Assembly: GCF_001467625.1 (NCBI RefSeq)
Contig: NZ_LNYB01000016.1
Coordinates: 1-64,000, forward strand
Source of the DNA: Legionella feeleii
Lineage (GTDB): Bacteria; Pseudomonadota; Gammaproteobacteria; Legionellales; Legionellaceae
Length of the DNA: 64,000 bases
Direction of reading: 5' to 3'
Part shown: positions 1 to 64,000 of the stretch, one piece after another
How the letters are laid out: the number at the start of each line of letters is the position of its first letter
How positions within the stretch are numbered: position 1 is the stretch's first letter
The notes under the pieces: model-generated
What the model was told of the DNA's origin: nothing
Seen by the model: only the letters and a program-made list of their open reading frames with translations
The model's database searches: none
Made by a program: the position numbers and the translations under genes

Positions 1-62
1 CATTTGACTACTATTCCCTTGAAATTGTGAAAAATAACAGTTTACGGATTTTTTTATTGTAT

Positions 63-797
63 TCAATTTAAATGGTGATTGAGCCTAATCCAATATTCAA
101 TAGGATATAAGAATTTACAATAAAATTGATAATAAGGTGAGGCAATAATCGAGTTTGTGTTACCGCTTTTGTGACGGCCAAGTAGAGATTTAATAATGGG
201 TAGAAAAGCCCTTACCAGGAATGGTGTACAGTCTACTTTTTCAATATTGCAGCCACTGGCTTTAACCATCTTTTTAGCAGAACCAAAGGTGAAAAAGCGT
301 ATATGGGTGCGATCCATGACGCCTGTCATTTCGTAATTAAAGAGGCCAAAAACAAGACGTAAGCGATTCAGCCAATTTGCTACATTGGGGAGTGAGATCA
401 GGATTTTCCCATCTTGTTGGAGAAACTCCTGATAATCTCGCAAAATTTGTAAGGGATCATAAACATGTTCCAGCACATCAGAGAAAACAAGGTAATTAAA
501 TTTTTTACCTTGCAACACATCGCGCACGGTTGCTACTTCATGCAGATCGGCACAGATAACTTGATGAACTCTCTTTTTTGCTTCTTCAGCAATGAAAACA
601 TTTGATTCCAGGGCAAACACTTCATAGCCAAGCTGGGCTAAAGCGGCACCCAAGAGGCCTCTACCTGCACCGACGTCTAAAATAGTTGCTGATCCTTTGG
701 CAGGTGGTATTTGCTTTACGATACCTTCATTGATTTCTTCCAGATAGGGATAATCTTTATTTTTTTGAAAATCCAAAATGAAATTTACATCTGGCAT
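63..797 (-). CDS. Class I SAM-dependent methyltransferase
   Basis: The 244-residue protein has a Rossmann-type methyltransferase core. Motif I reads ILDVGAGRGLLG (about residues 39-50) and the post-motif segment FSDVLEHVYDP follows near residue 105, as in family 11/12 methyltransferases that act on small molecules or glycan precursors. There is no signal peptide, so it is cytoplasmic. Its start overlaps the stop of the upstream flavoprotein gene by 13 bases, so the two are probably co-transcribed and translationally coupled. Next to a sugar nucleotidyltransferase, the likely role is tailoring of a surface polysaccharide or LPS sugar. That role is inference; the substrate cannot be read from the sequence. 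The gene ends 62 bases inside the window edge, and the rest of its operon may lie outside. Confidence 0.85.
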   Translation of the reverse strand: MPDVNFILDFQKNKDYPYLEEINEGIVKQIPPAKGSATILDVGAGRGLLGAALAQLGYEVFALESNVFIAEEAKKRVHQVICADLHEVATVRDVLQGKKFNYLVFSDVLEHVYDPLQILRDYQEFLQQDGKILISLPNVANWLNRLRLVFGLFNYEMTGVMDRTHIRFFTFGSAKKMVKASGCNIEKVDCTPFLVRAFLPIIKSLLGRHKSGNTNSIIASPYYQFYCKFLYPIEYWIRLNHHLN

Positions 798-2191
798 AAA
801 GCAGATCCGGTTAGTTTAGTTAGGGCATTTTTTAAATAAAGTAATTTCGTTTGGTGGCAATCCGCCTTATCACCATTTAATGTTGCTGCGAGCTTAATGG
901 CCCTGTCGACTGCCATATCAACATTGATATATTCAAAATAACTAAAGCGGCCTAACAAATGGATTCCCAGGGAGGCAAACCAGGACCTTACTTTAGCAAT
1001 ATTTTCTTCATAACCGACGTCATAGACAACATAAGAATGCTCTATACGGTCAATTTTCTCAAAAACAATTTCGTCGTCAGGAGGCAATAGTTTTCGCTTT
1101 TGTAAACCTAGTTTAGTGTGCATTAATATTTCCGTATCTGACCTGTTCCAGGTTGCGGAGTTTTTAGCGCAAGTGATTTCAGCTTGTAAACTCCAATGTC
1201 CTTCTGGCCCATTCGCTGCAGAAAAGGTACACGGATAGCTGATTCGATTGACCAGGAATTCTGCTTCTGGAAAATAAACTGCGGTATATTGATTGTTGTC
1301 AACGCCACGTATACCAAAAGAAACAACAAACATGGGGTTAACAATTAATTGTTCGACAGCCAATCTAATGTCATCAGGTATTGCGATATCTAACTTGGTA
1401 ATGAGGTTGTGAACAGGCATTGTACTGATAACTTGATCAAATTCTTTCATGCTGCCGTCCAGATCAAACAATCTGATTTTGCCGTTAATGAACTGCACCT
1501 TATCAACGGTAAATTGATAGGTAATGGGACTCGTTTTCTTCCAGGCTTCACTGATCGCTTGATAACCACCGGCTTGCGGGTAGAAATAATAGAGTTGATG
1601 CAGATAACCTTCAGTCGTATACCCCAAGGAAGATTTGAGAATGTCTTCCGGGGGAGGGTTAGGGATACGATCAGCCATGGACATTGAAAGTTGTTCTACC
1701 GGAATATTCCATACTTTTTCATTGTAGGGAAATAAATAGCGTGAACAAATCCCTTCGCCAAAGGTTTTTAAAAACCACTCTTTCATATTGGCTGGGTTTG
1801 CGTATTTTTCTTTATAAGGATTAAAAATAAAATGACGGATACAGTCATAATTATCTTCCAGGGATAGCGCTTTTAAGTCATTCTCAAAAGGGTATTTAAG
1901 CAACCGGTCTTTATAGGAGATTTTATTGTTACGTCGACACCGGGCAACATTCTCACCCAAGGTAGCAACAATAAAATCTAAAATGTCTTTATCACGAGAA
2001 AATAAAATGTGCGGGCCATAATCAAAAGTAAAGCCATTGGCGAGGAACGATGACGCATGTCCGCCAACATGATTTTTACTTTCCAGGATCTCCGGTGTAT
2101 CCTTCAGAAAAAGGCTCACAGCCAGACCTGATGGTCCTGCGCCAATTACTGCAAGATGAGACGATGTATTGTTTTTTTGCTTATTTATCAT
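785..2191 (-). CDS. FAD/NAD(P)-binding amine-oxidase-like protein (UDP-galactopyranose mutase/protoporphyrinogen oxidase superfamily)
   Basis: The 468-residue protein begins with a dinucleotide-binding fold: VIGAGPSGLAVS at about residues 15-26, then an acidic ESK at the end of the second strand and the GGHASSF segment typical of amine oxidase and UDP-galactopyranose mutase-like flavoproteins. The middle contains Trp- and Pro-rich sequence (PYNEKVWNIP) seen in homologues from O-antigen and glycan clusters. It is cytoplasmic. The 13-base overlap with the methyltransferase, and the divergent nucleotidyltransferase 133 bases away, suggest a sugar-modification locus. The superfamily assignment is firm; the specific reaction is not. 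A carotenoid or porphyrin substrate would be an alternative, but the neighbours favour a sugar nucleotide. Confidence 0.8.
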   Translation of the reverse strand: MINKQKNNTSSHLAVIGAGPSGLAVSLFLKDTPEILESKNHVGGHASSFLANGFTFDYGPHILFSRDKDILDFIVATLGENVARCRRNNKISYKDRLLKYPFENDLKALSLEDNYDCIRHFIFNPYKEKYANPANMKEWFLKTFGEGICSRYLFPYNEKVWNIPVEQLSMSMADRIPNPPPEDILKSSLGYTTEGYLHQLYYFYPQAGGYQAISEAWKKTSPITYQFTVDKVQFINGKIRLFDLDGSMKEFDQVISTMPVHNLITKLDIAIPDDIRLAVEQLIVNPMFVVSFGIRGVDNNQYTAVYFPEAEFLVNRISYPCTFSAANGPEGHWSLQAEITCAKNSATWNRSDTEILMHTKLGLQKRKLLPPDDEIVFEKIDRIEHSYVVYDVGYEENIAKVRSWFASLGIHLLGRFSYFEYINVDMAVDRAIKLAATLNGDKADCHQTKLLYLKNALTKLTGSALCQM

Positions 2192-2324
2192 CTGTTAATG
2201 GCCTATCCAAAAATCGATACTCCCATGAGATGGGAATTTTATTGATATCATTATATCTAGTTGTCTGCAAATATTATCAGAGCGCTAGTCACTCAATTGA
2301 CCTGAATAAGGGAGGACGTCTTAC

Positions 2325-3023
2325 ATGAGTTTACCAGTTGCCCTATTAGCCGGCGGGCTCGCGACCCGTTTACTTCCTGTTACTGAGGAAATTCCTAAAT
2401 CATTGGTAAAAGTGGCAGGCGAATTTTTTATCAATCATCAACTCCGTTATTTACGCAAGCAAGGAATAAGAGAGGTAGTTCTTTGTGTGGGGCATTTGGG
2501 TGAGCAGATTGAAGCTATTGTAAGGGATGGTTCTGCCTACGATTTACAAATACGTTATTCTTGGGATGGCCCTCGTCTTCTCGGGACGGGGGGGGCGTTA
2601 AGACAAGCATTAGCGCTTTTAGGTGATGCTTTTTTTATTCTTTATGGGGACTCTTATCTCCCTATTGATTTCAACGCTGTAGAGCGAAGTTTTCATGAAA
2701 GTGGCAAGCCTGCCTTAATGACAGTATTTAAAAATGAAAATCAGGGGGACATCAGTAATGTTCTATTTACTGACAATAAAATTATTGAATATAACAAACA
2801 GAACCCCTCTTCTAACATGCAATATATTGATTATGGATTAAGTATTTTGTCTGCATCTCTCTTGGAGCATTTTCCTAAGGGAGAACCGTTTGACTTGGCT
2901 GAACTCTTCCATGATTTATCGCTTCGGGGAGAATTGTATGGTTATGAAGTATTTGAACGCTTTTATGAAATAGGTTCTCCGGCTGGATTAAAAGAGGCCA
3001 TTAATAAGTTACAGGCACAGTAG
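2325..3023 (+). CDS. Sugar-phosphate nucleotidyltransferase (HddC/RmlA-like)
   Basis: The 232-residue protein has the N-terminal signature of nucleotidyltransferases that join an NTP to a sugar 1-phosphate: LLAGGLATRLLPVTEEIPKS at residues 8-27, with the GG loop, the Arg that contacts triphosphate, and the Pro-Lys pair. The catalytic metal Asp lies in FFILYGDSYLP near residue 108. The length is that of the short forms, such as heptose 1-phosphate guanylyltransferase or MurU-like enzymes, which lack a left-handed helix domain. The ATG follows a GGGAGG site by 8-9 bases. It is divergent from the flavoprotein gene. It probably activates a sugar for LPS or capsule; whether the nucleotide is GTP, CTP or UTP is not visible. 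Confidence 0.83.
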   Translation: MSLPVALLAGGLATRLLPVTEEIPKSLVKVAGEFFINHQLRYLRKQGIREVVLCVGHLGEQIEAIVRDGSAYDLQIRYSWDGPRLLGTGGALRQALALLGDAFFILYGDSYLPIDFNAVERSFHESGKPALMTVFKNENQGDISNVLFTDNKIIEYNKQNPSSNMQYIDYGLSILSASLLEHFPKGEPFDLAELFHDLSLRGELYGYEVFERFYEIGSPAGLKEAINKLQAQ

Positions 3024-3040
3024 TCAACGGAATAACGCGA

Positions 3041-3673
3041 TTATCGATGTCCTCGAGCCAGGTCAGAGTCCTTCCTGTTTGCTACATAGGTGTCTGCCAT
3101 TTCTTCATCGGTTATATCAACCGGCATATTCACAACGTTGCTTTTTGCAAAAAATGAGTGTTCAAGACTCCAGCTTTTTTTTGTAAATGCTTTCTTGATA
3201 TGGCGAAATAATTCATCAACCCCATCACCAGTGAGCGCGCTTGTTTGAACATAGGCAATAATATTATTAGCTTCTGCTTGTAATTTTATTGTTAGTGCCT
3301 CAATTTCATCGTGACTGATTTCTCGTTGTTTATGAAGATCCGACTTATTGCCTACCAGGATAATAAACCGGTTTTTCAGGACAAATCTTTTGGCGTCATT
3401 GACATAATGTTCGACGTGGCAAAAGCTTGCTCTATTGGTCAAATCAAAAACAACTACAATGCCTTGAGCATTGTGGTAATAAAAAGGATGAATGTTCTTA
3501 TAGCGTGGGTGTCCGCTCATATCCCAACAGGCACTTAACCAATCGGATTTAAGGCGAAATACGTATTCTGCACCAATGGTTGGTGTGGGTTCATAATGAT
3601 CGCTGCAGTGATAGTGTATGAGTTGAGTTTTACCTGTATTGGTATCGCCAATAATAACTAATTGATTCTTCAT
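3041..3673 (-). CDS. Rab-like small GTPase, candidate Dot/Icm effector
   Basis: The 210-residue protein is a Ras/Rab-type GTPase of eukaryotic style. P-loop GDTNTGKT is at residues 9-16, a switch I Thr lies in PTPTIGAEY, the G3 box is WDMSGHPRYK, the G4 box is NKSD and the G5 box TSAL. The catalytic Gln of G3 (usual AGQE) is His here and the following Glu is Pro, so intrinsic GTP hydrolysis should be weak. The C-terminus has no prenylation cysteine. The P-loop lies so close to the first Met that no later start is possible, although no good ribosome site is visible. Rab-like proteins are known in Legionella and are thought to act on host vesicle traffic; secretion of this one is inference from family and neighbours. 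Confidence 0.85.
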   Translation of the reverse strand: MKNQLVIIGDTNTGKTQLIHYHCSDHYEPTPTIGAEYVFRLKSDWLSACWDMSGHPRYKNIHPFYYHNAQGIVVVFDLTNRASFCHVEHYVNDAKRFVLKNRFIILVGNKSDLHKQREISHDEIEALTIKLQAEANNIIAYVQTSALTGDGVDELFRHIKKAFTKKSWSLEHSFFAKSNVVNMPVDITDEEMADTYVANRKDSDLARGHR

Positions 3674-3828
3674 AGAAGTTTAGGATAGATATTTACTTAA
3701 TCAGGGGACTATGTCATGTATTTAAAATAATTACCAGTTCCATCGAATAGCCTATACTCTGGAATAAGATGGTATCTGCTTCATCACAATGTGCGTGGTG
3801 AAAATAGTGATTACTTAGAGGAGTAATG

Positions 3829-4971
3829 ATGGAATTTAATGCCTTATATGAAGAATTAGGCCTTAATTCAAAGCAGAGTGATGAAGAGAGAGTCCAGATT
3901 TTAGCGCAATGGTGTTATGAAAAAGTATCCAGAGATATCCGCTTTACTGATAAGCCAGAAGAAAACTATGACAACTATGAGGAACTGGCAACAGACTACC
4001 TCGAAGAATTTCTAATCAATATTCCTCAGGATCTCGGGAAGGAGGTAGACGCGTTTGAGGGCAGGAATACTATCCAGGCAGCCGCCTTCTTGGGGCTCGA
4101 TCAAGTAATCACTTCCTTAAATCCACAAAGGGATTTATTAAATAAACCCGATGCTCAGGGAAATACACCTTTGCATATCGCTGCTTTGGCAGGGCATTTT
4201 TATACTGTTTCGGTTTTGCTTGATCTTGGTGCTGCTTTTGACAACGCCAATAAACAGTCGCAACTACCTATTTTTAGTGCTTTAGTAATGCCTATGCTTT
4301 ATGAGGATGACTTAAAAGAAAAGAAAATAAGAATTTTTAGACTATTAAGGGAGAAGTCACCAAAAACCCTGGGGCATCAGGATATTGGTGGGGATACAGT
4401 ACTCCAATTGATGGCAATTCACGATTTTTCTACTTTATTGGCCGAGGTTCTGAAAACAAATCCTGAGCTGGCCTTGATTAAAAATAATTATTTCTGTTAT
4501 CCAATTCATACCGCTATTTTAAATAATAAAACCGATTGTGTCCGTATTCTGATAGCGATGAAGCAAGCCGCAACCTTGGCAGATAGCAAGGGACGATTAG
4601 CGCTCCATTATGCTGCTCGTTATAGCAATAAAGATATTACTATTCTTTGCTGTGAGGCCAGCAAAGATCTTAATGTTCTTGATGGAAGAGGACGTACCGC
4701 TATCATGTTAGCAGCACAGGCAGGAAATAATGCCGCTCTGAACGTGCTTGTTGATAAAGGGGCGGATGTACATGCTATTGATAGTGAAGGCTATTCAGCA
4801 CTTCACTACGCTGTACTTGCAGGGCATTTAGAAACAGTACGTTGGTTATTAGCAAATACAACTATTGATATCAATGCGCCTGATAGTAAACAACAAACGC
4901 CGCTTGCTCTGTGTAATACCCCTGAGAAAATTCAAATTAAGAACTTGCTTCTAGAGAGAGGGGCAATTTAA
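3829..4971 (+). CDS. Ankyrin-repeat protein, candidate effector
   Basis: About 380 residues. Residues 1-75 are acidic and of no recognised fold; from about residue 85 to the end there are ankyrin units with the usual TPLHIAALAGH pattern (GNTPLHIAALAGHFYTVSV; a later GYSALHYAVLAGHLETVRW), with less regular units between. There is no signal peptide or membrane segment. Two adjacent ATGs are possible; the second, used here, lies 5 bases from GGAG while the first is only 2 bases away. It sits between a Rab-like GTPase and a ubiquitin-like protein, both on the other strand. Ankyrin proteins are a common class of Legionella effectors that bind host proteins; the partner is unknown and no PmrA-like box was seen upstream. 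Confidence 0.85.
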   Translation: MEFNALYEELGLNSKQSDEERVQILAQWCYEKVSRDIRFTDKPEENYDNYEELATDYLEEFLINIPQDLGKEVDAFEGRNTIQAAAFLGLDQVITSLNPQRDLLNKPDAQGNTPLHIAALAGHFYTVSVLLDLGAAFDNANKQSQLPIFSALVMPMLYEDDLKEKKIRIFRLLREKSPKTLGHQDIGGDTVLQLMAIHDFSTLLAEVLKTNPELALIKNNYFCYPIHTAILNNKTDCVRILIAMKQAATLADSKGRLALHYAARYSNKDITILCCEASKDLNVLDGRGRTAIMLAAQAGNNAALNVLVDKGADVHAIDSEGYSALHYAVLAGHLETVRWLLANTTIDINAPDSKQQTPLALCNTPEKIQIKNLLLERGAI

Positions 4972-4991
4972 CTTCCTCTTTAACAAGGATA

Positions 4992-5786
4992 TTAAGCATA
5001 TAGACTGGACGGTGTTACTGTACCCATTTTTTCTGGTACTACCTCTTCATCGTCCTGGAGAGCCAAAAGGCCACTACTTGTTTGGGAGCGGATTAACAAA
5101 TTAATGGGAGACGTTTCCGAAATAGTTAGTGTACTGGTAAGCAAGACACAGGAGGCATCAGTAAATGCACGATGAATTAGGTTCCATAACCCTGGTTCTG
5201 TGGCTGTAACCTCACACACTTGCCGAACAAACTCATCAACGTCTCCAGGCCAGCCATTTTTTTCTAAACAAGTAAGGTTGGAGTTTAGAAGCGCTTGCAG
5301 GGATGGCTTATCATAGGCATAAAAAAAACCTTTGCTCTCATTAATATAAGTCGTAATCCCCTTTTGTCTGAAAGCGCTTTTTAATTCTTCAATATTGTAG
5401 CCGCCTTCAACAATTTCCTGTGTAGTGAGATAACCAAGCGTTTTCTTGATACCTACCAAATTAAGGTCGCTGGTAATTTTATCCGAAAAAAATTCACTTA
5501 TTTCTTTAGAAATATAACGTTGATCTCGATGACGCTTGGGGACAATAAGATATAAAAGATTTGTCTCTTTGCTATCGAATAATTGTCCCAAACTAACATG
5601 ATTATTTAGTAGGGCTTTCCTATTAAAAAGCACTCGCAGATCATTAATATCTTCAACAGTACATTGATCTGTAAATTTTTTCTTATAATAATCTACTATT
5701 TGCGATTTTAAATCGAGAATAGTAGATTTGTCATCAAGAGATAATTCAAATTCACTATCATCAATGCTCTTTATAAGAAACTTCAT
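4992..5786 (-). CDS. Protein with N-terminal ubiquitin-like domain, candidate Dot/Icm effector
   Basis: 264 residues of otherwise unknown family. Residues 1-80 follow the ubiquitin plan: strand 1 (MKFLIKSI), a turn, strand 2 (EFELSLDD), a helix beginning STILDLKSQI, strand 3 (LRVLFNRKAL), the SLGQLF turn matching the TLSDYNI region of ubiquitin, and a final strand (LLYLIVP). The Gly-Gly tail is absent, so this is a fused ubiquitin-like domain rather than a conjugatable modifier. Residues 85-264 have no fold that I recognise. An acidic run (DDEEVVPEK) near the C-terminus resembles the E-block of Dot/Icm substrates. A PmrA-like promoter lies upstream. The fold is read by eye from pattern, not from an alignment; effector status is inference. 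Confidence 0.72.
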   Translation of the reverse strand: MKFLIKSIDDSEFELSLDDKSTILDLKSQIVDYYKKKFTDQCTVEDINDLRVLFNRKALLNNHVSLGQLFDSKETNLLYLIVPKRHRDQRYISKEISEFFSDKITSDLNLVGIKKTLGYLTTQEIVEGGYNIEELKSAFRQKGITTYINESKGFFYAYDKPSLQALLNSNLTCLEKNGWPGDVDEFVRQVCEVTATEPGLWNLIHRAFTDASCVLLTSTLTISETSPINLLIRSQTSSGLLALQDDEEVVPEKMGTVTPSSLYA

Positions 5787-5815
5787 TTTCCCACCTGACT
5801 AAAAGAGAATTTGCT

Positions 5816-5859
5816 ATTCTATCCTAGTTAAATTAAATAAATATTAAGGAAATATTAGG
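5816..5859 (-). promoter_or_regulatory. PmrA-like box and -10 element of the ubiquitin-like gene
   Basis: On the minus strand, CCTAATATTTC (5859-5849) is followed directly by CTTAATATTTA (5848-5838), then by a weaker TTTAATTTAAC. This matches the published PmrA element of Legionella and Coxiella, cTTAATatT repeated after two bases, with one mismatch in the first half-site. A -10 sequence TAGAAT (5821-5816) lies 16 bases below the second half-site, so the box would cover the -35 position as expected for PmrA-activated promoters. Binding is not shown. Confidence 0.6.
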
Positions 5860-5923
5860 AGTTATTTTCGATCAAAAACTGTTGTTTTTATTTTTAAACT
5901 ACCATTGTTAGCAAGGGGCGGCT

Positions 5924-6445
5924 ATGCAACGAATTATTTTTATATTTTTTTTAGCAGCGGGATTGGTGGGCAGCCTCTCTGCATCAACGATAAACGATTG
6001 GCAATTATCGCCAGAGGGCTTTGGACCCATCCAAATTGGTATGACCTTAAAACAGGCAGAGCAGGTCGCTGGGATGAAATTTGGCTCTACCAAACCGGAG
6101 GTAGATCAAGCGGAAGATGAAAGTTGTTTTTATGTTAGCCTAAAAGGAACTCAGGGTTTATCCTTCATGATTTCCGGCGATAAAATTGTACGTATTAATA
6201 TCACTTCCTCGTCTTTTTCTACCTCAAAAGGGGCAAGAATTGGTGATTCGGAAGCACAAGTACAAGCTTTGTATGCTGGCAAGCTAGAAGTTGAACCCCA
6301 TCACTATGATCAAAACGGTCATTATCTTACCCTTATTGAAACATTGAAGGATCGTGCCATTCGCTTTGAAACGGATGCTAAGGTAATCACGCAAATTTAC
6401 AGTGGTAGAAATCAGGAAACACATTATGTTGAAGGTTGTTTGTAA
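5924..6445 (+). CDS. Small exported protein of unknown function
   Basis: 173 residues. Residues 1-20 form a signal peptide (charged MQR, hydrophobic core IIFIFFLAAGLVG, cleavage after SLSA), so the mature protein of about 153 residues is periplasmic or secreted. The mature part begins with GFGPIQIGMTLKQAEQVAG, a pattern found in small periplasmic proteins of many proteobacteria in which IGMT precedes a helix; it has one Cys near residue 68 and one near the C-terminus that could form a disulfide. AAGGGG lies 6-8 bases before the ATG. It appears to be transcribed alone. I do not recognise a characterised homologue. Confidence 0.78.
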   Translation: MQRIIFIFFLAAGLVGSLSASTINDWQLSPEGFGPIQIGMTLKQAEQVAGMKFGSTKPEVDQAEDESCFYVSLKGTQGLSFMISGDKIVRINITSSSFSTSKGARIGDSEAQVQALYAGKLEVEPHHYDQNGHYLTLIETLKDRAIRFETDAKVITQIYSGRNQETHYVEGCL

Positions 6446-6554
6446 TGGAGCCCTAATTTTAATGCTGTCCTATAATTAATCATAATTTGCTCTTAATCCT
6501 ACACAGTAAAGTACCTCTCTTAGACTAGGGAGTTGATGATGAGCAACCAAAATC

Positions 6555-6674
6555 ATGAAACTCGGTAACGGTATGTTAGGATATGGTCAAGTAGTTGCAC
6601 GTGTTTATGATCTGTTAGCAATTGCTGGTGGATGTTCGATCACTATGAATTGGCCGCATGAAATTTTTCAATAA
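6555..6674 (+). CDS. Possible 39-residue ORF or remnant of a broken small gene
   Basis: A short frame starts with MKLGNGMLGYGQVVARVYDL and runs to a TAA 9 bases before the next gene. It has no ribosome site of its own. A good one, GGGAG at 6528-6532, serves an ATG at 6536 whose frame stops after ten codons (at CGG TAA) while overlapping this ORF. A single frameshift near 6565 would join the two. This could be a decayed gene, or chance. Function unknown; low confidence. Confidence 0.25.
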   Translation: MKLGNGMLGYGQVVARVYDLLAIAGGCSITMNWPHEIFQ

Positions 6675-6683
6675 AGGATAATC

Positions 6684-7364
6684 ATGCTCAAAAAATTATG
6701 GCGGGGAGAGTACCCATTATGGCTAACATTTTGGGTTGTTGCTGTAGGGGGTACACTTTTACTTCAGGGTTTTGTTTATCTCATTCAGTTTTTTTACAGC
6801 TCTAACTCGATACAGAGCGTTTCTTTTATTTATCTAATACTGGCGGTTGCGCCGCTATATACCGTATTTTTATGGATTGTAACAGGACGCAGTTCAGTGA
6901 ACTATAAAGGGAGACGACTGTGGCCAATTATGGCAAAAATAGTTATTGCATTAATTCTTTTTAAATCATTAACCGATATTTATCTTATCTACGAATATGA
7001 AACGATAAAAGATGATTTTCGCGAGCAACTTGTCAAAAAAATACAGGCTAAAAATAAGGAGCTGCCCGTAAAATGGGGAGAAACATTGGAGTGGTACAAG
7101 GTCGCTGTTGAAGGCAACAACATGGTTTTCTATTATCGATTTGTCAATTTGAATCCACTCCAACAGGCCTCTCTGCAAATTAGCCCGGTGCTTGTCCAGA
7201 AGCGGTTGAATGAGATATTTAGTGGGGAAGCAGTTTGTAAAAGCAAAGATGCCACCTTATTTTTTCAACATAACATGGGACTTATCTATCGTGTGGATAG
7301 AAATGGACAGCAACCTTATCTTGTTTATGTAACGGCAGAGCAATGTAAAGAAAAAACAGATTGA
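6684..7364 (+). CDS. Inner-membrane protein of unknown function
   Basis: 226 residues with three hydrophobic segments in the first half (about 12-36, 44-66 and 78-96), and a charged, probably periplasmic or cytoplasmic, globular part from about residue 105. The second half contains the segment VEGNNMVFYYRFVNL and two Cys residues near 188 and 220. An AAAGGA site lies 6-7 bases before the ATG. It does not match a family I can name. The preceding exported protein is 238 bases away and not clearly in the same operon. Confidence 0.7.
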   Translation: MLKKLWRGEYPLWLTFWVVAVGGTLLLQGFVYLIQFFYSSNSIQSVSFIYLILAVAPLYTVFLWIVTGRSSVNYKGRRLWPIMAKIVIALILFKSLTDIYLIYEYETIKDDFREQLVKKIQAKNKELPVKWGETLEWYKVAVEGNNMVFYYRFVNLNPLQQASLQISPVLVQKRLNEIFSGEAVCKSKDATLFFQHNMGLIYRVDRNGQQPYLVYVTAEQCKEKTD

Positions 7365-7416
7365 GCTTGGCAATTATTCCTGGAGATTGGGATTAGAAAA
7401 TAAGAAAATCAAAGGC

Positions 7417-7439
7417 GCCGGGACAATAAAGTCCCCGGC
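7417..7439. terminator. GC-rich hairpin between convergent genes
   Basis: GCCGGGAC and GTCCCCGGC flank the loop AATAAA. The hairpin lies between the stops of the membrane protein gene on the plus strand and the small membrane protein gene on the minus strand. Neither side has a long T-run (the minus-strand side reads CGCCTTTGATTTTC), so termination is probable rather than certain, and it could serve both strands. Confidence 0.45.
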
Positions 7440-7463
7440 TAATGTTGCTTGTAGAACACGACG

Positions 7464-7616
7464 TCATTTACCAATAAGAATAAAAATGGCAGCGACCAGG
7501 GCGACAATTGCCACTACGATACTTGGAATGGAAATACCTGGTGCTAGAGTACTAAGAGCAACCAGGATTAAATAGACTGCTAGAAAAATAAAACCGATAT
7601 TTTTTATAAATGTCAT
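7464..7616 (-). CDS. 50-residue two-helix membrane protein
   Basis: The start is set by AAAGGA lying 6 bases before an ATG at 7616; a longer in-frame reading exists but has no ribosome site and a charged, unlike N-terminus. The product begins MTFIKNIGFIFLAVYLILVA, has a Pro/Gly turn around PGISIPS, a second helix IVVAIVALVAAIFILI, and ends in GK. It resembles the many tiny inner-membrane stress proteins with two helices, but I cannot place it in a named family. A 19-base palindrome lies 26 bases upstream of the start. Confidence 0.6.
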   Translation of the reverse strand: MTFIKNIGFIFLAVYLILVALSTLAPGISIPSIVVAIVALVAAIFILIGK

Positions 7617-7641
7617 AATTATTCCTTTAAATAATTCACTC

Positions 7642-7660
7642 GACTTCTTCGGAAGAAGTC
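7642..7660. repeat. Perfect 19-base palindrome upstream of the small membrane protein gene
   Basis: GACTTCTTC, one central base, then GAAGAAGTC. It lies 26 bases upstream of the ATG at 7616, so it would be either in the 5' untranslated RNA as a hairpin or an operator for a dimeric regulator. A weaker pair, GTTCC and GGAAC, follows at 7684-7697. Confidence 0.5.
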
Positions 7661-7779
7661 CATAGAGGGTCCAACGCAATGTAGTTCCACAAGGAACCAG
7701 AACTAGTATGACTGAACACGATTCTTGGGTCTAGAGCCAAGGAGAAAGACAAAGAAGCGAAGCTCTGTAGGTCCCATTT

Positions 7780-8568
7780 TTAACAGCTTGCAACGAGCTG
7801 ACCGCCTGATAAGCCGCCATCAATGACGAGTTCGCTGGCTGTCATAAAGCGAGATTCGTCAGAAGCAAGATAGACAATGGCATAGGCAATATCCTCTGGT
7901 TGACCTATATGGCCAATGGGTTGAATTGTATTGTGCCGGGCAATAAATTCTTCATAACCTAGCGCGGATTTACGTGCTACTTCTTCCAGTAGGGGAGTCC
8001 AAATGTAACCGGGATGAATAGAGTTAACACGAATTTTGTCTTTCGCATAAAGCATCGCATCTGTTTTAGTCATTAAGCGAATTGCTGCTTTAGCGGCGTG
8101 GTTAGCTGGGTAATCAGGTGTACCAATTAAACCATGTAAAGAAGACATGTTGATAATACTACCGCCACCGGCTTCTTTCAGATGAGGAATAGCATGTTTG
8201 GTGCAGAAGAGAACACTTTTGACATTAATGTTCATTACCTTATCCCATTCTGCTTCGGTGAGTTCATGGGTCGGTTTATTATCGCCAATAATACCTACAT
8301 TATTGACTAATACATTGATTCGGCCCCAGGTTTCACTAATCTGAGAAAACGTGGTTTGCACTTCTTTCTCAAGAACGGCATTCATTGGCCAAAATTTAGC
8401 CTTCCCGCCCTGGTAATTGATTTCGGCAACAATTTTTTCTCCCTTTTCTCTATTGATATCGAGTAAGGCAACCTGCGCTCCCTCTTTGGCGAGTAAACGG
8501 CAAGCAGCTTCACCAATACCCGAAGCACCTCCGGTAACCAGGATGATTTTGTTGTTTAATCTGTTCAT
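7780..8568 (-). CDS. Short-chain dehydrogenase/reductase family protein with substituted catalytic Tyr
   Basis: 262 residues; the ATG at 8568 is preceded 8 bases away by AAGGAT. It is a classical SDR: the NAD(P) motif TGGASGIG is near residues 13-20, NNVG at about 89-92, and Asp38 at the end of strand 2 suggests NAD preference. Of the usual tetrad, Asn113, Ser143 and Lys160 are in place. The position four residues before the Lys, normally Tyr, is Asn156 (codon at 8101-8103). A Tyr is present at 153 but out of register (seven before the Lys). The protein may therefore be catalytically weak or have another role. It is convergent with the small membrane protein gene and divergent from the acetyltransferase gene. 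Substrate unknown. Confidence 0.85.
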   Translation of the reverse strand: MNRLNNKIILVTGGASGIGEAACRLLAKEGAQVALLDINREKGEKIVAEINYQGGKAKFWPMNAVLEKEVQTTFSQISETWGRINVLVNNVGIIGDNKPTHELTEAEWDKVMNINVKSVLFCTKHAIPHLKEAGGGSIINMSSLHGLIGTPDYPANHAAKAAIRLMTKTDAMLYAKDKIRVNSIHPGYIWTPLLEEVARKSALGYEEFIARHNTIQPIGHIGQPEDIAYAIVYLASDESRFMTASELVIDGGLSGGQLVASC

Positions 8569-8674
8569 CAACTTTATCCTTAAACCAAATGGGTCAAGTC
8601 TAACGTACCAATTAGGTTTAAACTACCTTGGAAAGATATCCAATAGCTTATGCTTAATAGTTTGGGGAGATAAA

Positions 8675-9664
8675 ATGATGATTACCATTGAACAGCTTTC
8701 TCCTAAAATTGCGCAAAATTTATGTCGCAAGATTACAGCAGATCTGCCTGAGTATTTTGGTTTGCCTGCCTGTAATGAACACTATGCAAGGGGTGTCTTA
8801 GATAGAATTAATTTTGCAGCAAAGCTTGGTAATGATTATGTAGGACTTTTATCTTTGGATTTTCCTTATCCAACAACGGCCAATATTTATTGGATGGGAG
8901 TCATGCGCGAGAATCATCGTCAAGGGGTAGGTTCTCTTCTGATTTTGTCGGCAATGAATTATGCGCATCGATTAAATGCTTCTACTTTAACAGTGGAAAC
9001 ATTAGCGCCAATGGAAGCGGATAAAAATTATCTAAAGACTTATCAATTTTACCAAGCACAAGGCTTTTCTCCATTATTTAATTTAAAACCAGAAAACTAT
9101 GATTTTCTGATGGTCTATATGGCAAAAAATATATCTGATACTGTCATTAAAAATGAGAATAAGATTAGTCTCAGATTGTTAATGCAAACTGATATTCAGC
9201 CCATTGTAGAAAAATTTAGCGGACATGATTGGGTAAAACCTGCGTCAACGTTTATGACTTATTTAGCGGAACAAAACAGAGGTGAGCGTATTATCTGGCT
9301 TGCTTTTTCCCAAGATGATTTTGCCGGTTATGTTACTCTAAAATGGCTATCGTCCTACCAATCATTTCGAGATCAAAACATTCCGGAAATTATGGATCTG
9401 AATGTATTGCCACCTTATCGTAATAAGGGGATTGGCTCCTGTTTGCTCGATCGGGCTGAACAGGAGAGTGTTAAAAAAAGTACTCGATGTGGATTGGGAG
9501 TTGGGCTTTATGGCGATTACGGACAGGCGCAAAGACTCTATATAAAAAGAGGATATCTACCTGATGGTCTGGGGATAACGTCTCACTACAATTATGTTGT
9601 CCCTGGTGGTCGTTATGCCGTGGATGATGATTTAGTCCTTTGGTTAACTAAAAAATTAGTTTAG
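8675..9664 (+). CDS. Tandem GNAT acetyltransferase
   Basis: The start used is the first of two adjacent ATGs behind GGGGAGA (8664-8670); earlier in-frame starts would run through the opposite-strand SDR gene. The 329-residue protein holds two GNAT domains. The first has motif A with RENHRQGVGSLLIL near residue 87; the second has LPPYRNKGIGSCLL near residue 250. Both fit the R/Q-x-x-G-x-G/A acetyl-CoA pyrophosphate loop. Tandem GNATs of this kind usually have one active and one structural half. Cytoplasmic. The acceptor, whether an amino acid, antibiotic or protein, cannot be read from the sequence. It lies 90 bases before argE but shows no clear functional tie. Confidence 0.8.
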   Translation: MMITIEQLSPKIAQNLCRKITADLPEYFGLPACNEHYARGVLDRINFAAKLGNDYVGLLSLDFPYPTTANIYWMGVMRENHRQGVGSLLILSAMNYAHRLNASTLTVETLAPMEADKNYLKTYQFYQAQGFSPLFNLKPENYDFLMVYMAKNISDTVIKNENKISLRLLMQTDIQPIVEKFSGHDWVKPASTFMTYLAEQNRGERIIWLAFSQDDFAGYVTLKWLSSYQSFRDQNIPEIMDLNVLPPYRNKGIGSCLLDRAEQESVKKSTRCGLGVGLYGDYGQAQRLYIKRGYLPDGLGITSHYNYVVPGGRYAVDDDLVLWLTKKLV

Positions 9665-9754
9665 TATGAATTAAAGATTGAATGTAGCGGATTAGAAATC
9701 CGAATAAGCGCGAGATAATTAGGTTTACCCAGGTGAGTCGACGCTAAGAATATT

Positions 9755-10936
9755 ATGAATACATTACAATGGCTTTCGCATCTTATTGGTTTTAACACCA
9801 TTTCCAGTAATTCGAATATACAATTAATTGAGGCAATTGAGGCCTGGTTTAAACGGTATGATATTCCATATCGTCTTATTTACAACAAGAAAAAATCTAA
9901 AGCAAATTTATTGGCAACTATCCCTGCAATCAGTGGTGAAACACAGGGAGGTATTATATTCTCTGGCCATACCGATGTAGTTCCTGTCGCTGGACAGCCT
10001 TGGGATACAGATCCTTTTATCGCCACCGAAAAAGATGGCAAAATTTATGGTCGTGGGGCCTGCGATATGAAAGGATTTGTTGCTGTTTTACTTGCTCTTG
10101 TACCCGCATTTAAAACATTAAATCTTTTAAAACCTATCCATTTTGCTTTTACCTATGATGAAGAAGTTGGCTGTATAGGAGCGGACGTTTTAACCAGGTA
10201 TTTACGGAAAATAGGTCTGCAGCCAGAAGCTTGCATCATTGGTGAGCCTTCTAATATGCGGCCAATAGTTGGAGAGAAATCCAGGCAAGTTTATCACTGT
10301 CAGGTCAAGGGTTTGGCAGCGCACTCATCACTTCCCATGCGTGGTTGTAATGCAATTGAATATGCAAGTCGTTTGATTGCTTACGTAAGCAATATTGCTA
10401 GCTACCTGAGGCAAAACGGTCCTTTTGATGAGGATTTCGATGTTCCTTTCACAACGATTTCTACGAATATTATCAGTGGTGGAATTGCTGCGAATGTTAC
10501 CCCAGGTAATTGTGAATTTATTTTTGATGTGCGATATATCCCACAATTTCTACGTGAAAATTTCCGTAGTCAAATTGAAAATTATATTCGTGATGAATTA
10601 TTACCTGAAATGAAAATAATACACCCGGATGCTGCGATTTACCTCGATCAAATATCTGACTCCACTGGTTTTAACGCGGCGGAAGATGCTCTCATTACGC
10701 GATTAGTGCGTATGGTTACCGGTGTAAAAGAGCGGCTGAAAGTTTCTTATTCAACGGAAGCGGGCATTTTTCAAGATGCACATATTCCTACGATTGTTTG
10801 TGGTCCGGGTGACATTGAGCAGGCACATCGACCTAATGAGTTTGTCAGTATCGAACAACTCAAAATTTGTGAAAAAGTTCTAAGTAATATTGTTAATTTA
10901 TTTTGTCTGAATCTAGAAGCTGGCGGCAGTTCTTAA
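9755..10936 (+). CDS. argE: Acetylornithine deacetylase
   Basis: 393 residues of the M20 metallohydrolase family. Zinc ligands and catalytic residues are visible: the His in FSGHTDVVPV, the bridging Asp in GRGACDMKGF, the catalytic Glu pair in TYDEEVGC, the Glu in IGEPSN, and the last His in EQAHRPNEF. The dimerisation domain lies between about residues 180 and 290. ArgE removes the acetyl group from N-acetylornithine in arginine biosynthesis. The other M20 possibility, DapE, is less likely: the PWDTDPF and GEPSNMRP segments are those of ArgE. The ribosome site is weak. No other arg genes lie nearby. Confidence 0.85.
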   Translation: MNTLQWLSHLIGFNTISSNSNIQLIEAIEAWFKRYDIPYRLIYNKKKSKANLLATIPAISGETQGGIIFSGHTDVVPVAGQPWDTDPFIATEKDGKIYGRGACDMKGFVAVLLALVPAFKTLNLLKPIHFAFTYDEEVGCIGADVLTRYLRKIGLQPEACIIGEPSNMRPIVGEKSRQVYHCQVKGLAAHSSLPMRGCNAIEYASRLIAYVSNIASYLRQNGPFDEDFDVPFTTISTNIISGGIAANVTPGNCEFIFDVRYIPQFLRENFRSQIENYIRDELLPEMKIIHPDAAIYLDQISDSTGFNAAEDALITRLVRMVTGVKERLKVSYSTEAGIFQDAHIPTIVCGPGDIEQAHRPNEFVSIEQLKICEKVLSNIVNLFCLNLEAGGSS

Positions 10937-10943
10937 TTTCATG

Positions 10944-11447
10944 TTATTGATTTTTAATACGGTAAAAACGACATTCCATATCCAAATAATAATCATCCTT
11001 ATAGTATTCCATACCACAATTTTTCATTACGCGAAACGAGCCTTTATTTTTCTTATCGGCATAAGCAATAATATAGTCTGCTTGAATATAAGTTTTTGCC
11101 CAATCCAGCAGCGCGCTTAGTACTTCTGTGCCATAACCTTTATTCCAGTATTTCTGATGAAAAAGATAACCCACTTTGGTTTCGCCGCTATCAAGGTGAT
11201 CAAAATAAGCTTCACCAACAAAATCATTGGTTTGAAGTTTAAAAATAACAAAGCAGGGTAGGCCTTTGGTTTTGCAGTTCACCATACAGTCATTCATATA
11301 GGCTTTAATTTCATTATCAGTCAGAGTACCCTCGGGAAAGAATTCTTTAACAACTGGATCCTTATCCAGGCTTCTGAGATGTTCAATGTCTTCCCTTCGC
11401 ATAAAACGCAAACCCAGGCGTTTTGTTTCGATTAGATAGTTTTGCAT
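10944..11447 (-). CDS. GNAT acetyltransferase, RimJ-like
   Basis: 167 residues. The N-terminus (LIETKRLGLRFMRREDIEHL) is that of the RimJ/RimL branch, which includes protein N-terminal and small-molecule acetyltransferases. The acetyl-CoA motif is KYWNKGYGTEVLSALLDWA at about residues 98-116, and the late VMKNCGMEY segment matches the family's closing strand. It converges on argE with 7 bases between the stops, so the two genes may share a terminator region. Specific substrate unknown. Confidence 0.8.
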   Translation of the reverse strand: MQNYLIETKRLGLRFMRREDIEHLRSLDKDPVVKEFFPEGTLTDNEIKAYMNDCMVNCKTKGLPCFVIFKLQTNDFVGEAYFDHLDSGETKVGYLFHQKYWNKGYGTEVLSALLDWAKTYIQADYIIAYADKKNKGSFRVMKNCGMEYYKDDYYLDMECRFYRIKNQ

Positions 11448-11559
11448 CCTATTTCATACCATTGTTGATTTCATTAAACTCATCCCTGTTATTAAGCATG
11501 GCTGAAAAATAGGATGCTTTCCAGTTGTCATGGTGAGCACCGGCATGACGGATAGTCAT

Positions 11560-11901
11560 TTATACCTTTTTTACAAACTGCGATTTCAATTGCATAGGAC
11601 CAATGCCGTCAATTTTACAATCGATGTCGTGATCACCCTCAATTAATCTTATATTTTTAACTTTAGTACCTACTTTTACGACCAATGAAGAGCCTTTCAC
11701 TTTTAAATCCTTGATCACAGTCACCGTATCACCATCTTGTAGGATATTTCCGTTCGCGTCTTTAATGACAGTTTCTTTATCAGTGCTCTTTTCTGAGATA
11801 TCTTTCGGCCATTCATGGGTACATTCCGGGCAAATAAAAAGCAGGCCGTCTTCATAAGTGTATTCAGAGTTGCATTCGGGGCATCTTGGCGGGTTATTCA
11901 T
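11560..11901 (-). CDS. yjdM: YjdM/PhnA-family zinc-ribbon protein
   Basis: 113 residues. An N-terminal zinc ribbon with two Cys-x-x-Cys pairs (RCPECNSEY and ICPECTHEW) is followed by an acidic linker and a C-terminal small beta domain ([19 protein letters not shown] and [16 protein letters not shown]) that is highly typical of this family. Once linked by name to phosphonate use, the E. coli protein's role remains poorly defined; no phosphonate genes occur here. It lies 25 bases beyond the stop-side of no same-strand partner except the symporter gene upstream on the same strand, with which it might be co-transcribed (gap 25 bases). Confidence 0.88.
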
Positions 11902-11926
11902 GTTAAATCCTATTGTTGATTGGCTT

Positions 11927-13183
11927 TCAATTCGAAACAGTACTGTTATTTTTGGGCAGTAACCATTTTTTTCCTTCGACTAAACGGGCAATCATCATAC
12001 TACTTACGCTATTACCTGTCACATTTAACATGGTCGCGAGAGGATCGATAAGAATGCTAATCGCTGCTATAACTATCAGTACTGAAGGTGGAAATCCATA
12101 GATAGTCAGGATTAATAATTCACCGAGCATACCACCACTTGGAATGGCTCCCATGACTGTCCCAACCAGTAAGGAAACACCCAGCGCGGTGAGTAACACG
12201 GTTGCTCCAGAAAAATCCAGATGAAAAATACCAAACAAAAAGGCAATTTTAAAAACACCACCTATCACAGAGCCATCTTTATGAATGATGGTTCCAAGCG
12301 GGATGGCTGTTTCATAAATTTCTGGGGTAACATTCATTTTCTTTGTGGCAATCAAATTGGCAGGAATGCTGGCAGCGCTGCTACAGGTTGCGATGGCTGT
12401 AGTCGCAGGAAGCCATACATTCTTCCAAAATGTTCTTATCCCAGCTGTTTTACCGGCGAGGTAGGCGTAAAAAGTATAAGCAGCGATGAAATAAACCAGT
12501 GACGAAACATAATAAATGACAGTAATGCGAACATAGCTTTCCATTAATTTAGGACCCAGTTCACTCACTAAAACAGCAAAATAAGCAAAAAAACCAATGG
12601 GGGCGTAATACATAATGAACGAAAAAACGCGCATGAAAATTTCTTCACCTGATTGCAAAAAGGCGTTGAATAATTTGCCTTTTTCGCCGGTAGTGGCAAC
12701 AGCCAGCCCCACTAAAACTGAAAAGACAATTAAGGCAAGCATATTTTCGTGGGAGAGGAGTTTGGAAAAATCCGGAACAGTGAAGATAGCGGCAATTTGA
12801 CTGGAAAAACTGATCGTGGCTACTTTCTCAGGGGTTGCCAACTGTAAGTAAACATCTTGTGCGGGCGGGAATAACTTTACAATAAAAATGGTATAGACAG
12901 CTGCTACCATTCCAGTAAACAGAAAAACAATAGCCATATAGAAAATAATTTTTCCCAGTTTTCCCAAAGAGCCTGCACGTGCAATAGCCGAAGATACACT
13001 GAAAAAAATGAGTGGTACAATTGCTGTAAAAATTAAATTGAGAAAAATATCGCCCAAAGGTTTTAAATAACGGGCACTGGAGCCAAAGAAATGGCCAGCC
13101 AAGCCTCCCAGCAAAATGGAAGTAATTAAAATAATGGGAAAAGCATATGAGTTAAGTGTTTTGTGTGGAGTTGTCACAACCAA
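11927..13183 (-). CDS. Dicarboxylate/amino acid:cation symporter (DAACS family)
   Basis: 418 residues with about eight membrane helices and two re-entrant loops. The signature loop [11 protein letters not shown] near residue 275 corresponds to the serine-rich hairpin of GltP/Dct[10 protein letters not shown] near residue 350 is the second hairpin. It brings glutamate, aspartate or C4-dicarboxylates into the cell with protons or sodium; which substrate is not visible. This fits a bacterium that uses amino acids as main carbon sources. The start is a TTG with AGGA 5 bases upstream; a GTG two codons later is the alternative. Confidence 0.87.
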
Positions 13184-13284
13184 AAATGTCCTATTACTTC
13201 TTCAGCCAATGAACTTAGATAACAGAATTCATAAAAAAAGTCACTTCACTCGCTAATTTTGCGTTATTTTATCAATGAAAATCT

Positions 13285-13350
13285 CTTAATATTTTTTTAA
13301 GAAACGCTTAATACTTTCTTAAGATTTCCTTAATGTACGAGGACTATACT
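13285..13350 (+). promoter_or_regulatory. Array of five 11-bp PmrA-like half-sites with -10 element
   Basis: Five consecutive 11-base units, each beginning YTTAA, start at 13285, 13296, 13307, 13318 and 13329. Units three and four (CTTAATACTTT and CTTAAGATTTC) match the PmrA element cTTAATatT-N2-cTTAATatT closely, and unit one is a full half-site. A -10 sequence TATACT lies at 13345-13350, so units three to five cover the -35 region. The exact one-turn spacing of five sites is longer than the two-site element normally described. Confidence 0.68.
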
Positions 13351-13381
13351 TATAAAAGCTTTTTCTCTAAGGATGTACCTC

Positions 13382-14689
13382 ATGCCTACCGTAAGTATTG
13401 AACCAAATACCAATAAACAGATCAGAACCAATTATGCCCGCACTCTAAAGCAAATTAAACATGATTACAAAGAGTTAATGGAAAGATTTTCTAGCCTTGG
13501 TCGAGCTGTATCCGCATCAGAAGCTTTTATGATGGAATTGGGGAAAAAAGTTATTAATCCATTGATTTTAATAGAAGATGATGCAAAAAAATTAGGTAGA
13601 GATACGCATGTTTTACCCAGTTTTATCAAAAGATCAGAGCTTTGGGCTTTGTGTAAAGATTCAAAATCTCTTCTTCTTAAGTTGTGCGAAAGAGATGCAT
13701 GGCTACGCCGATTAACGGGTGCGGATAGTAAGCACGGCAGAGAAGAAGATCGTGAAGCGTTTCAGAAACGAGTGAATAAGTTCAAGAAGACATTACAAGA
13801 GTTAATGAAAGATACGAATGAATATGATCTATGCCTTCCTTTTATAGAAAAATTTGAACAAGGAACCCTCGGTGTGTTTAATGACTATCGCAAACAACTG
13901 AGTTTCGCAGAAAGAGTGACTCCCCACTTACTTAAGAAGTTTTGTGAGCAAGATCATAAAGGCTCTTTGCAAGTGCAACAGGCAAGTATCTTAAATCAGG
14001 TTTTCAGAAAGTTGAACGCCATCTCTGATAATGGGATTACTCAGGAAGAACTCAAATTTAAACAAACCAATGCTTACAAAGAAGCTGCTTCCCCAATGGA
14101 GAAACGAATCCTATTGAAGAAGCATATGGATGCCTTTAGAGAAAGTTTACCTCTGCAGGAAAAACTGGAATTCCTGGATCGCGTCCTGGAGAGTCAACAA
14201 CCCTTTAAAAAAAGAACGCTCACCAAAGAAGAAAAGAAAACGTTAACTAAAGAAGAAAAGGCGACAATAGCCCTGGAAGAAAAAGAAAAAGCGCTTCAGC
14301 ACAAGGCAGATAAAAAGGAATTTGCACCTTTATTTAAACGTAATACCAAGGCAGAGCAGCAAGGAAACGCTATTCATATTATTCAACATTTGAAGGACCT
14401 TCGAGCAGCTTTAGCAGTAGCAGAAGAAGCCAGAGTTGGATATCTTCAAGCTGTGCAGGCATCACAACCAGAGGCGCGTAAACGAAAAACAGATTCTGCC
14501 AGGCCTTCTGCCCCAGGGGAAAAAACGGGGATCCATAAAAAGCAAAAAACGGAATCAGGGAGCTATGCAAGAAAAATGCGTCTTTTCCATGAAGCAGAGC
14601 AACAATCAGAGCAAACAGCAGAAGAAACTGATGATATGGATCTTGAAACAACAGAAGCACTTCAGATTGTACCCATGTACTCAAAATAA
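13382..14689 (+). CDS. Charged helical protein, probable PmrA-controlled Dot/Icm effector
   Basis: The start is the second ATG: AAGGA at 13369-13373 overlaps the first ATG but lies 8 bases from this one. The 435-residue product (MPTVSIEP...) has no signal peptide or membrane helix and is rich in Lys, Glu and Gln. Helices dominate. Around residues 273-300 there is a lysine/glutamate stretch with a repeated TLTKEEK motif, probably coiled coil. The last 35 residues are acidic with EETDDMDLE, like the E-block of Dot/Icm substrates, and end VPMYSK. The promoter carries five PmrA-like half-sites. I recognise no catalytic domain. Being an effector is inference from promoter and C-terminus. Confidence 0.72.
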   Translation: MPTVSIEPNTNKQIRTNYARTLKQIKHDYKELMERFSSLGRAVSASEAFMMELGKKVINPLILIEDDAKKLGRDTHVLPSFIKRSELWALCKDSKSLLLKLCERDAWLRRLTGADSKHGREEDREAFQKRVNKFKKTLQELMKDTNEYDLCLPFIEKFEQGTLGVFNDYRKQLSFAERVTPHLLKKFCEQDHKGSLQVQQASILNQVFRKLNAISDNGITQEELKFKQTNAYKEAASPMEKRILLKKHMDAFRESLPLQEKLEFLDRVLESQQPFKKRTLTKEEKKTLTKEEKATIALEEKEKALQHKADKKEFAPLFKRNTKAEQQGNAIHIIQHLKDLRAALAVAEEARVGYLQAVQASQPEARKRKTDSARPSAPGEKTGIHKKQKTESGSYARKMRLFHEAEQQSEQTAEETDDMDLETTEALQIVPMYSK

Positions 14690-14782
14690 GAATTGAAAAA
14701 TTCCTGCGTCTTATAAGGGGCATCGTATTGTGAGTTTCAAACAATGCGATCGTCCTCATTATTTAATACTTCCTTGTGCTTA

Positions 14783-15682
14783 TTATTCGTTTGATGTTTC
14801 CCAAATTTTTACGCAATTTCTTCCAGCAGCCTTTGCGGTGCTCATAGCCTGCATGCTGTGATCTATACATTGCTCAATAGGCATGTGGGGATCAAGTAAG
14901 GCTAAACCGGTGGAAACTGTAATGCGAATAGTTTCCTGCTGGCCTGCATCGATGGTTATAGTGGCAAGACCTCTTCGTAAGCGCTCAACCACTTTTTGGC
15001 TTGGGGCTAGTCCAGTGAAAGGAATACATAACAGGAATTCCTCACCACCATAGCGAAATACTCTGTCATAAGGCCTGAGATTATCAATGAGGTAATGTGC
15101 GACAGCTGCTAATACCTTATCGCCTATGTAGCGTCCGTGTTGCTCGTTAATCTCACTAAAATGGTCCAGATCAACCATGGCAATACAACAATTTTGATCC
15201 TGGCGCTTGGCTAATTCCTGTTGTTCTCGCAAGATGGGTAAGATGCCTAATTGTGAAATAGCCCCAGTCAACGCATCGCGATTATATAATAAGGACTCTA
15301 GTTCACCTTTTAATGCAGTAATTTCCAGCTGTAAATAGGCCAGTGCGCTGCTAAAAAGATCATAGCTAACAGGGCTGATATTTCCTGTTGCTGTTTCTTT
15401 CACTAGCTGTAAAGCGAGAAGATGTATTTTTTTGTGTGCTTCATCGATAGTAAGAAATCCAGGATAGTCATTGAGTTCTTTAGGGGCTGATGTGCATAGC
15501 CATTGACCAAAGATACATTTATGGTGCCCATCGGCTTGTAGATTATTATTATCAATGGGTAAATGGCAAACAAGGGCGCGAAGGAGCGTGCTATACCATT
15601 GTAAATGTTCACTAAGTGCCTGTTCAAGCTGGATGATGATCTGTTGGAGCTCATGGCGTGGAATCATGTTGGCTGATAACAT
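14783..15682 (-). CDS. Diguanylate cyclase with zinc-binding CZB sensor domain (DgcZ-like)
   Basis: 299 residues in two domains. Residues 10-125 resemble the chemoreceptor zinc-binding (CZB) domain: a His in SEHLQWYSTLLRA, a Cys in HHKCIFGQWL, and paired His in DEAHKKIHLLA, the 3His/1Cys zinc site used by E. coli DgcZ. Residues 140-295 are a GGDEF domain with an intact active site GGEEF (212-216) and an RxxD inhibitory site (RPYD) five residues before it. It should make cyclic di-GMP from GTP and be held down by zinc. No membrane helix, so cytoplasmic. AAGGAT lies 6 bases before the ATG. It is downstream of no close same-strand gene except kdoO's reversed order; the two are separated by a terminator-like hairpin. 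Confidence 0.85.
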   Translation of the reverse strand: MLSANMIPRHELQQIIIQLEQALSEHLQWYSTLLRALVCHLPIDNNNLQADGHHKCIFGQWLCTSAPKELNDYPGFLTIDEAHKKIHLLALQLVKETATGNISPVSYDLFSSALAYLQLEITALKGELESLLYNRDALTGAISQLGILPILREQQELAKRQDQNCCIAMVDLDHFSEINEQHGRYIGDKVLAAVAHYLIDNLRPYDRVFRYGGEEFLLCIPFTGLAPSQKVVERLRRGLATITIDAGQQETIRITVSTGLALLDPHMPIEQCIDHSMQAMSTAKAAGRNCVKIWETSNE

Positions 15683-15750
15683 TATACATCCTTATAGTTA
15701 TCCAAAACCACAGTCACTCTAAGTATATTAGGTCGCTATTACAAAAACAA

Positions 15751-15770
15751 CCTGCTAGATTTTTAGCAGG
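15751..15770 (-). terminator. Terminator hairpin after kdoO
   Basis: CCTGCTA and TAGCAGG enclose a 6-base loop. Read on the minus strand it is followed by TTGTTTTTG, a U-rich tract suited to rho-independent termination of the Kdo hydroxylase transcript, which ends 10 bases earlier. Confidence 0.6.
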
Positions 15771-15780
15771 CTATAAGACT

Positions 15781-16671
15781 TTAAGCGAGTTTGCCAGGCC
15801 GTTCTCTTTCCCAATATTTTAAAGGTGATAAAGAAGGATTTGCCATGGCGTCTACAGGCAGATAAAAAGTTTGTTCCAACAAAAATTGCCCCCCTAAGGC
15901 AGCATGGGAAACTTGATCAGTAAAGACTATCCACGTGCTATTGGCAGGAAAATCAAATCGTTGTTTATTGACGGTTTGTTGATATTCATCATCAAGCTTC
16001 ATCGTATCATGTAAATTGAGCTGATAGTGATCATAGGCTGAGCGCAGCGTTTTAGTTGCTTTTACCCAATGTAAAAATTTAGCGCGGATTGGACTATAGT
16101 TTGGAATCCCTGCGGCAAAGCGGTTAAGCACTTTGGCAAACGGCTCACCCAGATGCCAGACTCTTGGTGCTCCATGCGGGTTAATATTGCAAAAGACGCG
16201 TAATATACGTTGCCCGTTAACTGGGCTGGCTGGAAAAGAGTCAACATGCAGACGAGTATCATCCTTGCGCTTTGAGCTGACTCTTCCTTCAATCTCGGCA
16301 GGGCGATAACTCGTTCTTCCCCATAGCAGAGCCTCTTGATATTGGGGAATTAAGGTATCTACCAATTGCTTCGCAAATTCTGCATAGCGCTGCATAAATG
16401 CCTTTAATGGGGCAGATAGGGCATTTTCATCGCGCTGCTGGCGATAACCACCTAAGCGTTGGCGGCTATAATCAAAACTGACATTTTTATGTTTACCATC
16501 CAGGATTGTTTCCGTGAGTAATTGCTCGGTTTCTGCTGTCTGAAGAGAAAAAGCATAATTAGGAAAGTAAATGACTTTGCCAGCCTCCAGGGATTGCAAA
16601 GCGAGTTCTTTATTGTCCCCTCTAATAGACTCTAAATCACTCGTGTTCAGAATATGCAATTGGTCGTTCAT
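15781..16671 (-). CDS. kdoO: Kdo hydroxylase (3-deoxy-D-manno-oct-2-ulosonic acid 3-hydroxylase)
   Basis: 296 residues of the KdoO family, Fe(II)/2-oxoglutarate/O2-dependent enzymes that hydroxylate Kdo in the inner core of lipid A-Kdo2 to give Ko. The iron-binding HxD lies in RLHVDSFPASP near residue 142 and the distal His in VSHAALGGQF near residue 254. The QRLGGYRQQRDENAL and LLWGRTSYRPAEIEGR segments are family features. The length is normal (about 290). It is a soluble or membrane-associated cytoplasmic enzyme acting on LPS precursor. It stands alone rather than in an LPS cluster, as is usual for this gene. Confidence 0.85.
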   Translation of the reverse strand: MNDQLHILNTSDLESIRGDNKELALQSLEAGKVIYFPNYAFSLQTAETEQLLTETILDGKHKNVSFDYSRQRLGGYRQQRDENALSAPLKAFMQRYAEFAKQLVDTLIPQYQEALLWGRTSYRPAEIEGRVSSKRKDDTRLHVDSFPASPVNGQRILRVFCNINPHGAPRVWHLGEPFAKVLNRFAAGIPNYSPIRAKFLHWVKATKTLRSAYDHYQLNLHDTMKLDDEYQQTVNKQRFDFPANSTWIVFTDQVSHAALGGQFLLEQTFYLPVDAMANPSLSPLKYWERERPGKLA

Positions 16672-16810
16672 ATTGCCTCAGACTTTATTAATTAGACGGC
16701 ATAATTCTAGCAAATTATTCCCTCTGTTTGCTGAAATTGATGAATTATCTTATTTTGCAGCCTATTATTGAAGGGTACATGGATATTTTCTTATATATCC
16801 TGGGAAGGTT

Positions 16811-16835
16811 TAACGATAAACAATATCAATCGTTA
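16811..16835. promoter_or_regulatory. Inverted repeat in the dps promoter region
   Basis: TAACGAT and ATCGTTA are separated by 11 bases, centred about 89 bases before the dps ATG. Perfect 7-base arms suggest an operator for a dimeric regulator. It does not match the OxyR spacing and only loosely resembles a Fur box. Confidence 0.4.
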
Positions 16836-16911
16836 TGATTTAACTAATTGATTTTAAAATATCTTCTTTTTACGCTATCTTTAATACATAAGAAATAACA
16901 AGGAGTTTCAT

Positions 16912-17349
16912 ATGAGCGATGTCGTCAAAAAACTATCAATTATCATGGCAGATACTTATGCATTGTATTTAAAAACCCAAAATTATCATTGGCATGTTAC
17001 CGGTCCCCAATTTAAGGCGTTGCATGAGTTATTTGAAATGCAATATCTGCAATTGGCTGAGGCAGCTGATCAAGTCGCTGAACGTCTCCGCATTATGGGG
17101 CATAAAGCGCCAGCGACGTTTAAGGAATTTGAGCAATTAAAGAAGATAAAAGATGGTGATTCCAGCCTTGATGCTAACCAGATGGTGATCGAACTTGCTA
17201 AGGATCATGATACGTTGGTGAAAGATCTAAACCAGGCAATGACCTTAGCACAAGAAAATAATGATGAAGGTACTGCCAATTTACTTTCTAATCGTATTGA
17301 AGAGCATGAGAAATCACGTTGGATGTTAAATGCATCACGGGCCAAATAA
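16912..17349 (+). CDS. dps: Dps-family ferritin-like stress protein
   Basis: 145 residues. The ferroxidase signature of Dps, NYHWHVTGPQFKALHELFE (residues 24-42), carries the His and the Asp/Glu ligands shared between subunits, with the second part (LAEAADQVAERLRIMG) following at once. Dps forms a 12-subunit shell that oxidises and stores iron and shields DNA from peroxide. The N-terminus is short, with only one Lys pair, so DNA binding may be weak. AAGGAG precedes the ATG by 8 bases. A 25-base inverted-repeat site sits in the promoter region and a strong hairpin follows the gene. Confidence 0.92.
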   Translation: MSDVVKKLSIIMADTYALYLKTQNYHWHVTGPQFKALHELFEMQYLQLAEAADQVAERLRIMGHKAPATFKEFEQLKKIKDGDSSLDANQMVIELAKDHDTLVKDLNQAMTLAQENNDEGTANLLSNRIEEHEKSRWMLNASRAK

Positions 17350-17370
17350 TCTGTAAACAGCGCTAAAGAA

Positions 17371-17396
17371 AGCAGCAGGACTTAGTTCCTGCTGCT
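17371..17396 (+). terminator. Hairpin after dps
   Basis: AGCAGCAGGA and TCCTGCTGCT form a perfect 10-bp stem with loop CTTAGT, 22 bases after the dps stop. The following GATTTCGATCTT is only moderately T-rich. Confidence 0.6.
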
Positions 17397-17720
17397 GATT
17401 TCGATCTTGATCCTGACTTAACCTTTGCTTGAGAGTTTCCCACACACAGCCAACGCCCCGCGCTTTATAACCGGAACCCAGCATGATCTAAAATAATTGT
17501 AGAATTTCTATCACTTCACTGGATTCCGTGCATAAAGCCCGGGACGCAGCTCCTAAGAAAGCATGGAGTCATATAATTTAAGTTTTATTATATTTTTGTG
17601 TCTATCTCTACGGCATAAAACGCGGTTCGTAGAGGGGAAAAATTTTGTGGGAAGCCCTCAGGACTCATTCGCGGGAGCCAGAAGTTCAGGTTAGCCCCCG
17701 CGCAAGGTCGACGACTCGAA

Positions 17721-17748
17721 CTAAGGAAAAAAAATCTTCCTTAGTTTT
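17721..17748 (+). terminator. Hairpin with T-run before the spermidine synthase-like gene
   Basis: CTAAGGAA, an 8-base A-rich loop, TTCCTTAG, then TTTT. It has rho-independent terminator form on the plus strand and would isolate the next gene from upstream transcription. Confidence 0.5.
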
Positions 17749-17835
17749 AAGATATCAGCCACAATCCTCGCTGATTGGAATTCGAATGCAATATCTGGGT
17801 GCTTAACTCAGGTGGTGCAGAAATAGGATAGATAA

Positions 17836-19944
17836 GTGATACAACTTCTTTTTGCCACCAGTCTGTTTTTAAGTGCGGCCTTATTATTTGTTATCCAGCC
17901 TATGGTAGCCAAGGCGATGTTGCCTCTCTATGGTGGTACACCGGCCGTTTGGACAGTCTGTATGTTGTTCTTCCAGGCACTATTATTGTTAGCCTACGGT
18001 TATGCCTGGTTGCTTAGTCGTTTTGCTAATTGGTGGTGTGGAAGAATACTGCATGTTGTGGTCGCTTTACTAAGTCTGATTTTTTTATTACAGCCCTTTG
18101 TTCCTTCTGAGAGTGGTTCAATACCTGAGTTTTCTATTTTAAAAGATTTAATCATTCAGCTAGGATTACCCCTGGTAGTCATTGGTGCTTCCGCACCGTT
18201 GTTACAATTTGCTTATAGTCAAACGCGGGATAAATATGCCAATGATCCGTATTTTTTGTACGTGGCCTCCAATATAGGTAGTTTGTTAGCCTTAATAAGT
18301 TATCCCTGGATAATTGAATATGCACTCGGTTTAGGACAGCAATTTCGTTACTGGCAATTTGTTTTTGTTATTTACCTGCTATTTTTGGGATTTCTATTTT
18401 TTGCTCTCCCTTATCAGCATTTAGAGTTAACACAGAAGAAAAGCAAGCTCGACTGGCAATCTATTTTTTGTTGGGTAAGCTATAGTTTTATCCCTTGTAG
18501 TTTAATGTTGGGGGTGACTTTTTATATATCGACTGATATTGCAGCTACGCCCTTACTTTGGGTATTTCCTTTAGCACTTTATTTATTGTCTTTTGTCCTG
18601 ACCTTTGCCAGAAAACCACTTATTTCTCATGCCTGGGTGGTACGCTCCACCTTATTATGTGCCATTTTCCCTGTGCTTGTATTTATCTTTGGCGCTAGTT
18701 TGCTGCAAGGCTGGCAGTTAATTATTTTTCATTTAGTCAGTTTTTTTATGTTTGCTTTATTATGCCATGGTGAATTAGTAAGGATGCGGCCGCCAGCCAG
18801 TCAGTTGACAAGTTTTTATTTTTGCCTTGCTTTGGGTGGCGTATTAGCTGGTTTGTTTAATGGCTTGTTAGCACCAAGAATTTTTAATGATGCCTATGAG
18901 TATCCTTTGGTTTTCCTGCTGGCACTCCTGTGTTTGCCTCTATCTAAATCTATCCGTTTAGGTTGGATGCCCTTTGTTGTTCTTGTCCTATTAATGCTTA
19001 ATTATTGTTTGCCGAATCAACCGTGGGTTTTATGGCTTAAGAAATATCACCTGGCTGAGATTCTAGCCTTAGCTTGTATTATTATTTGGCCAAAAAATAG
19101 AATCACTCTGTTTGTGGGTATGAGTATTTTATTCGTTTTTTTATTTTCCCCCTGGTTCAAACAAACAAAAATTTTAAGCCAACAACGCAATTTTTATGGT
19201 GTAAAACAAGTTGTTTCCCAGTTTGGAGCACATGTGTTAATGAGTCAGAATACGGTGCATGGTTTTCAACTGGAAGGAGCCCAAGGGCCTGGGAATGGGG
19301 CTATGGCTTATTACGGTCCCATGTTACCCGTAGTGCGACATTTACAAGAAACCTATCAGCCGTTGCGGGCTACTATCTTAGGTTTGGGAACCGGGATGAT
19401 GGCTTGCCAGTTTCACAAAGGGGATCAGGTTGAGATCATTGATATTGATAAGCAAGTACTTGATATAGCAAAAAACAGCCTTTTTTTTACCTATTTACGG
19501 GATTGTCCGCCGAGGGTTTCCTTAGTAGAAGGGGATGGCCGTTTGATATTGCAGAGTAAAGATAAACTTGCAGAGCTAGTCGTTGTTGATGCTTTTTCTT
19601 CTGATGCCATTCCGACCCATTTACTAACCATAGAAGCATTCAAGCTTTACCAGCAAAAAATTACCACTGATGGGGTTATTTTGGTGAATATCAGTAATCG
19701 CCATCTGAATCTGCTGCCTGTACTGACCGCAGCCGGGCGTGCACTTGAATTGCTGGTATTGCATAAAGGGCATGCTGGCAATAATAGGTTAGGCCAATTT
19801 CAATCAGAATGGGTCTTGCTTACAGCCAACCAACCTTTGTCAATTTATTTAATGCGGAGTGACGGGTGGCGTTTTGTTGCGAAAAGAGAGAGTCAATTGT
19901 GGACCGATGATTACTCTAATTTAATCCCCTTACTAAAATGGTAA
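17836..19944 (+). CDS. Membrane-fused spermidine synthase-like protein
   Basis: 702 residues starting with GTG, 7 bases after AGGA. Residues 1-430 carry about twelve hydrophobic helices, beginning with FLSAALLFVIQPMVAKAMLP, the typical start of fused MFS/spermidine synthase proteins. Residues 460-700 are a Rossmann methyltransferase-like spermidine synthase domain: ILGLGTGMMACQ near residue 515, an acidic EIIDIDKQVLDIA strand, and VVVDAFSSDAIPTHLLT where the family keeps the catalytic Asp. The inner-membrane half may transport or bind a substrate. Whether it makes polyamines is unproven; many such fusions have other or unknown roles. potABCD for polyamine uptake lies about 32 kb away in this window. 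Confidence 0.83.
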   Translation: MIQLLFATSLFLSAALLFVIQPMVAKAMLPLYGGTPAVWTVCMLFFQALLLLAYGYAWLLSRFANWWCGRILHVVVALLSLIFLLQPFVPSESGSIPEFSILKDLIIQLGLPLVVIGASAPLLQFAYSQTRDKYANDPYFLYVASNIGSLLALISYPWIIEYALGLGQQFRYWQFVFVIYLLFLGFLFFALPYQHLELTQKKSKLDWQSIFCWVSYSFIPCSLMLGVTFYISTDIAATPLLWVFPLALYLLSFVLTFARKPLISHAWVVRSTLLCAIFPVLVFIFGASLLQGWQLIIFHLVSFFMFALLCHGELVRMRPPASQLTSFYFCLALGGVLAGLFNGLLAPRIFNDAYEYPLVFLLALLCLPLSKSIRLGWMPFVVLVLLMLNYCLPNQPWVLWLKKYHLAEILALACIIIWPKNRITLFVGMSILFVFLFSPWFKQTKILSQQRNFYGVKQVVSQFGAHVLMSQNTVHGFQLEGAQGPGNGAMAYYGPMLPVVRHLQETYQPLRATILGLGTGMMACQFHKGDQVEIIDIDKQVLDIAKNSLFFTYLRDCPPRVSLVEGDGRLILQSKDKLAELVVVDAFSSDAIPTHLLTIEAFKLYQQKITTDGVILVNISNRHLNLLPVLTAAGRALELLVLHKGHAGNNRLGQFQSEWVLLTANQPLSIYLMRSDGWRFVAKRESQLWTDDYSNLIPLLKW

Positions 19945-19979
19945 CGCTGGAAGTAACTGAGAGGAATGGCATTAGAAGA

Positions 19980-20016
19980 AATTCTTAAGCAAGGTGTTAG
20001 TGCTTGCTTAAGAATT
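19980..20016. terminator. 14-bp perfect hairpin between convergent genes
   Basis: AATTCTTAAGCAAG and its exact complement flank a 9-base loop, between the spermidine synthase-like gene and parE, which converge here. The minus-strand side is followed by a T/C-rich tract (TCTTCT), so it may end both transcripts. Confidence 0.55.
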
Positions 20017-20087
20017 CATCGACTACGTATTTTGGAGGCTAATCGAGTATAAGGAAAGATGCTATAAAAATTAACCGTGAAACCTGG

Positions 20088-21971
20088 TTATACTTCAGCC
20101 AGGTTTCCTTTGGTTTCCAGCCAGGCTTTACGGTCGGAAGCCCGCTTTTTGGCCAGCATCATATCCATCATGGCTACGGTTGTCTCTTCATCTTCAAGCG
20201 TGAGCTGTACCAGACGTCTGGTATTGGGATCCATAGTGGTTTCACGCAATTGCATAGGGTTCATTTCACCCAAGCCTTTGAAGCGCTGAACGTTAATTTT
20301 CGCTTTCGTGGTTTGAGACAGTTGCGTGATAATGGCTTGTTTTTCCTCGTCATCCAACGCGTAATGCACTATTTTACCTGCGTCAATTCGATACAAAGGA
20401 GGCATGGCAACAAAGACATGGCCTGCCTGAACCAGTGGTTTGAAGTGGCGTAAGAAGAGTGCACAGAGGAGTGTAGCAATATGTGCCCCGTCTGAATCAG
20501 CGTCAGCAAGAATACAAAGCTTCCCATAACGCAGGCCGGCCAAATCAGTGGAACCCGGATCAACGCCAATAGCAACGGAAATATCATGAATTTCTTGTGA
20601 AGCTAATACTTCATTTGACTCTACTTCCCAGGAGTTCAGGATTTTTCCTCGTAGAGGCAGAATAGCCTGAAAATCTTTGTTACGGGCTTGTTTAGCTGAA
20701 CCACCTGCTGAATCACCTTCAACCAGGAATAATTCCGCCTGGCTTAAATCTTGTTGCAGACAATCGGCTAGTTTTCCTGGTAAGGCAGGGCCCTGGTTGA
20801 CGCGCTTGCGGGCAACTTGCTTGGCTTGACGTAGACGTTTTTGAGCGCGCTCAATTGCAAAAGCCGCAATCATTTCTCCCTGACTACGATGCTGGTTAAG
20901 CCACAGAGAAAAAGCATCTTTTACCACGTTACTGACAAAGGCCGCTGTTTGTCTGGAACTTAAACGTTCCTTTGTTTGACCGGCGAACTGCGGTTCTTTC
21001 ATTTTCACTGATAGTACATATTGGCAGGGTTCCCAGAGATCGTCTGCGGTTAATTTCACCCCGCGTGGCAACAAATTACGTAATTCACAAAATGCAGCCA
21101 GGGCATCATACAGGCCTGCTCGAAGGCCATTAACGTGGGTACCACCTTGTGCGGTAGGAATAAGATTCACATAACTTTCATTTAAATTACTGTTGCCAGA
21201 TGTGGCTGACCAGACCAAAGCCCAATCCACGGTTGCTTCTTCACTGGCAAATTCACCGGTAAAGGGCTCGTCGGGGAAGTAATCATTGTTTAAGGATTGT
21301 AATAGATAATCTGCCAGGCCTTTCTCATAACACCAATGAGTTTGTTCATTCGTGGCCATATTATTGAAGGTCATGGACAAGCCTGGGCAAAGAACCGCTT
21401 TGGCACGCAGAACATGAGTAAGTTGTTTAACAGAGATTTTTGTTGTATCAAAATAGTGAGCATTGGGCCAGAAACGGATAATCGTTCCCGTATCTCGTTT
21501 TTTGGTTACGCCAAGTTCATTAAGTTCTTCTAACTTGTCGCCATTGGCAAAGCACATACCATAAATAATGCCGTTGCGCTTAATGATAACTTCCACCCGC
21601 TCAGATAGGGCATTAACTACAGAGACCCCTACACCATGTAATCCACCAGAAAAGCTGTAATTTTTATCGGAAAATTTACCACCAGCATGCAGACGAGTCA
21701 TAATGACTTCGACACCACTTAAGCCTAATTGCGGGTGTAAATCAACTGGCATACCACGTCCATTATCTTCCACTTCGATCGAGCCATCTTCATGCAACGT
21801 GACGATGATTTGATTGGCAAAGCCAGCAATTACTTCATCGACGCTATTGTCGATCACTTCTTGTGCTAAATGATTGGGTCTGGTTGTGTCAGTGTACATG
21901 CCAGGTCGGCGTTGTACCGGTTCAAGGCCGCTTAACACCTCTATTGCTTCAGCTGTGTAATTTTCAGACAT
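20088..21971 (-). CDS. parE: DNA topoisomerase IV subunit B
   Basis: 627 residues, the usual ParE length. The GHKL ATPase domain shows EVIDNSVDEVIAG, DNGRGMPVD and GGLHGVGVSVVNALS in the first 120 residues; the TOPRIM domain has EGDSAGGSAKQARN near residue 415 and LADADSDGAHI near 490; the end has the QRFKGLGEMNP motif. ParE rather than GyrB is indicated by the early LEPVQRRPGMYTDTTRPNHL and the short length (GyrB is about 800). With ParC it unlinks daughter chromosomes and is a fluoroquinolone/aminocoumarin target. The gene stands alone; parC is not in the window. Confidence 0.95.
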   Translation of the reverse strand: MSENYTAEAIEVLSGLEPVQRRPGMYTDTTRPNHLAQEVIDNSVDEVIAGFANQIIVTLHEDGSIEVEDNGRGMPVDLHPQLGLSGVEVIMTRLHAGGKFSDKNYSFSGGLHGVGVSVVNALSERVEVIIKRNGIIYGMCFANGDKLEELNELGVTKKRDTGTIIRFWPNAHYFDTTKISVKQLTHVLRAKAVLCPGLSMTFNNMATNEQTHWCYEKGLADYLLQSLNNDYFPDEPFTGEFASEEATVDWALVWSATSGNSNLNESYVNLIPTAQGGTHVNGLRAGLYDALAAFCELRNLLPRGVKLTADDLWEPCQYVLSVKMKEPQFAGQTKERLSSRQTAAFVSNVVKDAFSLWLNQHRSQGEMIAAFAIERAQKRLRQAKQVARKRVNQGPALPGKLADCLQQDLSQAELFLVEGDSAGGSAKQARNKDFQAILPLRGKILNSWEVESNEVLASQEIHDISVAIGVDPGSTDLAGLRYGKLCILADADSDGAHIATLLCALFLRHFKPLVQAGHVFVAMPPLYRIDAGKIVHYALDDEEKQAIITQLSQTTKAKINVQRFKGLGEMNPMQLRETTMDPNTRRLVQLTLEDEETTVAMMDMMLAKKRASDRKAWLETKGNLAEV

Positions 21972-22059
21972 GGGTAATCACTTATTTGTAAAAAATACCT
22001 TTAGTTTAACACGAAAAACGGTGTTTCGTTTAAGTATATATTAAATTCAATTTGGTTTT

Positions 22060-23136
22060 TTATTGCTCAACTATGATGGGGGGAAATTTATCAGCATAAT
22101 TTAAGGGTTTTTTAGCTATAGTAGCCGCTGTTTGTAGGGCTGTTTTGATAAAAGCGTTTGCTAATTCATCATCACCTTGAGCAGCAATAGGGAGACCTTC
22201 ATCGCATTGACTACGAATACGACTGTCGAGAGGCAGCTGCCCTAATAACGTTGTTTGGAAGTTTTCACTCAGTTTTTGTCCACCACCCGTCCCAAAAATG
22301 GCTTCCTGATGACCACATTGACTGCAGATATGTAAAGACATATTTTCCACCAGGCCAAGAACGTCAATGCCGGTTTTAGCAAACATTTTTATGGCTTTTT
22401 GTGCGTCGAGAGTAGCCACATTCTGTGGGGTTGTTACTACAACTGCGCCGGTTAAAGGTATTTTTTGCACCAAACTTAATTGAATATCGCCGGTTCCGGG
22501 AGGTAAATCGATAAATAAATAATCCAATTCGTCCCAGAGAGTAATATCCAGCATTTGTAACAGTGATTTTGCCAGCATTGGACCACGCCAGATCAGGGCC
22601 TGCTCATTATCGGTGAGATAGCCAATGGACATAGCCTGTATACCGTGTGCAGATGCCGGTAAATAATGGTCGCCACTGATTTCTACGGGTTTGGCTTTCC
22701 CCAGCATTAAGGGAATACTGGGCCCATAAATATCAGCATCAAGAACACCGACTCTCGCTCCGGCGCGAGCCAAAGCAACTGCCAGATTGACGGTGACTGT
22801 TGATTTTCCTACACCACCTTTGCCTGAGGCAACAGCAATGGTGTTCTTAACCCCACGTAATCCTTTACCCGCTAATTGAGTACGATGAGCTCTAACAAAG
22901 AAATCCATTGCGATCCGAATTTGATAATTTGGCAAGGCTTGTTGCAAGAGTTCGCTAAGGTGAGGTATGAGGCTGCTTTCTAACAATTTGGTTGGGAAAC
23001 CTGCTTCCAAGGTTAAATCAATTCGATTATTTTCTATAGCCAGCTTGGGTTGTATACCTAATTGAGGTATTGTCAAACCAAGGGTCTTGTCAGAGGTAGT
23101 TGCCAGGATATCAACTATGATTTTTTCTACATTCAT
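22060..23136 (-). CDS. apbC: Mrp/ApbC iron-sulfur cluster carrier ATPase
   Basis: 358 residues. An N-terminal MIP18/DUF59-like part (residues 1-85) precedes a P-loop NTPase with deviant Walker A GKGGVGKST near residue 108, DADIYGPSIP, and the CSQCG pair (around residue 272) that holds a bridging 4Fe-4S cluster in a dimer. It passes clusters to apoproteins in the cytoplasm. It is on the same strand as parE, 88 bases upstream, probably with its own promoter. Confidence 0.92.
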   Translation of the reverse strand: MNVEKIIVDILATTSDKTLGLTIPQLGIQPKLAIENNRIDLTLEAGFPTKLLESSLIPHLSELLQQALPNYQIRIAMDFFVRAHRTQLAGKGLRGVKNTIAVASGKGGVGKSTVTVNLAVALARAGARVGVLDADIYGPSIPLMLGKAKPVEISGDHYLPASAHGIQAMSIGYLTDNEQALIWRGPMLAKSLLQMLDITLWDELDYLFIDLPPGTGDIQLSLVQKIPLTGAVVVTTPQNVATLDAQKAIKMFAKTGIDVLGLVENMSLHICSQCGHQEAIFGTGGGQKLSENFQTTLLGQLPLDSRIRSQCDEGLPIAAQGDDELANAFIKTALQTAATIAKKPLNYADKFPPIIVEQ

Positions 23137-23229
23137 CGCCGTTTAACCCACTTTTTATGGAGTTGGCATGATAGCCTACGATTTCAAGTTCGGGAAGCTC
23201 ATTAGTCAATAGACATTGTCTATAATTCC

Positions 23230-24435
23230 TTAAGTATTCATATCGATGGTAATACTTGTAGATGGCATGTTCTCAAGATCGTTCATTAAGGTTTTTAATA
23301 AATTTTGAGTCGTTGTATCTAATCCAAAGAGGCGGGTAGTCAACCCTCTGCTGCTTTTAAATGTTCTCAGGTTCGTTTGAATCAGCTCAATGCCTTCCTG
23401 TGGGGATTTTGCTTTTAGATCTTGCAATAATTTTTCCAGACTTTCTGCTTTCTTTGTTGTTGCGTCTTTATGAAATACACTTTTATGAGCTTCTGTGTAT
23501 AATTTATCCGCATACTCATACACTGTTTTGTAAGTGTTCAAGTTAGCTATTTCAGATTGATATTTTTTCGTAAGAACCCATCCATCTATAATGTCTTGGC
23601 GTAATTCTTCGCTTGCAAAAAAATCAAAGCGATTAGGGTTCCATAACATCGTGGGTTTAAAACCATTCCTAATTAATTCTCTATTTAGAACAAGCATCAC
23701 CAAAGTTCGACAATTGCCGTCAATAAAAGGATGTAGCCGTTCTATTTTTTGAACTAATTCAATAATGACATCCAATTTGTTTTGATCACTGGACACATGC
23801 CTTAGTTTTTTTTCGTATTGAAGAAGATAGCATGTAATTTTCTCCTCAATGACTTTATGAGTCATGCCGGGCGAAACGAACTTACATTTTGTATTTTTTA
23901 TTTTATCTTCTAGAAAATCTAAAATCTCTTCCAGAGCTTGTTTCTTATCCAGTTTTTTTTCATATTGTGATAGGGCTTCCTTTAGTACATCGACGCTGTT
24001 ATTACTCAAGATCTCAAATCTGTTCTCATTGCCATTGGCAAGTACTTCTTGTAAAAATTCTCGCAACCCCTCTCTTGAAACATTCGCTTCGTCGCCATCA
24101 GTGGTATTTAGTTTTAACCAAAAACCACTCAAGTCATTCGATCGAAAACGATCAAAGCGATCGAATTCTTCTAAGTTTGTTTTGCTTACGCCTTCTAAAG
24201 CAGCTCGATATAATTGCAAGATGAGTTGGGGGGTGAGCTTCTTGTGCAAGGTGTCATTCAGTAACTGATGTGCCTTAAGCATGGCAGCCATATAACCTGG
24301 TTCTTCCACATCAAATAACAGAGACCCTTTTTGTTTGCCATCTTTGGTAACTTGCCGATAATAGTCAATATAAAATCGCCATATTTCATCAGCGAATATT
24401 TTAGCGTATTCATAATTCGCACTTGCTCTAGGCAT
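23230..24435 (-). CDS. Fic-domain protein with divergent core motif, candidate effector
   Basis: 401 residues. The Fic core is centred at residues 235-243, HPFIDGNCR, against the canonical HPFx(D/E)GNGR; the catalytic His235, the Asp and the phosphate-loop Gly-Asn are kept, but the second Gly is Cys and the usual Arg three residues after the loop Arg is Val. The rest is helical and charged with no recognised domain. GAGG lies 7 bases before the ATG and a TATAAT -10 at 24465-24470. Fic enzymes add AMP or other nucleotide moieties to proteins; several Legionella effectors use this fold. No PmrA-like box was found. Activity and secretion are inference. Confidence 0.8.
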   Translation of the reverse strand: MPRASANYEYAKIFADEIWRFYIDYYRQVTKDGKQKGSLLFDVEEPGYMAAMLKAHQLLNDTLHKKLTPQLILQLYRAALEGVSKTNLEEFDRFDRFRSNDLSGFWLKLNTTDGDEANVSREGLREFLQEVLANGNENRFEILSNNSVDVLKEALSQYEKKLDKKQALEEILDFLEDKIKNTKCKFVSPGMTHKVIEEKITCYLLQYEKKLRHVSSDQNKLDVIIELVQKIERLHPFIDGNCRTLVMLVLNRELIRNGFKPTMLWNPNRFDFFASEELRQDIIDGWVLTKKYQSEIANLNTYKTVYEYADKLYTEAHKSVFHKDATTKKAESLEKLLQDLKAKSPQEGIELIQTNLRTFKSSRGLTTRLFGLDTTTQNLLKTLMNDLENMPSTSITIDMNT

Positions 24436-24464
24436 TTTACAACCTCAGCTTCATGGTTCTCCTT

Positions 24465-24470
24465 ATTATA
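24465..24470 (-). promoter_or_regulatory. -10 element upstream of the Fic gene
   Basis: Perfect TATAAT on the minus strand, 30 bases before the ATG, with a poor TTAGAG at the -35 position. Transcription from it would start near 24458, downstream of an apparent Shine-Dalgarno site, giving a short leader of about 22 bases. Confidence 0.4.
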
Positions 24471-24582
24471 GTTCATCGCGTTTATTGCTCTAATTGCTAG
24501 CAATGACAGGTGATTTTAAACGGATTACTCAGCAAGGTACTGTATCCGGAGAGCAGGTCTTGTCCTATGCAAACAAGCAAAT

Positions 24583-25596
24583 CTAGCATTCAATTTGATC
24601 CAATAGCTCAATCTGTTCATTAAGATTTATAATCTGATTCTGCCAATACACAGGCGTATTAAACCATGGAAAACTTAAAGGGAATGCCGGATCAGCCCAG
24701 CGTTTTGCGAGCCATCCTGGATAATGCAGCATGCGTAATGTGCGTAATACTTCGATTAGATGACGTTCACGCGGGTTAAAATCATGAAACTCACAATAAC
24801 CCTGTAAAATCTTTGTCAGTTGCATATCCATTTGCTGTGGCTCACCTGAAAGCAACATCCAAATATCCTGTATAGCAGGACCCATGAGGCAATCGTCAAA
24901 GTCCACAATATGAGGCCCAGATTCGCTCCATAATACATTTCCTGCATGGCAATCACCATGCAAGCGTATTTGATCAACTTGACCTATGTTTTTAAATATC
25001 TGATTGATTTTCTGTAGGGCTGTTTCGACTGTGTTACAAAAATTAGGTTTTAAATAATCCGGAATAAAGTCTTGTTCAATGAGAAATTCATAGGGATCAT
25101 GGCCGTAACTTTGAAGAGTTAATTGGATGCGATGCCGAAATCTTTGACACGCCCCGACTCGATGTAATCGCCCTAAAAAGCGCCCCATCCATTCTAATTG
25201 CTCGCTATTATCCAATTCTAGTGCGCGACCGCCACGTTTGGGAAAGAGTGCAAATTTGAAATCATCATAATGGTGTAAGGTGTGATTATTTATAATTAAG
25301 GGAGCAACGATGGGAATTTCATGTTCTGCTAATTCAAGTGCAAACTGGTGCTCCTCTAAAATAGCTGCCGAACTCCAGCGATGAGGTCTATAAAACTTGG
25401 CGATGAGAGGTTCAGCATCTTCTATCCCTATTTGATAAACGCGGTTTTCGTAGCTATTGAGTGCGAGTAGGCTGCCCGTGCAAATAAAACCCAGGGTTTC
25501 TATTGCATCTAAAATGACATTGGGATCAAGTCGCTCATAAGGTGTTTGATTCTCGTGATTCAAATGGGGATCCTGAGGGTAAGTAGGTGAGTGCAT
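24583..25596 (-). CDS. srkA: Stress response Ser/Thr kinase SrkA (YihE/RdoA)
   Basis: About 337 residues from the ATG chosen at 25596; an in-frame ATG at 25653 would add 19 residues, but a TATAAT (25635-25630) lies between the two, and the E. coli protein is 328 long. The family start, LxPLNSYENRVYQ, appears here as ALNSYENRVYQIG. The aminoglycoside-phosphotransferase-type kinase core is complete: LHGDCHAGNVLW with catalytic Asp and Asn, then HIVDFDDC with the metal Asp. SrkA counters programmed cell death after envelope and oxidative stress. It seems to be a single-gene unit. Confidence 0.88.
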   Translation of the reverse strand: MHSPTYPQDPHLNHENQTPYERLDPNVILDAIETLGFICTGSLLALNSYENRVYQIGIEDAEPLIAKFYRPHRWSSAAILEEHQFALELAEHEIPIVAPLIINNHTLHHYDDFKFALFPKRGGRALELDNSEQLEWMGRFLGRLHRVGACQRFRHRIQLTLQSYGHDPYEFLIEQDFIPDYLKPNFCNTVETALQKINQIFKNIGQVDQIRLHGDCHAGNVLWSESGPHIVDFDDCLMGPAIQDIWMLLSGEPQQMDMQLTKILQGYCEFHDFNPRERHLIEVLRTLRMLHYPGWLAKRWADPAFPLSFPWFNTPVYWQNQIINLNEQIELLDQIEC

Positions 25597-25891
25597 TATA
25601 CCGATTGTTTGTAGCAAGCGTAGGTTAATATTATAGAAGAGCAAAAATCGCATGGTGGGCTGACCCGATTGGTGGAGGATGGTCCGTCAATATTGCTCAA
25701 AACCAGAGGCATAAAATCCCCTAAAATCCAAATAGAGACTGTTTATTTATTGTCGATAAAAAAGCACTCATGCCATTGAAATATGCAATAGAGATGAAAC
25801 TGTTAGGGAAGATCCGATTGCTAATTGAATGGCTTTATTAATAAACTCTAACTTCGAATTATCCATTTCATTGCTCCAGGAAGATAAGCAT

Positions 25892-27589
25892 ATGCGTAAA
25901 ATAACAACACTCCTGTTTTGCCTCTTATATTCGTTTTCTCTTTATGCTTCTTGGGAGCCTCGTATTGAACAAGTAAAGCACAATTTTGTTCCTGAATTGA
26001 GTAACCAGGTATTTCGTGATCAAATTATTAAATTGATTCGGGCATCAGCAATCGCGCAAAACACTGCACAATCTAAACTGAATGATTTGGATGCTACATG
26101 GAGTAACCCTTACCAAAAAATGGATTGGAGTGTAAAAATCACTGTCTACCATCAAGGAAAACCGGTGGGTAAGGGGTGTGCCAATGGAGCGCGGTTAACG
26201 GATACTTTAAAAAAAGCGACGGCTTTGGCGCTGGATCTCCACGCTGCTGATCAATTAACACCAGAACAGCTTAAGCAATACCGTTTTAAAGTTGATTTTG
26301 ATTATTATCCAGCGAAAATTTATTCCTTTATCGAATACAATGAGCAGGGACTCGAGTTGGTTGGCAGCCGTGTTGCAGTTAGAAGGGTAGATACCAAAGC
26401 AGTTGCGCAGCAAATAAAAAACAGTGAACATTATTTGTTAGAAACGATGCATCCGCAATTGCATGGGTTCTTTAAGTTTTATGATGCACGTGACGACAAA
26501 CAAGAAAGTTTATTACGAACTATTTATTCCTCATCCAGTTTATATACGCTATTGAAACTTTATGCTTTAAACAGAAATCCACAGCTACAGCAGAAATTTA
26601 AATCCATCGCCGATTTTATTCTATCAAATCAGGTAACGGAGGGGCCTAATGCTGGTGGTTTTTATTATGGTTTTGATCCCAATACAAATCAGAAAACCTG
26701 TGTAGTTGTAGTGGGAACGACTTCGAAAACCATTTTTACTTTGTTAGAACTTGCCCGGCTCTACAAGGATGACCCGAAGTATTTACAGTCAGCCAGAAAA
26801 GCAGGGGATTGGTTGTTGACGATGGTAGAGCAGGATGGCAGGGTAAAACCTATTGCTCGCTGTGATCACGGAGGTTGGCAATATAATGAAAAGCAATCAT
26901 TTCTGTATTCTGGGCAAGTCTTATCTGCGTTATCGAGACTTTACGCAGTGACACAAGATAAACGTTACTATGAGGGAGCAGCCAGGATTGCCAATCGTTT
27001 TGTCGATTTGGTGAATACACAAGGCCCTTTAGTCGGTGATAATTATCGCCCGGCAAATTCTATCTCTACAAGTTGGGTGATGATGTCTTTGATTGATTTT
27101 GCCAAGATAGATAATGCCCCTGTTTACCGGGATACGATCCAACGTGTTGGCAGCAAAATTCTATCTCGCCAGATTATTAATAGGGATGATCTCTATAATA
27201 ACGGCCGCTATCTCGATGCTATGTCGGCGAGTGGTAATGGCTGGATTAATGAAGTCATGGGTGTGTTTTACGAATTTTGTAACGCAAACCATTTGGCGAA
27301 TTGCCAACAGTATAAACAGGCTATTATTTTATCAAGTCGTTGGTTATTGCAAAATGCGTACACCAAGGAAAACACTTACAATGTCAAAAATCCTGCCCGA
27401 GCGATAGGAGGCTTTATTACCAACTTTAGAACACAAACAGTTCGTACTGATGCGGTTTGTCACGGGGTTAATAGCCTAATCAGCTTATTGGCAATTGTAG
27501 GGCCGCAAGAGCAGGTTTTACTGGAATTGCCTGAGCGGCCGTTGTCGGAAGTGTTGCCTTTATTGCGTAATGGCAATGGATTTATGTAA
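25892..27589 (+). CDS. Exported (alpha/alpha) barrel-like protein with AMMECR1-like N-terminal part
   Basis: The ATG at 25892 starts a clear signal peptide (MRKITTLLFCLLYSFSLYA, residues 1-19); a longer frame from 25829 would bury it. AGGA lies about 10 bases upstream. Of the 565 residues, about 30-170 include SVKITVYHQGKPVGKGC and LTDTLKKATALALDL, which look like an AMMECR1-type strand-helix unit. From about 190 on, repeated helix pairs with TSSKTIFTLLELARLY, FLYSGQVLSALSRLY and STSWVMMSLIDFA suggest an (alpha/alpha)6 toroid, as in glycan-processing or lanthionine-type enzymes. Acts outside the cytoplasm. No function can be assigned with confidence. Confidence 0.72.
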   Translation: MRKITTLLFCLLYSFSLYASWEPRIEQVKHNFVPELSNQVFRDQIIKLIRASAIAQNTAQSKLNDLDATWSNPYQKMDWSVKITVYHQGKPVGKGCANGARLTDTLKKATALALDLHAADQLTPEQLKQYRFKVDFDYYPAKIYSFIEYNEQGLELVGSRVAVRRVDTKAVAQQIKNSEHYLLETMHPQLHGFFKFYDARDDKQESLLRTIYSSSSLYTLLKLYALNRNPQLQQKFKSIADFILSNQVTEGPNAGGFYYGFDPNTNQKTCVVVVGTTSKTIFTLLELARLYKDDPKYLQSARKAGDWLLTMVEQDGRVKPIARCDHGGWQYNEKQSFLYSGQVLSALSRLYAVTQDKRYYEGAARIANRFVDLVNTQGPLVGDNYRPANSISTSWVMMSLIDFAKIDNAPVYRDTIQRVGSKILSRQIINRDDLYNNGRYLDAMSASGNGWINEVMGVFYEFCNANHLANCQQYKQAIILSSRWLLQNAYTKENTYNVKNPARAIGGFITNFRTQTVRTDAVCHGVNSLISLLAIVGPQEQVLLELPERPLSEVLPLLRNGNGFM

Positions 27590-27654
27590 CTACGGAATTA
27601 TTGATCCGGTGGCGCGAGTCAGTATTCACGCGGTATGTTAGGATAAAAACGGAG

Positions 27655-27673
27655 GCCGCTTTAATAAAGCGGC
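27655..27673 (-). terminator. Hairpin overlapping the end of the YbdK-type gene
   Basis: GCCGCTTT and AAAGCGGC with loop AAT overlap the last codons and stop of the minus-strand gene; on that strand it is followed by CTCCGTTTTTA. It fits a rho-independent terminator. Confidence 0.55.
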
Positions 27674-28869
27674 TCCTGCTGTAAAAATTCATTGACATTG
27701 TGTTTGACGACTTCCTTAAAGCAATTAGTCTGTGCAAACACGTTTCTTTGCCGTTCAGAACTGGTGCCACGAGTTAAAATGGTTTGCAAGGTTGAAAAAT
27801 AATGCTGGTAATTAAGTTGTTTAATATAAGGTTGTAGTTTTTCAACCCATTCTTCCAAGTCATTTCTCATTAACTTTATTTTGCCATCGGTGTTCATGAC
27901 CAACTCGGCATCCAAACCATATCGAATAGCTCGCCATTTATTTTCCCGTGATAGCCAGTAGGGTGGATAGGCCACTGATTCAAGCCAACTGCCATTATCA
28001 CTAAACCAGTGAGCGAGAGTATGGATAAAGGCAACAATTGCAAGCGTTTCAGACAGCGTGGCTGCGCCATCGCAAACTCGAATTTCCAGTGTGCCAAAAC
28101 CAGGACTTGGTCGCAGATCCCACCATAAATCTTTCAGTGATTTTATCGATCCACAGGATTTTAGTGTCTTGTAAAGATGTTCGAAATCTTGCCATTTTCG
28201 CACCTGATAAGGTTGTCCAGCCGTTGGTAATGATTCATAAGTAGTCGGTCGGCAAGATGATAATCCGGTATCAATCCCTTGCCAAAAAGGGGAGCTTGAA
28301 GATAGTGCCAGCAAATGAGGTAAAAAATACATAAAAAAATTATTAAAACGAATGCAATCTTCGCCACTGGACATACCCAAATGGACGTGTAAACCAAAAA
28401 CACTCATGCGGCGGGTAAGCCACTGGTTGCGATCGATTAACTCTTGATAGCGAGCAGTCGGAGAAATTATCCAGTCGGAATATTTGGAAAAAGGATGGGA
28501 GCCTGTGGTTGCAAGCAACAGGTTTAGTTCTTTTGTGACAGTTTGTAAGTCAGTTAATGTTTGGTAGAGATCCTCTTCAACGTGCTGTACGGAATGGCAT
28601 TTATCCGTGTTAATTTCGATGGTGCTTAGATAAAATTCCGGTTTCACTTTTTCTAGAGGTGTAGTGGCTTCTAATAGCTCTTCTGCACGTGAGCATAAAT
28701 TATAATCAGTGGCGTCAATGAGTTGTAATTCAACTTCTACTCCTAAAGTAAGAATACCATTGCTGCGAAAATAAATTTCGTTTTCTTCCGACGAGGCTAA
28801 TGTGGTTGGTGAAGCAGGAATTTCGAATTCGGGAAATGTTAATAAGGATTCATAGCGTTGATTTTTCAT
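27661..28869 (-). CDS. YbdK-type carboxylate-amine ligase (glutamate-cysteine ligase 2 family)
   Basis: 402 residues of the GCS2 family. The family markers are present: LGVEVELQLID near residue 42, the FYLSTIEINTDKC segment, LLATTGSHPFSKYSD, GLHVHLGMSSGED and the C-terminal RNVFAQ. Members join an amino acid to a carboxylate with ATP; E. coli YbdK has only weak gamma-glutamylcysteine synthetase activity, so a glutathione role should not be assumed. Cytoplasmic. It converges on the exported barrel protein gene and is divergent from the MarR gene, which raises the possibility that the regulator also controls it. Confidence 0.85.
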   Translation of the reverse strand: MKNQRYESLLTFPEFEIPASPTTLASSEENEIYFRSNGILTLGVEVELQLIDATDYNLCSRAEELLEATTPLEKVKPEFYLSTIEINTDKCHSVQHVEEDLYQTLTDLQTVTKELNLLLATTGSHPFSKYSDWIISPTARYQELIDRNQWLTRRMSVFGLHVHLGMSSGEDCIRFNNFFMYFLPHLLALSSSSPFWQGIDTGLSSCRPTTYESLPTAGQPYQVRKWQDFEHLYKTLKSCGSIKSLKDLWWDLRPSPGFGTLEIRVCDGAATLSETLAIVAFIHTLAHWFSDNGSWLESVAYPPYWLSRENKWRAIRYGLDAELVMNTDGKIKLMRNDLEEWVEKLQPYIKQLNYQHYFSTLQTILTRGTSSERQRNVFAQTNCFKEVVKHNVNEFLQQEPLY

Positions 28870-29066
28870 CAGTTAATCCTTCTTTTTATTATTATTAATT
28901 ATTTTGATTTAAAACAACCAGGTATCATGAATTTTTCAATTCAGATTTGTTAGGGACAACTAGTCTGTCCTTACTATATTTACAAAGGCTCCTACAGTTG
29001 TATGGAATAGTTGAGTACAATAGATGTTCTATTAAAAATCTATAACTGTTGAAATAATTGGTACAC

Positions 29067-29092
29067 AAACTATTTTTTCATACTAATAGTTT
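29067..29092. promoter_or_regulatory. Inverted repeat upstream of the MarR gene
   Basis: AAACTATT and AATAGTTT with a 10-base spacer, ending 42 bases before the regulator's ATG and within the 265-base divergent region shared with the YbdK-type gene. Perfect 8-base arms fit a dimeric winged-helix regulator, possibly autoregulation. Confidence 0.4.
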
Positions 29093-29134
29093 AGGCGACT
29101 CATTTCAACCCTGGGCGAGTTAGAAGACTTATTC

Positions 29135-29611
29135 ATGAACAATTTTGATAATAATGCATTAGAAAAAATTCAGGTCGATGCACAATCTGAGCAGCGATCA
29201 AAAATGATCATGCTTGCCTTGCGTAAAGTGATGCAACAGATGGATCATCACTCCAGACGTTTAAATAAATGTTATGGGCTTACTGTACCTCAAATTATAT
29301 GTTTGTATGAGATTTATGAAACAGGCATCATGACGCTTTCAGTTCTGTCAAAGCGAGTTTATTTATCTACCAGTACTTTGGTGGGTGTTATCGATCGCCT
29401 GGAAGAAAAGGGTTTTGTTAATCGCACCAGAGATTCGAAGGATCGCCGTATTATTTTTATCGACATCACCAATAAAGGAAAAGAATTTGTTTGTTCTTCC
29501 CCCTATCTTCTCCATAATCGCTTGAATGAAAATTTACAGACTTTAGCCAAGGAGGAGCAAATAGCACTGGCTAATTCTGTGGATTTATTAGTTAATATAT
29601 TGAAAGAATAA
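29135..29611 (+). CDS. MarR-family transcriptional regulator
   Basis: 158 residues with the MarR winged helix-turn-helix in the centre: LTVPQIICLYEIYETG, then a recognition helix in VYLSTSTLVGVIDRLEEKGFV and a wing with RDSKDRRIIFIDITNKGKE. Flanking helices form the dimer. Such regulators often repress a neighbouring gene and respond to small phenolic or oxidising ligands; no conserved sensing Cys is evident (Cys near residue 46 and 126). The nearest candidate target is the divergent YbdK-type gene. The ribosome site is weak. Confidence 0.87.
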   Translation: MNNFDNNALEKIQVDAQSEQRSKMIMLALRKVMQQMDHHSRRLNKCYGLTVPQIICLYEIYETGIMTLSVLSKRVYLSTSTLVGVIDRLEEKGFVNRTRDSKDRRIIFIDITNKGKEFVCSSPYLLHNRLNENLQTLAKEEQIALANSVDLLVNILKE

Positions 29612-29677
29612 TAAGTATGGACTTAGGCTAGGGTAATCAAAATCCATCTCATCTCTTTACTGAATAAACAGCATTGG

Positions 29678-31855
29678 TTAACTTAAAGAAGCGATGTAAA
29701 CTAATGACTCAAATTGATTTGCAGATAATGGTTCACTAAATAGAAATCCTTGTCCATAATGACATCCATTGTCTATAAGGAATTTTAATTGACTCTCTGT
29801 GGTGATTCCTTCAGCGATGATTTTTTTTTGTAGTTTTTTTGCCAGCTGGATAATTACTTCAATAATGATTGCAGAATTACTTTCATTCTCAATATTCATA
29901 ACAAATGATTTATCAATCTTTAAGGTGCTAATCGGTAAGTTTTTCAAACGGGTTAACGAGGAATGCCCTGTGCCAAAATCATCAAGAGCCAAGTTGAGGC
30001 CATTTTTCTCTAAAGCGATTATATTTTTTTCAACACCCACTCGATTTTCTAATAAAGCAGTTTCGGTCAATTCCAAAGTGAGTATATTTGGATTAATGTG
30101 ATGTTTTCTTAAAGTAGACTTTATTTGCCGTATAAAATTGGAATTGGACAATTGAGCCGGAGATAAGTTGATCGAAAATTGCAGGGGCTTTTGATATTTA
30201 TCATTCCAAATTTCAATTTGCTTACAAGCATTTTCTAATACCCAGTTACCTAGAGGAATCATCATTCCCAATTTTTCTGCAATACTAATAAAGTCTTGAG
30301 GGATAATTTTTCCCAAGAGCTTATTTTTCCAACGCAAAAGCACTTCACCACCAATGACTTGCCTGGTCAGTAAATGATAGATAGGTTGATAGCTTAGATA
30401 GAATTCATTTTTCTTAAGGGCAGCGCGTAACTGAGTTGCTATATCCAACTCATGTGAATATATTTTTGATAAATTTTTTGTATAGAATGTATAGGTATTT
30501 TTACCTGATGTTTTAGCGCGATACATCGCAGTATCAGCATTTTTTAATAAATCATGATACGTAGTGCCATCTGATGGATAGATAGCAATACCAATACTGG
30601 CTCCAGTATAAAGTAGTTTGCCCTTAATACGGAATGGTTTATTCAAGATAGTAATTAATTTGTGTGCTACCAGATTAGCATCATTTTGTGAATTAATTTC
30701 TGTAAGGATGATCCCAAATTCGTCGCCACCTAATCGGGCACAATAATCACTCATTCGTATGGATTTTTTTAAGCGCATGGAAACTGCTTTAATTAACGCA
30801 TCTCCCACATCATGTCCTATCGAATCATTAACGGATTTAAAGTTGTCTAAGTCTAAATATAAAAGAGTAAATTTATGATTATAGCGTTTAGCATTTTCTA
30901 TCATTTTATTGGTGGTTTCTTCAAACGCCCGCCTATTCAGTAAAAAAGTGAGAGGATCGTAGGTGGATAGCTGTTCAAATTTCTCTTTCTGTTGTTGTAA
31001 TTCTTTTTGACTTTCAAGCGCGAAATCATAACTAGAAAGATAACTTAATATCAATGCGAAAAAGGGGATTAAATAGATTAATAATTGTATTAATAGCGCA
31101 CTAAGATAAACGGTATCATAAATATGCGTTGAACCAAAGATCATATAGCAAGATATAACAATTTGAGCGACCGCAATATAAAAAATAGAATGAGTTAATA
31201 TGGAGAATTTTTTCTTAATTAGCCGGGGATAAATAGCGAATATCAAATACACGTATAGACATAAATTGATTATACCAAATGGGTGTATAATGGTGTTTTC
31301 TGAATAGACAATTTGAGGCAGTTTTTCTACTTTTTTAAGCCAATGCATACAGTAATAATTACTGGCAAGAATAAATAGGCTTGTTAAAATTAATAAACTT
31401 AATACTAAATACCGTTGCTTTAATTTTTTTAGTAAGCAACCGCTTAAGCCAACTATTAACAGTATTCCCGCGAAAATAGTTGACAGAACCCAAACATAGG
31501 CATGTAAATTTTCAACGCTTTTACTTAATGGGGATGCCCATTCGTTAGCCAGGGTAAATGCAGTATTGAAGTAGGCTGCAAATAAATAAGCGAAGCCTAG
31601 ACTGAGCGCTACATTATCTTTTGTTAATTTATAATGGGTGAATGCAAGTAAGGTGATTATGGTCGCAATAATTGAAATAGACCAATAATAGAGAGCATGA
31701 TAAATAATGATTGATTTACTCGACCAGTCAGGAACTGCTAATTTAAAGCCAAATAGTATCCCCAATGTCGGTAATATAATCACCATTACAATAAAGATTA
31801 CAAACAGTTTAGGCATTGTTATTAATATGCCATTGCTATATGAATTCTTAGTCAT
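29678..31855 (-). CDS. Membrane-bound GGDEF-EAL protein
   Basis: 725 residues. The first 285 hold about eight hydrophobic helices, a MASE-like membrane sensor. The GGDEF domain has an intact GGDEF (about 376-380) and should be able to make cyclic di-GMP; RMSD, an RxxD inhibitory site, lies just upstream. The EAL domain has EVL instead of EAL (GGEVLLRW) but keeps the first Glu, the NLSPAQL, LDDFGTGHSS and KIDKSFV motifs, and AEGITTESQ. It may therefore act as cyclase, phosphodiesterase or both. Signal unknown. It is convergent with the MarR gene and 211 bases from the AddA-like gene. Confidence 0.9.
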   Translation of the reverse strand: MTKNSYSNGILITMPKLFVIFIVMVIILPTLGILFGFKLAVPDWSSKSIIIYHALYYWSISIIATIITLLAFTHYKLTKDNVALSLGFAYLFAAYFNTAFTLANEWASPLSKSVENLHAYVWVLSTIFAGILLIVGLSGCLLKKLKQRYLVLSLLILTSLFILASNYYCMHWLKKVEKLPQIVYSENTIIHPFGIINLCLYVYLIFAIYPRLIKKKFSILTHSIFYIAVAQIVISCYMIFGSTHIYDTVYLSALLIQLLIYLIPFFALILSYLSSYDFALESQKELQQQKEKFEQLSTYDPLTFLLNRRAFEETTNKMIENAKRYNHKFTLLYLDLDNFKSVNDSIGHDVGDALIKAVSMRLKKSIRMSDYCARLGGDEFGIILTEINSQNDANLVAHKLITILNKPFRIKGKLLYTGASIGIAIYPSDGTTYHDLLKNADTAMYRAKTSGKNTYTFYTKNLSKIYSHELDIATQLRAALKKNEFYLSYQPIYHLLTRQVIGGEVLLRWKNKLLGKIIPQDFISIAEKLGMMIPLGNWVLENACKQIEIWNDKYQKPLQFSINLSPAQLSNSNFIRQIKSTLRKHHINPNILTLELTETALLENRVGVEKNIIALEKNGLNLALDDFGTGHSSLTRLKNLPISTLKIDKSFVMNIENESNSAIIIEVIIQLAKKLQKKIIAEGITTESQLKFLIDNGCHYGQGFLFSEPLSANQFESLVYIASLS

Positions 31856-32066
31856 CCAATAACTCGAATATATCCATACCTACGTGTTTATCAAATTATT
31901 AAAATGATATTTAAATATAGATAATACTGCTATCTAAAACAACGCCTATTACACCGGCAATCATTTTTTAGTCAGATATGTATAATATTTGATTAGTCGG
32001 GGGCTATCCTTTCCCTTTCTCGTATTCATAGATTTTCCAGATGCTAATTTGATGTGGAAGCACGGC

Positions 32067-35000
32067 TTACTCAGTAGATGACAGGGCTAAGTGGCCAGTA
32101 TAGTCCCATTGTACCCAATGACCGCTAGCCAGGTAATAGAGCCCACATTTAATCGGTTCGCTTCTTAGTGCGGCCAAAAGACGAGCATACTCATTCACTT
32201 GTTGTTGGTGATTTTTTTGGGCTTCTATTTGTTCACTGCCAGTTTTGAAATCAATGATCCAACGACATCCTTGAGCGATAAAGGTTCTGTCAATAATTCT
32301 GGTGCTAACCGTTCCTTGCTCGCTAACCAGTAATTCGTATTCATTTTTTTCTTCTGCATGAGGTTGTATTAACCATTGGCCAATTGGATCTTTAAACAAA
32401 TGGGCTATTTGTTGTTGTAGCATTGCATAAACGCTGTCTTGTTCTGTCTTATCCAAACCTAGACTTTTAAGTTGATTCATGACAAGTGGCCAAGGTAGAT
32501 TTTCACTGGTGCCGGGGTGGTGATCACAAATCCATTGCAACAATTCATGCGCCACTATTCCCAGTTGGCGTGCATTACTATCTGCTGGCAAAAGAGTCGT
32601 TGCCGGTGTTTTGGAGAAAGACATCGACGGTAAGTCCGCATAGAAGGATAAAGGCAGTCGATAAAGTTCGGGTAATTTTTCGGAAGGCATAATCGCTTGC
32701 AATCTTTCTTCCTGAGTAAGAAATTCTTCGTGTTTTAAAAAGCTGCGAAAAGTTCCCTGGCTTTCTTTTTCACTACTATCAAAGAGGAAAAGTCTTTTTT
32801 TAGCACGTGTCACCGCAACATAAAGTAAACGCTGTAATTCATAACTATTTTTTTCGCTATCCAGTTTACCGAGATAATCATAAAGTAAGCACTGTTCTCG
32901 ATGCGCCGCTTTTACAGGAGAAACAAGCAATAGTTCGCCATGTTTTTTACTGGGTAATTTTAACCAGCGTAATAAAGGGTTATCTTGGTTTCTTGCTTTA
33001 GAGCTTAAGCCGGGCAAAATAACGCAATCAAATTCCAGTCCTTTGGATTTATGAATCGTCATCACATGTAAACGGGAAGGACTGGTACGTTGTGAATACA
33101 AGCGATTAAATTCGTTGTTAAAATAATCCCACTCAGGTAATTGACCGTTGGGAGTACATCGATCAATCAAGAGCCAGAATTGCTCCAGGTCGGCTTGCTC
33201 GGTGGCAGTTAAAATTTTATCACCATGGAGTTGTCGGAAAGACTGTGCTATCCAGCCAGAGAATGATTGTTGATGGCGACAAGCTAAGGCCTCTTGCAAC
33301 ACGGTATAAACAAAACGAGCCCGTGTACGTCCTTCTTCACTAAGGCTAACGATGTTGTCTAACTGCGACAACGCATGATAAATGGATTTTTTCTTATCAA
33401 AATTGGCTAGCAAATGAAGATCAGCCAAAGATAATCCAGCACAGGGACTTCTCAGTAATGCCAGCCAGGCTAGCCGATTCGCTGGTCTGAGCAAGGCTTG
33501 GGTTAATGACCAAAGGTCGCGGAGATGTGGAAGCCTGGCTAATAGTTCAATCTCTACACCCTGAAAGCTAATTTGTTGTTCGCGCAATAGCTGCATGATA
33601 TCAGTGAGTTGGTTACGTGAGCGCACCAGAATGGCAATGTCACTGTTGGGATTGGCCTCCAATTCTGCAACAACGCATTTAATTAAAGCTTGGGCTTCTT
33701 GCTGGCGATCGGGAAATTGTTGGGCTATGACGTAGCTGTTTCCATCAGCAGGCAGAACATTTGTTGATGGATGGAAGGAAACAGCACCCGACTCCATATC
33801 ATCGAGTTGGGGAAAAATAGTACGGAATTGGTGATTGACCCAATCTACCAGGGTTGCGGTAGAGCGAAAATTACAACACAATTCCAAGGGTGTTAATTGG
33901 ACAGGGCCTATTCCCTGTTGTTTTGCTTTAAGAAAAAGTCCCACTTCTGCTTGGCGAAAACGGTAAATGGATTGCATGGGATCACCCACCACAAAGAGAG
34001 TTTTACCATCATCAGGCTGCCAACCGCAGACTAATTTCGTCAGCAATTGAAACTGCTGAATTGAAGTATCCTGAAATTCATCTACTAACAAATGGTGAAT
34101 AGCGTTATCAAGAAAAAGTGTTAAATCTGTAGGATGTTCCTCATCACCGAGCGCAAGCAGGGCCTGCTGCGAAATGGCAGCAAAATCGACCTCATTTTGC
34201 TCACTGAAGATCAAATGTAAATGCCCGACTAATAAAGGAAGTAAAGTAAATAGCGCTTGCAAGACCTCCCATTGTTCAGGGTCATAGTGAGGGGCGGGTA
34301 AGTGTTGTACTCGTAGTAAGGCGTCAAGAAAATCAGGGGCATCTTCTAGTTGGCTGAGTATTGCCTTACTATTTTCTTTTAGATGATTATAGAGGTCATC
34401 CTCGCAAATCCCGCGTTTTAGCCCGACATGGTGATCAAAACTTTTTCTTAAATGACCTTGAGAGGTTAAAATCAATGCAGCCAGATTGGCCACCAGGGTT
34501 CTATCTAATTGCGCGAAGCTATGCCAGTTACGAAGGGAGTAGCGGGGGGAGTCCGGGTTTGTTTCAAGACTGGCGAATTGACGAACAAGCTGGCATAAAT
34601 CGTCCTGGCAATGGACAGGAGTGCTTTGTTTAAAACGAGTTAACTCGTGCTGTTCAATAAAGAGAAGCATTTGCTCATAGTTTGTTCGACTCTGAGCACG
34701 GGCAGAATATAAAGGGGTTAACCATTGATCTCGGTTAGCCAATAATTCACTCAATAATTCTAAAAATTTGTCTTGACGATTATCCAAATGCTGTAACAAA
34801 CATTTTAAGGGTTGGTGTAAATTGATATCACTAAGTGCATGCGCGAAGCAGGCTCTTGCCGCAGCTTGATAATGGCGCTCCGGGTATTCACTGATTTGTG
34901 CATAGGGAACTTGTTTTTCTTGCAGAGGGATTGCCTGACAGAGAGTCTGGCATAATGAATCAATAGTAATAATTCGTAAACGCCCTGGCTGTTGTAGAAG

Positions 35001-35312
35001 TTGCCAGCCTCGTTCTGCACAGCGATTGAGTGCTTCAGCAGCATAACTGTAGGTTTGTTGTTGGTGTGCAGAGGCAGGACAAAGACCGGAAGCAGCTTGC
35101 TGTAAAGCCAATATAATACGCTCTCGCATTTCACTGGCTGCTTTGCGCGTAAAGGTCAGAGCAACTATTTGTTCAGGCTCGTTGACGTGCCCCAATAATC
35201 TTAAATAACGTTGAGTCAGTATTTCAGTTTTACCAGAACCTGCCGGTGCTTGTACAATAAAAGACCGGCGAGGATCGGTAGCTTGTAGACGTTGTTGGCT
35301 ATCCTTAAGCAT
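32067..35312 (-). CDS. AddA/RecB-like helicase-nuclease
   Basis: 1081 residues. UvrD-type helicase motifs run in order: APAGSGKTEILTQRY (about 21-35), LTFTRKAASEMRER, LLVDEFQDTSIQQF near residue 412, VVGDPMQSIYRFRQAE, MTIHKSKGLEFDCVI, and LLYVAVTRAKKR. The C-terminal 200 residues form a PD-(D/E)xK nuclease with IDFKTG. This is the architecture of AddA and RecB, used for double-strand break end processing. No AddB or RecC/RecD partner occurs in the window. It starts 8 bases after the stop of the lysC-lysA gene, so both belong to one transcript. Confidence 0.85.
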   Translation of the reverse strand: MLKDSQQRLQATDPRRSFIVQAPAGSGKTEILTQRYLRLLGHVNEPEQIVALTFTRKAASEMRERIILALQQAASGLCPASAHQQQTYSYAAEALNRCAERGWQLLQQPGRLRIITIDSLCQTLCQAIPLQEKQVPYAQISEYPERHYQAAARACFAHALSDINLHQPLKCLLQHLDNRQDKFLELLSELLANRDQWLTPLYSARAQSRTNYEQMLLFIEQHELTRFKQSTPVHCQDDLCQLVRQFASLETNPDSPRYSLRNWHSFAQLDRTLVANLAALILTSQGHLRKSFDHHVGLKRGICEDDLYNHLKENSKAILSQLEDAPDFLDALLRVQHLPAPHYDPEQWEVLQALFTLLPLLVGHLHLIFSEQNEVDFAAISQQALLALGDEEHPTDLTLFLDNAIHHLLVDEFQDTSIQQFQLLTKLVCGWQPDDGKTLFVVGDPMQSIYRFRQAEVGLFLKAKQQGIGPVQLTPLELCCNFRSTATLVDWVNHQFRTIFPQLDDMESGAVSFHPSTNVLPADGNSYVIAQQFPDRQQEAQALIKCVVAELEANPNSDIAILVRSRNQLTDIMQLLREQQISFQGVEIELLARLPHLRDLWSLTQALLRPANRLAWLALLRSPCAGLSLADLHLLANFDKKKSIYHALSQLDNIVSLSEEGRTRARFVYTVLQEALACRHQQSFSGWIAQSFRQLHGDKILTATEQADLEQFWLLIDRCTPNGQLPEWDYFNNEFNRLYSQRTSPSRLHVMTIHKSKGLEFDCVILPGLSSKARNQDNPLLRWLKLPSKKHGELLLVSPVKAAHREQCLLYDYLGKLDSEKNSYELQRLLYVAVTRAKKRLFLFDSSEKESQGTFRSFLKHEEFLTQEERLQAIMPSEKLPELYRLPLSFYADLPSMSFSKTPATTLLPADSNARQLGIVAHELLQWICDHHPGTSENLPWPLVMNQLKSLGLDKTEQDSVYAMLQQQIAHLFKDPIGQWLIQPHAEEKNEYELLVSEQGTVSTRIIDRTFIAQGCRWIIDFKTGSEQIEAQKNHQQQVNEYARLLAALRSEPIKCGLYYLASGHWVQWDYTGHLALSSTE

Positions 35313-35319
35313 GTGAGTA

Positions 35320-37881
35320 TTAGTCCCAAATAATTTCTTGCGCTGGTGCTCTGAGATTATAGTTGGAACTCATACAATGACCATAGGCACCGGCATTGGC
35401 AATGAGTATCACATCATTTTCCCGAGTCTCTGGTAGCAATCGATCATAACCTAAGGTATCGCCTGATTCGCAGATAGGGCCAACGATATGTGCAAAACCA
35501 GTTTTTTCCTGGTGCAGGGAACTCAAATTGACAATTTCATGATAGGCACCATAAAGTGAAGGTCGCATCAGTGAATTCATACCTGTCTCAATGCCAATAA
35601 ATCGGACTTTACCCTTTTCTTTGCACTGTGTTACTTTCGCGAGGAGAACGCCACTTTCAGCGACAAAGAAGCGCCCAGGTTCCAACCAAAATTTCAAATG
35701 AGCAAAACGGGTTTTCACTGCCATTAGGGAAGCATCCACGGCGGCCAAGTCTAAAGGCTGTTGTCCAGGCTTCTCAACAATGCCTAGGCCGCCCCCCAGA
35801 TTAATGACAGATAAGTCTGGGAACTTCTCGGCCAATGCTGTAAGCATCAGTGCGGTCTGCTGCCAAAGTTCGGGAGTTAAAATACCGCTGCCGGAGTGAG
35901 CATGTAACCCCATGACTTTAACATGGTGTTGGGCAACCAATTCAATAACGTGAGTGAGATCATGCTGTGGTATGCCAAATTTGGATTCATTGCCGCCTGT
36001 ACAAACATATTTATGATGTCCGGCTCCGCAGCCTGGATCTATACGTAATAAAATGCGTTTCTCAACGAAGAGTTCCGGCCAATTTTCCAAAGGATATAGA
36101 TTATCAACGGTGACGTGACAACCTAGTGAAAGCGCGTATTCATACTCTGCTTTTGCAGCAAAATTGGGCGTAAAGAGTAGTCTTTCTTTATCGATTTGAG
36201 GAAATAATTTCAAGACATGTTTCAACTCATCTATAGAGACGCATTCAAAGCCAACTCCCTTGTTATAAAGTGTCTGCAAGATAGCGGGATGTGGGTTTGC
36301 CTTAATCGCGTAATAGAGTTGATCAATCGATTTTAAGCTTAATAATTCATCGGCTTTATTGGCCTGGGTTGGACCATGATAGACATAACAAGGCGAATTG
36401 TTTGCTGCGATTGTCAGCAATTTTTGGCGTTCCTTTTCCCACCAGGGTGTTTTTTTCAATTCGGGTTTGCCGAATTCTTCTTGCCAACTTTTTGAATAAT
36501 AAAAACTTTGAGGGTTATTTTCAATCAGCAGGCTATGCAGTTTCTGGCATAATTTGTCAGCCTGTGACTCATCAACCACAAAGGTTAAATTCAAATCATT
36601 CGAAGCCAAGGACATGAGGTAAACTTGTTGCGCATCGAATACTTCAAGGGTTGGCCCCAATTGGGGTAGGACGGTACGTATATGATGGCCAACAAGACTA
36701 ACCGCGCTACAGGGTTCAATCAATTTAGCGCGGCCGAAGCGATTCAAATCAGCGAGCAAAGCATCCAATGCCCGACGGTCACGTAATTTGGCATTACTAT
36801 CTAACGAAAGCGTGACGTTAAATTCTGATGAAGAGAGTAGATCCACTGAAAAACCATGCGTTTTAAATGCTGCAAAGACATCAGCCAAGAAACCAACTTG
36901 TTGCCACATATTAAGCGTATCAATGGAAATTAGGATAACACTATGCTTGACCTGAATAGATTTTATGGGGGGAGCATTATCATCACTTTCTTTAGAAATC
37001 CGCGTGCCTGAATGTTCTGGCATGCGCGTGAATTTGACCACCATAGGGATTCCTGCCCGGCGTACCGGAGGTAAACAATTGGGATGCAAAACTTTTGCGC
37101 CCATCGAGGCAATTTCCTGTGCTTCATCATAATTCAATTGCTTTAATAGGCGTGCATGCGGCAATTGATGAGGATTGGCTGTATAAATCCCGGGAACATC
37201 AGTCCATATTTCACAAGCACTGGCTTGCAGGATAGCGGCCAATAAAGCGGCTGAGGTATCGGAGCCTCCACGACCAAGTAACACCGTTTCTCCTTGTGGA
37301 TTCGCTGCAAAAAATCCTTGTGTAATAACAGCCGCTGCGCCACTGGCAAGCAGTTTTTTACTGAGCGCTGGATTAGCTTCGCTATTACATCTTGCCGCAA
37401 GGTAATTGACAGCATCGCCGCCGGGAATTGCTGTAGAAATTAATGCTTCACGGACATCGAACCACAGGCAATTGATTTCTCTTTGTTGCAGAAATGCATG
37501 CCCTAAACGAGTCATCATTAACTCACCCAAACTTAAAATTTGTGCCCGGGTTTTTGCCGGAGCTTCTTTAAGAAGGGCAATACCAGTCAACCATTGATGC
37601 AATTGTTCCAGCTCAGTAGTAACCAGTTCAGGAGAAACTTGCAAGGCTTGAGCTAATTCCATATGGCCGTTGCGAATCTCCGCTTCAATCGTTTGGTGCT
37701 GGTTTAATAAAGCAGCATTGATGGCTTGCTCTAGTTTATTTGAAATTTGCGTGAGGGCTGAACATACAATAACCGGCTGTACGCCATTGGCAATATGTTG
37801 TTTAGTAATGGCTGCTATATTTTCCCAGGTTTGAAGAGAAGAAACACTGGTACCGCCAAATTTCGTAACGACTTGTTGCAT
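35320..37881 (-). CDS. Bifunctional aspartate kinase/diaminopimelate decarboxylase
   Basis: 853 residues from the ATG at 37881, where the aspartokinase begins (MQQVVTKFGGTSVSSLQ); a longer frame adds 24 unlike residues. Residues 1-300 are the kinase, 320-470 two ACT regions, and from about 500 a PLP alanine-racemase-fold decarboxylase, with the PLP Lys527 in YYAIKANPHP, the GGGLGI loop and the CESGDTLG motif. It would catalyse the first and last steps of lysine biosynthesis; lysine feedback on the kinase through the ACT part is likely. This LysC-LysA fusion is known from Xanthomonas relatives and Legionella. It heads an operon with the AddA-like gene. Confidence 0.92.
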   Translation of the reverse strand: MQQVVTKFGGTSVSSLQTWENIAAITKQHIANGVQPVIVCSALTQISNKLEQAINAALLNQHQTIEAEIRNGHMELAQALQVSPELVTTELEQLHQWLTGIALLKEAPAKTRAQILSLGELMMTRLGHAFLQQREINCLWFDVREALISTAIPGGDAVNYLAARCNSEANPALSKKLLASGAAAVITQGFFAANPQGETVLLGRGGSDTSAALLAAILQASACEIWTDVPGIYTANPHQLPHARLLKQLNYDEAQEIASMGAKVLHPNCLPPVRRAGIPMVVKFTRMPEHSGTRISKESDDNAPPIKSIQVKHSVILISIDTLNMWQQVGFLADVFAAFKTHGFSVDLLSSSEFNVTLSLDSNAKLRDRRALDALLADLNRFGRAKLIEPCSAVSLVGHHIRTVLPQLGPTLEVFDAQQVYLMSLASNDLNLTFVVDESQADKLCQKLHSLLIENNPQSFYYSKSWQEEFGKPELKKTPWWEKERQKLLTIAANNSPCYVYHGPTQANKADELLSLKSIDQLYYAIKANPHPAILQTLYNKGVGFECVSIDELKHVLKLFPQIDKERLLFTPNFAAKAEYEYALSLGCHVTVDNLYPLENWPELFVEKRILLRIDPGCGAGHHKYVCTGGNESKFGIPQHDLTHVIELVAQHHVKVMGLHAHSGSGILTPELWQQTALMLTALAEKFPDLSVINLGGGLGIVEKPGQQPLDLAAVDASLMAVKTRFAHLKFWLEPGRFFVAESGVLLAKVTQCKEKGKVRFIGIETGMNSLMRPSLYGAYHEIVNLSSLHQEKTGFAHIVGPICESGDTLGYDRLLPETRENDVILIANAGAYGHCMSSNYNLRAPAQEIIWD

Positions 37882-38137
37882 GATTATGTCCGTGCAAAAA
37901 AAGAACACATTAACATGGACTGATGAATAGATACAAGCAAAAGGCTGTAACAAGATGGCAATTAATTTCCAATGTGAATTTAATAATTACACCTTGGATT
38001 TATCGTGACTATTTTAATGATTTTATTAGGAAATTTTTTTCTCTAATCGTTTGAAAACAGTTTCAATTCATTTATCATCAGTCTTTTGCAAACATCTCGG
38101 GATGCATTTTAACGTTAAGGAGTGTGGAGTGAAGAGC

Positions 38138-39553
38138 ATGCAAAAACCCATGAGAACAATCGTCAGCGCAGCTGTCGTTGCGATGATGGCAAGTAGTATT
38201 GCCAACGCGGGGAGCTTTTCCCTGTACACAGAAAGTACTGCTTCAGCCGTAGGGAATTACGCTGCGGGTGTGGCAGCAGAAGCGGCTGATGCGTCAACTG
38301 GCTGGTACAACCCAGCAGGTTTGGCACTCATTAGGCAGCAACAAGTGGTTGTCGGTGCTGTAGGCGTATTTCCATCATCTGAATTAACTGGTACAAGTAC
38401 TTTCAGAACGGTAGGTCTTCCTCCTTTTGTCCAAACGTTTAGTGGAATACAGGGAGCTAAAGATGCCGTAGTTCCTTCCTTTCATTACGCTCTGCCTTTA
38501 GGTGAAAATGCAACCTTTGGTTTAAGTATCGTTTCCCCGTTTGGTTTGGTTACTGACTGGGATAAAACCAGCCAGGTTCGTTATGGTGCCACGATCAGCG
38601 AATTGATTACTACCAATGTGTCTCCTGAAATTGGTGGCAAATTGACTGAGAACCTTGCTCTGGGTGGTGGTATCGATTTCCAATATGCGCGTGTTAAATT
38701 TAATCGCATCCTCGGTGAGCCCGCCTTAATGCAGGCGTTTGGTTTCCCACCAAGTTTTGTGGACTCAATGAGTTACAACAAGGGTGACTCGTTTGGTATC
38801 GGTTTCCACGCTGGTGTGTTAACCATGTTTAATGATAACCACACTCGCATTGGTTTAAATTACCAGTCACAGATGAAGCATAAATTTAATGGATACAGCC
38901 GGTTGGGCGGTCGTTATGCGTCACCTGGGTTTAACGTTATAAACCCGTTTTCAGTAGCAACGGCGACTCCAAATAACACGATATGGAGCAATAATCTATC
39001 CAGTAATGACATCGATCTTCCGGAAATTGTTACCTTAAGTGCTTATCAAGATGTTAATGAGAAATTAGCTCTCTTAGGGTCAGTGGTTTATACGGGCTGG
39101 CATTCTCTAAGAACTATTCAGCTAAATAACGCACTTACTTCCGCGCCAGTACTGGGTGTGGTCAAGGTTATTTCTGCTTCTATTGAAGATTATGACAATG
39201 CTTGGCGTTTTGCACTCGGGGCTAACTACCATGTGAATGAGCAGTTAATGTTACGTGTTGGCGGTGGTTATGATCAGACTCCAACCACTAATCTGCATCG
39301 TAGCATCCGTATCCCCGATTCTGATCGATGGGCATTATCTATTGGTGCGCATTATCAATTAAAGCCAGAAATCGGTCTTGATGTAGGGTATACACACCTC
39401 TTTGCTACCGGTGATCGCCGAATCAACAGAACTGATCCTGTTAGTTCCTTCAGTACTTACAATATTAATTCTGATATTGATGCACACGCAGATTTGGTTG
39501 GTATTCAAGCTGTCTGGACTATTGATAAGCCAGTTCCGGTTGCTACGAAGTAA
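38138..39553 (+). CDS. FadL/OmpP1-family outer-membrane transporter
   Basis: About 471 residues from the ATG at 38138, with GGAG 8 bases upstream; a GTG three codons earlier has an AAGGAG at 6 bases and is equally good. The signal peptide ends SSIANA (about residue 24 from the ATG). The mature protein starts GSFSLYTESTASAVGNYAAG and has the GWYNPAGLALI segment whose NPA motif marks the FadL hatch. The remainder alternates as a 14-strand barrel. It should carry long-chain fatty acids or other hydrophobic compounds over the outer membrane. A strong terminator follows directly. Confidence 0.92.
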   Translation: MQKPMRTIVSAAVVAMMASSIANAGSFSLYTESTASAVGNYAAGVAAEAADASTGWYNPAGLALIRQQQVVVGAVGVFPSSELTGTSTFRTVGLPPFVQTFSGIQGAKDAVVPSFHYALPLGENATFGLSIVSPFGLVTDWDKTSQVRYGATISELITTNVSPEIGGKLTENLALGGGIDFQYARVKFNRILGEPALMQAFGFPPSFVDSMSYNKGDSFGIGFHAGVLTMFNDNHTRIGLNYQSQMKHKFNGYSRLGGRYASPGFNVINPFSVATATPNNTIWSNNLSSNDIDLPEIVTLSAYQDVNEKLALLGSVVYTGWHSLRTIQLNNALTSAPVLGVVKVISASIEDYDNAWRFALGANYHVNEQLMLRVGGGYDQTPTTNLHRSIRIPDSDRWALSIGAHYQLKPEIGLDVGYTHLFATGDRRINRTDPVSSFSTYNINSDIDAHADLVGIQAVWTIDKPVPVATK

Positions 39554-39565
39554 TAGTATAAAGCT

Positions 39566-39597
39566 AAAAAAAGCCACGCATTGCGTGGCTTTTTTAT
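39566..39597. terminator. Bidirectional terminator after the FadL-type gene
   Basis: AGCCACGCA and TGCGTGGCT form a hairpin with an A-run before it and a T-run after it, so it can end the FadL-type transcript on the plus strand and the converging 130-residue protein gene on the minus strand. Confidence 0.85.
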
Positions 39598-39598
39598 T

Positions 39599-39991
39599 TT
39601 AATCTTTGGTAATAGTCGCTTCGCCCGGGCCATTCACTTTTATGGTATAACCATTAGCGCGAATTTCTGAGGGTGTGATAACACCTGACTCGATGTTCAA
39701 ATTTAACCAGCCTAGGTTTACTGGGTTTGGAGTATTCGTTGCCATTTTAATTAATGCGCCGCAGTTTCCTCCTGTAATGTGTCCGAAGCAAATCATTCTG
39801 ACTACTGCCCAATGAACTTTACCATCACTATTCGCTTTAGTAGGTTGATGAGAGTCAATAGTGCCATCAATATAGGCGTTTGACTCTACATTCGTTCTGT
39901 TATGGATAATCAAATAAGTTGGACTTGCAAAAACTGCGCTAGTAGCGAGACTTAAAGCTGCAACAGACAAACCTTTGAACAATCGATTCAT
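39599..39991 (-). CDS. Small exported protein of unknown function
   Basis: 130 residues. The signal peptide MNRLFKGLSVAALSLATSAV is followed by cleavage after FAS/A (near residue 22). The mature part of about 108 residues has two Cys (in MICFGH and GNCGALI) that could form a disulfide, and a beta-rich, Thr/Asn-rich composition. GGAG lies 9 bases before the ATG. No family recognised. It is bounded on one side by the shared terminator and on the other by the 425-base repeat region. Confidence 0.75.
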   Translation of the reverse strand: MNRLFKGLSVAALSLATSAVFASPTYLIIHNRTNVESNAYIDGTIDSHQPTKANSDGKVHWAVVRMICFGHITGGNCGALIKMATNTPNPVNLGWLNLNIESGVITPSEIRANGYTIKVNGPGEATITKD

Positions 39992-40416
39992 ATCTTTACT
40001 CCGTAATTAAAAATTGGTTTTTTTTCAAGCGGTCAGGAGGAAATAGGCCGCTCTTTTTTTATTATTACCATCGTTTACAACGAATTCTGTGCGGGTTTAC
40101 TATAGGGTAATGCTTGGTTAGTGACAACCCTTTATCAGACTTCTTTTGAAACTCTACTGCATTGGGACATCGCTTCGTCGATCCGGTGCTCGAATCCTCA
40201 TGTACTGACGTGTACATTGCAGTTCTGCGTGCCGTTTCTCCTTGCGCTGTCCGCACTGCAGCGAGTTTCACAAGAAGTCTATTTTTATACGCTACTGCAT
40301 TGGGGCATCGCTTCGTCGATCCGGTGCTCGCATCCTCATGTACGGACATGTACATTGCGGTTCTGCGCGCCGTTTCTCCTTGCGCTGCCCGCACTGCAGC
40401 GAGTTTCGCAAGAAGT
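39992..40416. other. 425-base intergenic region holding a tandem repeat
   Basis: No gene is credible here. Several short frames cross the repeat on both strands but are arranged as the repeat dictates and have no ribosome sites. The first 150 bases carry only the promoter and ribosome site of the small exported protein gene. Confidence 0.6.
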
Positions 40417-40424
40417 CTATTTTT
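40154..40424. repeat. Two tandem copies of a 138-base repeat
   Basis: Copy one is 40154-40286 and copy two 40292-40424, offset exactly 138 bases. Over the 133 shared bases I count eight differences, mostly transitions. Both contain CGCTTCGTCGATCCGGTGCT and GCACTGCAGCGAGTTTC. The repeat is richer in G+C than its surroundings, and copy two runs over the stop codon of hemB. It looks like a dispersed genomic repeat rather than a coding sequence. Confidence 0.8.
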
Positions 40425-41403
40425 TGTTTAATATGCGAGCAATATCTTTGGCAAAATAGGAAATAATTAAATCTGCCCCAGCACGTTTAATAGCAAGCAA
40501 ACTCTCTATCATGGCTTGTTCTTCATTAATTAAACCTTGAGCTGCTGCATTTTTTAGCATGGAATATTCACCACTGACTTGATAGGCGGCCAAAGGAATT
40601 TCAGGATAATGTTGTTTGAGCCGAAAAATGACATCGAGATAGTTCATTGCTGGTTTAACCATCAATAAATCAGCCCCTTCCTCCAAATCAAGAGCGGCTT
40701 CTCGTAAGGCTTCATGGCCATTAGCCGGATTCATTTGATAGGTTTTTCTATCGCCAAACTGAGGTGCTCCTTGCGCTGCCTCGCGGAATGGACCATAGAA
40801 ACTTGAGCTGTATTTAACTGCATAACTTAGGATTGCTGTATTAAGATGGCCAGCCTCATCCAAAGCCTGGCGAATCGCTGTTACCATGCCATCTGTCATG
40901 CTGCTTGGGGCTACCCAGTCGGCGCCGGCATCGGCATGGCTGACTGCCTGCTGGCTTAATGAGGTCAAGGTTGCATCGTTATCTATCTGCTCACCATGTA
41001 AAATACCGCAATGACCATGACTGGTGTACTCACAAAAACAGACATCGGTAATAATCAAAATCTCCTTATTGACATTGCGGATAGTCCGTATGGCTTGTTG
41101 AATGATGCCGTCTGCCATGAGAGAAGCACTGCCTTCGGCATCTTTATGTGCTGGAATACCAAAGAGTAATACTGCAGGAACGCCCAGGGCTGAGAGCTCT
41201 TCAATTTCTTGTGGTAAGCAATTGAGTGTTAATTGAAATTGCCCAGGCATTGATTTAATTTCCTTTTTCTCAGTGATAGTCTCACTGATGAATAAAGGAG
41301 CGATGAATTGTTGAGGGTGTAAATGCGTTTCCTGTAGCATGGCACGCACAGCCGGGTTGCGGCGCATTCGCTTTAAACGTAGGGGAAGTTGATAATTGGT
41401 CAT
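40417..41403 (-). CDS. hemB: Delta-aminolevulinic acid dehydratase (porphobilinogen synthase)
   Basis: 328 residues from the ATG at 41403, set by AAGGA 8 bases upstream; the longer frame would overlap tamB. The zinc-type active site is visible: DVCFCEYTSHGHCG with three Cys, the first Schiff-base Lys in YAVKYSSSFYGPFREA and the second in MVKPAMNYLD. It condenses two aminolevulinates to porphobilinogen in heme biosynthesis. It begins only 4 bases after tamB, so it is the last gene of a tamA-tamB-hemB transcript. Its stop codon lies inside a 138-base repeat. Confidence 0.93.
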   Translation of the reverse strand: MTNYQLPLRLKRMRRNPAVRAMLQETHLHPQQFIAPLFISETITEKKEIKSMPGQFQLTLNCLPQEIEELSALGVPAVLLFGIPAHKDAEGSASLMADGIIQQAIRTIRNVNKEILIITDVCFCEYTSHGHCGILHGEQIDNDATLTSLSQQAVSHADAGADWVAPSSMTDGMVTAIRQALDEAGHLNTAILSYAVKYSSSFYGPFREAAQGAPQFGDRKTYQMNPANGHEALREAALDLEEGADLLMVKPAMNYLDVIFRLKQHYPEIPLAAYQVSGEYSMLKNAAAQGLINEEQAMIESLLAIKRAGADLIISYFAKDIARILNKK

Positions 41404-41407
41404 CCTA

Positions 41408-44353
41408 TTATTCCTTGCGACGTGTGTATAAGATATCAATCCCGCTTGCAGTAAGACTGGCATTGACTTGGATACTAAAAAATTTATTGAGCAAATAGGT
41501 TAGTGTGAGGACGTTACTATCTGATTGTGCCAAACCAAAGTTATAACTTAGATATAAACGTTTGGACAATGATTTTCCTACAATGACCGATTTTTTCTCG
41601 ATAGTTTGCTTGGTGTCGTAATTATACTTCGAATTCGTTTCGTAATTGAAATCTAATCCCAAGGTTTGTTTTACCTGGTCAATCATTTGTAATCCTCCTG
41701 TCCCTGAATCAAGATTCATAGAGGATATTGCTGCAAGTAATAATTGACCTCCACTCTTATTAGCACGATCAATTGGTTTTCCTAGAATGAGTAGAGACAA
41801 AATATCTGCTTGCTGCAACGTAGGGGGGTTAGAAAATAGTGCTACTTTAGGTGCATTCAATCGTCCAGTGACCTCAATTCCTACGGTTGTTTTACTACCG
41901 AAATCCACCGTCTTTACATTGGTTGCATTAAAATCGAGTAATTCATTTGAACCTGCAAACGCGCTATTTGCGTTGGTGAATTGGCGGACGGCTCGTACAT
42001 GAATGCCAGGATTATCAATTAAACCACCCGTGAACAGTAGTTGACCTTGTTTAATTGTCAAATCTTGTCCATAAGCTTTGTACTGACCATCACGAATATT
42101 TAATTCACCGCTGGCAGTCAAAGGGCCTTGCGGGAGTTGGCGCAGACGAATAGCACCCGTAAGAAAACCACGTAAGCCTTGTACACCAATAGCAACGTCG
42201 CTCCCCATTTCAACACGGACATCGGTATCAAGATGTAAAGGATTGAGAGGCGGTTGTTCTTCACCTACAAAAACCGCATCCCCAGTTAAGCTAACTGAAT
42301 TACTAAAGGATTGGGGTTTAATCTGGGCCTGAGGGATGAGGAGGGTACCTTTCATAGCCAGTGATGTCGGAGTAAATTCGAAGTTTAGGTTAGGGGAGAC
42401 ATTAATTTGATATTCCGGTGTATTAATTATGGGGAAACTGTCCCCCCTAAGGGTTATTGTACCTCTAACAGCGGGTGAAAAAACACCGTTACCTTTTAAG
42501 GTTAATGGTCTGCCATTTGAAACAACAGAGCCTTGTGTCTCCCAGCGTTGTGCCTGACTTTGAACTTTAATTTGTACGGGATTGAGCTCAAGGCCTTGTT
42601 TGGGTAACGAAAACCTGGCTTTTTCCATTTGGATAAGTCCATCAATAACCGGTTTAGCAATTGTGCCTTTCGCATTTAGAATGGCATGGAGTTGTCCTTC
42701 TGCTTTACTAATCTCTTTATTTAAATTGCTAAGAAAAGCCAGTGAATTAACGTCTAGACGGAGAGAGCCCCGCAGGCTTTGGTCATTTGCCAAACCTTTG
42801 TGCAACTGAAATTGTGGTAATTCAAGATTAAGAACTACTTGCTTGTGTGGATCAATCGTTAATTTGCCGTTGAGAAGTAAATGTTGCGGATTTAAACGTA
42901 CACGAAATTCGCCACCGGTAAATGGCAGGCTCGATAGCAAGCTGTCATCTGGTAATTGATAGCTGCCTGGGCGAACACTGATTAGGGCTTCTCCCTTTGT
43001 TGCACTGCTTAACGAAGCTTTTGCAGTAATTGAGGTTTTTAAGCCAGCTAAATCAGGATGTAGTTGTTGCAGTTGAGGGAGGCTGGCAGTTGCCTGTAAT
43101 TGATAAGGCGCTTTTCCCGATAGTCGTAATTGATTAGCACCCAAGGTAATTTTGCCCTTTAACTGTTGATTTTGATAATGGAGGGCTGCTTTCAATAAAT
43201 TGTCGCGGTAGCGGGCAGTTAAGTCGCTCTTGAGGGATAAATGGTCAAGGGAATCGCCGGCAAACGCTGTGCTAAATTTCAATTGCCGTAACGAGGATAG
43301 CGGATTTACCTCAGGATCGAAGGATTGCGCTGTCATGTGGCCCTGAATTTTGGGGCTATTCAGCACATTATAAACGCAGTTAAAATCAATACGGCCTTGT
43401 GCTGATTTCATCGTACTCACCGCATTAATGCTGTGTGGAGTAATTTTGCCATTTACTTCCCATTCTGCAGGTAACGGGGAATTAAGAGTCGATTTGAGGC
43501 TCAGTGTTAAGTCCCCTAGCGAACCATCGACATGAATTTCCCCTTTGCTGCTCTCCAGACTATATTCTTTATGAAGCGGCCACAAGAGCTCATGCCATTG
43601 CGCAGTGGTGTGTATTTCGTAACCATTTCTTAGTGTGCCATTGAGTGTAAGTTGGGCGGGATTAGTGAGCTCACCATGCCAATGATAAAGAAAAAAATCA
43701 CCACCTAAATCAAGTTTGCCCTCCAAGGGAAATGTTTTATTGGCAGACTTAAATTGCAATGCGGCTGACGCGGTAAAGGGCGGTTGTGGTTGCAGTTGGG
43801 CTTCAGCAATAATAGCAATTTGATTTAGGTTCATTGCCAGTTTTTTAAGTTTCCATTGCTTGCTTGTTAGCCTGGCTTGCAAATTGATCGCATCGATTTG
43901 ATGGATCATGCCGGCTTGGGTAATCTTTGTTTGCTTGATAAAAGCGTTTTTGACAGACAGGGCAAATGGTAATTGTGGTAATTGAGTGTTAGCATTCTCA
44001 GCGCCATCCTTCCGGGGAGATAAATCAACCGTTAAACTATCGGCGTTTAGATGTTCGATAGTAATTTGATGGTGAAACAGGGCGCTTACTTGCCATTTTA
44101 ACTTGAAATTGCTGAGTTCCACTGCAAATTGTTGATGCTGATAGCGCAAATGTTTAAACGAAAGATGATCAATTAAACGTCCTTGTAATTGCTCAAAATG
44201 AAGTTGGCCGGGCAAAAAGATAGTTGCCAGTTTGGCAGTGACGTAGAGTCCTGGGGTAGTTGTTACAAGGAAAATGAACAGACTAATCACCAGGATAAGA
44301 AGCAAAAACAAGCTATAGAATGTGGATCGCAGTGCAGTAATAAGGAAACGCAT
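41408..44353 (-). CDS. tamB: Translocation and assembly module protein TamB
   Basis: 981 residues. One N-terminal inner-membrane anchor (about 8-32, LLLILVISLFIFLVTTT) is followed by a long beta-helical groove-like region of amphipathic strands, and the C-terminal DUF490 domain with the NPGIHVRAVRQ, VDFGSKTTVGIEVTGRL and GLDFNYETNSKYNYD segments. It is shorter than E. coli TamB (1259) but within the family range. It spans the periplasm and works with TamA in outer-membrane protein or phospholipid transport. Its ATG directly follows the tamA stop (TAA-ATG), a sign of coupling. Confidence 0.9.
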   Translation of the reverse strand: MRFLITALRSTFYSLFLLLILVISLFIFLVTTTPGLYVTAKLATIFLPGQLHFEQLQGRLIDHLSFKHLRYQHQQFAVELSNFKLKWQVSALFHHQITIEHLNADSLTVDLSPRKDGAENANTQLPQLPFALSVKNAFIKQTKITQAGMIHQIDAINLQARLTSKQWKLKKLAMNLNQIAIIAEAQLQPQPPFTASAALQFKSANKTFPLEGKLDLGGDFFLYHWHGELTNPAQLTLNGTLRNGYEIHTTAQWHELLWPLHKEYSLESSKGEIHVDGSLGDLTLSLKSTLNSPLPAEWEVNGKITPHSINAVSTMKSAQGRIDFNCVYNVLNSPKIQGHMTAQSFDPEVNPLSSLRQLKFSTAFAGDSLDHLSLKSDLTARYRDNLLKAALHYQNQQLKGKITLGANQLRLSGKAPYQLQATASLPQLQQLHPDLAGLKTSITAKASLSSATKGEALISVRPGSYQLPDDSLLSSLPFTGGEFRVRLNPQHLLLNGKLTIDPHKQVVLNLELPQFQLHKGLANDQSLRGSLRLDVNSLAFLSNLNKEISKAEGQLHAILNAKGTIAKPVIDGLIQMEKARFSLPKQGLELNPVQIKVQSQAQRWETQGSVVSNGRPLTLKGNGVFSPAVRGTITLRGDSFPIINTPEYQINVSPNLNFEFTPTSLAMKGTLLIPQAQIKPQSFSNSVSLTGDAVFVGEEQPPLNPLHLDTDVRVEMGSDVAIGVQGLRGFLTGAIRLRQLPQGPLTASGELNIRDGQYKAYGQDLTIKQGQLLFTGGLIDNPGIHVRAVRQFTNANSAFAGSNELLDFNATNVKTVDFGSKTTVGIEVTGRLNAPKVALFSNPPTLQQADILSLLILGKPIDRANKSGGQLLLAAISSMNLDSGTGGLQMIDQVKQTLGLDFNYETNSKYNYDTKQTIEKKSVIVGKSLSKRLYLSYNFGLAQSDSNVLTLTYLLNKFFSIQVNASLTASGIDILYTRRKE

Positions 44354-46042
44354 TTATAAATCAGGCCCCATGCTTACGACAAACCTTGGTTTCCATCCTT
44401 TAATCCGATTAAAATGGTTATCCACCGCTTGTGCGAAACCTATTTTAATTGGTCCAACGGGTGATACCCACATTAAACCAATCCCTACATCATTTTGTAA
44501 ACGTTTCAAACTTGGCATATAGACATCACCACTGTCTAAAAAACCTGTAAGATACCATTTGTCCACGGTTTCTTTCTGAATTTCAATGCCGCCATAACTG
44601 AGAATTTTCCCAGGACCAAGCGAGTTATAGCTATAGGCTTTCAGGTTATCGGCTCCCCCAAGTAGCAGTGCCAGGGATAAAGGTAATTCATTGATGTTTG
44701 AAATTTGGGTTATCCCTTGAATAGTATGAAAATAAAAGCGTGTGCGTAGGGCCGGCAAGGTGAGCGCAGCCTTGGCGTTAATTGATGCCTGCGCAAAGCT
44801 GACTTCCGATAAGATAGCTCTACTAGCTGCCAAACCATTGATTGTCACATTATAACCACTGGGGGAAAAAAGTTTGTCAGTCGTTTTAGACCAGGTGAAC
44901 GTTGCACGTGGATATACACTGAGTTTTTCAATTTTAGGTGCACTGGTATAGTGGAAGCGTTCATACAAACCATTAATAGACAATATTCGTTGAAAATCAG
45001 ATAAAGTATGTTGTTGCGCGATTGAGGTTAGTACGGAATCACTATAACCGGCGTTATAGTTCATGTTCGCTAAATTGGTACTGATATTGTATTGATCAGT
45101 TACTGGATTTTGTCCTGGAATAATATACTGTGCTTGCAGCGAGCTTTCATTATAAGCACCTATACCTACGACATTAAATTTATGACCGGCCCGGTTTACG
45201 GGGACAACGTGAAAGCCCGCACGGCCTCGTATGCCCGTATCAGTACCGTAGCCAAGGCCTAATGAATAATTAATGCGATCTGCGCGTTGCAGATGAACAT
45301 CAACAGGAATATAGCGCTGACCATTCACTTGCGGTTTGATTGTCACATTGCTGAAATAACCGCTATCAACCAAATAGTTATTTAACGTCAATAGTTGTTC
45401 TGTTGTATAGGGTTGGCCATAGTGAAAGGGGAGATAGCGGTTGAGCAATTCCGGCGAGATGTAAGTGGGATCAAATTTTACCTGCCCAAAATAATACTGT
45501 GGACCTGTATTAAATAACAAAATAATCTGGGCATTATACCGATTTAGATCGATTAGAATTTCAGCTTTTTCGAATGATGAGTGTAGATAACCCTGATTTT
45601 CCGCAGCACCAACGAGACGTTGTTTGGCATCTTCATACTGGGCGCTATCCAAGGGCTTACCTTCCTTGAAAGGGAAGTCTTGTATTAGCTTGGTTAACTC
45701 CGAATTATGTGCCCCCTCCCCTCGAATTGACACCTGCACCTTGGTAACAAGCATCTGTGGCCCGGGTATAATTGCAATGTGTAAAGGTTGTCTGCTTATG
45801 TGAATTTGTGGTTTAAAATACCCATAGGGCTGCATCGCTTTGGCAATGTGCAAACGAAGTTCTGCATCCGTTTCCTGGCTCAGTGAAATGGTTTCATTCA
45901 GTTCACTTAAGCGTAATTGGATGTTACTTAATAATTTCCCTTTCACACCACGAATATTAAATGGATTCTTATTACTGCTGGCCCCAAGGAGCAAGGGCAA
46001 TCCTGTCAGAAGCAATAGAATGAGACCTATTTTTTTATTCAT
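44354..46042 (-). CDS. tamA: Translocation and assembly module protein TamA
   Basis: 562 residues. A signal peptide (KIGLILLLLTGLPLLLGA) is followed by three POTRA-like domains up to about residue 260, then an Omp85-type barrel. Barrel marks include INYSLGLGYGTDTGIRGRAG, and the C-terminal VGIGLMWVSPVGPIKIGFAQ with the family's final strands. TamA is the outer-membrane half of the TAM complex. It is the first gene of the tamA-tamB-hemB operon. The last residue is Leu rather than the common terminal Phe. Confidence 0.9.
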   Translation of the reverse strand: MNKKIGLILLLLTGLPLLLGASSNKNPFNIRGVKGKLLSNIQLRLSELNETISLSQETDAELRLHIAKAMQPYGYFKPQIHISRQPLHIAIIPGPQMLVTKVQVSIRGEGAHNSELTKLIQDFPFKEGKPLDSAQYEDAKQRLVGAAENQGYLHSSFEKAEILIDLNRYNAQIILLFNTGPQYYFGQVKFDPTYISPELLNRYLPFHYGQPYTTEQLLTLNNYLVDSGYFSNVTIKPQVNGQRYIPVDVHLQRADRINYSLGLGYGTDTGIRGRAGFHVVPVNRAGHKFNVVGIGAYNESSLQAQYIIPGQNPVTDQYNISTNLANMNYNAGYSDSVLTSIAQQHTLSDFQRILSINGLYERFHYTSAPKIEKLSVYPRATFTWSKTTDKLFSPSGYNVTINGLAASRAILSEVSFAQASINAKAALTLPALRTRFYFHTIQGITQISNINELPLSLALLLGGADNLKAYSYNSLGPGKILSYGGIEIQKETVDKWYLTGFLDSGDVYMPSLKRLQNDVGIGLMWVSPVGPIKIGFAQAVDNHFNRIKGWKPRFVVSMGPDL

Positions 46043-46142
46043 AAAGCGATAACATATTACCTCAGTAGACTTCTTTCGATGCCAGTATTTTCAGTATTCG
46101 AGTCCCGTAGTTACAAGGCAGGTTCTAAATTTTGAAAAAAAT

Positions 46143-48683
46143 CTAATCTGTGATTTCGTTTACCTCCAATGCTTTTAGACGATAGACCAATTCGAGTGCT
46201 TCACGAGCTGAAAGATTATCGGCATCAATTTTCGCTAACTCACTCAGTACAGGTGGCAAGGGTTTCACTGTAATTGCAGGGGCTGGTTGTTGAGGGGACT
46301 GTTGTTGAACCAGATCCAAATGAGTAGTAGCAAGATGCAAAACTTCGGCGGGAATGCCGGCAAGTTGCGCTACTTCGAGGCCATAGCTGCGATTGGCAGG
46401 GCCTTCTTCTACCCGATATAAAAAAACAATACGGCCTGTTGCCAATGTGGCTTGTAAATGAATATTTCTGATGCGATCCATTTGTTCAGGTAACTGGGTT
46501 AATTCAAAATAATGAGTAGAAAACAAACTGTAGGCCTTGACAGTGCCAGCCAGATAGATACAGGTTGCGTAGGCCAAGGCCATCCCATCATAAGTACTGG
46601 TTCCCCGGCCTATTTCATCAATAAGGACAAGGCTTTTAGACGTTGCCTGGCGAAGGATATGGGCTGTTTCAGTCATCTCGACCATGAAGGTAGAGCGTCC
46701 TGAGGCCAGATCATCACTAGCTCCAATGCGTGTGAAAATCTTATCGATAGGACCTATTTGTACCTGCCTGGCCGGCACATAACTCCCTAGATGTGCGAGC
46801 AAGACAATTAAAGCATTTTGGCGCATGTAGGTCGATTTACCTCCCATATTAGGGCCGGTAATCAAGAGCATATTTTGTTTATCATCCAGCTCTAAATCAT
46901 TGGCAATGAATTGCTGTTGCAGAACTTGTTCAACCACCGGATGGCGTCCGGCATGAATGTGAATGCCGGGTTTGCTAACTAATTCTGGGCAGCACCATTT
47001 CAGGCTTTGTGCTCGTTCAGCAAAATTATTGAGTACATCAAGTTGGGCAATTGCCTGTGCCAATTGAGAGAGTGAAGTAATGTATTGTTGTATTTCTTCG
47101 AGTAAATTTTCATACAGCCATTTTTCTCTTGCCAGGGCTTTGACTTCTGCGGATAAGACTTTTTCTTCAAATAACTTTAATTCCGGCGTGATATAGCGCT
47201 CAACATTTTTCAACGTCTGTTTACGTTGATAATTAGCCGGGGCTTTGTCTGCCTGATTGCGTGATAACTCAATGTAATAGCCTTGCACGCGATTATAGCC
47301 AAATTTGAGCGACGAGAGCCCGGAACGGTTTTTCTCGTCATTTTCCAAGGCAATAAGTTTTTCCGCAGCATGGTTGTTTAAGGTTCTTAATTCATCGAGT
47401 TCTTCATCAAAACCCGTAGCAATCACTCCACCATCACGAATTAACATGGGTGGATTATCGACAAGCGCCGCAGTTAAGAGGTTGAGTAATACTGGCTGCG
47501 TAACTAATTGTCCTGCCAGTGTTTGTGTTAAGGAAGCCTTGCTTTGGGCAACTATTGCATGCAATTCGGGTAAGAGAGCCAAAGTCTGCCGCAATTGCAC
47601 CAGATCACGAGGTCTGGCTGATTTGAGCGCAATACGGGAGACAATTCTTTCTACATCACAGAGTTGTCGTAAGAGTGGGTGTAATAGAGTATCTTGTTTT
47701 TTCTCAATCAGTTCTTTTACTGCTTGCTGACGTTGCTGGATTGCACCATGTTGACTCAGGGGCCTGCCAAGCCAGCGCTTTAGTAAACGACTACCCATCG
47801 CGCAGGCTGTGTAATCAAGAACGGCGAGCAAGCTATTTTCTCGTCCTCCTTGATAATTTTCAAATAATTCTAAATGCTTTTGTGTGGAAGCATCTAATTG
47901 CAAATAATCACTATTTTGTTCCAGCGTTATACTGGTTAAATGCGGTAAAGCCTGGCGTTGCGTCGCTTCTAGATAAGCCAATAAACAGCCTGCCGCGGGG
48001 AAGGCATTGCCATATTCTTTTTCGCCAAAAGCACTCAAATCGCTAACTGCAAATTGCTCACATAGACGTTGACGGGCTCGTTCGGGGGCAAAATCCCATG
48101 CCGGGCGAATTTTTACCCGCTCATTATTACGTAGGCAATTGATAGCAGTGGCATCTTGCAGCAGAATTTCTACTGGTTGCAGACGATTGATTTCAGCAAT
48201 AAGTTGTTCTTCATCGGCTACTTGTAACAAGTGAAAACGGCCGCCACTTAAATCGACCCAAGCCAGGCCATATTGTTTAGCCTGAGGGTGAATGGCAAGT
48301 AATATATTGTCTCGTCGCGCATCGAGAAGCGCCTCATCCGTTACTGTTCCTGGTGTGATAATACGGGTGACCTGGCGCTCAACAGGGCCTTTGCTCGTAG
48401 CTGGATCCCCAATTTGCTCACAAATGGCGACAGATTCGCCTTTTTTTAATAAGCGTGCCAGATAATTTTCAACTGCGTGATAAGGAACACCAGCCATTGG
48501 TATTGGTTTATCGGCCGATTGCCCTCGATGAGTTAAGGTGAGATCGAGCAGTTGCGCTGCGCGTTTGGCATCATCATAAAAAAGCTCATAAAAATCACCC
48601 ATGCGATAAAGGAGAAGCATATCAGGGTAATCGGCTTTGATGCGTAAATATTGCTGCATCATGGGAGTATGGCTAACAGACAT
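46143..48683 (-). CDS. mutS: DNA mismatch repair protein MutS
   Basis: About 846 residues from the ATG at 48683 ([16 protein letters not shown]); a TTG at 48722 with GAGGG upstream would add 13. The mismatch-binding Phe-x-Glu is in [11 protein letters not shown]. The connector, clamp and ATPase follow: Walker [10 protein letters not shown], then [25 protein letters not shown] and FSTHYFELT. The C-terminal helix-loop-helix ([16 protein letters not shown]) for tetramer/MutL contact is kept. It recognises base mismatches after replication. Its promoter region adjoins the RES-Xre pair. Confidence 0.95.
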
Positions 48684-48848
48684 GACACTCTGGGGGCGAT
48701 AAGTTTGTGGAGATTCTAGCAAAAGCCCTCACACAAGTCAGTAAACTTGGCGTTTTATCCAGACTAAGAGCATCTTGCGAATGGATATTCCAATTTTGGA
48801 CTTGATTGGGTTTTAATTTGTACTATACTATAGCAAGCGGGAGGTATT

Positions 48849-49250
48849 ATGCGTGCGACCCAATTAATAAATAATCTGAAAGATCCAATTAAAGAAATTA
48901 AGATAATAAGAGAGGGTGTTTCACCAGAACTTATTGAGCATTTTCTTAATGAATGGTCTTTTTTTGTGAAAGATATCCTTAATAGTTTGCAAATTCCCAA
49001 ATCAACTTATTTTGCAAAAAAAAGAACCCATGCTCTTCTGGACCCATCTACAACTGAAAAGTTTTTAAGATTAATTTCTGTAGCGCAACTAGCAAAAGAA
49101 GTTATAGGCAAAAATGAAGCAAAGAATTGGCTTTATAGACCAATTCCATCATTAGGAGATCAGGCTCCTATGGATTTGTTAGATACTGAAGTCGGTCATC
49201 GGCTCGTTGAGCAAACATTAATGCAAATTAAATATGGAATATATGGTTAA
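48849..49250 (+). CDS. Xre/MbcA/ParS-type antitoxin of a RES-Xre pair
   Basis: 133 residues. The N-terminal helical region ends in an Xre-like helix-turn-helix (LQIPKSTYFAKKRTHALLD), and the C-terminal part carries the DUF2384/MbcA antitoxin toxin-binding segment (AKNWLYRPIPSLGDQAPMDLL and the final VEQTLMQIKYGIYG). The end of such antitoxins plugs the toxin active site. The ATG has GGGAGG 5-7 bases upstream, and a -10-like TATACT lies just before it, so autoregulation is likely. It overlaps the toxin by one base (TAATG). Confidence 0.88.
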   Translation: MRATQLINNLKDPIKEIKIIREGVSPELIEHFLNEWSFFVKDILNSLQIPKSTYFAKKRTHALLDPSTTEKFLRLISVAQLAKEVIGKNEAKNWLYRPIPSLGDQAPMDLLDTEVGHRLVEQTLMQIKYGIYG

Positions 49251-49717
49251 TGACATTATGGTATCGTGCTACACAGAGTGAGAGTGTTGGGCAGGTATTC
49301 TCCGGAGAAGGCGGGATATATGTTTCAGGGCGATGGAGCTATAAGGGTAGAAAGGTAATCTATTGTTCTCAGTCTATTTCGTTATGTACGTTAGAATGGT
49401 TGGCTCACCACGGTTTAACTGTTTCGGGGTATAGCTATTATAGATTTTCTATAGAAATTCCTGAAAAATTAACCTTCTATGCAGATATTTCAGATTTACC
49501 TAAAGAGTGGAATTTATGTCCTGCATCAGATGAAACAAGAGAATTTGCTGAAATTCATTTGTTTAATCAAGAAAAATATCTGGCCCTTGCAGTTCCTTCA
49601 GTAATGGTTCATGAAGAAAAAAATCTGATCATTAATCCAATGCATCCAAATTTTCTTCAAGCTGTAAAAAGTGTCAGGTCACTAGGTAAATTTGTTGCTC
49701 CCGCCAGAAATAATTAA
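49250..49717 (+). CDS. RES-domain toxin, predicted NAD-degrading
   Basis: 155 residues. It follows the RES fold: Arg6 in LWYRATQ, the GIYVSGRWSYKG loop with the conserved Gly-Arg-Trp, then Tyr/Cys/Ser in VIYCSQSISLCTLEW with Glu49, and Ser117 in AVPSVMVHEEKN, with INPMHP late. These are the residues that name the family (Arg-Glu-Ser). Characterised relatives (MbcT, and ParT, an ADP-ribosyltransferase) break down NAD+ or modify a metabolic enzyme. The start codon overlaps the antitoxin's stop, so toxin synthesis depends on antitoxin translation. Nothing looks broken. Confidence 0.9.
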   Translation: MTLWYRATQSESVGQVFSGEGGIYVSGRWSYKGRKVIYCSQSISLCTLEWLAHHGLTVSGYSYYRFSIEIPEKLTFYADISDLPKEWNLCPASDETREFAEIHLFNQEKYLALAVPSVMVHEEKNLIINPMHPNFLQAVKSVRSLGKFVAPARNN

Positions 49718-49843
49718 GTAAATGTCTTGTTAGGAAACGATCAAACTGAAATTAGTACAATGATTTGCTAATTAAGGTAAAATTGGCCATTATGCTAGGC
49801 GAACTTTTATATGACATTTTTTCAGCAATGGAGAGCCTGGCCT

Positions 49844-51079
49844 ATGAAATTTGATGCCCTTGTGCTTGGCGGCGGAATTGTTGGTGTATCGGTTGCCACG
49901 CATTTACAAATGCGCGGACGTTCTGTTGCCTTGGTGGATCTGAAATTTCCAGGAAGTGAAACGTCGTTTGGCAATGCCGGACTAATTCAGCGTGAAGGTG
50001 TGTATCCTTATGCTTTCCCAAGGGATATTGGTTCCCTGATTAAATATGCTTTGAACCGCTCACCGGAGGCCAGATATCACCTAACTTCCTTACTAAAACT
50101 GGCACCTTTCCTATGGAAATACTGGTTTCACTCTCACCCATCCCGCCACGCCGAGATTGCTCGCTCTTATGCTACGTTAATCCAATATAGTTTATCGGAA
50201 CATCATTCGCTGGCTGAGGCAGCAGGTGCTAAACATTTGTTTCGATCCGGGGGATGGCTTAAGGTTTTTCGTAGTGCAAAAAAGCAGGATGTTGAAACAA
50301 GGTTTGCTGAAAAATGCCTGGCCGAGCATGGTGCCAAATTTGAGGAATTGAATGCCGAGACTTTACGCCAAATTGAACCTGATCTTGACCAGTCTTTGTT
50401 AGGCGCCCTTCGTTATACGCAGTCTGAGGCGGTCAGTGACCCTGGTGCGTTGGTTGCTGCTTATGCAAAGCACTTTGAGCGTATTGGCGGGCGCTTTTTC
50501 TTTGGCGATGCCTGCAAGCTATCTGATCAGTGGACACTCAAGACAGAGCAGGGCGAGATTAAAGCAGATTCTGCTGTGATTAGCTTAGGACCGTGGTCGG
50601 ATATATTGAGTGCTCGATTTGGCTATCGGTTCCCACTAGCTGTTAAGCGTGGATACCATATGCATTATGATATGAAACCGGATGCATGCCTCAATCACCC
50701 GGTTTTGGATGTGGAAAATGGCTATGTTATGGCTCCGATGACACGCGGAATCCGGCTAACGACGGGCGCTGAATTTGCGCCTCGTGACTCGCGAAAGACG
50801 CCAGTACAACTTAATTGTGTAGAGCCTATTGCACGTACGCTTTTCCCTATTACCAAACGACTTGAAGAAAAACCGTGGATGGGCTGCCGCCCATGTACCC
50901 CGGATATGCTTCCCATTATTGGCCAGGCTCCTCGCCATAAAGGACTATGGTTTGCTTTTGGGCATGCCCATCATGGGCTAACGTTGGGTCCTGTGACTGG
51001 GCGTCTGGTTGCCGAGATGATGACGGGTTCCGATTTGATAACGAATCCCTTACCATTTAGTGCTAATCGTTTTGGCTAA
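49844..51079 (+). CDS. DadA-like FAD-dependent D-amino acid dehydrogenase
   Basis: About 411 residues from the ATG at 49844 (GGAG 10 bases upstream); an ATG at 49811 would add 11. The FAD fold is LVLGGGIVGVSVATHL at residues 5-20, and the second binding region has SFGNAGLIQREGVYPYA. The C-terminal half has GCRPCTPDMLPIIGQAPRH and FGHAHHGLTLGPVTG, typical of DadA, which oxidises D-amino acids at the inner face of the membrane. It could also be a related glycine or sarcosine oxidase-like protein. It seems to stand alone; no alanine racemase lies nearby. Confidence 0.83.
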   Translation: MKFDALVLGGGIVGVSVATHLQMRGRSVALVDLKFPGSETSFGNAGLIQREGVYPYAFPRDIGSLIKYALNRSPEARYHLTSLLKLAPFLWKYWFHSHPSRHAEIARSYATLIQYSLSEHHSLAEAAGAKHLFRSGGWLKVFRSAKKQDVETRFAEKCLAEHGAKFEELNAETLRQIEPDLDQSLLGALRYTQSEAVSDPGALVAAYAKHFERIGGRFFFGDACKLSDQWTLKTEQGEIKADSAVISLGPWSDILSARFGYRFPLAVKRGYHMHYDMKPDACLNHPVLDVENGYVMAPMTRGIRLTTGAEFAPRDSRKTPVQLNCVEPIARTLFPITKRLEEKPWMGCRPCTPDMLPIIGQAPRHKGLWFAFGHAHHGLTLGPVTGRLVAEMMTGSDLITNPLPFSANRFG

Positions 51080-51169
51080 TGATTTTTGGATGTTTGTAGA
51101 ATTTCGGAAAATTTATACATTCCTAAATTCACACTATAGTATTTATAAGCGAACTAATGTTAGATAATT

Positions 51170-51529
51170 ATGAAACGTAATTGGGATATGATTAGAAATA
51201 TTCTCTTCAAAGTGGAAGAGCTTTCACCTAATGCACTGTTGACATTAGACAGTTTTCCTATGGATGAACACAACGAAATTTCCTACCATTTGGAAATACT
51301 GGAAGAAGCGGGATTAATCAAAGGCAAAATCCATAAAACGCCTGGTGGTTCTCCGCATGGGTTCCATTTAATTCGCCTTAGCTGGCTTGGGCATGATTTT
51401 TTGGAGTGTATTCGTTCCGATGCGGTATGGAAACAAATAAACGATCAGCTTGGTTCCAAAAAAGTAGGAATGAGTATTGAAAACATTATGATGATATCTC
51501 AAGGTATTTCAAAAAGATTGTTATCTTAA
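51170..51529 (+). CDS. DUF2513 family protein
   Basis: 119 residues. The start MKRNWDMIRNILFKVEE and the IRLSWLGHDFLECIRSDAVW segment are characteristic of DUF2513, small proteins predicted to be winged-helix and often found on mobile or accessory DNA. The first 80 residues resemble a wHTH with HLEILEEAGLIKGK as the recognition part. A nucleic-acid-binding role is inference. It lies between a chromosomal dehydrogenase gene and the potABCD operon on the other strand, with no partner. Confidence 0.8.
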   Translation: MKRNWDMIRNILFKVEELSPNALLTLDSFPMDEHNEISYHLEILEEAGLIKGKIHKTPGGSPHGFHLIRLSWLGHDFLECIRSDAVWKQINDQLGSKKVGMSIENIMMISQGISKRLLS

Positions 51530-51573
51530 TAATCATTTTCCCCTCGGATTAATCACCTTATAGCCATGCAGCA

Positions 51574-52605
51574 TTAAAAGGCCAGTTTTAATTGCTGCCA
51601 ATAAAGGTTGTAGAGTGCCAAAGTCTCTTCACCAACATCGCGTTGAAAGTGGCCGCGCTTAAGTGTTTCGGCTGAGGGGTAGACAACCTTATTTTCACTC
51701 ACTGATTTAGGTAATAATTCGCGTCCTTTCGCATTGGTAATCGCATGCCCTTCGGCGAGTGCAATTTTCGCACTGGTTTCAGCCTGGAGCATGAAATTAA
51801 TAAATTGATAGGCTTCATCAGGATGCGGCGGGCTAAGAGGCATTGCCAAACAATCAACCCAAATTACAAAGCCCTCCTTTGGATAAACAAAGTCAATTTT
51901 GTTATTTTCTGCATGAGCTTTAAAAGCATCACCATTCCAGGCAGAGCCGGCTATGGCATCTTCATCGATCATAATTGCCTGAATACTGTCACTGGCAAAT
52001 AATTTGATATTAGGAACCAGCGCCAGCAGGCGTTGATAGGCCGCCTCAATGTGTTTGGGATCGCTATCATTAGGATTAAATCCGAGGCTCATCAAGGCAA
52101 TAGCAAACACTTCTCGCGAGTCATCGAGCAACATCAATTGTCGGCGCCAACGACTTTGCCAGAGGGTATTCCAGCTACGCGGTGTCATTTTGACGAAGTC
52201 TCGATTGAAAAAGATGCCCGTAGCCCCCCAAATTAAAGGTACGCTATAACGGTTGCCTGGATCATAGTTATTATTGGTAAAGCGTTCATCCAAATTGGCA
52301 AGATTAGGTAAACGAGCTTGATCAAGTGGTGTGAGCATACCTTGTCTTTGCATGCGCTCAACATAATAAGCAGAGGGAAGGATGACATCATAAATACTTT
52401 TGCCACTTGCTTTTAATTTGGCATACATCGTTTCATTACTGTCATAGGTAGAAAAATTAACCCTAATCCCTGTTTGTTGTTCAAATTGTTGTATTACCTT
52501 TTTGGGAATTTCTCCTCCCCAGACATAGACATTGACCACTTTATTGGCATGGGCAGAAAAAGAAGCCGATATCATTAGAAGAAAAAAGCGTAGAATTTTT
52601 TTCAT
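51574..52605 (-). CDS. potD: Spermidine/putrescine-binding periplasmic protein
   Basis: 343 residues. The signal peptide MKKILRFFLLMISASFSAHA is followed by the family 1 polyamine-binding fold with VNVYVWGGEIPKKVIQQFE, STYDSNETMYAKLKA, and YDVILPSAYYVERM, then VPLIWGATGIFFNRD. Trp and Asp residues that cage the polyamine are in these loops. It delivers spermidine or putrescine to PotBC. It ends the potABCD operon, overlapping potC by 4 bases (ATGA). Confidence 0.9.
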   Translation of the reverse strand: MKKILRFFLLMISASFSAHANKVVNVYVWGGEIPKKVIQQFEQQTGIRVNFSTYDSNETMYAKLKASGKSIYDVILPSAYYVERMQRQGMLTPLDQARLPNLANLDERFTNNNYDPGNRYSVPLIWGATGIFFNRDFVKMTPRSWNTLWQSRWRRQLMLLDDSREVFAIALMSLGFNPNDSDPKHIEAAYQRLLALVPNIKLFASDSIQAIMIDEDAIAGSAWNGDAFKAHAENNKIDFVYPKEGFVIWVDCLAMPLSPPHPDEAYQFINFMLQAETSAKIALAEGHAITNAKGRELLPKSVSENKVVYPSAETLKRGHFQRDVGEETLALYNLYWQQLKLAF

Positions 52606-53369
52606 ACTGATTTACCCGATAAGCGATGTGAAATGATAACTAATACCATCGATATCAGCAGAGTAATTGTACATAAGGCATTCAGCTCCGGGGTTACCCC
52701 TGCTCTAACCAAGGAATAAATGGTGAGAGGTAAGATATTAAAATCAGGGCCAGCAACAAAATAGCTGATAATGACATCATCGAACGATAGAGTGAAACAA
52801 AGCAAAAAGGCACTTAAAACGCCTGGCCATAATAAGGGCAGCAGAATTTTAGTTAAGGCAATCCAACGGCTGGCCCCTAAATCCAGAGCACTGAAATAGA
52901 TATTGGGATCAAGGGTATGAATGCGGCTGTTGATGGTTAACACCACAAAAGGAATGCAGAACGTGATATGTGCAATTAATAAGCTTGAAAAACCTAAAGG
53001 AATATTGCTGGCATTAAAAAATAAAAGCAAGGCGACACCAAGAACCAAATCCGGAATAATAATCAACAATAATAATAAGGCATATAGGAAATGGCTGTGC
53101 TTACTGCGAAAGAGAAACAAATGGACACAGGTTAGTACACCTATCGTAGTGGCTGCAATGGATGCGCCGAGTCCTAATATAATGGAATGTAGAAAAGAAG
53201 ACCATAAACCGCGATCATGAAAAAGTTCTATATACCAGCGTAAGGAGAAGCCATGCCATTGCAGGGAAAACTTGGTGTTATTGATTGAATAAACGATCAA
53301 AACCAGGATAGGAAAATAAAGTATGAGATAAACAAGACTCAAAAATGTTTTTTGCGCCAAGGCCTTCAA
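52602..53369 (-). CDS. potC: Spermidine/putrescine ABC transporter permease PotC
   Basis: 255 residues with six membrane helices. The EAA coupling loop ALDLGASRWIALTKILLP is near residue 166. The start is a TTG with a full AAGGAGG 7 bases upstream and overlaps the potB stop by 4 bases. With PotB it forms the inner-membrane channel. The very strong ribosome site may make up for the TTG. Confidence 0.9.
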   Translation of the reverse strand: MKALAQKTFLSLVYLILYFPILVLIVYSINNTKFSLQWHGFSLRWYIELFHDRGLWSSFLHSIILGLGASIAATTIGVLTCVHLFLFRSKHSHFLYALLLLLIIIPDLVLGVALLLFFNASNIPLGFSSLLIAHITFCIPFVVLTINSRIHTLDPNIYFSALDLGASRWIALTKILLPLLWPGVLSAFLLCFTLSFDDVIISYFVAGPDFNILPLTIYSLVRAGVTPELNALCTITLLISMVLVIISHRLSGKSV

Positions 53370-54190
53370 TGCAATACCTCCTTACTCTGGCGACGATAAA
53401 TAATTAATAAAATCAGTAAAAGGACTGTTAATACCACCGAGGTTGCTGAGCCCTGCGGCCAATTCTCTAACACCAGAAACTGATCTTGAATTAAATTACC
53501 TAACAAAATAGAGCGAGCCCCTCCCAGTACGTTAGGGATGTAAAACAAAGTCATTGCGGGTAATAGCACCAATAAGCAGCCTGCAATAATACCGCTGGCG
53601 GTATTGGGTAAGAACACGCGAAAAAAGATAGCCCATTTATTGGCTCCTAAATCTTTCGCTGCTTCAATCAGTTTGAAATCAAAACGCTCCATGTTGGTAA
53701 AAATAGGTAAGACCATAAAAGGAAATAAGTTATAAACCAGCCCACTGATAACTGCAAAATTAGAGTATAGTAACGCGAGTGGGGTATCGATCAAATGTAA
53801 TTGCAACAGAATGGCGTTGATAATTCCTTTGGACTTGAGTATGGCAATTAGGGAGTAAGTACGTACAAGTGAGCTCGTCCAAAAGGGAATAATAATCAAT
53901 AATAACAATAATGATTGATGTTTTGATTTAACCAGTAAATAGCTAAAAGGGTAGGCAATAAGTAAGCAGCATCCCGTGGTAACTAAAGCAATCAATAAGG
54001 AACGAAAAAAAATCTTGGCAAAGACAGGGGTTAGTAGGGCTGTGTAATTGTTTAATGTAAAGGGTAAGTTCACCAGATGGCTGCTATCTCGCGATAAAAA
54101 ACTGGCTATCAAGACCAAACCTAAGGGAATAAAGCTAAAAATGAATAGCCAGGTATAAGTCAAGTAAAGAGAAGGTGATTTAACTTTCAT
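53366..54190 (-). CDS. potB: Spermidine/putrescine ABC transporter permease PotB
   Basis: 274 residues from the ATG at 54190, with GAGGA 6 bases upstream; a longer reading from a TTG at 54208 would include that ribosome site. Six helices and the EAA loop EAAKDLGANKWAIFFRVFLP are present. It lies 20 bases after potA. Together with PotC it forms the permease. Confidence 0.9.
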   Translation of the reverse strand: MKVKSPSLYLTYTWLFIFSFIPLGLVLIASFLSRDSSHLVNLPFTLNNYTALLTPVFAKIFFRSLLIALVTTGCCLLIAYPFSYLLVKSKHQSLLLLLIIIPFWTSSLVRTYSLIAILKSKGIINAILLQLHLIDTPLALLYSNFAVISGLVYNLFPFMVLPIFTNMERFDFKLIEAAKDLGANKWAIFFRVFLPNTASGIIAGCLLVLLPAMTLFYIPNVLGGARSILLGNLIQDQFLVLENWPQGSATSVVLTVLLLILLIIYRRQSKEVLH

Positions 54191-54210
54191 CTTAATCCTC
54201 AGCACCAAGA

Positions 54211-55311
54211 TTATTGATGTTCATAAGGTAATAGAACTTCCCAGCCGGGTAACCACTCGACCCAAACCGTTTCATTTGCCACATATTCCAGCTTATCATC
54301 GTCCTCATCAAAAAATTCCGATGCGTTGATGATTTTGCCAGAGGGTAGTTCTACTTTGAGATCAACGGTAGACCCTTTATAGACAATATCGACAATCCTT
54401 CCTGGCAGCATTTCTTGCGTATCTTCTACTTCATTAAGACTCCACACCCGAATATCCTCAGGTCGAATGATGAGGTGTGCTCTATCACCTGGTTGAAATC
54501 GGGCTGTGTTTTTACAACGTAGTGTGACCGATTCAATTTTGGTGAGTAAGTCTTGCTCTTCCAACGCATCAACAGTGATATCGAAAATATTGGCTTCACC
54601 AATAAACATTGCCACATGAAGATTGCTTGGGGTTTCATACACTTCTCTTGGTGTACCGATTTGTTCAATATGGCCGTGGTTAAAGATAACAATTCTATCC
54701 GACATGGACAGGGCTTCTTCCTGATCATGGGTGACAAAAATAAAGGTCATCTTTAACGCTTTTTGCAATTGCTTAAGTTCATATTGCATGTCTTTGCGTA
54801 AGCGATAATCCAGCGAGCTTAATGGTTCATCAAGCAGTAACACTTGCGGTCGATTGATCACTGCGCGAGCAATTGCGACACGTTGTTGCTGACCGCCACT
54901 TAATTGTTTGATGTTACGTTCAGCAAAGGCTTCTAGCTGCACCAGACGCAGGGTTTCTGTAACTCGCTGCGCAATTTCACTTTCCTTAACCCGTTTACAA
55001 CGCAAGGCAAAGGCGACATTTTCATAAACGGTTAAATGGGGAAATAAAGCATAACTTTGAAAAACGGTATGAACATCACGCTTTTGTGGTGGTAACAAAT
55101 TAACGCATTGGCCATTAATATAAATAGCGCCAGCTGTAGGCTGCTCAAAGCCTGAGATCAAACGCAGCAGGGTAGTTTTTCCACAGCCGGAGGGACCAAG
55201 CAGGGTCAGGAATTCGCCGTTATATACTGATAAAGAAATATTATTCAGTATCTTAGCACCACCATAGACTTTATCGATCTGCTTAATTTCTATAAGAGGG
55301 GTGTTGTTCAT
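54211..55311 (-). CDS. potA: Spermidine/putrescine ABC transporter ATPase PotA
   Basis: 366 residues. Walker A is LLGPSGCGKTTLLRL (about 36-50), the Q-loop TVFQSYALFPH, the ABC signature QLSGGQQQRVAIARA, Walker B VLLLDEPLSSLD and the switch His in VTHDQEEAL. The last 120 residues form the TOBE-type regulatory domain of the PotA/MalK branch. It powers polyamine uptake and is first in the potABCD operon. Confidence 0.93.
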   Translation of the reverse strand: MNNTPLIEIKQIDKVYGGAKILNNISLSVYNGEFLTLLGPSGCGKTTLLRLISGFEQPTAGAIYINGQCVNLLPPQKRDVHTVFQSYALFPHLTVYENVAFALRCKRVKESEIAQRVTETLRLVQLEAFAERNIKQLSGGQQQRVAIARAVINRPQVLLLDEPLSSLDYRLRKDMQYELKQLQKALKMTFIFVTHDQEEALSMSDRIVIFNHGHIEQIGTPREVYETPSNLHVAMFIGEANIFDITVDALEEQDLLTKIESVTLRCKNTARFQPGDRAHLIIRPEDIRVWSLNEVEDTQEMLPGRIVDIVYKGSTVDLKVELPSGKIINASEFFDEDDDKLEYVANETVWVEWLPGWEVLLPYEHQ

Positions 55312-55470
55312 GCTTGCGCCGCACTAAATAGAAGAATTATGCGGTTTGCAGGATAGCTTGTCCAGTCTATTGGCTCTTTTACATGCAGGTGAGAATCGGG
55401 TGATTCCCATCTGCGCGAGTCAGGCAATGTAGTTTTGGATGCCGTGCATAAAGCACGACAGGTTGACAGA

Positions 55471-55860
55471 TTATTGCCAGCTTGAAATAGGTTGATAGGG
55501 TGGTTCCCCACTACAAGTTTGGGAGATACCTCCGTTATTGCAAATAACGAGTCCCGTTTCATCTGTGGAGAAAACCCCGCCTTGCCATAAACAGCAACCT
55601 TGCAATTTTTGTAAATCCATCACCGCATGTCGAGTACAATAGCAGGATGAGAAATAGCCATTGTTACACACATAGCGGCCTGCTGAAGAATCGCAGTAAT
55701 TAATACCACCCATATCACCACAGCATACAGTTTTGGCACAGCTTGGTATGTAAGGTTGGTCGTATCTACATCGAGGATCATTGGGGGAAATAATCTCGGC
55801 GTTTACAGAGAAAGTAAGGAAAAAAAAGGTGATGGCAAGCAGACAACACTTTAGGCGCAT
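55471..55860 (-). CDS. Cys-rich exported protein with an internal duplication
   Basis: 129 residues from the ATG at 55860 (GGGA 6 bases upstream); an ATG at 55875 is the alternative. Signal peptide MRLKCCLLAITFFFLTFSVN(A), then about 108 residues with twelve Cys, an even number that suggests disulfides in the periplasm or outside. Two halves share the pattern Cys-Cys-x3-Gly-Gly...Val/Ile-Cys-Asn-Asn-Gly...Ser-x-Cys. No characterised homologue recognised. It is 160 bases upstream of potA on the same strand but not obviously linked. Confidence 0.72.
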   Translation of the reverse strand: MRLKCCLLAITFFFLTFSVNAEIISPNDPRCRYDQPYIPSCAKTVCCGDMGGINYCDSSAGRYVCNNGYFSSCYCTRHAVMDLQKLQGCCLWQGGVFSTDETGLVICNNGGISQTCSGEPPYQPISSWQ

Positions 55861-56004
55861 GAGGGATCCCATCAATTAATATTTTTCTAGCATACCATAG
55901 GTACGGAATTAAAAAGAAGTTATCTTCTTGATCTAACAATGACATTATTTTTGAGGACTCATTGAATTGTAAGGTTGGGGAACAAGAAGAATGATTCATT
56001 GAAA

Positions 56005-56026
56005 GCCTGGTTGCATGCAACCAGGC
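56005..56026. repeat. 22-base perfect palindrome, likely terminator of the rmuC operon
   Basis: GCCTGGTTGCA is followed immediately by its exact reverse complement, 117 bases beyond the rmuC stop. As RNA it would form a stem of ten pairs; on the minus strand TTTC follows. It may be a terminator, though it could also be an operator for a dimeric protein. Confidence 0.5.
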
Positions 56027-56142
56027 ATTATATTTCAATGCAATGGAAGGTAATGCCCTATCAGCCAATTCTTCATCCGTGGAAGAAATAACTGCCATCC
56101 TGGGTGAGGAAAGCTGTGCTCCTTGAAGCAATCTATGAGAAG

Positions 56143-57402
56143 CTAGTCTTCTACCGAATCAAGCATCGGGATCGTTTTTTCTAATTCTTGCATGTCCAAT
56201 TCCACCGATTCAATTTTTTGAAAACGTTGGGTAATTTTTTTTGCCGAAGTACTGACTTCACTGACATCCTGATGAGCAAGATCAATATGTTTGGATAATT
56301 TGTCCATCCGTTTGTCAAAACGTTGGAAATCATCGGCCAAGGCATGCAAATGTTTCTGGATAATATGGATTTGTTTACGGGTAGCATCGTCTTTTAAAAC
56401 AGCCCTTGCTGTCGTTAAGACAGCCATTAAGGTGTTGGGTGAAACAAGCCAGACTTTCAAGCGTTGGGCGAGGGCAATCACTTCTGGGTAGTTGGCGTGA
56501 ATTTCAGCAAAAATGGCTTCGGCAGGAATAAACATGACTGCGCCATCGGTGGTTTCATTAGGGATAATGTATTTTTCAGCGATGTCTTTGATATGTTTTT
56601 GCAAATCTTGACGAAATTGTTGCTGCAATGATTTTCGCTCTACGGAGGTCGCATCCGTAATCATCAGCTTTTGGAAAGTTTCCAATGGAAATTTGGCATC
56701 GATGACAACATTGCCTGTCGGCTCAGGCAGGAACAAAATACAATCCGCTCTTTTTTGATTGCTCAGCGTGTGTTGCATTCGATAGTGGGTGCTGGGAATC
56801 ATATTGGCAATCAACGTTGATAATTGGACTTCACCAAAAGCACCGCGTGCCCGTTTGTCTACCAGGACATCTTGTAAACTGACCACATGGCTAGATAACT
56901 CCGTAATTTTTTTCTGTGCTTCATCAATAATGGTCAAGCGCTTAACGACATCAGTGAACGTTGAGGATGTTTTCTCAAAGCCTTCGGTTAATTTATGGTT
57001 CACTTGCTGGGTGAGGCTATGAAGATGATTGCGTATTTCTTCTGTCAACGTTTGCAGATGAGAGGAAAGCGAACTGGCATGCTGTTTAAAGCTATGGCTC
57101 ATTTGTTCCCTGACATCGGTCATTTGTCGTTGTACAATGTCACTGATTAATTGCTGGCTCGTTAACTGGCCCTGCATAATTTTTTCGCTAATACTATGCT
57201 GACTCGCTTGATAACCTTGCTGCAATTCAAGATGCAACTGATGCAATTGGTTAGTGAACAGTTGCTGCGTTTTATCGAGCTGGGTTTCAATGTTTTGACG
57301 CTGTTGGTATTGACGACGGATAAGCCACAATAAAAGACAGAATTGGAGGGCAATCGCTATGGCGATGCCCTCAAGCAATGGAAAGTCAGCAAAATAAGCC
57401 AT
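56143..57402 (-). CDS. rmuC: DNA recombination protein RmuC
   Basis: 419 residues. One N-terminal membrane helix (GIAIAIALQFCLLLWLI) is followed by a long coiled coil (residues 35-180, heptads of Gln/Leu/His) and the RmuC nuclease-like domain (GAFGEVQLSTLIANMIP, VVIDAKFPLETFQKL, GAVMFIPAEAIFAEI, VSPNTLMAVLTTARAVLKD). RmuC limits inversion at short repeats in E. coli; biochemical activity is unclear. Its ATG overlaps the preceding stop (TAATG), so it is the third gene of an operon with two exported proteins. Confidence 0.92.
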   Translation of the reverse strand: MAYFADFPLLEGIAIAIALQFCLLLWLIRRQYQQRQNIETQLDKTQQLFTNQLHQLHLELQQGYQASQHSISEKIMQGQLTSQQLISDIVQRQMTDVREQMSHSFKQHASSLSSHLQTLTEEIRNHLHSLTQQVNHKLTEGFEKTSSTFTDVVKRLTIIDEAQKKITELSSHVVSLQDVLVDKRARGAFGEVQLSTLIANMIPSTHYRMQHTLSNQKRADCILFLPEPTGNVVIDAKFPLETFQKLMITDATSVERKSLQQQFRQDLQKHIKDIAEKYIIPNETTDGAVMFIPAEAIFAEIHANYPEVIALAQRLKVWLVSPNTLMAVLTTARAVLKDDATRKQIHIIQKHLHALADDFQRFDKRMDKLSKHIDLAHQDVSEVSTSAKKITQRFQKIESVELDMQELEKTIPMLDSVED

Positions 57403-58583
57403 TATTCCCCTAGTTTAGTGAGTGCGATTGGCGTATTGAATTCAAAAACCTGTTTTAATTGCCCCAAATCGGTTAAATGAACATAGCCAAGATAATAGGG
57501 AGCTTTATAATTGCTTTTTAGCTCGGAATCAAATGAAAAATCCAAATCATGCAGGCCGGCAGTTAGCCAAGCGGCAGTTTGGGCTGTTTGCATGGGGTGT
57601 ATTTTTCCTGCTTTATCACTGCCATAAAGAACGACTTGCAAGGCATAGCGGCTATCAGTAGCTGCTTCAACGCGCGCAGAAAAAGCTAGCGGGGCAGTTC
57701 CTGCTTTTTTGATTTCCCGAATTGCTGCAGAGGGAATGATATAAGAAAATGCAGAGTGGCCTTGTCGCTTAACGGTTTGCGCGTTAAGTGTTGCAGTCGT
57801 TTTGACTTCCACATACCAATTTCCTCCCTGGCTATCTTTATCGCATAGGAGGGTTGCATGTCCTTCGTAGTTTTCATCTTCTATTTTTTCCAGATTTAAA
57901 GGAATGGTATCCCCATTGGCATTGACTAAAGAGGCATCAATGGCATCGATACGATAGTGTTGCTCTTCATCTTGAAAAGAAATGGTAGCCACTAATTCAT
58001 CCCCATATTGATAGTGGGCTTTGTCAGTCTTGACGTGTAAATAGGTTTTTGCATCCTTATCAAAAACATGGATAAGGTAGCCTTCATTATCTTTTAACGT
58101 GGGTGTAGAACTACTTAAGACAAATTCCCCGGCCCCTAATTCCGGTTTTAATTGTAAGAGAATTAGATCGCGGCCATTAAAGATAGTATTTTGTAGCGCT
58201 TCTTCTTTGGAAAACAAGGCAGAGGCTTCAATCAGGGTCAAATCAACCCCCTTACTATTTTTAATGCGAAAGTCAGGTTTGGCAGGTAATTTTCGATTTA
58301 GAGGCGTAATACGAATGATGGCGCCAGGCGCCTGTGTGTTGATAACAACCCCTTTTTTTAATTCTCCAAAGGTTGTTTTTATCTTGTATTTACGACTTTT
58401 TTGTTGATGCTTTGTTTTATGCCCTAAAGGATTATTGTTGGTTGGCCAACTTGTACTGAGAGTCTCTCGCGGGAGACTTTCACAACGCTGGCAATCATAG
58501 GGTTTGAGTGCTTGTTGCGGGAAGGTCATTGCCTGCGCCTGTAGTGCTCCCAATAGTGTTAAAATAAATAGCTGACCTCTCAT
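57402..58583 (-). CDS. Exported DUF4785-like protein
   Basis: 393 residues from the ATG at 58583, with AAGGAG 7 bases upstream; the longer reading adds 19 residues without a ribosome site. Signal peptide MRGQLFILTLLGALQAQA. The mature part begins with a Cys-x-x-Cys (YDCQRCESLP), and most of the rest is predicted beta: Ig-like segments (HVKTDKAHYQYGDELVATIS, GNWYVEVKT) and a final LDFSFDSELKSNYKAPYYLGYVHL. The arrangement is that of DUF4785, found in Legionella and relatives. It overlaps the lipase gene by 4 bases (ATGA). Function unknown; probably periplasmic or secreted. Confidence 0.78.
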   Translation of the reverse strand: MRGQLFILTLLGALQAQAMTFPQQALKPYDCQRCESLPRETLSTSWPTNNNPLGHKTKHQQKSRKYKIKTTFGELKKGVVINTQAPGAIIRITPLNRKLPAKPDFRIKNSKGVDLTLIEASALFSKEEALQNTIFNGRDLILLQLKPELGAGEFVLSSSTPTLKDNEGYLIHVFDKDAKTYLHVKTDKAHYQYGDELVATISFQDEEQHYRIDAIDASLVNANGDTIPLNLEKIEDENYEGHATLLCDKDSQGGNWYVEVKTTATLNAQTVKRQGHSAFSYIIPSAAIREIKKAGTAPLAFSARVEAATDSRYALQVVLYGSDKAGKIHPMQTAQTAAWLTAGLHDLDFSFDSELKSNYKAPYYLGYVHLTDLGQLKQVFEFNTPIALTKLGE

Positions 58584-59476
58584 TGAATTGCTCCTTGTGC
58601 AAATAGTGCTTTCCGTAGAATATCGTCCAAACCAAAGCATGAATGGCGACTTTGATTATGGCTCAAGGGGGTTTGTTGTTTCGTTTTTTGCCAATCATAA
58701 AACCAGAAAAGACCGGCGGTCATTTGTGAATCACAATCCAAGAAACCATCTGAGCAGTCATCCAGATAATGTTGGGTGATTTTTAATGCCGCATTCAATA
58801 AATATTGATTGCAATAGCTTTCCTTGTCTAACGGTGAGGCATTAACATCGGAGCCGACAATAACATGAAAAGGAATTGGTAAAGAGGGCCGTCCTTTACT
58901 ACCAAATAACATTTCATCATTAAAGAGCGCCATATCACCAACGCGCTGTTGCTTCACGGAATCATTGCGGTAACCGAGTAGCCAGGCTACTTCGTCCTCA
59001 AAGCCGTTGCCATCGATTGCTTCGTCAGCTAATGGTGTACCGCCACTGGATGGTGCAATAGCAATGACATGATGGATTTTTTTAGACAAAAGCATGAAAC
59101 GCGGATCATAGGTGGGATTGGAAAGGATCCAGCGCATGACATTTGCACCATTGGAATGGGTATAAACCGTCAAATGTTTAATTTGTTTTTCATGAACAAA
59201 TTCGAGTAATTGGCTAGCCAGGCATCCTGCCGCTTCTTCATGCCACATGTAATGGCTAAAATCGCAATGAACAATGTAGTGGTTTGCTGGATTGGGAAGC
59301 GCTGAAGCCAGTGAATTGATAAAACTCCTTTTCCAATAACCACCATCTGCATCTTCGCGATGGTCATTGGTGCCATGTACAAAAGCAATACCCATATTCC
59401 TATCTGGCGTTTCCGAGCAAGCTCCAAAAGAAACCAGAAAAAGAAAAAAACAGACAAAAAAACGCGGGAAGTCCAT
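58580..59476 (-). CDS. Exported alpha/beta hydrolase, lipase-like
   Basis: 298 residues. The signal peptide RFFVCFFLFLVSFGAC ends in a Cys, so a lipoprotein is possible although Phe at -3 is not a typical lipobox. The fold begins GIAFVHGTNDHRED near residue 30, with the HG oxyanion motif. The nucleophile is probably Ser in TVYTHSNGANVMRW (His-Ser-Asn-Gly, near residue 110). APSSGGTPLAD follows, as in lipases. A late His or Asp for the triad lies in ITQHYLDD. Substrate not known. It is the first gene of a three-gene operon with the DUF4785-like gene and rmuC. A palindromic site lies upstream. Confidence 0.72.
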   Translation of the reverse strand: MDFPRFFVCFFLFLVSFGACSETPDRNMGIAFVHGTNDHREDADGGYWKRSFINSLASALPNPANHYIVHCDFSHYMWHEEAAGCLASQLLEFVHEKQIKHLTVYTHSNGANVMRWILSNPTYDPRFMLLSKKIHHVIAIAPSSGGTPLADEAIDGNGFEDEVAWLLGYRNDSVKQQRVGDMALFNDEMLFGSKGRPSLPIPFHVIVGSDVNASPLDKESYCNQYLLNAALKITQHYLDDCSDGFLDCDSQMTAGLFWFYDWQKTKQQTPLSHNQSRHSCFGLDDILRKALFAQGAIQ

Positions 59477-59560
59477 TTCATCATCCTTGTTTAAAAGTCA
59501 ATCACACCCATCTATAACACACTCATCTGCCTTACAGCAAGATTAAAAAATAACAATAAA

Positions 59561-59576
59561 ATTTAACACGTTAAAT
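59561..59576. promoter_or_regulatory. Palindrome ATTTAACACGTTAAAT upstream of the lipase operon
   Basis: Seven-base arms with two central bases, 85 bases before the lipase-like start at 59476. Such a symmetric AT-rich site could be an operator for a dimeric regulator. Confidence 0.4.
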
Positions 59577-59777
59577 GTCGAATTATTGGCTTTTTACGTC
59601 GTAATTGTCATTCCATTGGCAAGAAAAAATAAGGATGTCTCCAGGGATTGAGAACTGTGCGTAAATTAGGGTGGTCTTCCTTGATTATATTATTTTTCAA
59701 ATGTTACCTAACATAGGGCAGTACCCCTGCAGATGTAATGGTTACCGCAAAAGCAAAGTGCCTGCGATGCTTACAAC

Positions 59778-59823
59778 CAGGGTTTGAGATTGGTTGCAAG
59801 CAGGGTTTGAGATTGGTTGCAAG
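59778..59823. repeat. Two perfect tandem copies of a 23-base repeat
   Basis: The unit CAGGGTTTGAGATTGGTTGC plus AAG occurs at 59778-59800 and 59801-59823 and is followed by a third start (CAGGA). It lies 46 bases beyond the stop of the 47-residue peptide gene. Confidence 0.75.
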
Positions 59824-59868
59824 CAGGACAGGTTGGCATTTAACCCCGATTCACTGCAAAATAAGTTT

Positions 59869-60012
59869 CTATCCCGGGGGGCGCCTATATGGTTTTCTTT
59901 TAGGGATGAGAGGGCGATCTTTAACGCCTCCAGAAACATTTTTTAAATCATCGGGTTTAATTTTGCTGGGTTTTTTTGACTCTTCAATCTGCTTTTTGGT
60001 TATCTTGGACAT
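59869..60012 (-). CDS. 47-residue peptide: double-glycine leader and Pro/Arg-rich core
   Basis: AGGAG (60023-60019) lies 6 bases from the ATG and a TATAAT (60046-60041) lies above it, so this is a well-signalled gene. The product starts MSKITKKQIEESKKPSKIKP, continues to DDLKNVSGG (residues 21-29), which matches the double-glycine leader end of bacteriocin-type peptides (x-Leu-x-x-Val-x-Gly-Gly), and ends in an 18-residue core VKDRPLIPKRKPYRRPPG. The core has 5 Pro and 7 basic residues, no Cys, and looks like a proline-rich antimicrobial peptide. It would need a double-glycine peptidase/exporter for release; none is in the window. The peptide might instead be a regulatory or DNA-binding tail. 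Gene reality is likely; function is inference. Confidence 0.65.
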   Translation of the reverse strand: MSKITKKQIEESKKPSKIKPDDLKNVSGGVKDRPLIPKRKPYRRPPG

Positions 60013-60432
60013 CAGAATCTCCTGAAAAGTAGGTATTTCTATTATAGCAACTGCAGGTTGAATGCCTTGCCCAACAGGGTATTGCGCTCAGAAAATTTTT
60101 GATTTCAGTGCTTTTTAGCAGAACACGAGCAAGACATAACTTTTGTTACTGGTGCAGTGAGTATTGGAAACGCCAGTGGTCTTTAAGCGATTTATTTGCG
60201 TAAAAAGCTAACAAAACCGAATGGTCACGTAGTCAGCATAGGGAAAATATGCCGTTTCATACGAGGGAAACGTTGAAAAAAGGAATACAAATGAAATACC
60301 ATGAGGTCAGCCATCATTGTCTCCTTCGAAGATGATTGTGGTTAGCTGGTAGTTGGGACTACCATCCCTTTGTTTTCATAGCACTCCCTGTGGAAAACCG
60401 CCGCTAGTTAATCTTAAAAGGATAGTTCATGA
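60013..60432. other. 420-base intergenic region before ligA
   Basis: Holds the promoter of the peptide gene on the minus strand and the leader of ligA on the plus strand. The leader contains a possible 14-residue ORF (60291-60335) with AGGA 6 bases upstream, followed by a hairpin TGGTAGT/ACTACCA (60347-60364) and a T-rich tract. I see no longer gene. Confidence 0.4.
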
Positions 60433-62451
<2,019 letters not shown>

Positions 62452-62527
62452 TCACACCCTACTTGACTAAAACCTTGGTGACTCACATCATAAGACCTTT
62501 GTATTATCGTATATCAGGATTTGTACT

Positions 62528-64000
62528 TTGACAGTATTCTCCAGACAAGGGATCGTATTCTTAATACTGTTTAGTACGTTACTTCCCTCCTATGCCGGGT
62601 GGGTATTAAACAATCCTTATCCAGAAAACGAGCGGTTGCAGAAAATTTTTTATTCGTCTTTCAACGAGCAACCCAAAACACTCGATCCAGCAAAATCTTA
62701 TTCCAGCAACGAATACCAGTTCACATCGCAAATTTATGAGCCGGTAGTGGAATACGATTATTTGCTGCGCCCTTACCAACTGGTGCCCCTGAATGCCACC
62801 AGCATGCCAAAAGTCCGGTATTTCGATCGTTCAAATCAAGAACTTTCCAATCCCGATGAAGGCGAGGTCGCTTATTCAACCTACACCATTCATATCAAGC
62901 CAGGTATTTTCTTCCAACCGCATCCGGCTTTCGCGAAGGATGAAAAGGGTAATTACCGCTATCTTCAATTACCGGCTGATTATCTTGATGAGAACGATAT
63001 CAGCAGTTTATCTGATTTCGAATATACGGGAACGCGAGAGCTTCTTGCCGATGATTATATTTATGAGATCAAACGTTTGGCCAATCCATCGGTTAACTCA
63101 CCGATCTATGGCTTAATGAGTGAACACATCATTGGTTTTAGGGAGTTTGCCAGTGTCTTGCCAATGGTGATTAATCCGAACGATTTTGTCGATTTAAGAA
63201 AATATGGCATGGCTGGTTTGCGCAAAATTGATGATTACACGTTTGAGATTACCCTTAAGGGGCAGTATCCGCAATTTTTGTTTTGGCTGGCTATGCCTTT
63301 TTTTGCTCCAGTTCCTTGGGAAGCGGATCGTTTCTATTCACAACCTGGAATGGATGATAATAATTTAGGGTTTGATTGGTATCCCGTTGGAACAGGTCCC
63401 TTCATGCTGAGTGAAAATAATCCGAACAAGCAGATGGTGCTCAGTAAAAATCCTAATTTTCGTGAGGACTATTTTCCTTCTCATGGTGGACAAGAAGATA
63501 TTGATGCGGGTTATTTATCGCATGCCGGTGAGCGCCTGCCTTTAATTGAGCAAGCTGTTTTTACCTTGGAAAAGGAATCGATACCGAGATGGAATAAGTT
63601 CATGCAAGGTTATTATGATACGTCGGGAGTGAGTGAGGATAGTTTTGATCAGGCGATTCAGATCAGTGCGACGGGCGAACCGAGGCTAACACCCTCTATG
63701 GTCGAAAAGAAAATGAGTTTGACCCAAACCACTGATCCAGCGCTTTATTATTTGGGCTTTAACATGCTGGATAGTGTGGTCGGGGGCACTAGCGAGCGAG
63801 CGCGCAAATTACGGTTAGCGATTTCGATTGCCGTCAATTTTGATGAGAATATTGCCATTTTTTATAACGGTCGTGGTAATCCTGCACAAGGTCCAATCCC
63901 ACCGGGTATTTTTGGTTATAAAGAAGGGAAAGAAGGCATTAATCCTTATGTGTATCGTTGGGAGGCAGGCAGAGCCAAACGGCGTAATATTGCTGATGCC
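62528..64000 (+). CDS. Family 5 extracellular solute-binding protein (peptide/nickel type), partial
   Basis: The frame opens with a TTG 8 bases after AGGA (62516-62519), has no in-frame ATG upstream before a stop, and stays open to the end of the window (491 codons), so the C-terminus is missing. A signal peptide (FLILFSTLLPSYA) is followed by IFYSSFNEQPKTLDPAKSYS and FTSQIYEPVVEYDYLL, the N-terminal signature of periplasmic oligopeptide-binding proteins. Later FEITLKGQYPQFLFWLAMPF and PVGTGPFMLSE fit the same family. It should bind peptides or another ligand for an ABC importer. The permease and ATPase genes, if linked, lie beyond the window. Confidence 0.9.
   Translation, partial: MTVFSRQGIVFLILFSTLLPSYAGWVLNNPYPENERLQKIFYSSFNEQPKTLDPAKSYSSNEYQFTSQIYEPVVEYDYLLRPYQLVPLNATSMPKVRYFDRSNQELSNPDEGEVAYSTYTIHIKPGIFFQPHPAFAKDEKGNYRYLQLPADYLDENDISSLSDFEYTGTRELLADDYIYEIKRLANPSVNSPIYGLMSEHIIGFREFASVLPMVINPNDFVDLRKYGMAGLRKIDDYTFEITLKGQYPQFLFWLAMPFFAPVPWEADRFYSQPGMDDNNLGFDWYPVGTGPFMLSENNPNKQMVLSKNPNFREDYFPSHGGQEDIDAGYLSHAGERLPLIEQAVFTLEKESIPRWNKFMQGYYDTSGVSEDSFDQAIQISATGEPRLTPSMVEKKMSLTQTTDPALYYLGFNMLDSVVGGTSERARKLRLAISIAVNFDENIAIFYNGRGNPAQGPIPPGIFGYKEGKEGINPYVYRWEAGRAKRRNIADA

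What the first reader, a model, noticed from the sequence alone, without database searches (positions are those of the whole stretch)
59869..60012. Unannotated double-glycine-leader peptide with a proline-rich antimicrobial-like core
A 47-codon gene with strong ribosome site and -10 encodes a leader ending DDLKNVSGG and an 18-residue core with five Pro and seven basic residues (VKDRPLIPKRKPYRRPPG). The leader fits bacteriocin-type export peptides; the core resembles proline-rich antimicrobial peptides, better known from animals. In a bacterium that lives in hosts or amoebae it could be a ribosome-targeting bacteriocin, a host-directed peptide or a signal. No exporter lies in the window, so one would have to act in trans. 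The combination is not one I know as described in Legionella.
Basis: partly seen in the sequence, partly recalled or inferred. Interest (0 to 1): 0.78.

Follow-up and report, generated by a model that had tools for sequence, protein, structure and literature searches.

The report
Exported double-glycine peptide of Legionella
The small gene is real: it belongs to an apparently undescribed family of short peptides scattered through some Legionella genomes, each carrying the same export tag and probably sent out by one shared exporter, but that this one is an antibiotic peptide rests on its composition alone.

Summary
Confirmed, on the minus strand: 60012..59869 encodes 47 residues, a 29-residue leader ending DDLKNVSGG and an 18-residue core (5 Pro, 7 basic). 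One relative (G004) has a syntenic ortholog. The leader defines a family: 113 distinct peptides kept from 22 of 143 Legionellaceae genomes, nine of them in this genome, scattered, with diverse cores. All nine have orthologs in G004 under purifying selection (pooled dN/dS 0.23 leader, 0.21 core). An exporter lies on another contig: three genes over all three NCBIfam NHLP-exporter cut-offs, active-site residues kept, family peptides at both edges. Its long form and the peptides co-occur (14 of 14 genomes with it; 10 of 129 without). Of 113 leaders, 111 carry the hydrophobic -4/-7/-12 residues that the LahT protease needs. Many upstream regions share a sigma-S-like -10 box (74 of 113; controls 27 of 154).

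Export and processing are well-supported inferences; nothing was observed. Antimicrobial action is not supported: the window core has PrAMP composition but no similarity beyond shuffles, 99 of 110 family cores lack even the composition, and no convincing immunity gene was seen. Legionella NHLP-type exporters are in print; my searches found no description of these substrates.

The parts
59869..60012 (-). 47-codon GG-leader peptide precursor gene (start codon 60012-60010, stop 59871-59869)
   Evidence: ortholog in G004, 80% identity, E 1.1e-16
59926..60012 (-). Leader, 29 residues, with I-12, D-8, L-7, V-4, G-2, G-1
59872..59925 (-). Predicted mature core, 18 residues VKDRPLIPKRKPYRRPPG (cleavage after GG is inferred)
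60019..60023 (-). Shine-Dalgarno-like AGGAG
   Evidence: kept in G004
60038..60048 (-). GCTATAATAGA, 8 of 11 to the sigma-S -10 consensus KCTAYRCTTAA; contains TATAAT; the G004 ortholog has GCTATACTCAA, 10 of 11
   Evidence: consensus from PMC5650638
58580..59476 (-). Flanking gene, 298 residues, below-cut-off match to DUF7379 (called hydrolase in the text for short); syntenic flank, not part of the system
60433..62451 (+). Flanking gene ligA (NAD-dependent DNA ligase); syntenic flank, not part of the system

Best explanation
The gene encodes the precursor of a small secreted peptide. Its leader is read by the C39 protease domain of the NHLP-type exporter encoded on contig C85 of the same genome. 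The protease cuts after Gly-29, and the 18-residue cationic, proline-rich, probably unmodified core leaves the cell. It is one of nine scattered precursors sharing that leader and differing in core: one exporter, many payloads. A sigma-S-like -10 box before many family genes suggests induction on entry to stationary (transmissive) phase. For the use of the payload I commit to action outside the producer on another cell, competitor or host, rather than on its own kind (about 0.55), without deciding between the two. Shown by computation: frame, family, selection, exporter genes, kept active-site residues, co-occurrence, leader motif, shared upstream box. Inferred: cleavage, export, lack of modification, sigma-S control, extracellular target.
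For: Ortholog and synteny; purifying selection on leaders and cores, nine pairs pooled; nine family members in the own genome; exporter over the cut-offs of TIGR03794, TIGR03796 and TIGR03797; C39 domain nearest to 6mpz (E 4e-43), the aligned Cys, His and Asp kept (their catalytic roles are recalled); family peptides at both edges of the exporter operon; all 14 genomes with the long second ABC gene have peptides against 10 of 129 without, p=2e-13, within the genus 6 of 6 against 3 of 16, p=0.001; LIVMA at -4, -7 and -12 in 111 of 113 leaders, the requirement reported for LahT (PMC10885120, passages); -10 box at 9 of 11 or better in 74 of 113 against 27 of 154 control genes, p=1e-15.
Against: No transcript, cleavage or export has been observed. 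Genomes that share exporter and peptides are related, and orthologs are counted separately, so the p-values overstate independence. The frame length that defines the long exporter form was chosen after seeing the data; by the curated TIGR03796 cut-off alone, 15 of 21 genomes have peptides, six have none, and 9 of the other 122 have some. My extraction pattern favoured -4 and -7. The window gene's own box is 8 of 11; of the nine own-genome genes only three reach 9, and four have their best match 52-72 nt away, not near the usual 29. Control starts are first ATGs, not all true starts. A second C39 exporter (C81) exists, with another leader type beside it. Absence of a modification enzyme was checked only for 21 exporter neighbours in 5 genomes; a trans-acting one was not searched for.
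Confidence: 0.78

Rival explanations
1. A proline-rich antimicrobial peptide of bacterial origin: the exported core enters competing Gram-negative cells and blocks the 70S ribosome or DnaK.
For: Core 27.8% Pro, net +6, 18 residues: meets the composition part of the definition in PMC7736402. Two other own-genome cores also meet it and contain PRP. Only 8 of 17441 18-residue windows from 39 long frames of local loci (some loci overlap) meet it.
Against: No PRP in the window core; similarity to 13 PrAMPs reached by 1333 of 2000 shuffles, for the most PrAMP-like sibling by 153 of 2000; only 11 of 110 distinct family cores meet the composition; no convincing immunity gene in the intergenic region. 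Antimicrobial activity and intracellular target, essential in that definition, are untested.
Confidence: 0.15
2. A host-directed peptide: released in the transmissive phase, its short proline motifs bind proteins of amoebae or other protists, much as RaxX of Xanthomonas (also a GG-leader peptide cut by a C39 exporter) mimics a plant hormone.
For: Sigma-S-like box; no convincing immunity gene, as expected if the target is absent from the producer; repertoire differs between species (43 of 62 core clusters in a single genome); [RKY]xxPxxP in 15 of 110 cores, reached by 7 of 500 shuffles. RaxX: PMC6637879, passages.
Against: The motif excess is small, one of six patterns tried, and the cores are not independent; 119 of 143 Legionellaceae genomes have no match at E 0.01, so it is not generally needed for life in hosts.
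Confidence: 0.25
3. A community or self-directed peptide: biofilm factor, signal or stationary-phase autolysin, as EbfG1-4 of Synechococcus or the Nap peptides of Neisseria.
For: Precedents of GG peptides with C39 peptidases: EbfG (PMC4997328, abstract and start of text) and Naps, which act in stationary phase without detectable antimicrobial activity (PMC11798529, passages). Purifying selection on cores; one core identical in G000, G004 and G009.
Against: Turnover of the repertoire between species is unusual for a shared signal (inference); I saw no gene that recurs beside the peptides, but did not test this systematically.
Confidence: 0.25
4. Precursor of the ATP-grasp (graspetide) system on contig C81, exported by the C81 transporter.
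For: A second C39 exporter and two ATP-grasp maturase-like genes are in the genome.
Against: The C81 peptides have a different leader (RVFAYTLAK..., RVLAYGLAV...) and sit beside their enzymes; the window leader matches the peptides at the C85 exporter.
Confidence: 0.04
5. A chance ORF in an intergenic region.
For: No peptide was detected in the same slot in the other genomes of the genus in which it could be examined.
Against: Ortholog, leader family, selection, exporter linkage.
Confidence: 0.02

Closest known systems
LB2SS / LB3SS, NHLP-type Legionella exporters (Brown et al. 2020, PMC6959600; section 7 and passages including most of the abstract)
   Same: Two ABC genes at one locus, one with a C39 domain, related to NHLP exporters, in Legionella; plausibly the same system as the C85 exporter (not compared by sequence).
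   Different: What I read names no substrates for them; peptide family, scattered layout and shared upstream box are additional.
Lah system (LahT protease; as many as nine precursors with conserved leaders and very diverse cores; PMC10885120, passages)
   Same: C39 domain nearest in the PDB is 6mpz, a PCAT protease domain (that 6mpz is LahT is recalled); same -4/-7/-12 leader code; one protease with many diverse cores.
   Different: Lah precursors lie in one biosynthetic cluster and are lanthipeptides; here the genes are scattered and no RiPP maturase was recognised among the exporter neighbours examined.
EbfG1-4 / PteB of Synechococcus elongatus (PMC4997328, abstract and start of text)
   Same: Several small GG proteins needing one peptidase-transporter.
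   Different: No sequence comparison made; biofilm role not tested here.
Nap peptides of Neisseria gonorrhoeae (PMC11798529, passages)
   Same: Cationic GG peptides of a host-associated Gram-negative, stationary phase.
   Different: One island with peptidase, export channel and regulator, and an immunity protein; here scattered, no convincing immunity gene.
RaxX / RaxB of Xanthomonas (PMC6637879, passages)
   Same: GG leader removed by a C39 exporter; short mature peptide.
   Different: Sulfated hormone mimic with its own modification gene in the cluster; no sequence relation tested.
Insect and other proline-rich antimicrobial peptides (PMC7736402, PMC11678341, passages)
   Same: Length, proline content, positive charge.
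   Different: No similarity above shuffled sequence.

Membership tests
Double-glycine leader peptide (C39/PCAT substrate) | GG at -2/-1 with hydrophobic -4, -7, -12 | tested here: met
   V, L, I in the window leader; 111 of 113 family leaders; requirement from PMC10885120
Double-glycine leader peptide (C39/PCAT substrate) | C39 ABC exporter with active-site residues kept in the same genome | tested here: met
Double-glycine leader peptide (C39/PCAT substrate) | Cleavage after GG and secretion | not testable with these tools
   bench step referred
NHLP/Nif11 RiPP precursor | Long (over 70 residues) nitrile-hydratase-like or Nif11-like leader | tested here: not met
   29-residue leader, family 18-33; no family for the window peptide up to E 10; no NHLP or Nif11 model among those hit by the 113 members at E 0.01
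NHLP/NHLM bacteriocin exporter (C85 genes) | Scores over the curated cut-offs of TIGR03794, TIGR03796, TIGR03797 | tested here: met
   271 of 156, 916 of 853, 784 of 709 bits
Proline-rich antimicrobial peptide (PMC7736402, Box 1) | At least 25% Pro and net charge at least +1 | tested here: met
   27.8%, +6
Proline-rich antimicrobial peptide (PMC7736402, Box 1) | PRP motif (indicative, not essential) | tested here: not met
   absent from the window core
Proline-rich antimicrobial peptide (PMC7736402, Box 1) | Antimicrobial, with DnaK or 70S ribosome as target | not testable with these tools
   essential in that definition; no claim of membership made
Class II microcin / bacteriocin | Adjacent immunity gene | tested here: inconclusive
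   matching small ORFs of G000 and G004 in the region overlap the peptide gene or the flanking gene, or are fragments of 7-23 residues; the longest free one (window 60225-60317, minus, 30 residues) matches 23 residues at 65%; selection on it was not tested
Graspetide precursor | Adjacent ATP-grasp enzyme | tested here: not met
   neighbours are the DUF7379-like gene and ligA

The most novel reading that the evidence does not exclude
Some Legionella species own a dispersed, stationary-phase peptide secretome: about 8 to 14 unmodified, disordered Arg/Pro-rich peptides in each of the richest genomes, with one leader and one NHLP-type exporter, whose repertoire turns over between species as effector repertoires do and whose targets are host or predator proteins, bound through short linear motifs.
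Probability: 0.2. Interest if true: 0.87.

Novelty: new variant of a known kind. Interest (0 to 1): 0.6.

Why it matters
NHLP-type exporters have been reported in Legionella, but my searches found no description of what they carry. The leader family supplies a concrete substrate list (nine in this genome, 113 distinct peptides in all) and predicts cleavage site and exporter for each, and growth phase for many. If right, organisms studied mainly for type II and type IV secretion also release a changing set of short peptides, and an NHLP-type exporter works here with short leaders and, as far as examined, no modification enzyme beside it.

Tried and rejected
Antimicrobial reading by similarity: not supported. 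Eukaryotic linear motifs: a weak excess for [RKY]xxPxxP (7 of 500 shuffles reach it), borderline for PxxPx[KR] (35 of 500) and dibasic pairs (34 of 500), none for PPxY, PRP and PP. Known family: nothing in Pfam or NCBIfam for the window peptide up to E 10; among the 113 members, 10 NCBIfam and 4 Pfam families hit one or two members each, best E 0.0001, several of them GG-leader or bacteriocin models. Plasmid records: no match to the peptide up to E 1. The order-wide search was the same 143 genomes. The scan of named genomes with the second ABC protein returned 63 loci, 5 of them Legionella; the other 58 I did not analyse. The C81 exporter and LssB (C85, 759 kb) were considered as exporter and set aside on leader type and family.

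Rows dropped before counts: of 123 rows re-detected, one search dropped five (one truncated duplicate, three without a start codon, one missed by my GG pattern); four of the remaining 118 were left out of family counts because their leader is of the C81 type (for G069 judged by leader alone), leaving 114 rows, 22 genomes. One match (G021, C339) was not fetched.

Full report
Observation. The ORF exists exactly at 59869-60012, on the minus strand. It is 47 codons: leader MSKITKKQIEESKKPSKIKPDDLKNVSGG and core VKDRPLIPKRKPYRRPPG. AGGAG lies 6 nt before the start codon, and TATAAT lies within GCTATAATAGA, 25 nt before it. Neighbours are a gene with a below-cut-off DUF7379 match (58580-59476, minus; 'hydrolase' below for short) and ligA (60433, plus). 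No Pfam or NCBIfam family matches the peptide up to E 10.

Relatives. Among 22 genomes of the genus, own included, one other (G004) holds an 80% identical frame, E 1.1e-16, between the same two genes. The weak hits of that search share mainly the leader. A profile of 19 peptides then found matches at E 0.01 in 24 of 143 Legionellaceae genomes, 121 matches in all. From the fetched loci I re-detected 123 rows; 118 passed my start and GG rules. Four of these carry the leader type of an ATP-grasp cluster; 114 rows in 22 genomes, 113 distinct peptides and 110 distinct cores remain. The own genome has nine: three on C21, four on C85, one on C49 and the window's on C16.

Selection. All nine own-genome peptides have a one-to-one ortholog in G004. 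Pooled Nei-Gojobori values are dN 0.039, dS 0.170 for leaders and dN 0.048, dS 0.230 for cores, p=5e-13 for synonymous bias. For the window pair the ORF is 84% identical at DNA level against 60% and 63% in 150-bp flanks; the pairwise DNA alignment has no indel inside the ORF but several outside. The codon-gapped alignment gives p=0.003; the ungapped one gives dN 0.171, dS 0.441, p=0.036, and one antisense frame gives a similar ratio. The frame is thus secured by the family more than by the pair.

The slot. The hydrolase is found beside ligA in 18 of 22 genomes of the genus; the leader model finds a peptide there only in G000 and G004, the next hit having E 1.4. The spacer, measured between tblastn matches, is 176-390 bp in 13 genomes, about 1.0 kb in G000 and G004, and 777, 1164 and 1318 bp in G008, G021 and G003, where no peptide was detected. 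G021, a near relative, keeps stretches at both edges (79% and 89% identity) but the middle is unrelated. In G006, G010, G019 and G020 the hydrolase was not found in the held stretch. The gene is a lineage-restricted accessory gene.

Exporter. A C39 search of the own genome found five matches, four over the family's cut-off. On C85 three adjacent genes pass all three curated NHLP-exporter cut-offs: HlyD-like 271 of 156 bits, peptidase-ABC 916 of 853, second ABC 784 of 709. Family peptides lie at both edges of this operon. The protease domain is nearest to 6mpz among solved structures (E 4e-43), and the Cys of ECG, His of NHFVV and Asp of INDPA are kept (their catalytic roles are recalled). In seven genomes the three genes stay together, and no further gene recurs in all seven. 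Of the neighbours, 21 from five of the seven genomes were searched in Pfam; they are varied housekeeping, envelope and transport genes, none a recognised RiPP maturase, though in G009 an ATP-grasp protein of another type lies some 2 kb away and three neighbours had no match. In G003 the second ABC gene is split into two frames; I only note it.

Co-occurrence. A long second ABC gene (frames of 866-911 residues, over the cut-off) occurs in 14 of 143 genomes; all 14 have peptides. Of the other 129, ten have any (p=2e-13): G003 with ten matches, a full peptidase-ABC gene and the split second gene, and nine genomes with one or two matches each, one of them (G069) of the ATP-grasp leader type. Within the genus the numbers are 6 of 6 and 3 of 16 (p=0.001). 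Against: the length criterion was chosen after seeing the list. With the curated TIGR03796 cut-off alone, 15 of 21 exporter genomes have peptides, six have none, and nine of the other 122 have some (p=6e-10). Relatedness inflates all these values.

Leader code. LahT needs hydrophobic residues at -4, -7 and -12 (PMC10885120, passages). 111 of 113 leaders have LIVMA at all three; shuffled leaders give 0.4 on average. My extraction pattern favoured -4 and -7 but did not look at -12, where all 113 have I, L, V or M. The window leader has V, L, I.

Promoters. The sigma-S -10 consensus KCTAYRCTTAA (PMC5650638, passage) is matched at 9 of 11 or better in 74 of 113 family upstream regions against 27 of 154 control genes (p=1e-15), at a median of 29 nt before ATG; shuffled upstream regions reach it in 8%. 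Orthologs are counted separately and control starts are first ATGs. The window gene has 8 of 11, its ortholog 10 of 11. Of the nine own-genome genes three reach 9 of 11 and four have their best match 52-72 nt away. Upstream of the exporter operon a TATACT-containing site at 9 of 11 occurs in five of seven genomes, at 8 in one, and another site at 10 in one, at varying distances and without a control. The own genome has an RpoS gene over the curated cut-off. A sigma-70 extended -10 is not excluded.

The payload. The window core meets the composition part of a published PrAMP definition (at least 25% Pro, at least +1; PMC7736402, passages): 5 of 18 and +6. But its best alignment score to 13 PrAMPs is reached by 1333 of 2000 shuffles; that of the sibling HHERPIQLPRPPRPHIPRGE by 153 of 2000. 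Only 11 of 110 distinct cores meet the composition. Family cores are 13-43 residues (median 27), rich in Arg (14.0%) and Pro (12.1%), and fall into 62 clusters by single linkage, 43 of them in a single genome. In the window's intergenic region no convincing immunity gene was seen: matching small ORFs overlap the peptide or flanking gene or are short, the longest free one matching over 23 residues. So the antimicrobial reading stays one of several.

Literature. Legionella exporters LB2SS and LB3SS are described as NHLP-type in PMC6959600 (section 7 and passages), without substrates in what I read. Five searches, for Legionella with double-glycine leader peptide, NHLP bacteriocin, GG-motif, RiPP precursors and microcin/C39/GG leader terms, listed no paper that I recognised as describing this peptide family; one search matched 2,269 papers and showed 15, one search matched 19 and showed 15. 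Most subscription papers are not held, so this is weak evidence of novelty. A L. pneumophila graspetide is in print (Gra-7 in PMC9576775, passage) and may relate to the C81 cluster; the search of PMC8939145 found no mention of Legionella, that of PMC8277102 only an efflux pump.

Verdict. The gene, its leader, its family and its likely exporter are well supported; export and cleavage are inference; the biological role is open. I score it as a new variant of a known kind.

Noticed in passing
G000 contig C81, locus L023 6173-13168: A second C39 ABC exporter with an HlyD-like gene, two ATP-grasp maturase-like genes (TIGR04184/04185/04187 below cut-offs) and two peptides with another GG leader: a graspetide-like cluster; a graspetide of L. 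pneumophila is in print (PMC9576775).
   Followed up: partly
window 59780-59825: A 23-bp unit (gggtttgagattggttgcaagca) stands twice in tandem just behind the peptide gene; the alignment with G004 shows one copy there.
   Followed up: no
window 60225-60317, minus strand: A 30-residue ORF in the same intergenic region matches a G004 ORF over 23 residues at 65%; selection on it was not tested.
   Followed up: no
G003, locus L140 6288-8887: The second ABC gene of the exporter is split into two frames although the genome still has ten matches to the peptide profile.
   Followed up: no
L024 5897-8524: The second ABC protein carries about 220 residues before the part that matches TIGR03797; the 14 genomes with this long form all have family peptides.
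   Followed up: no
L041 and L063 (G134 C1 and C2): Two matches with equal score stand on two contigs of one genome, perhaps chromosome and plasmid; one copy was kept after removing duplicates.
   Followed up: no
L204 3568-5107: A HipA_C-domain gene and a helix-turn-helix gene lie near the C49 family peptide.
   Followed up: no
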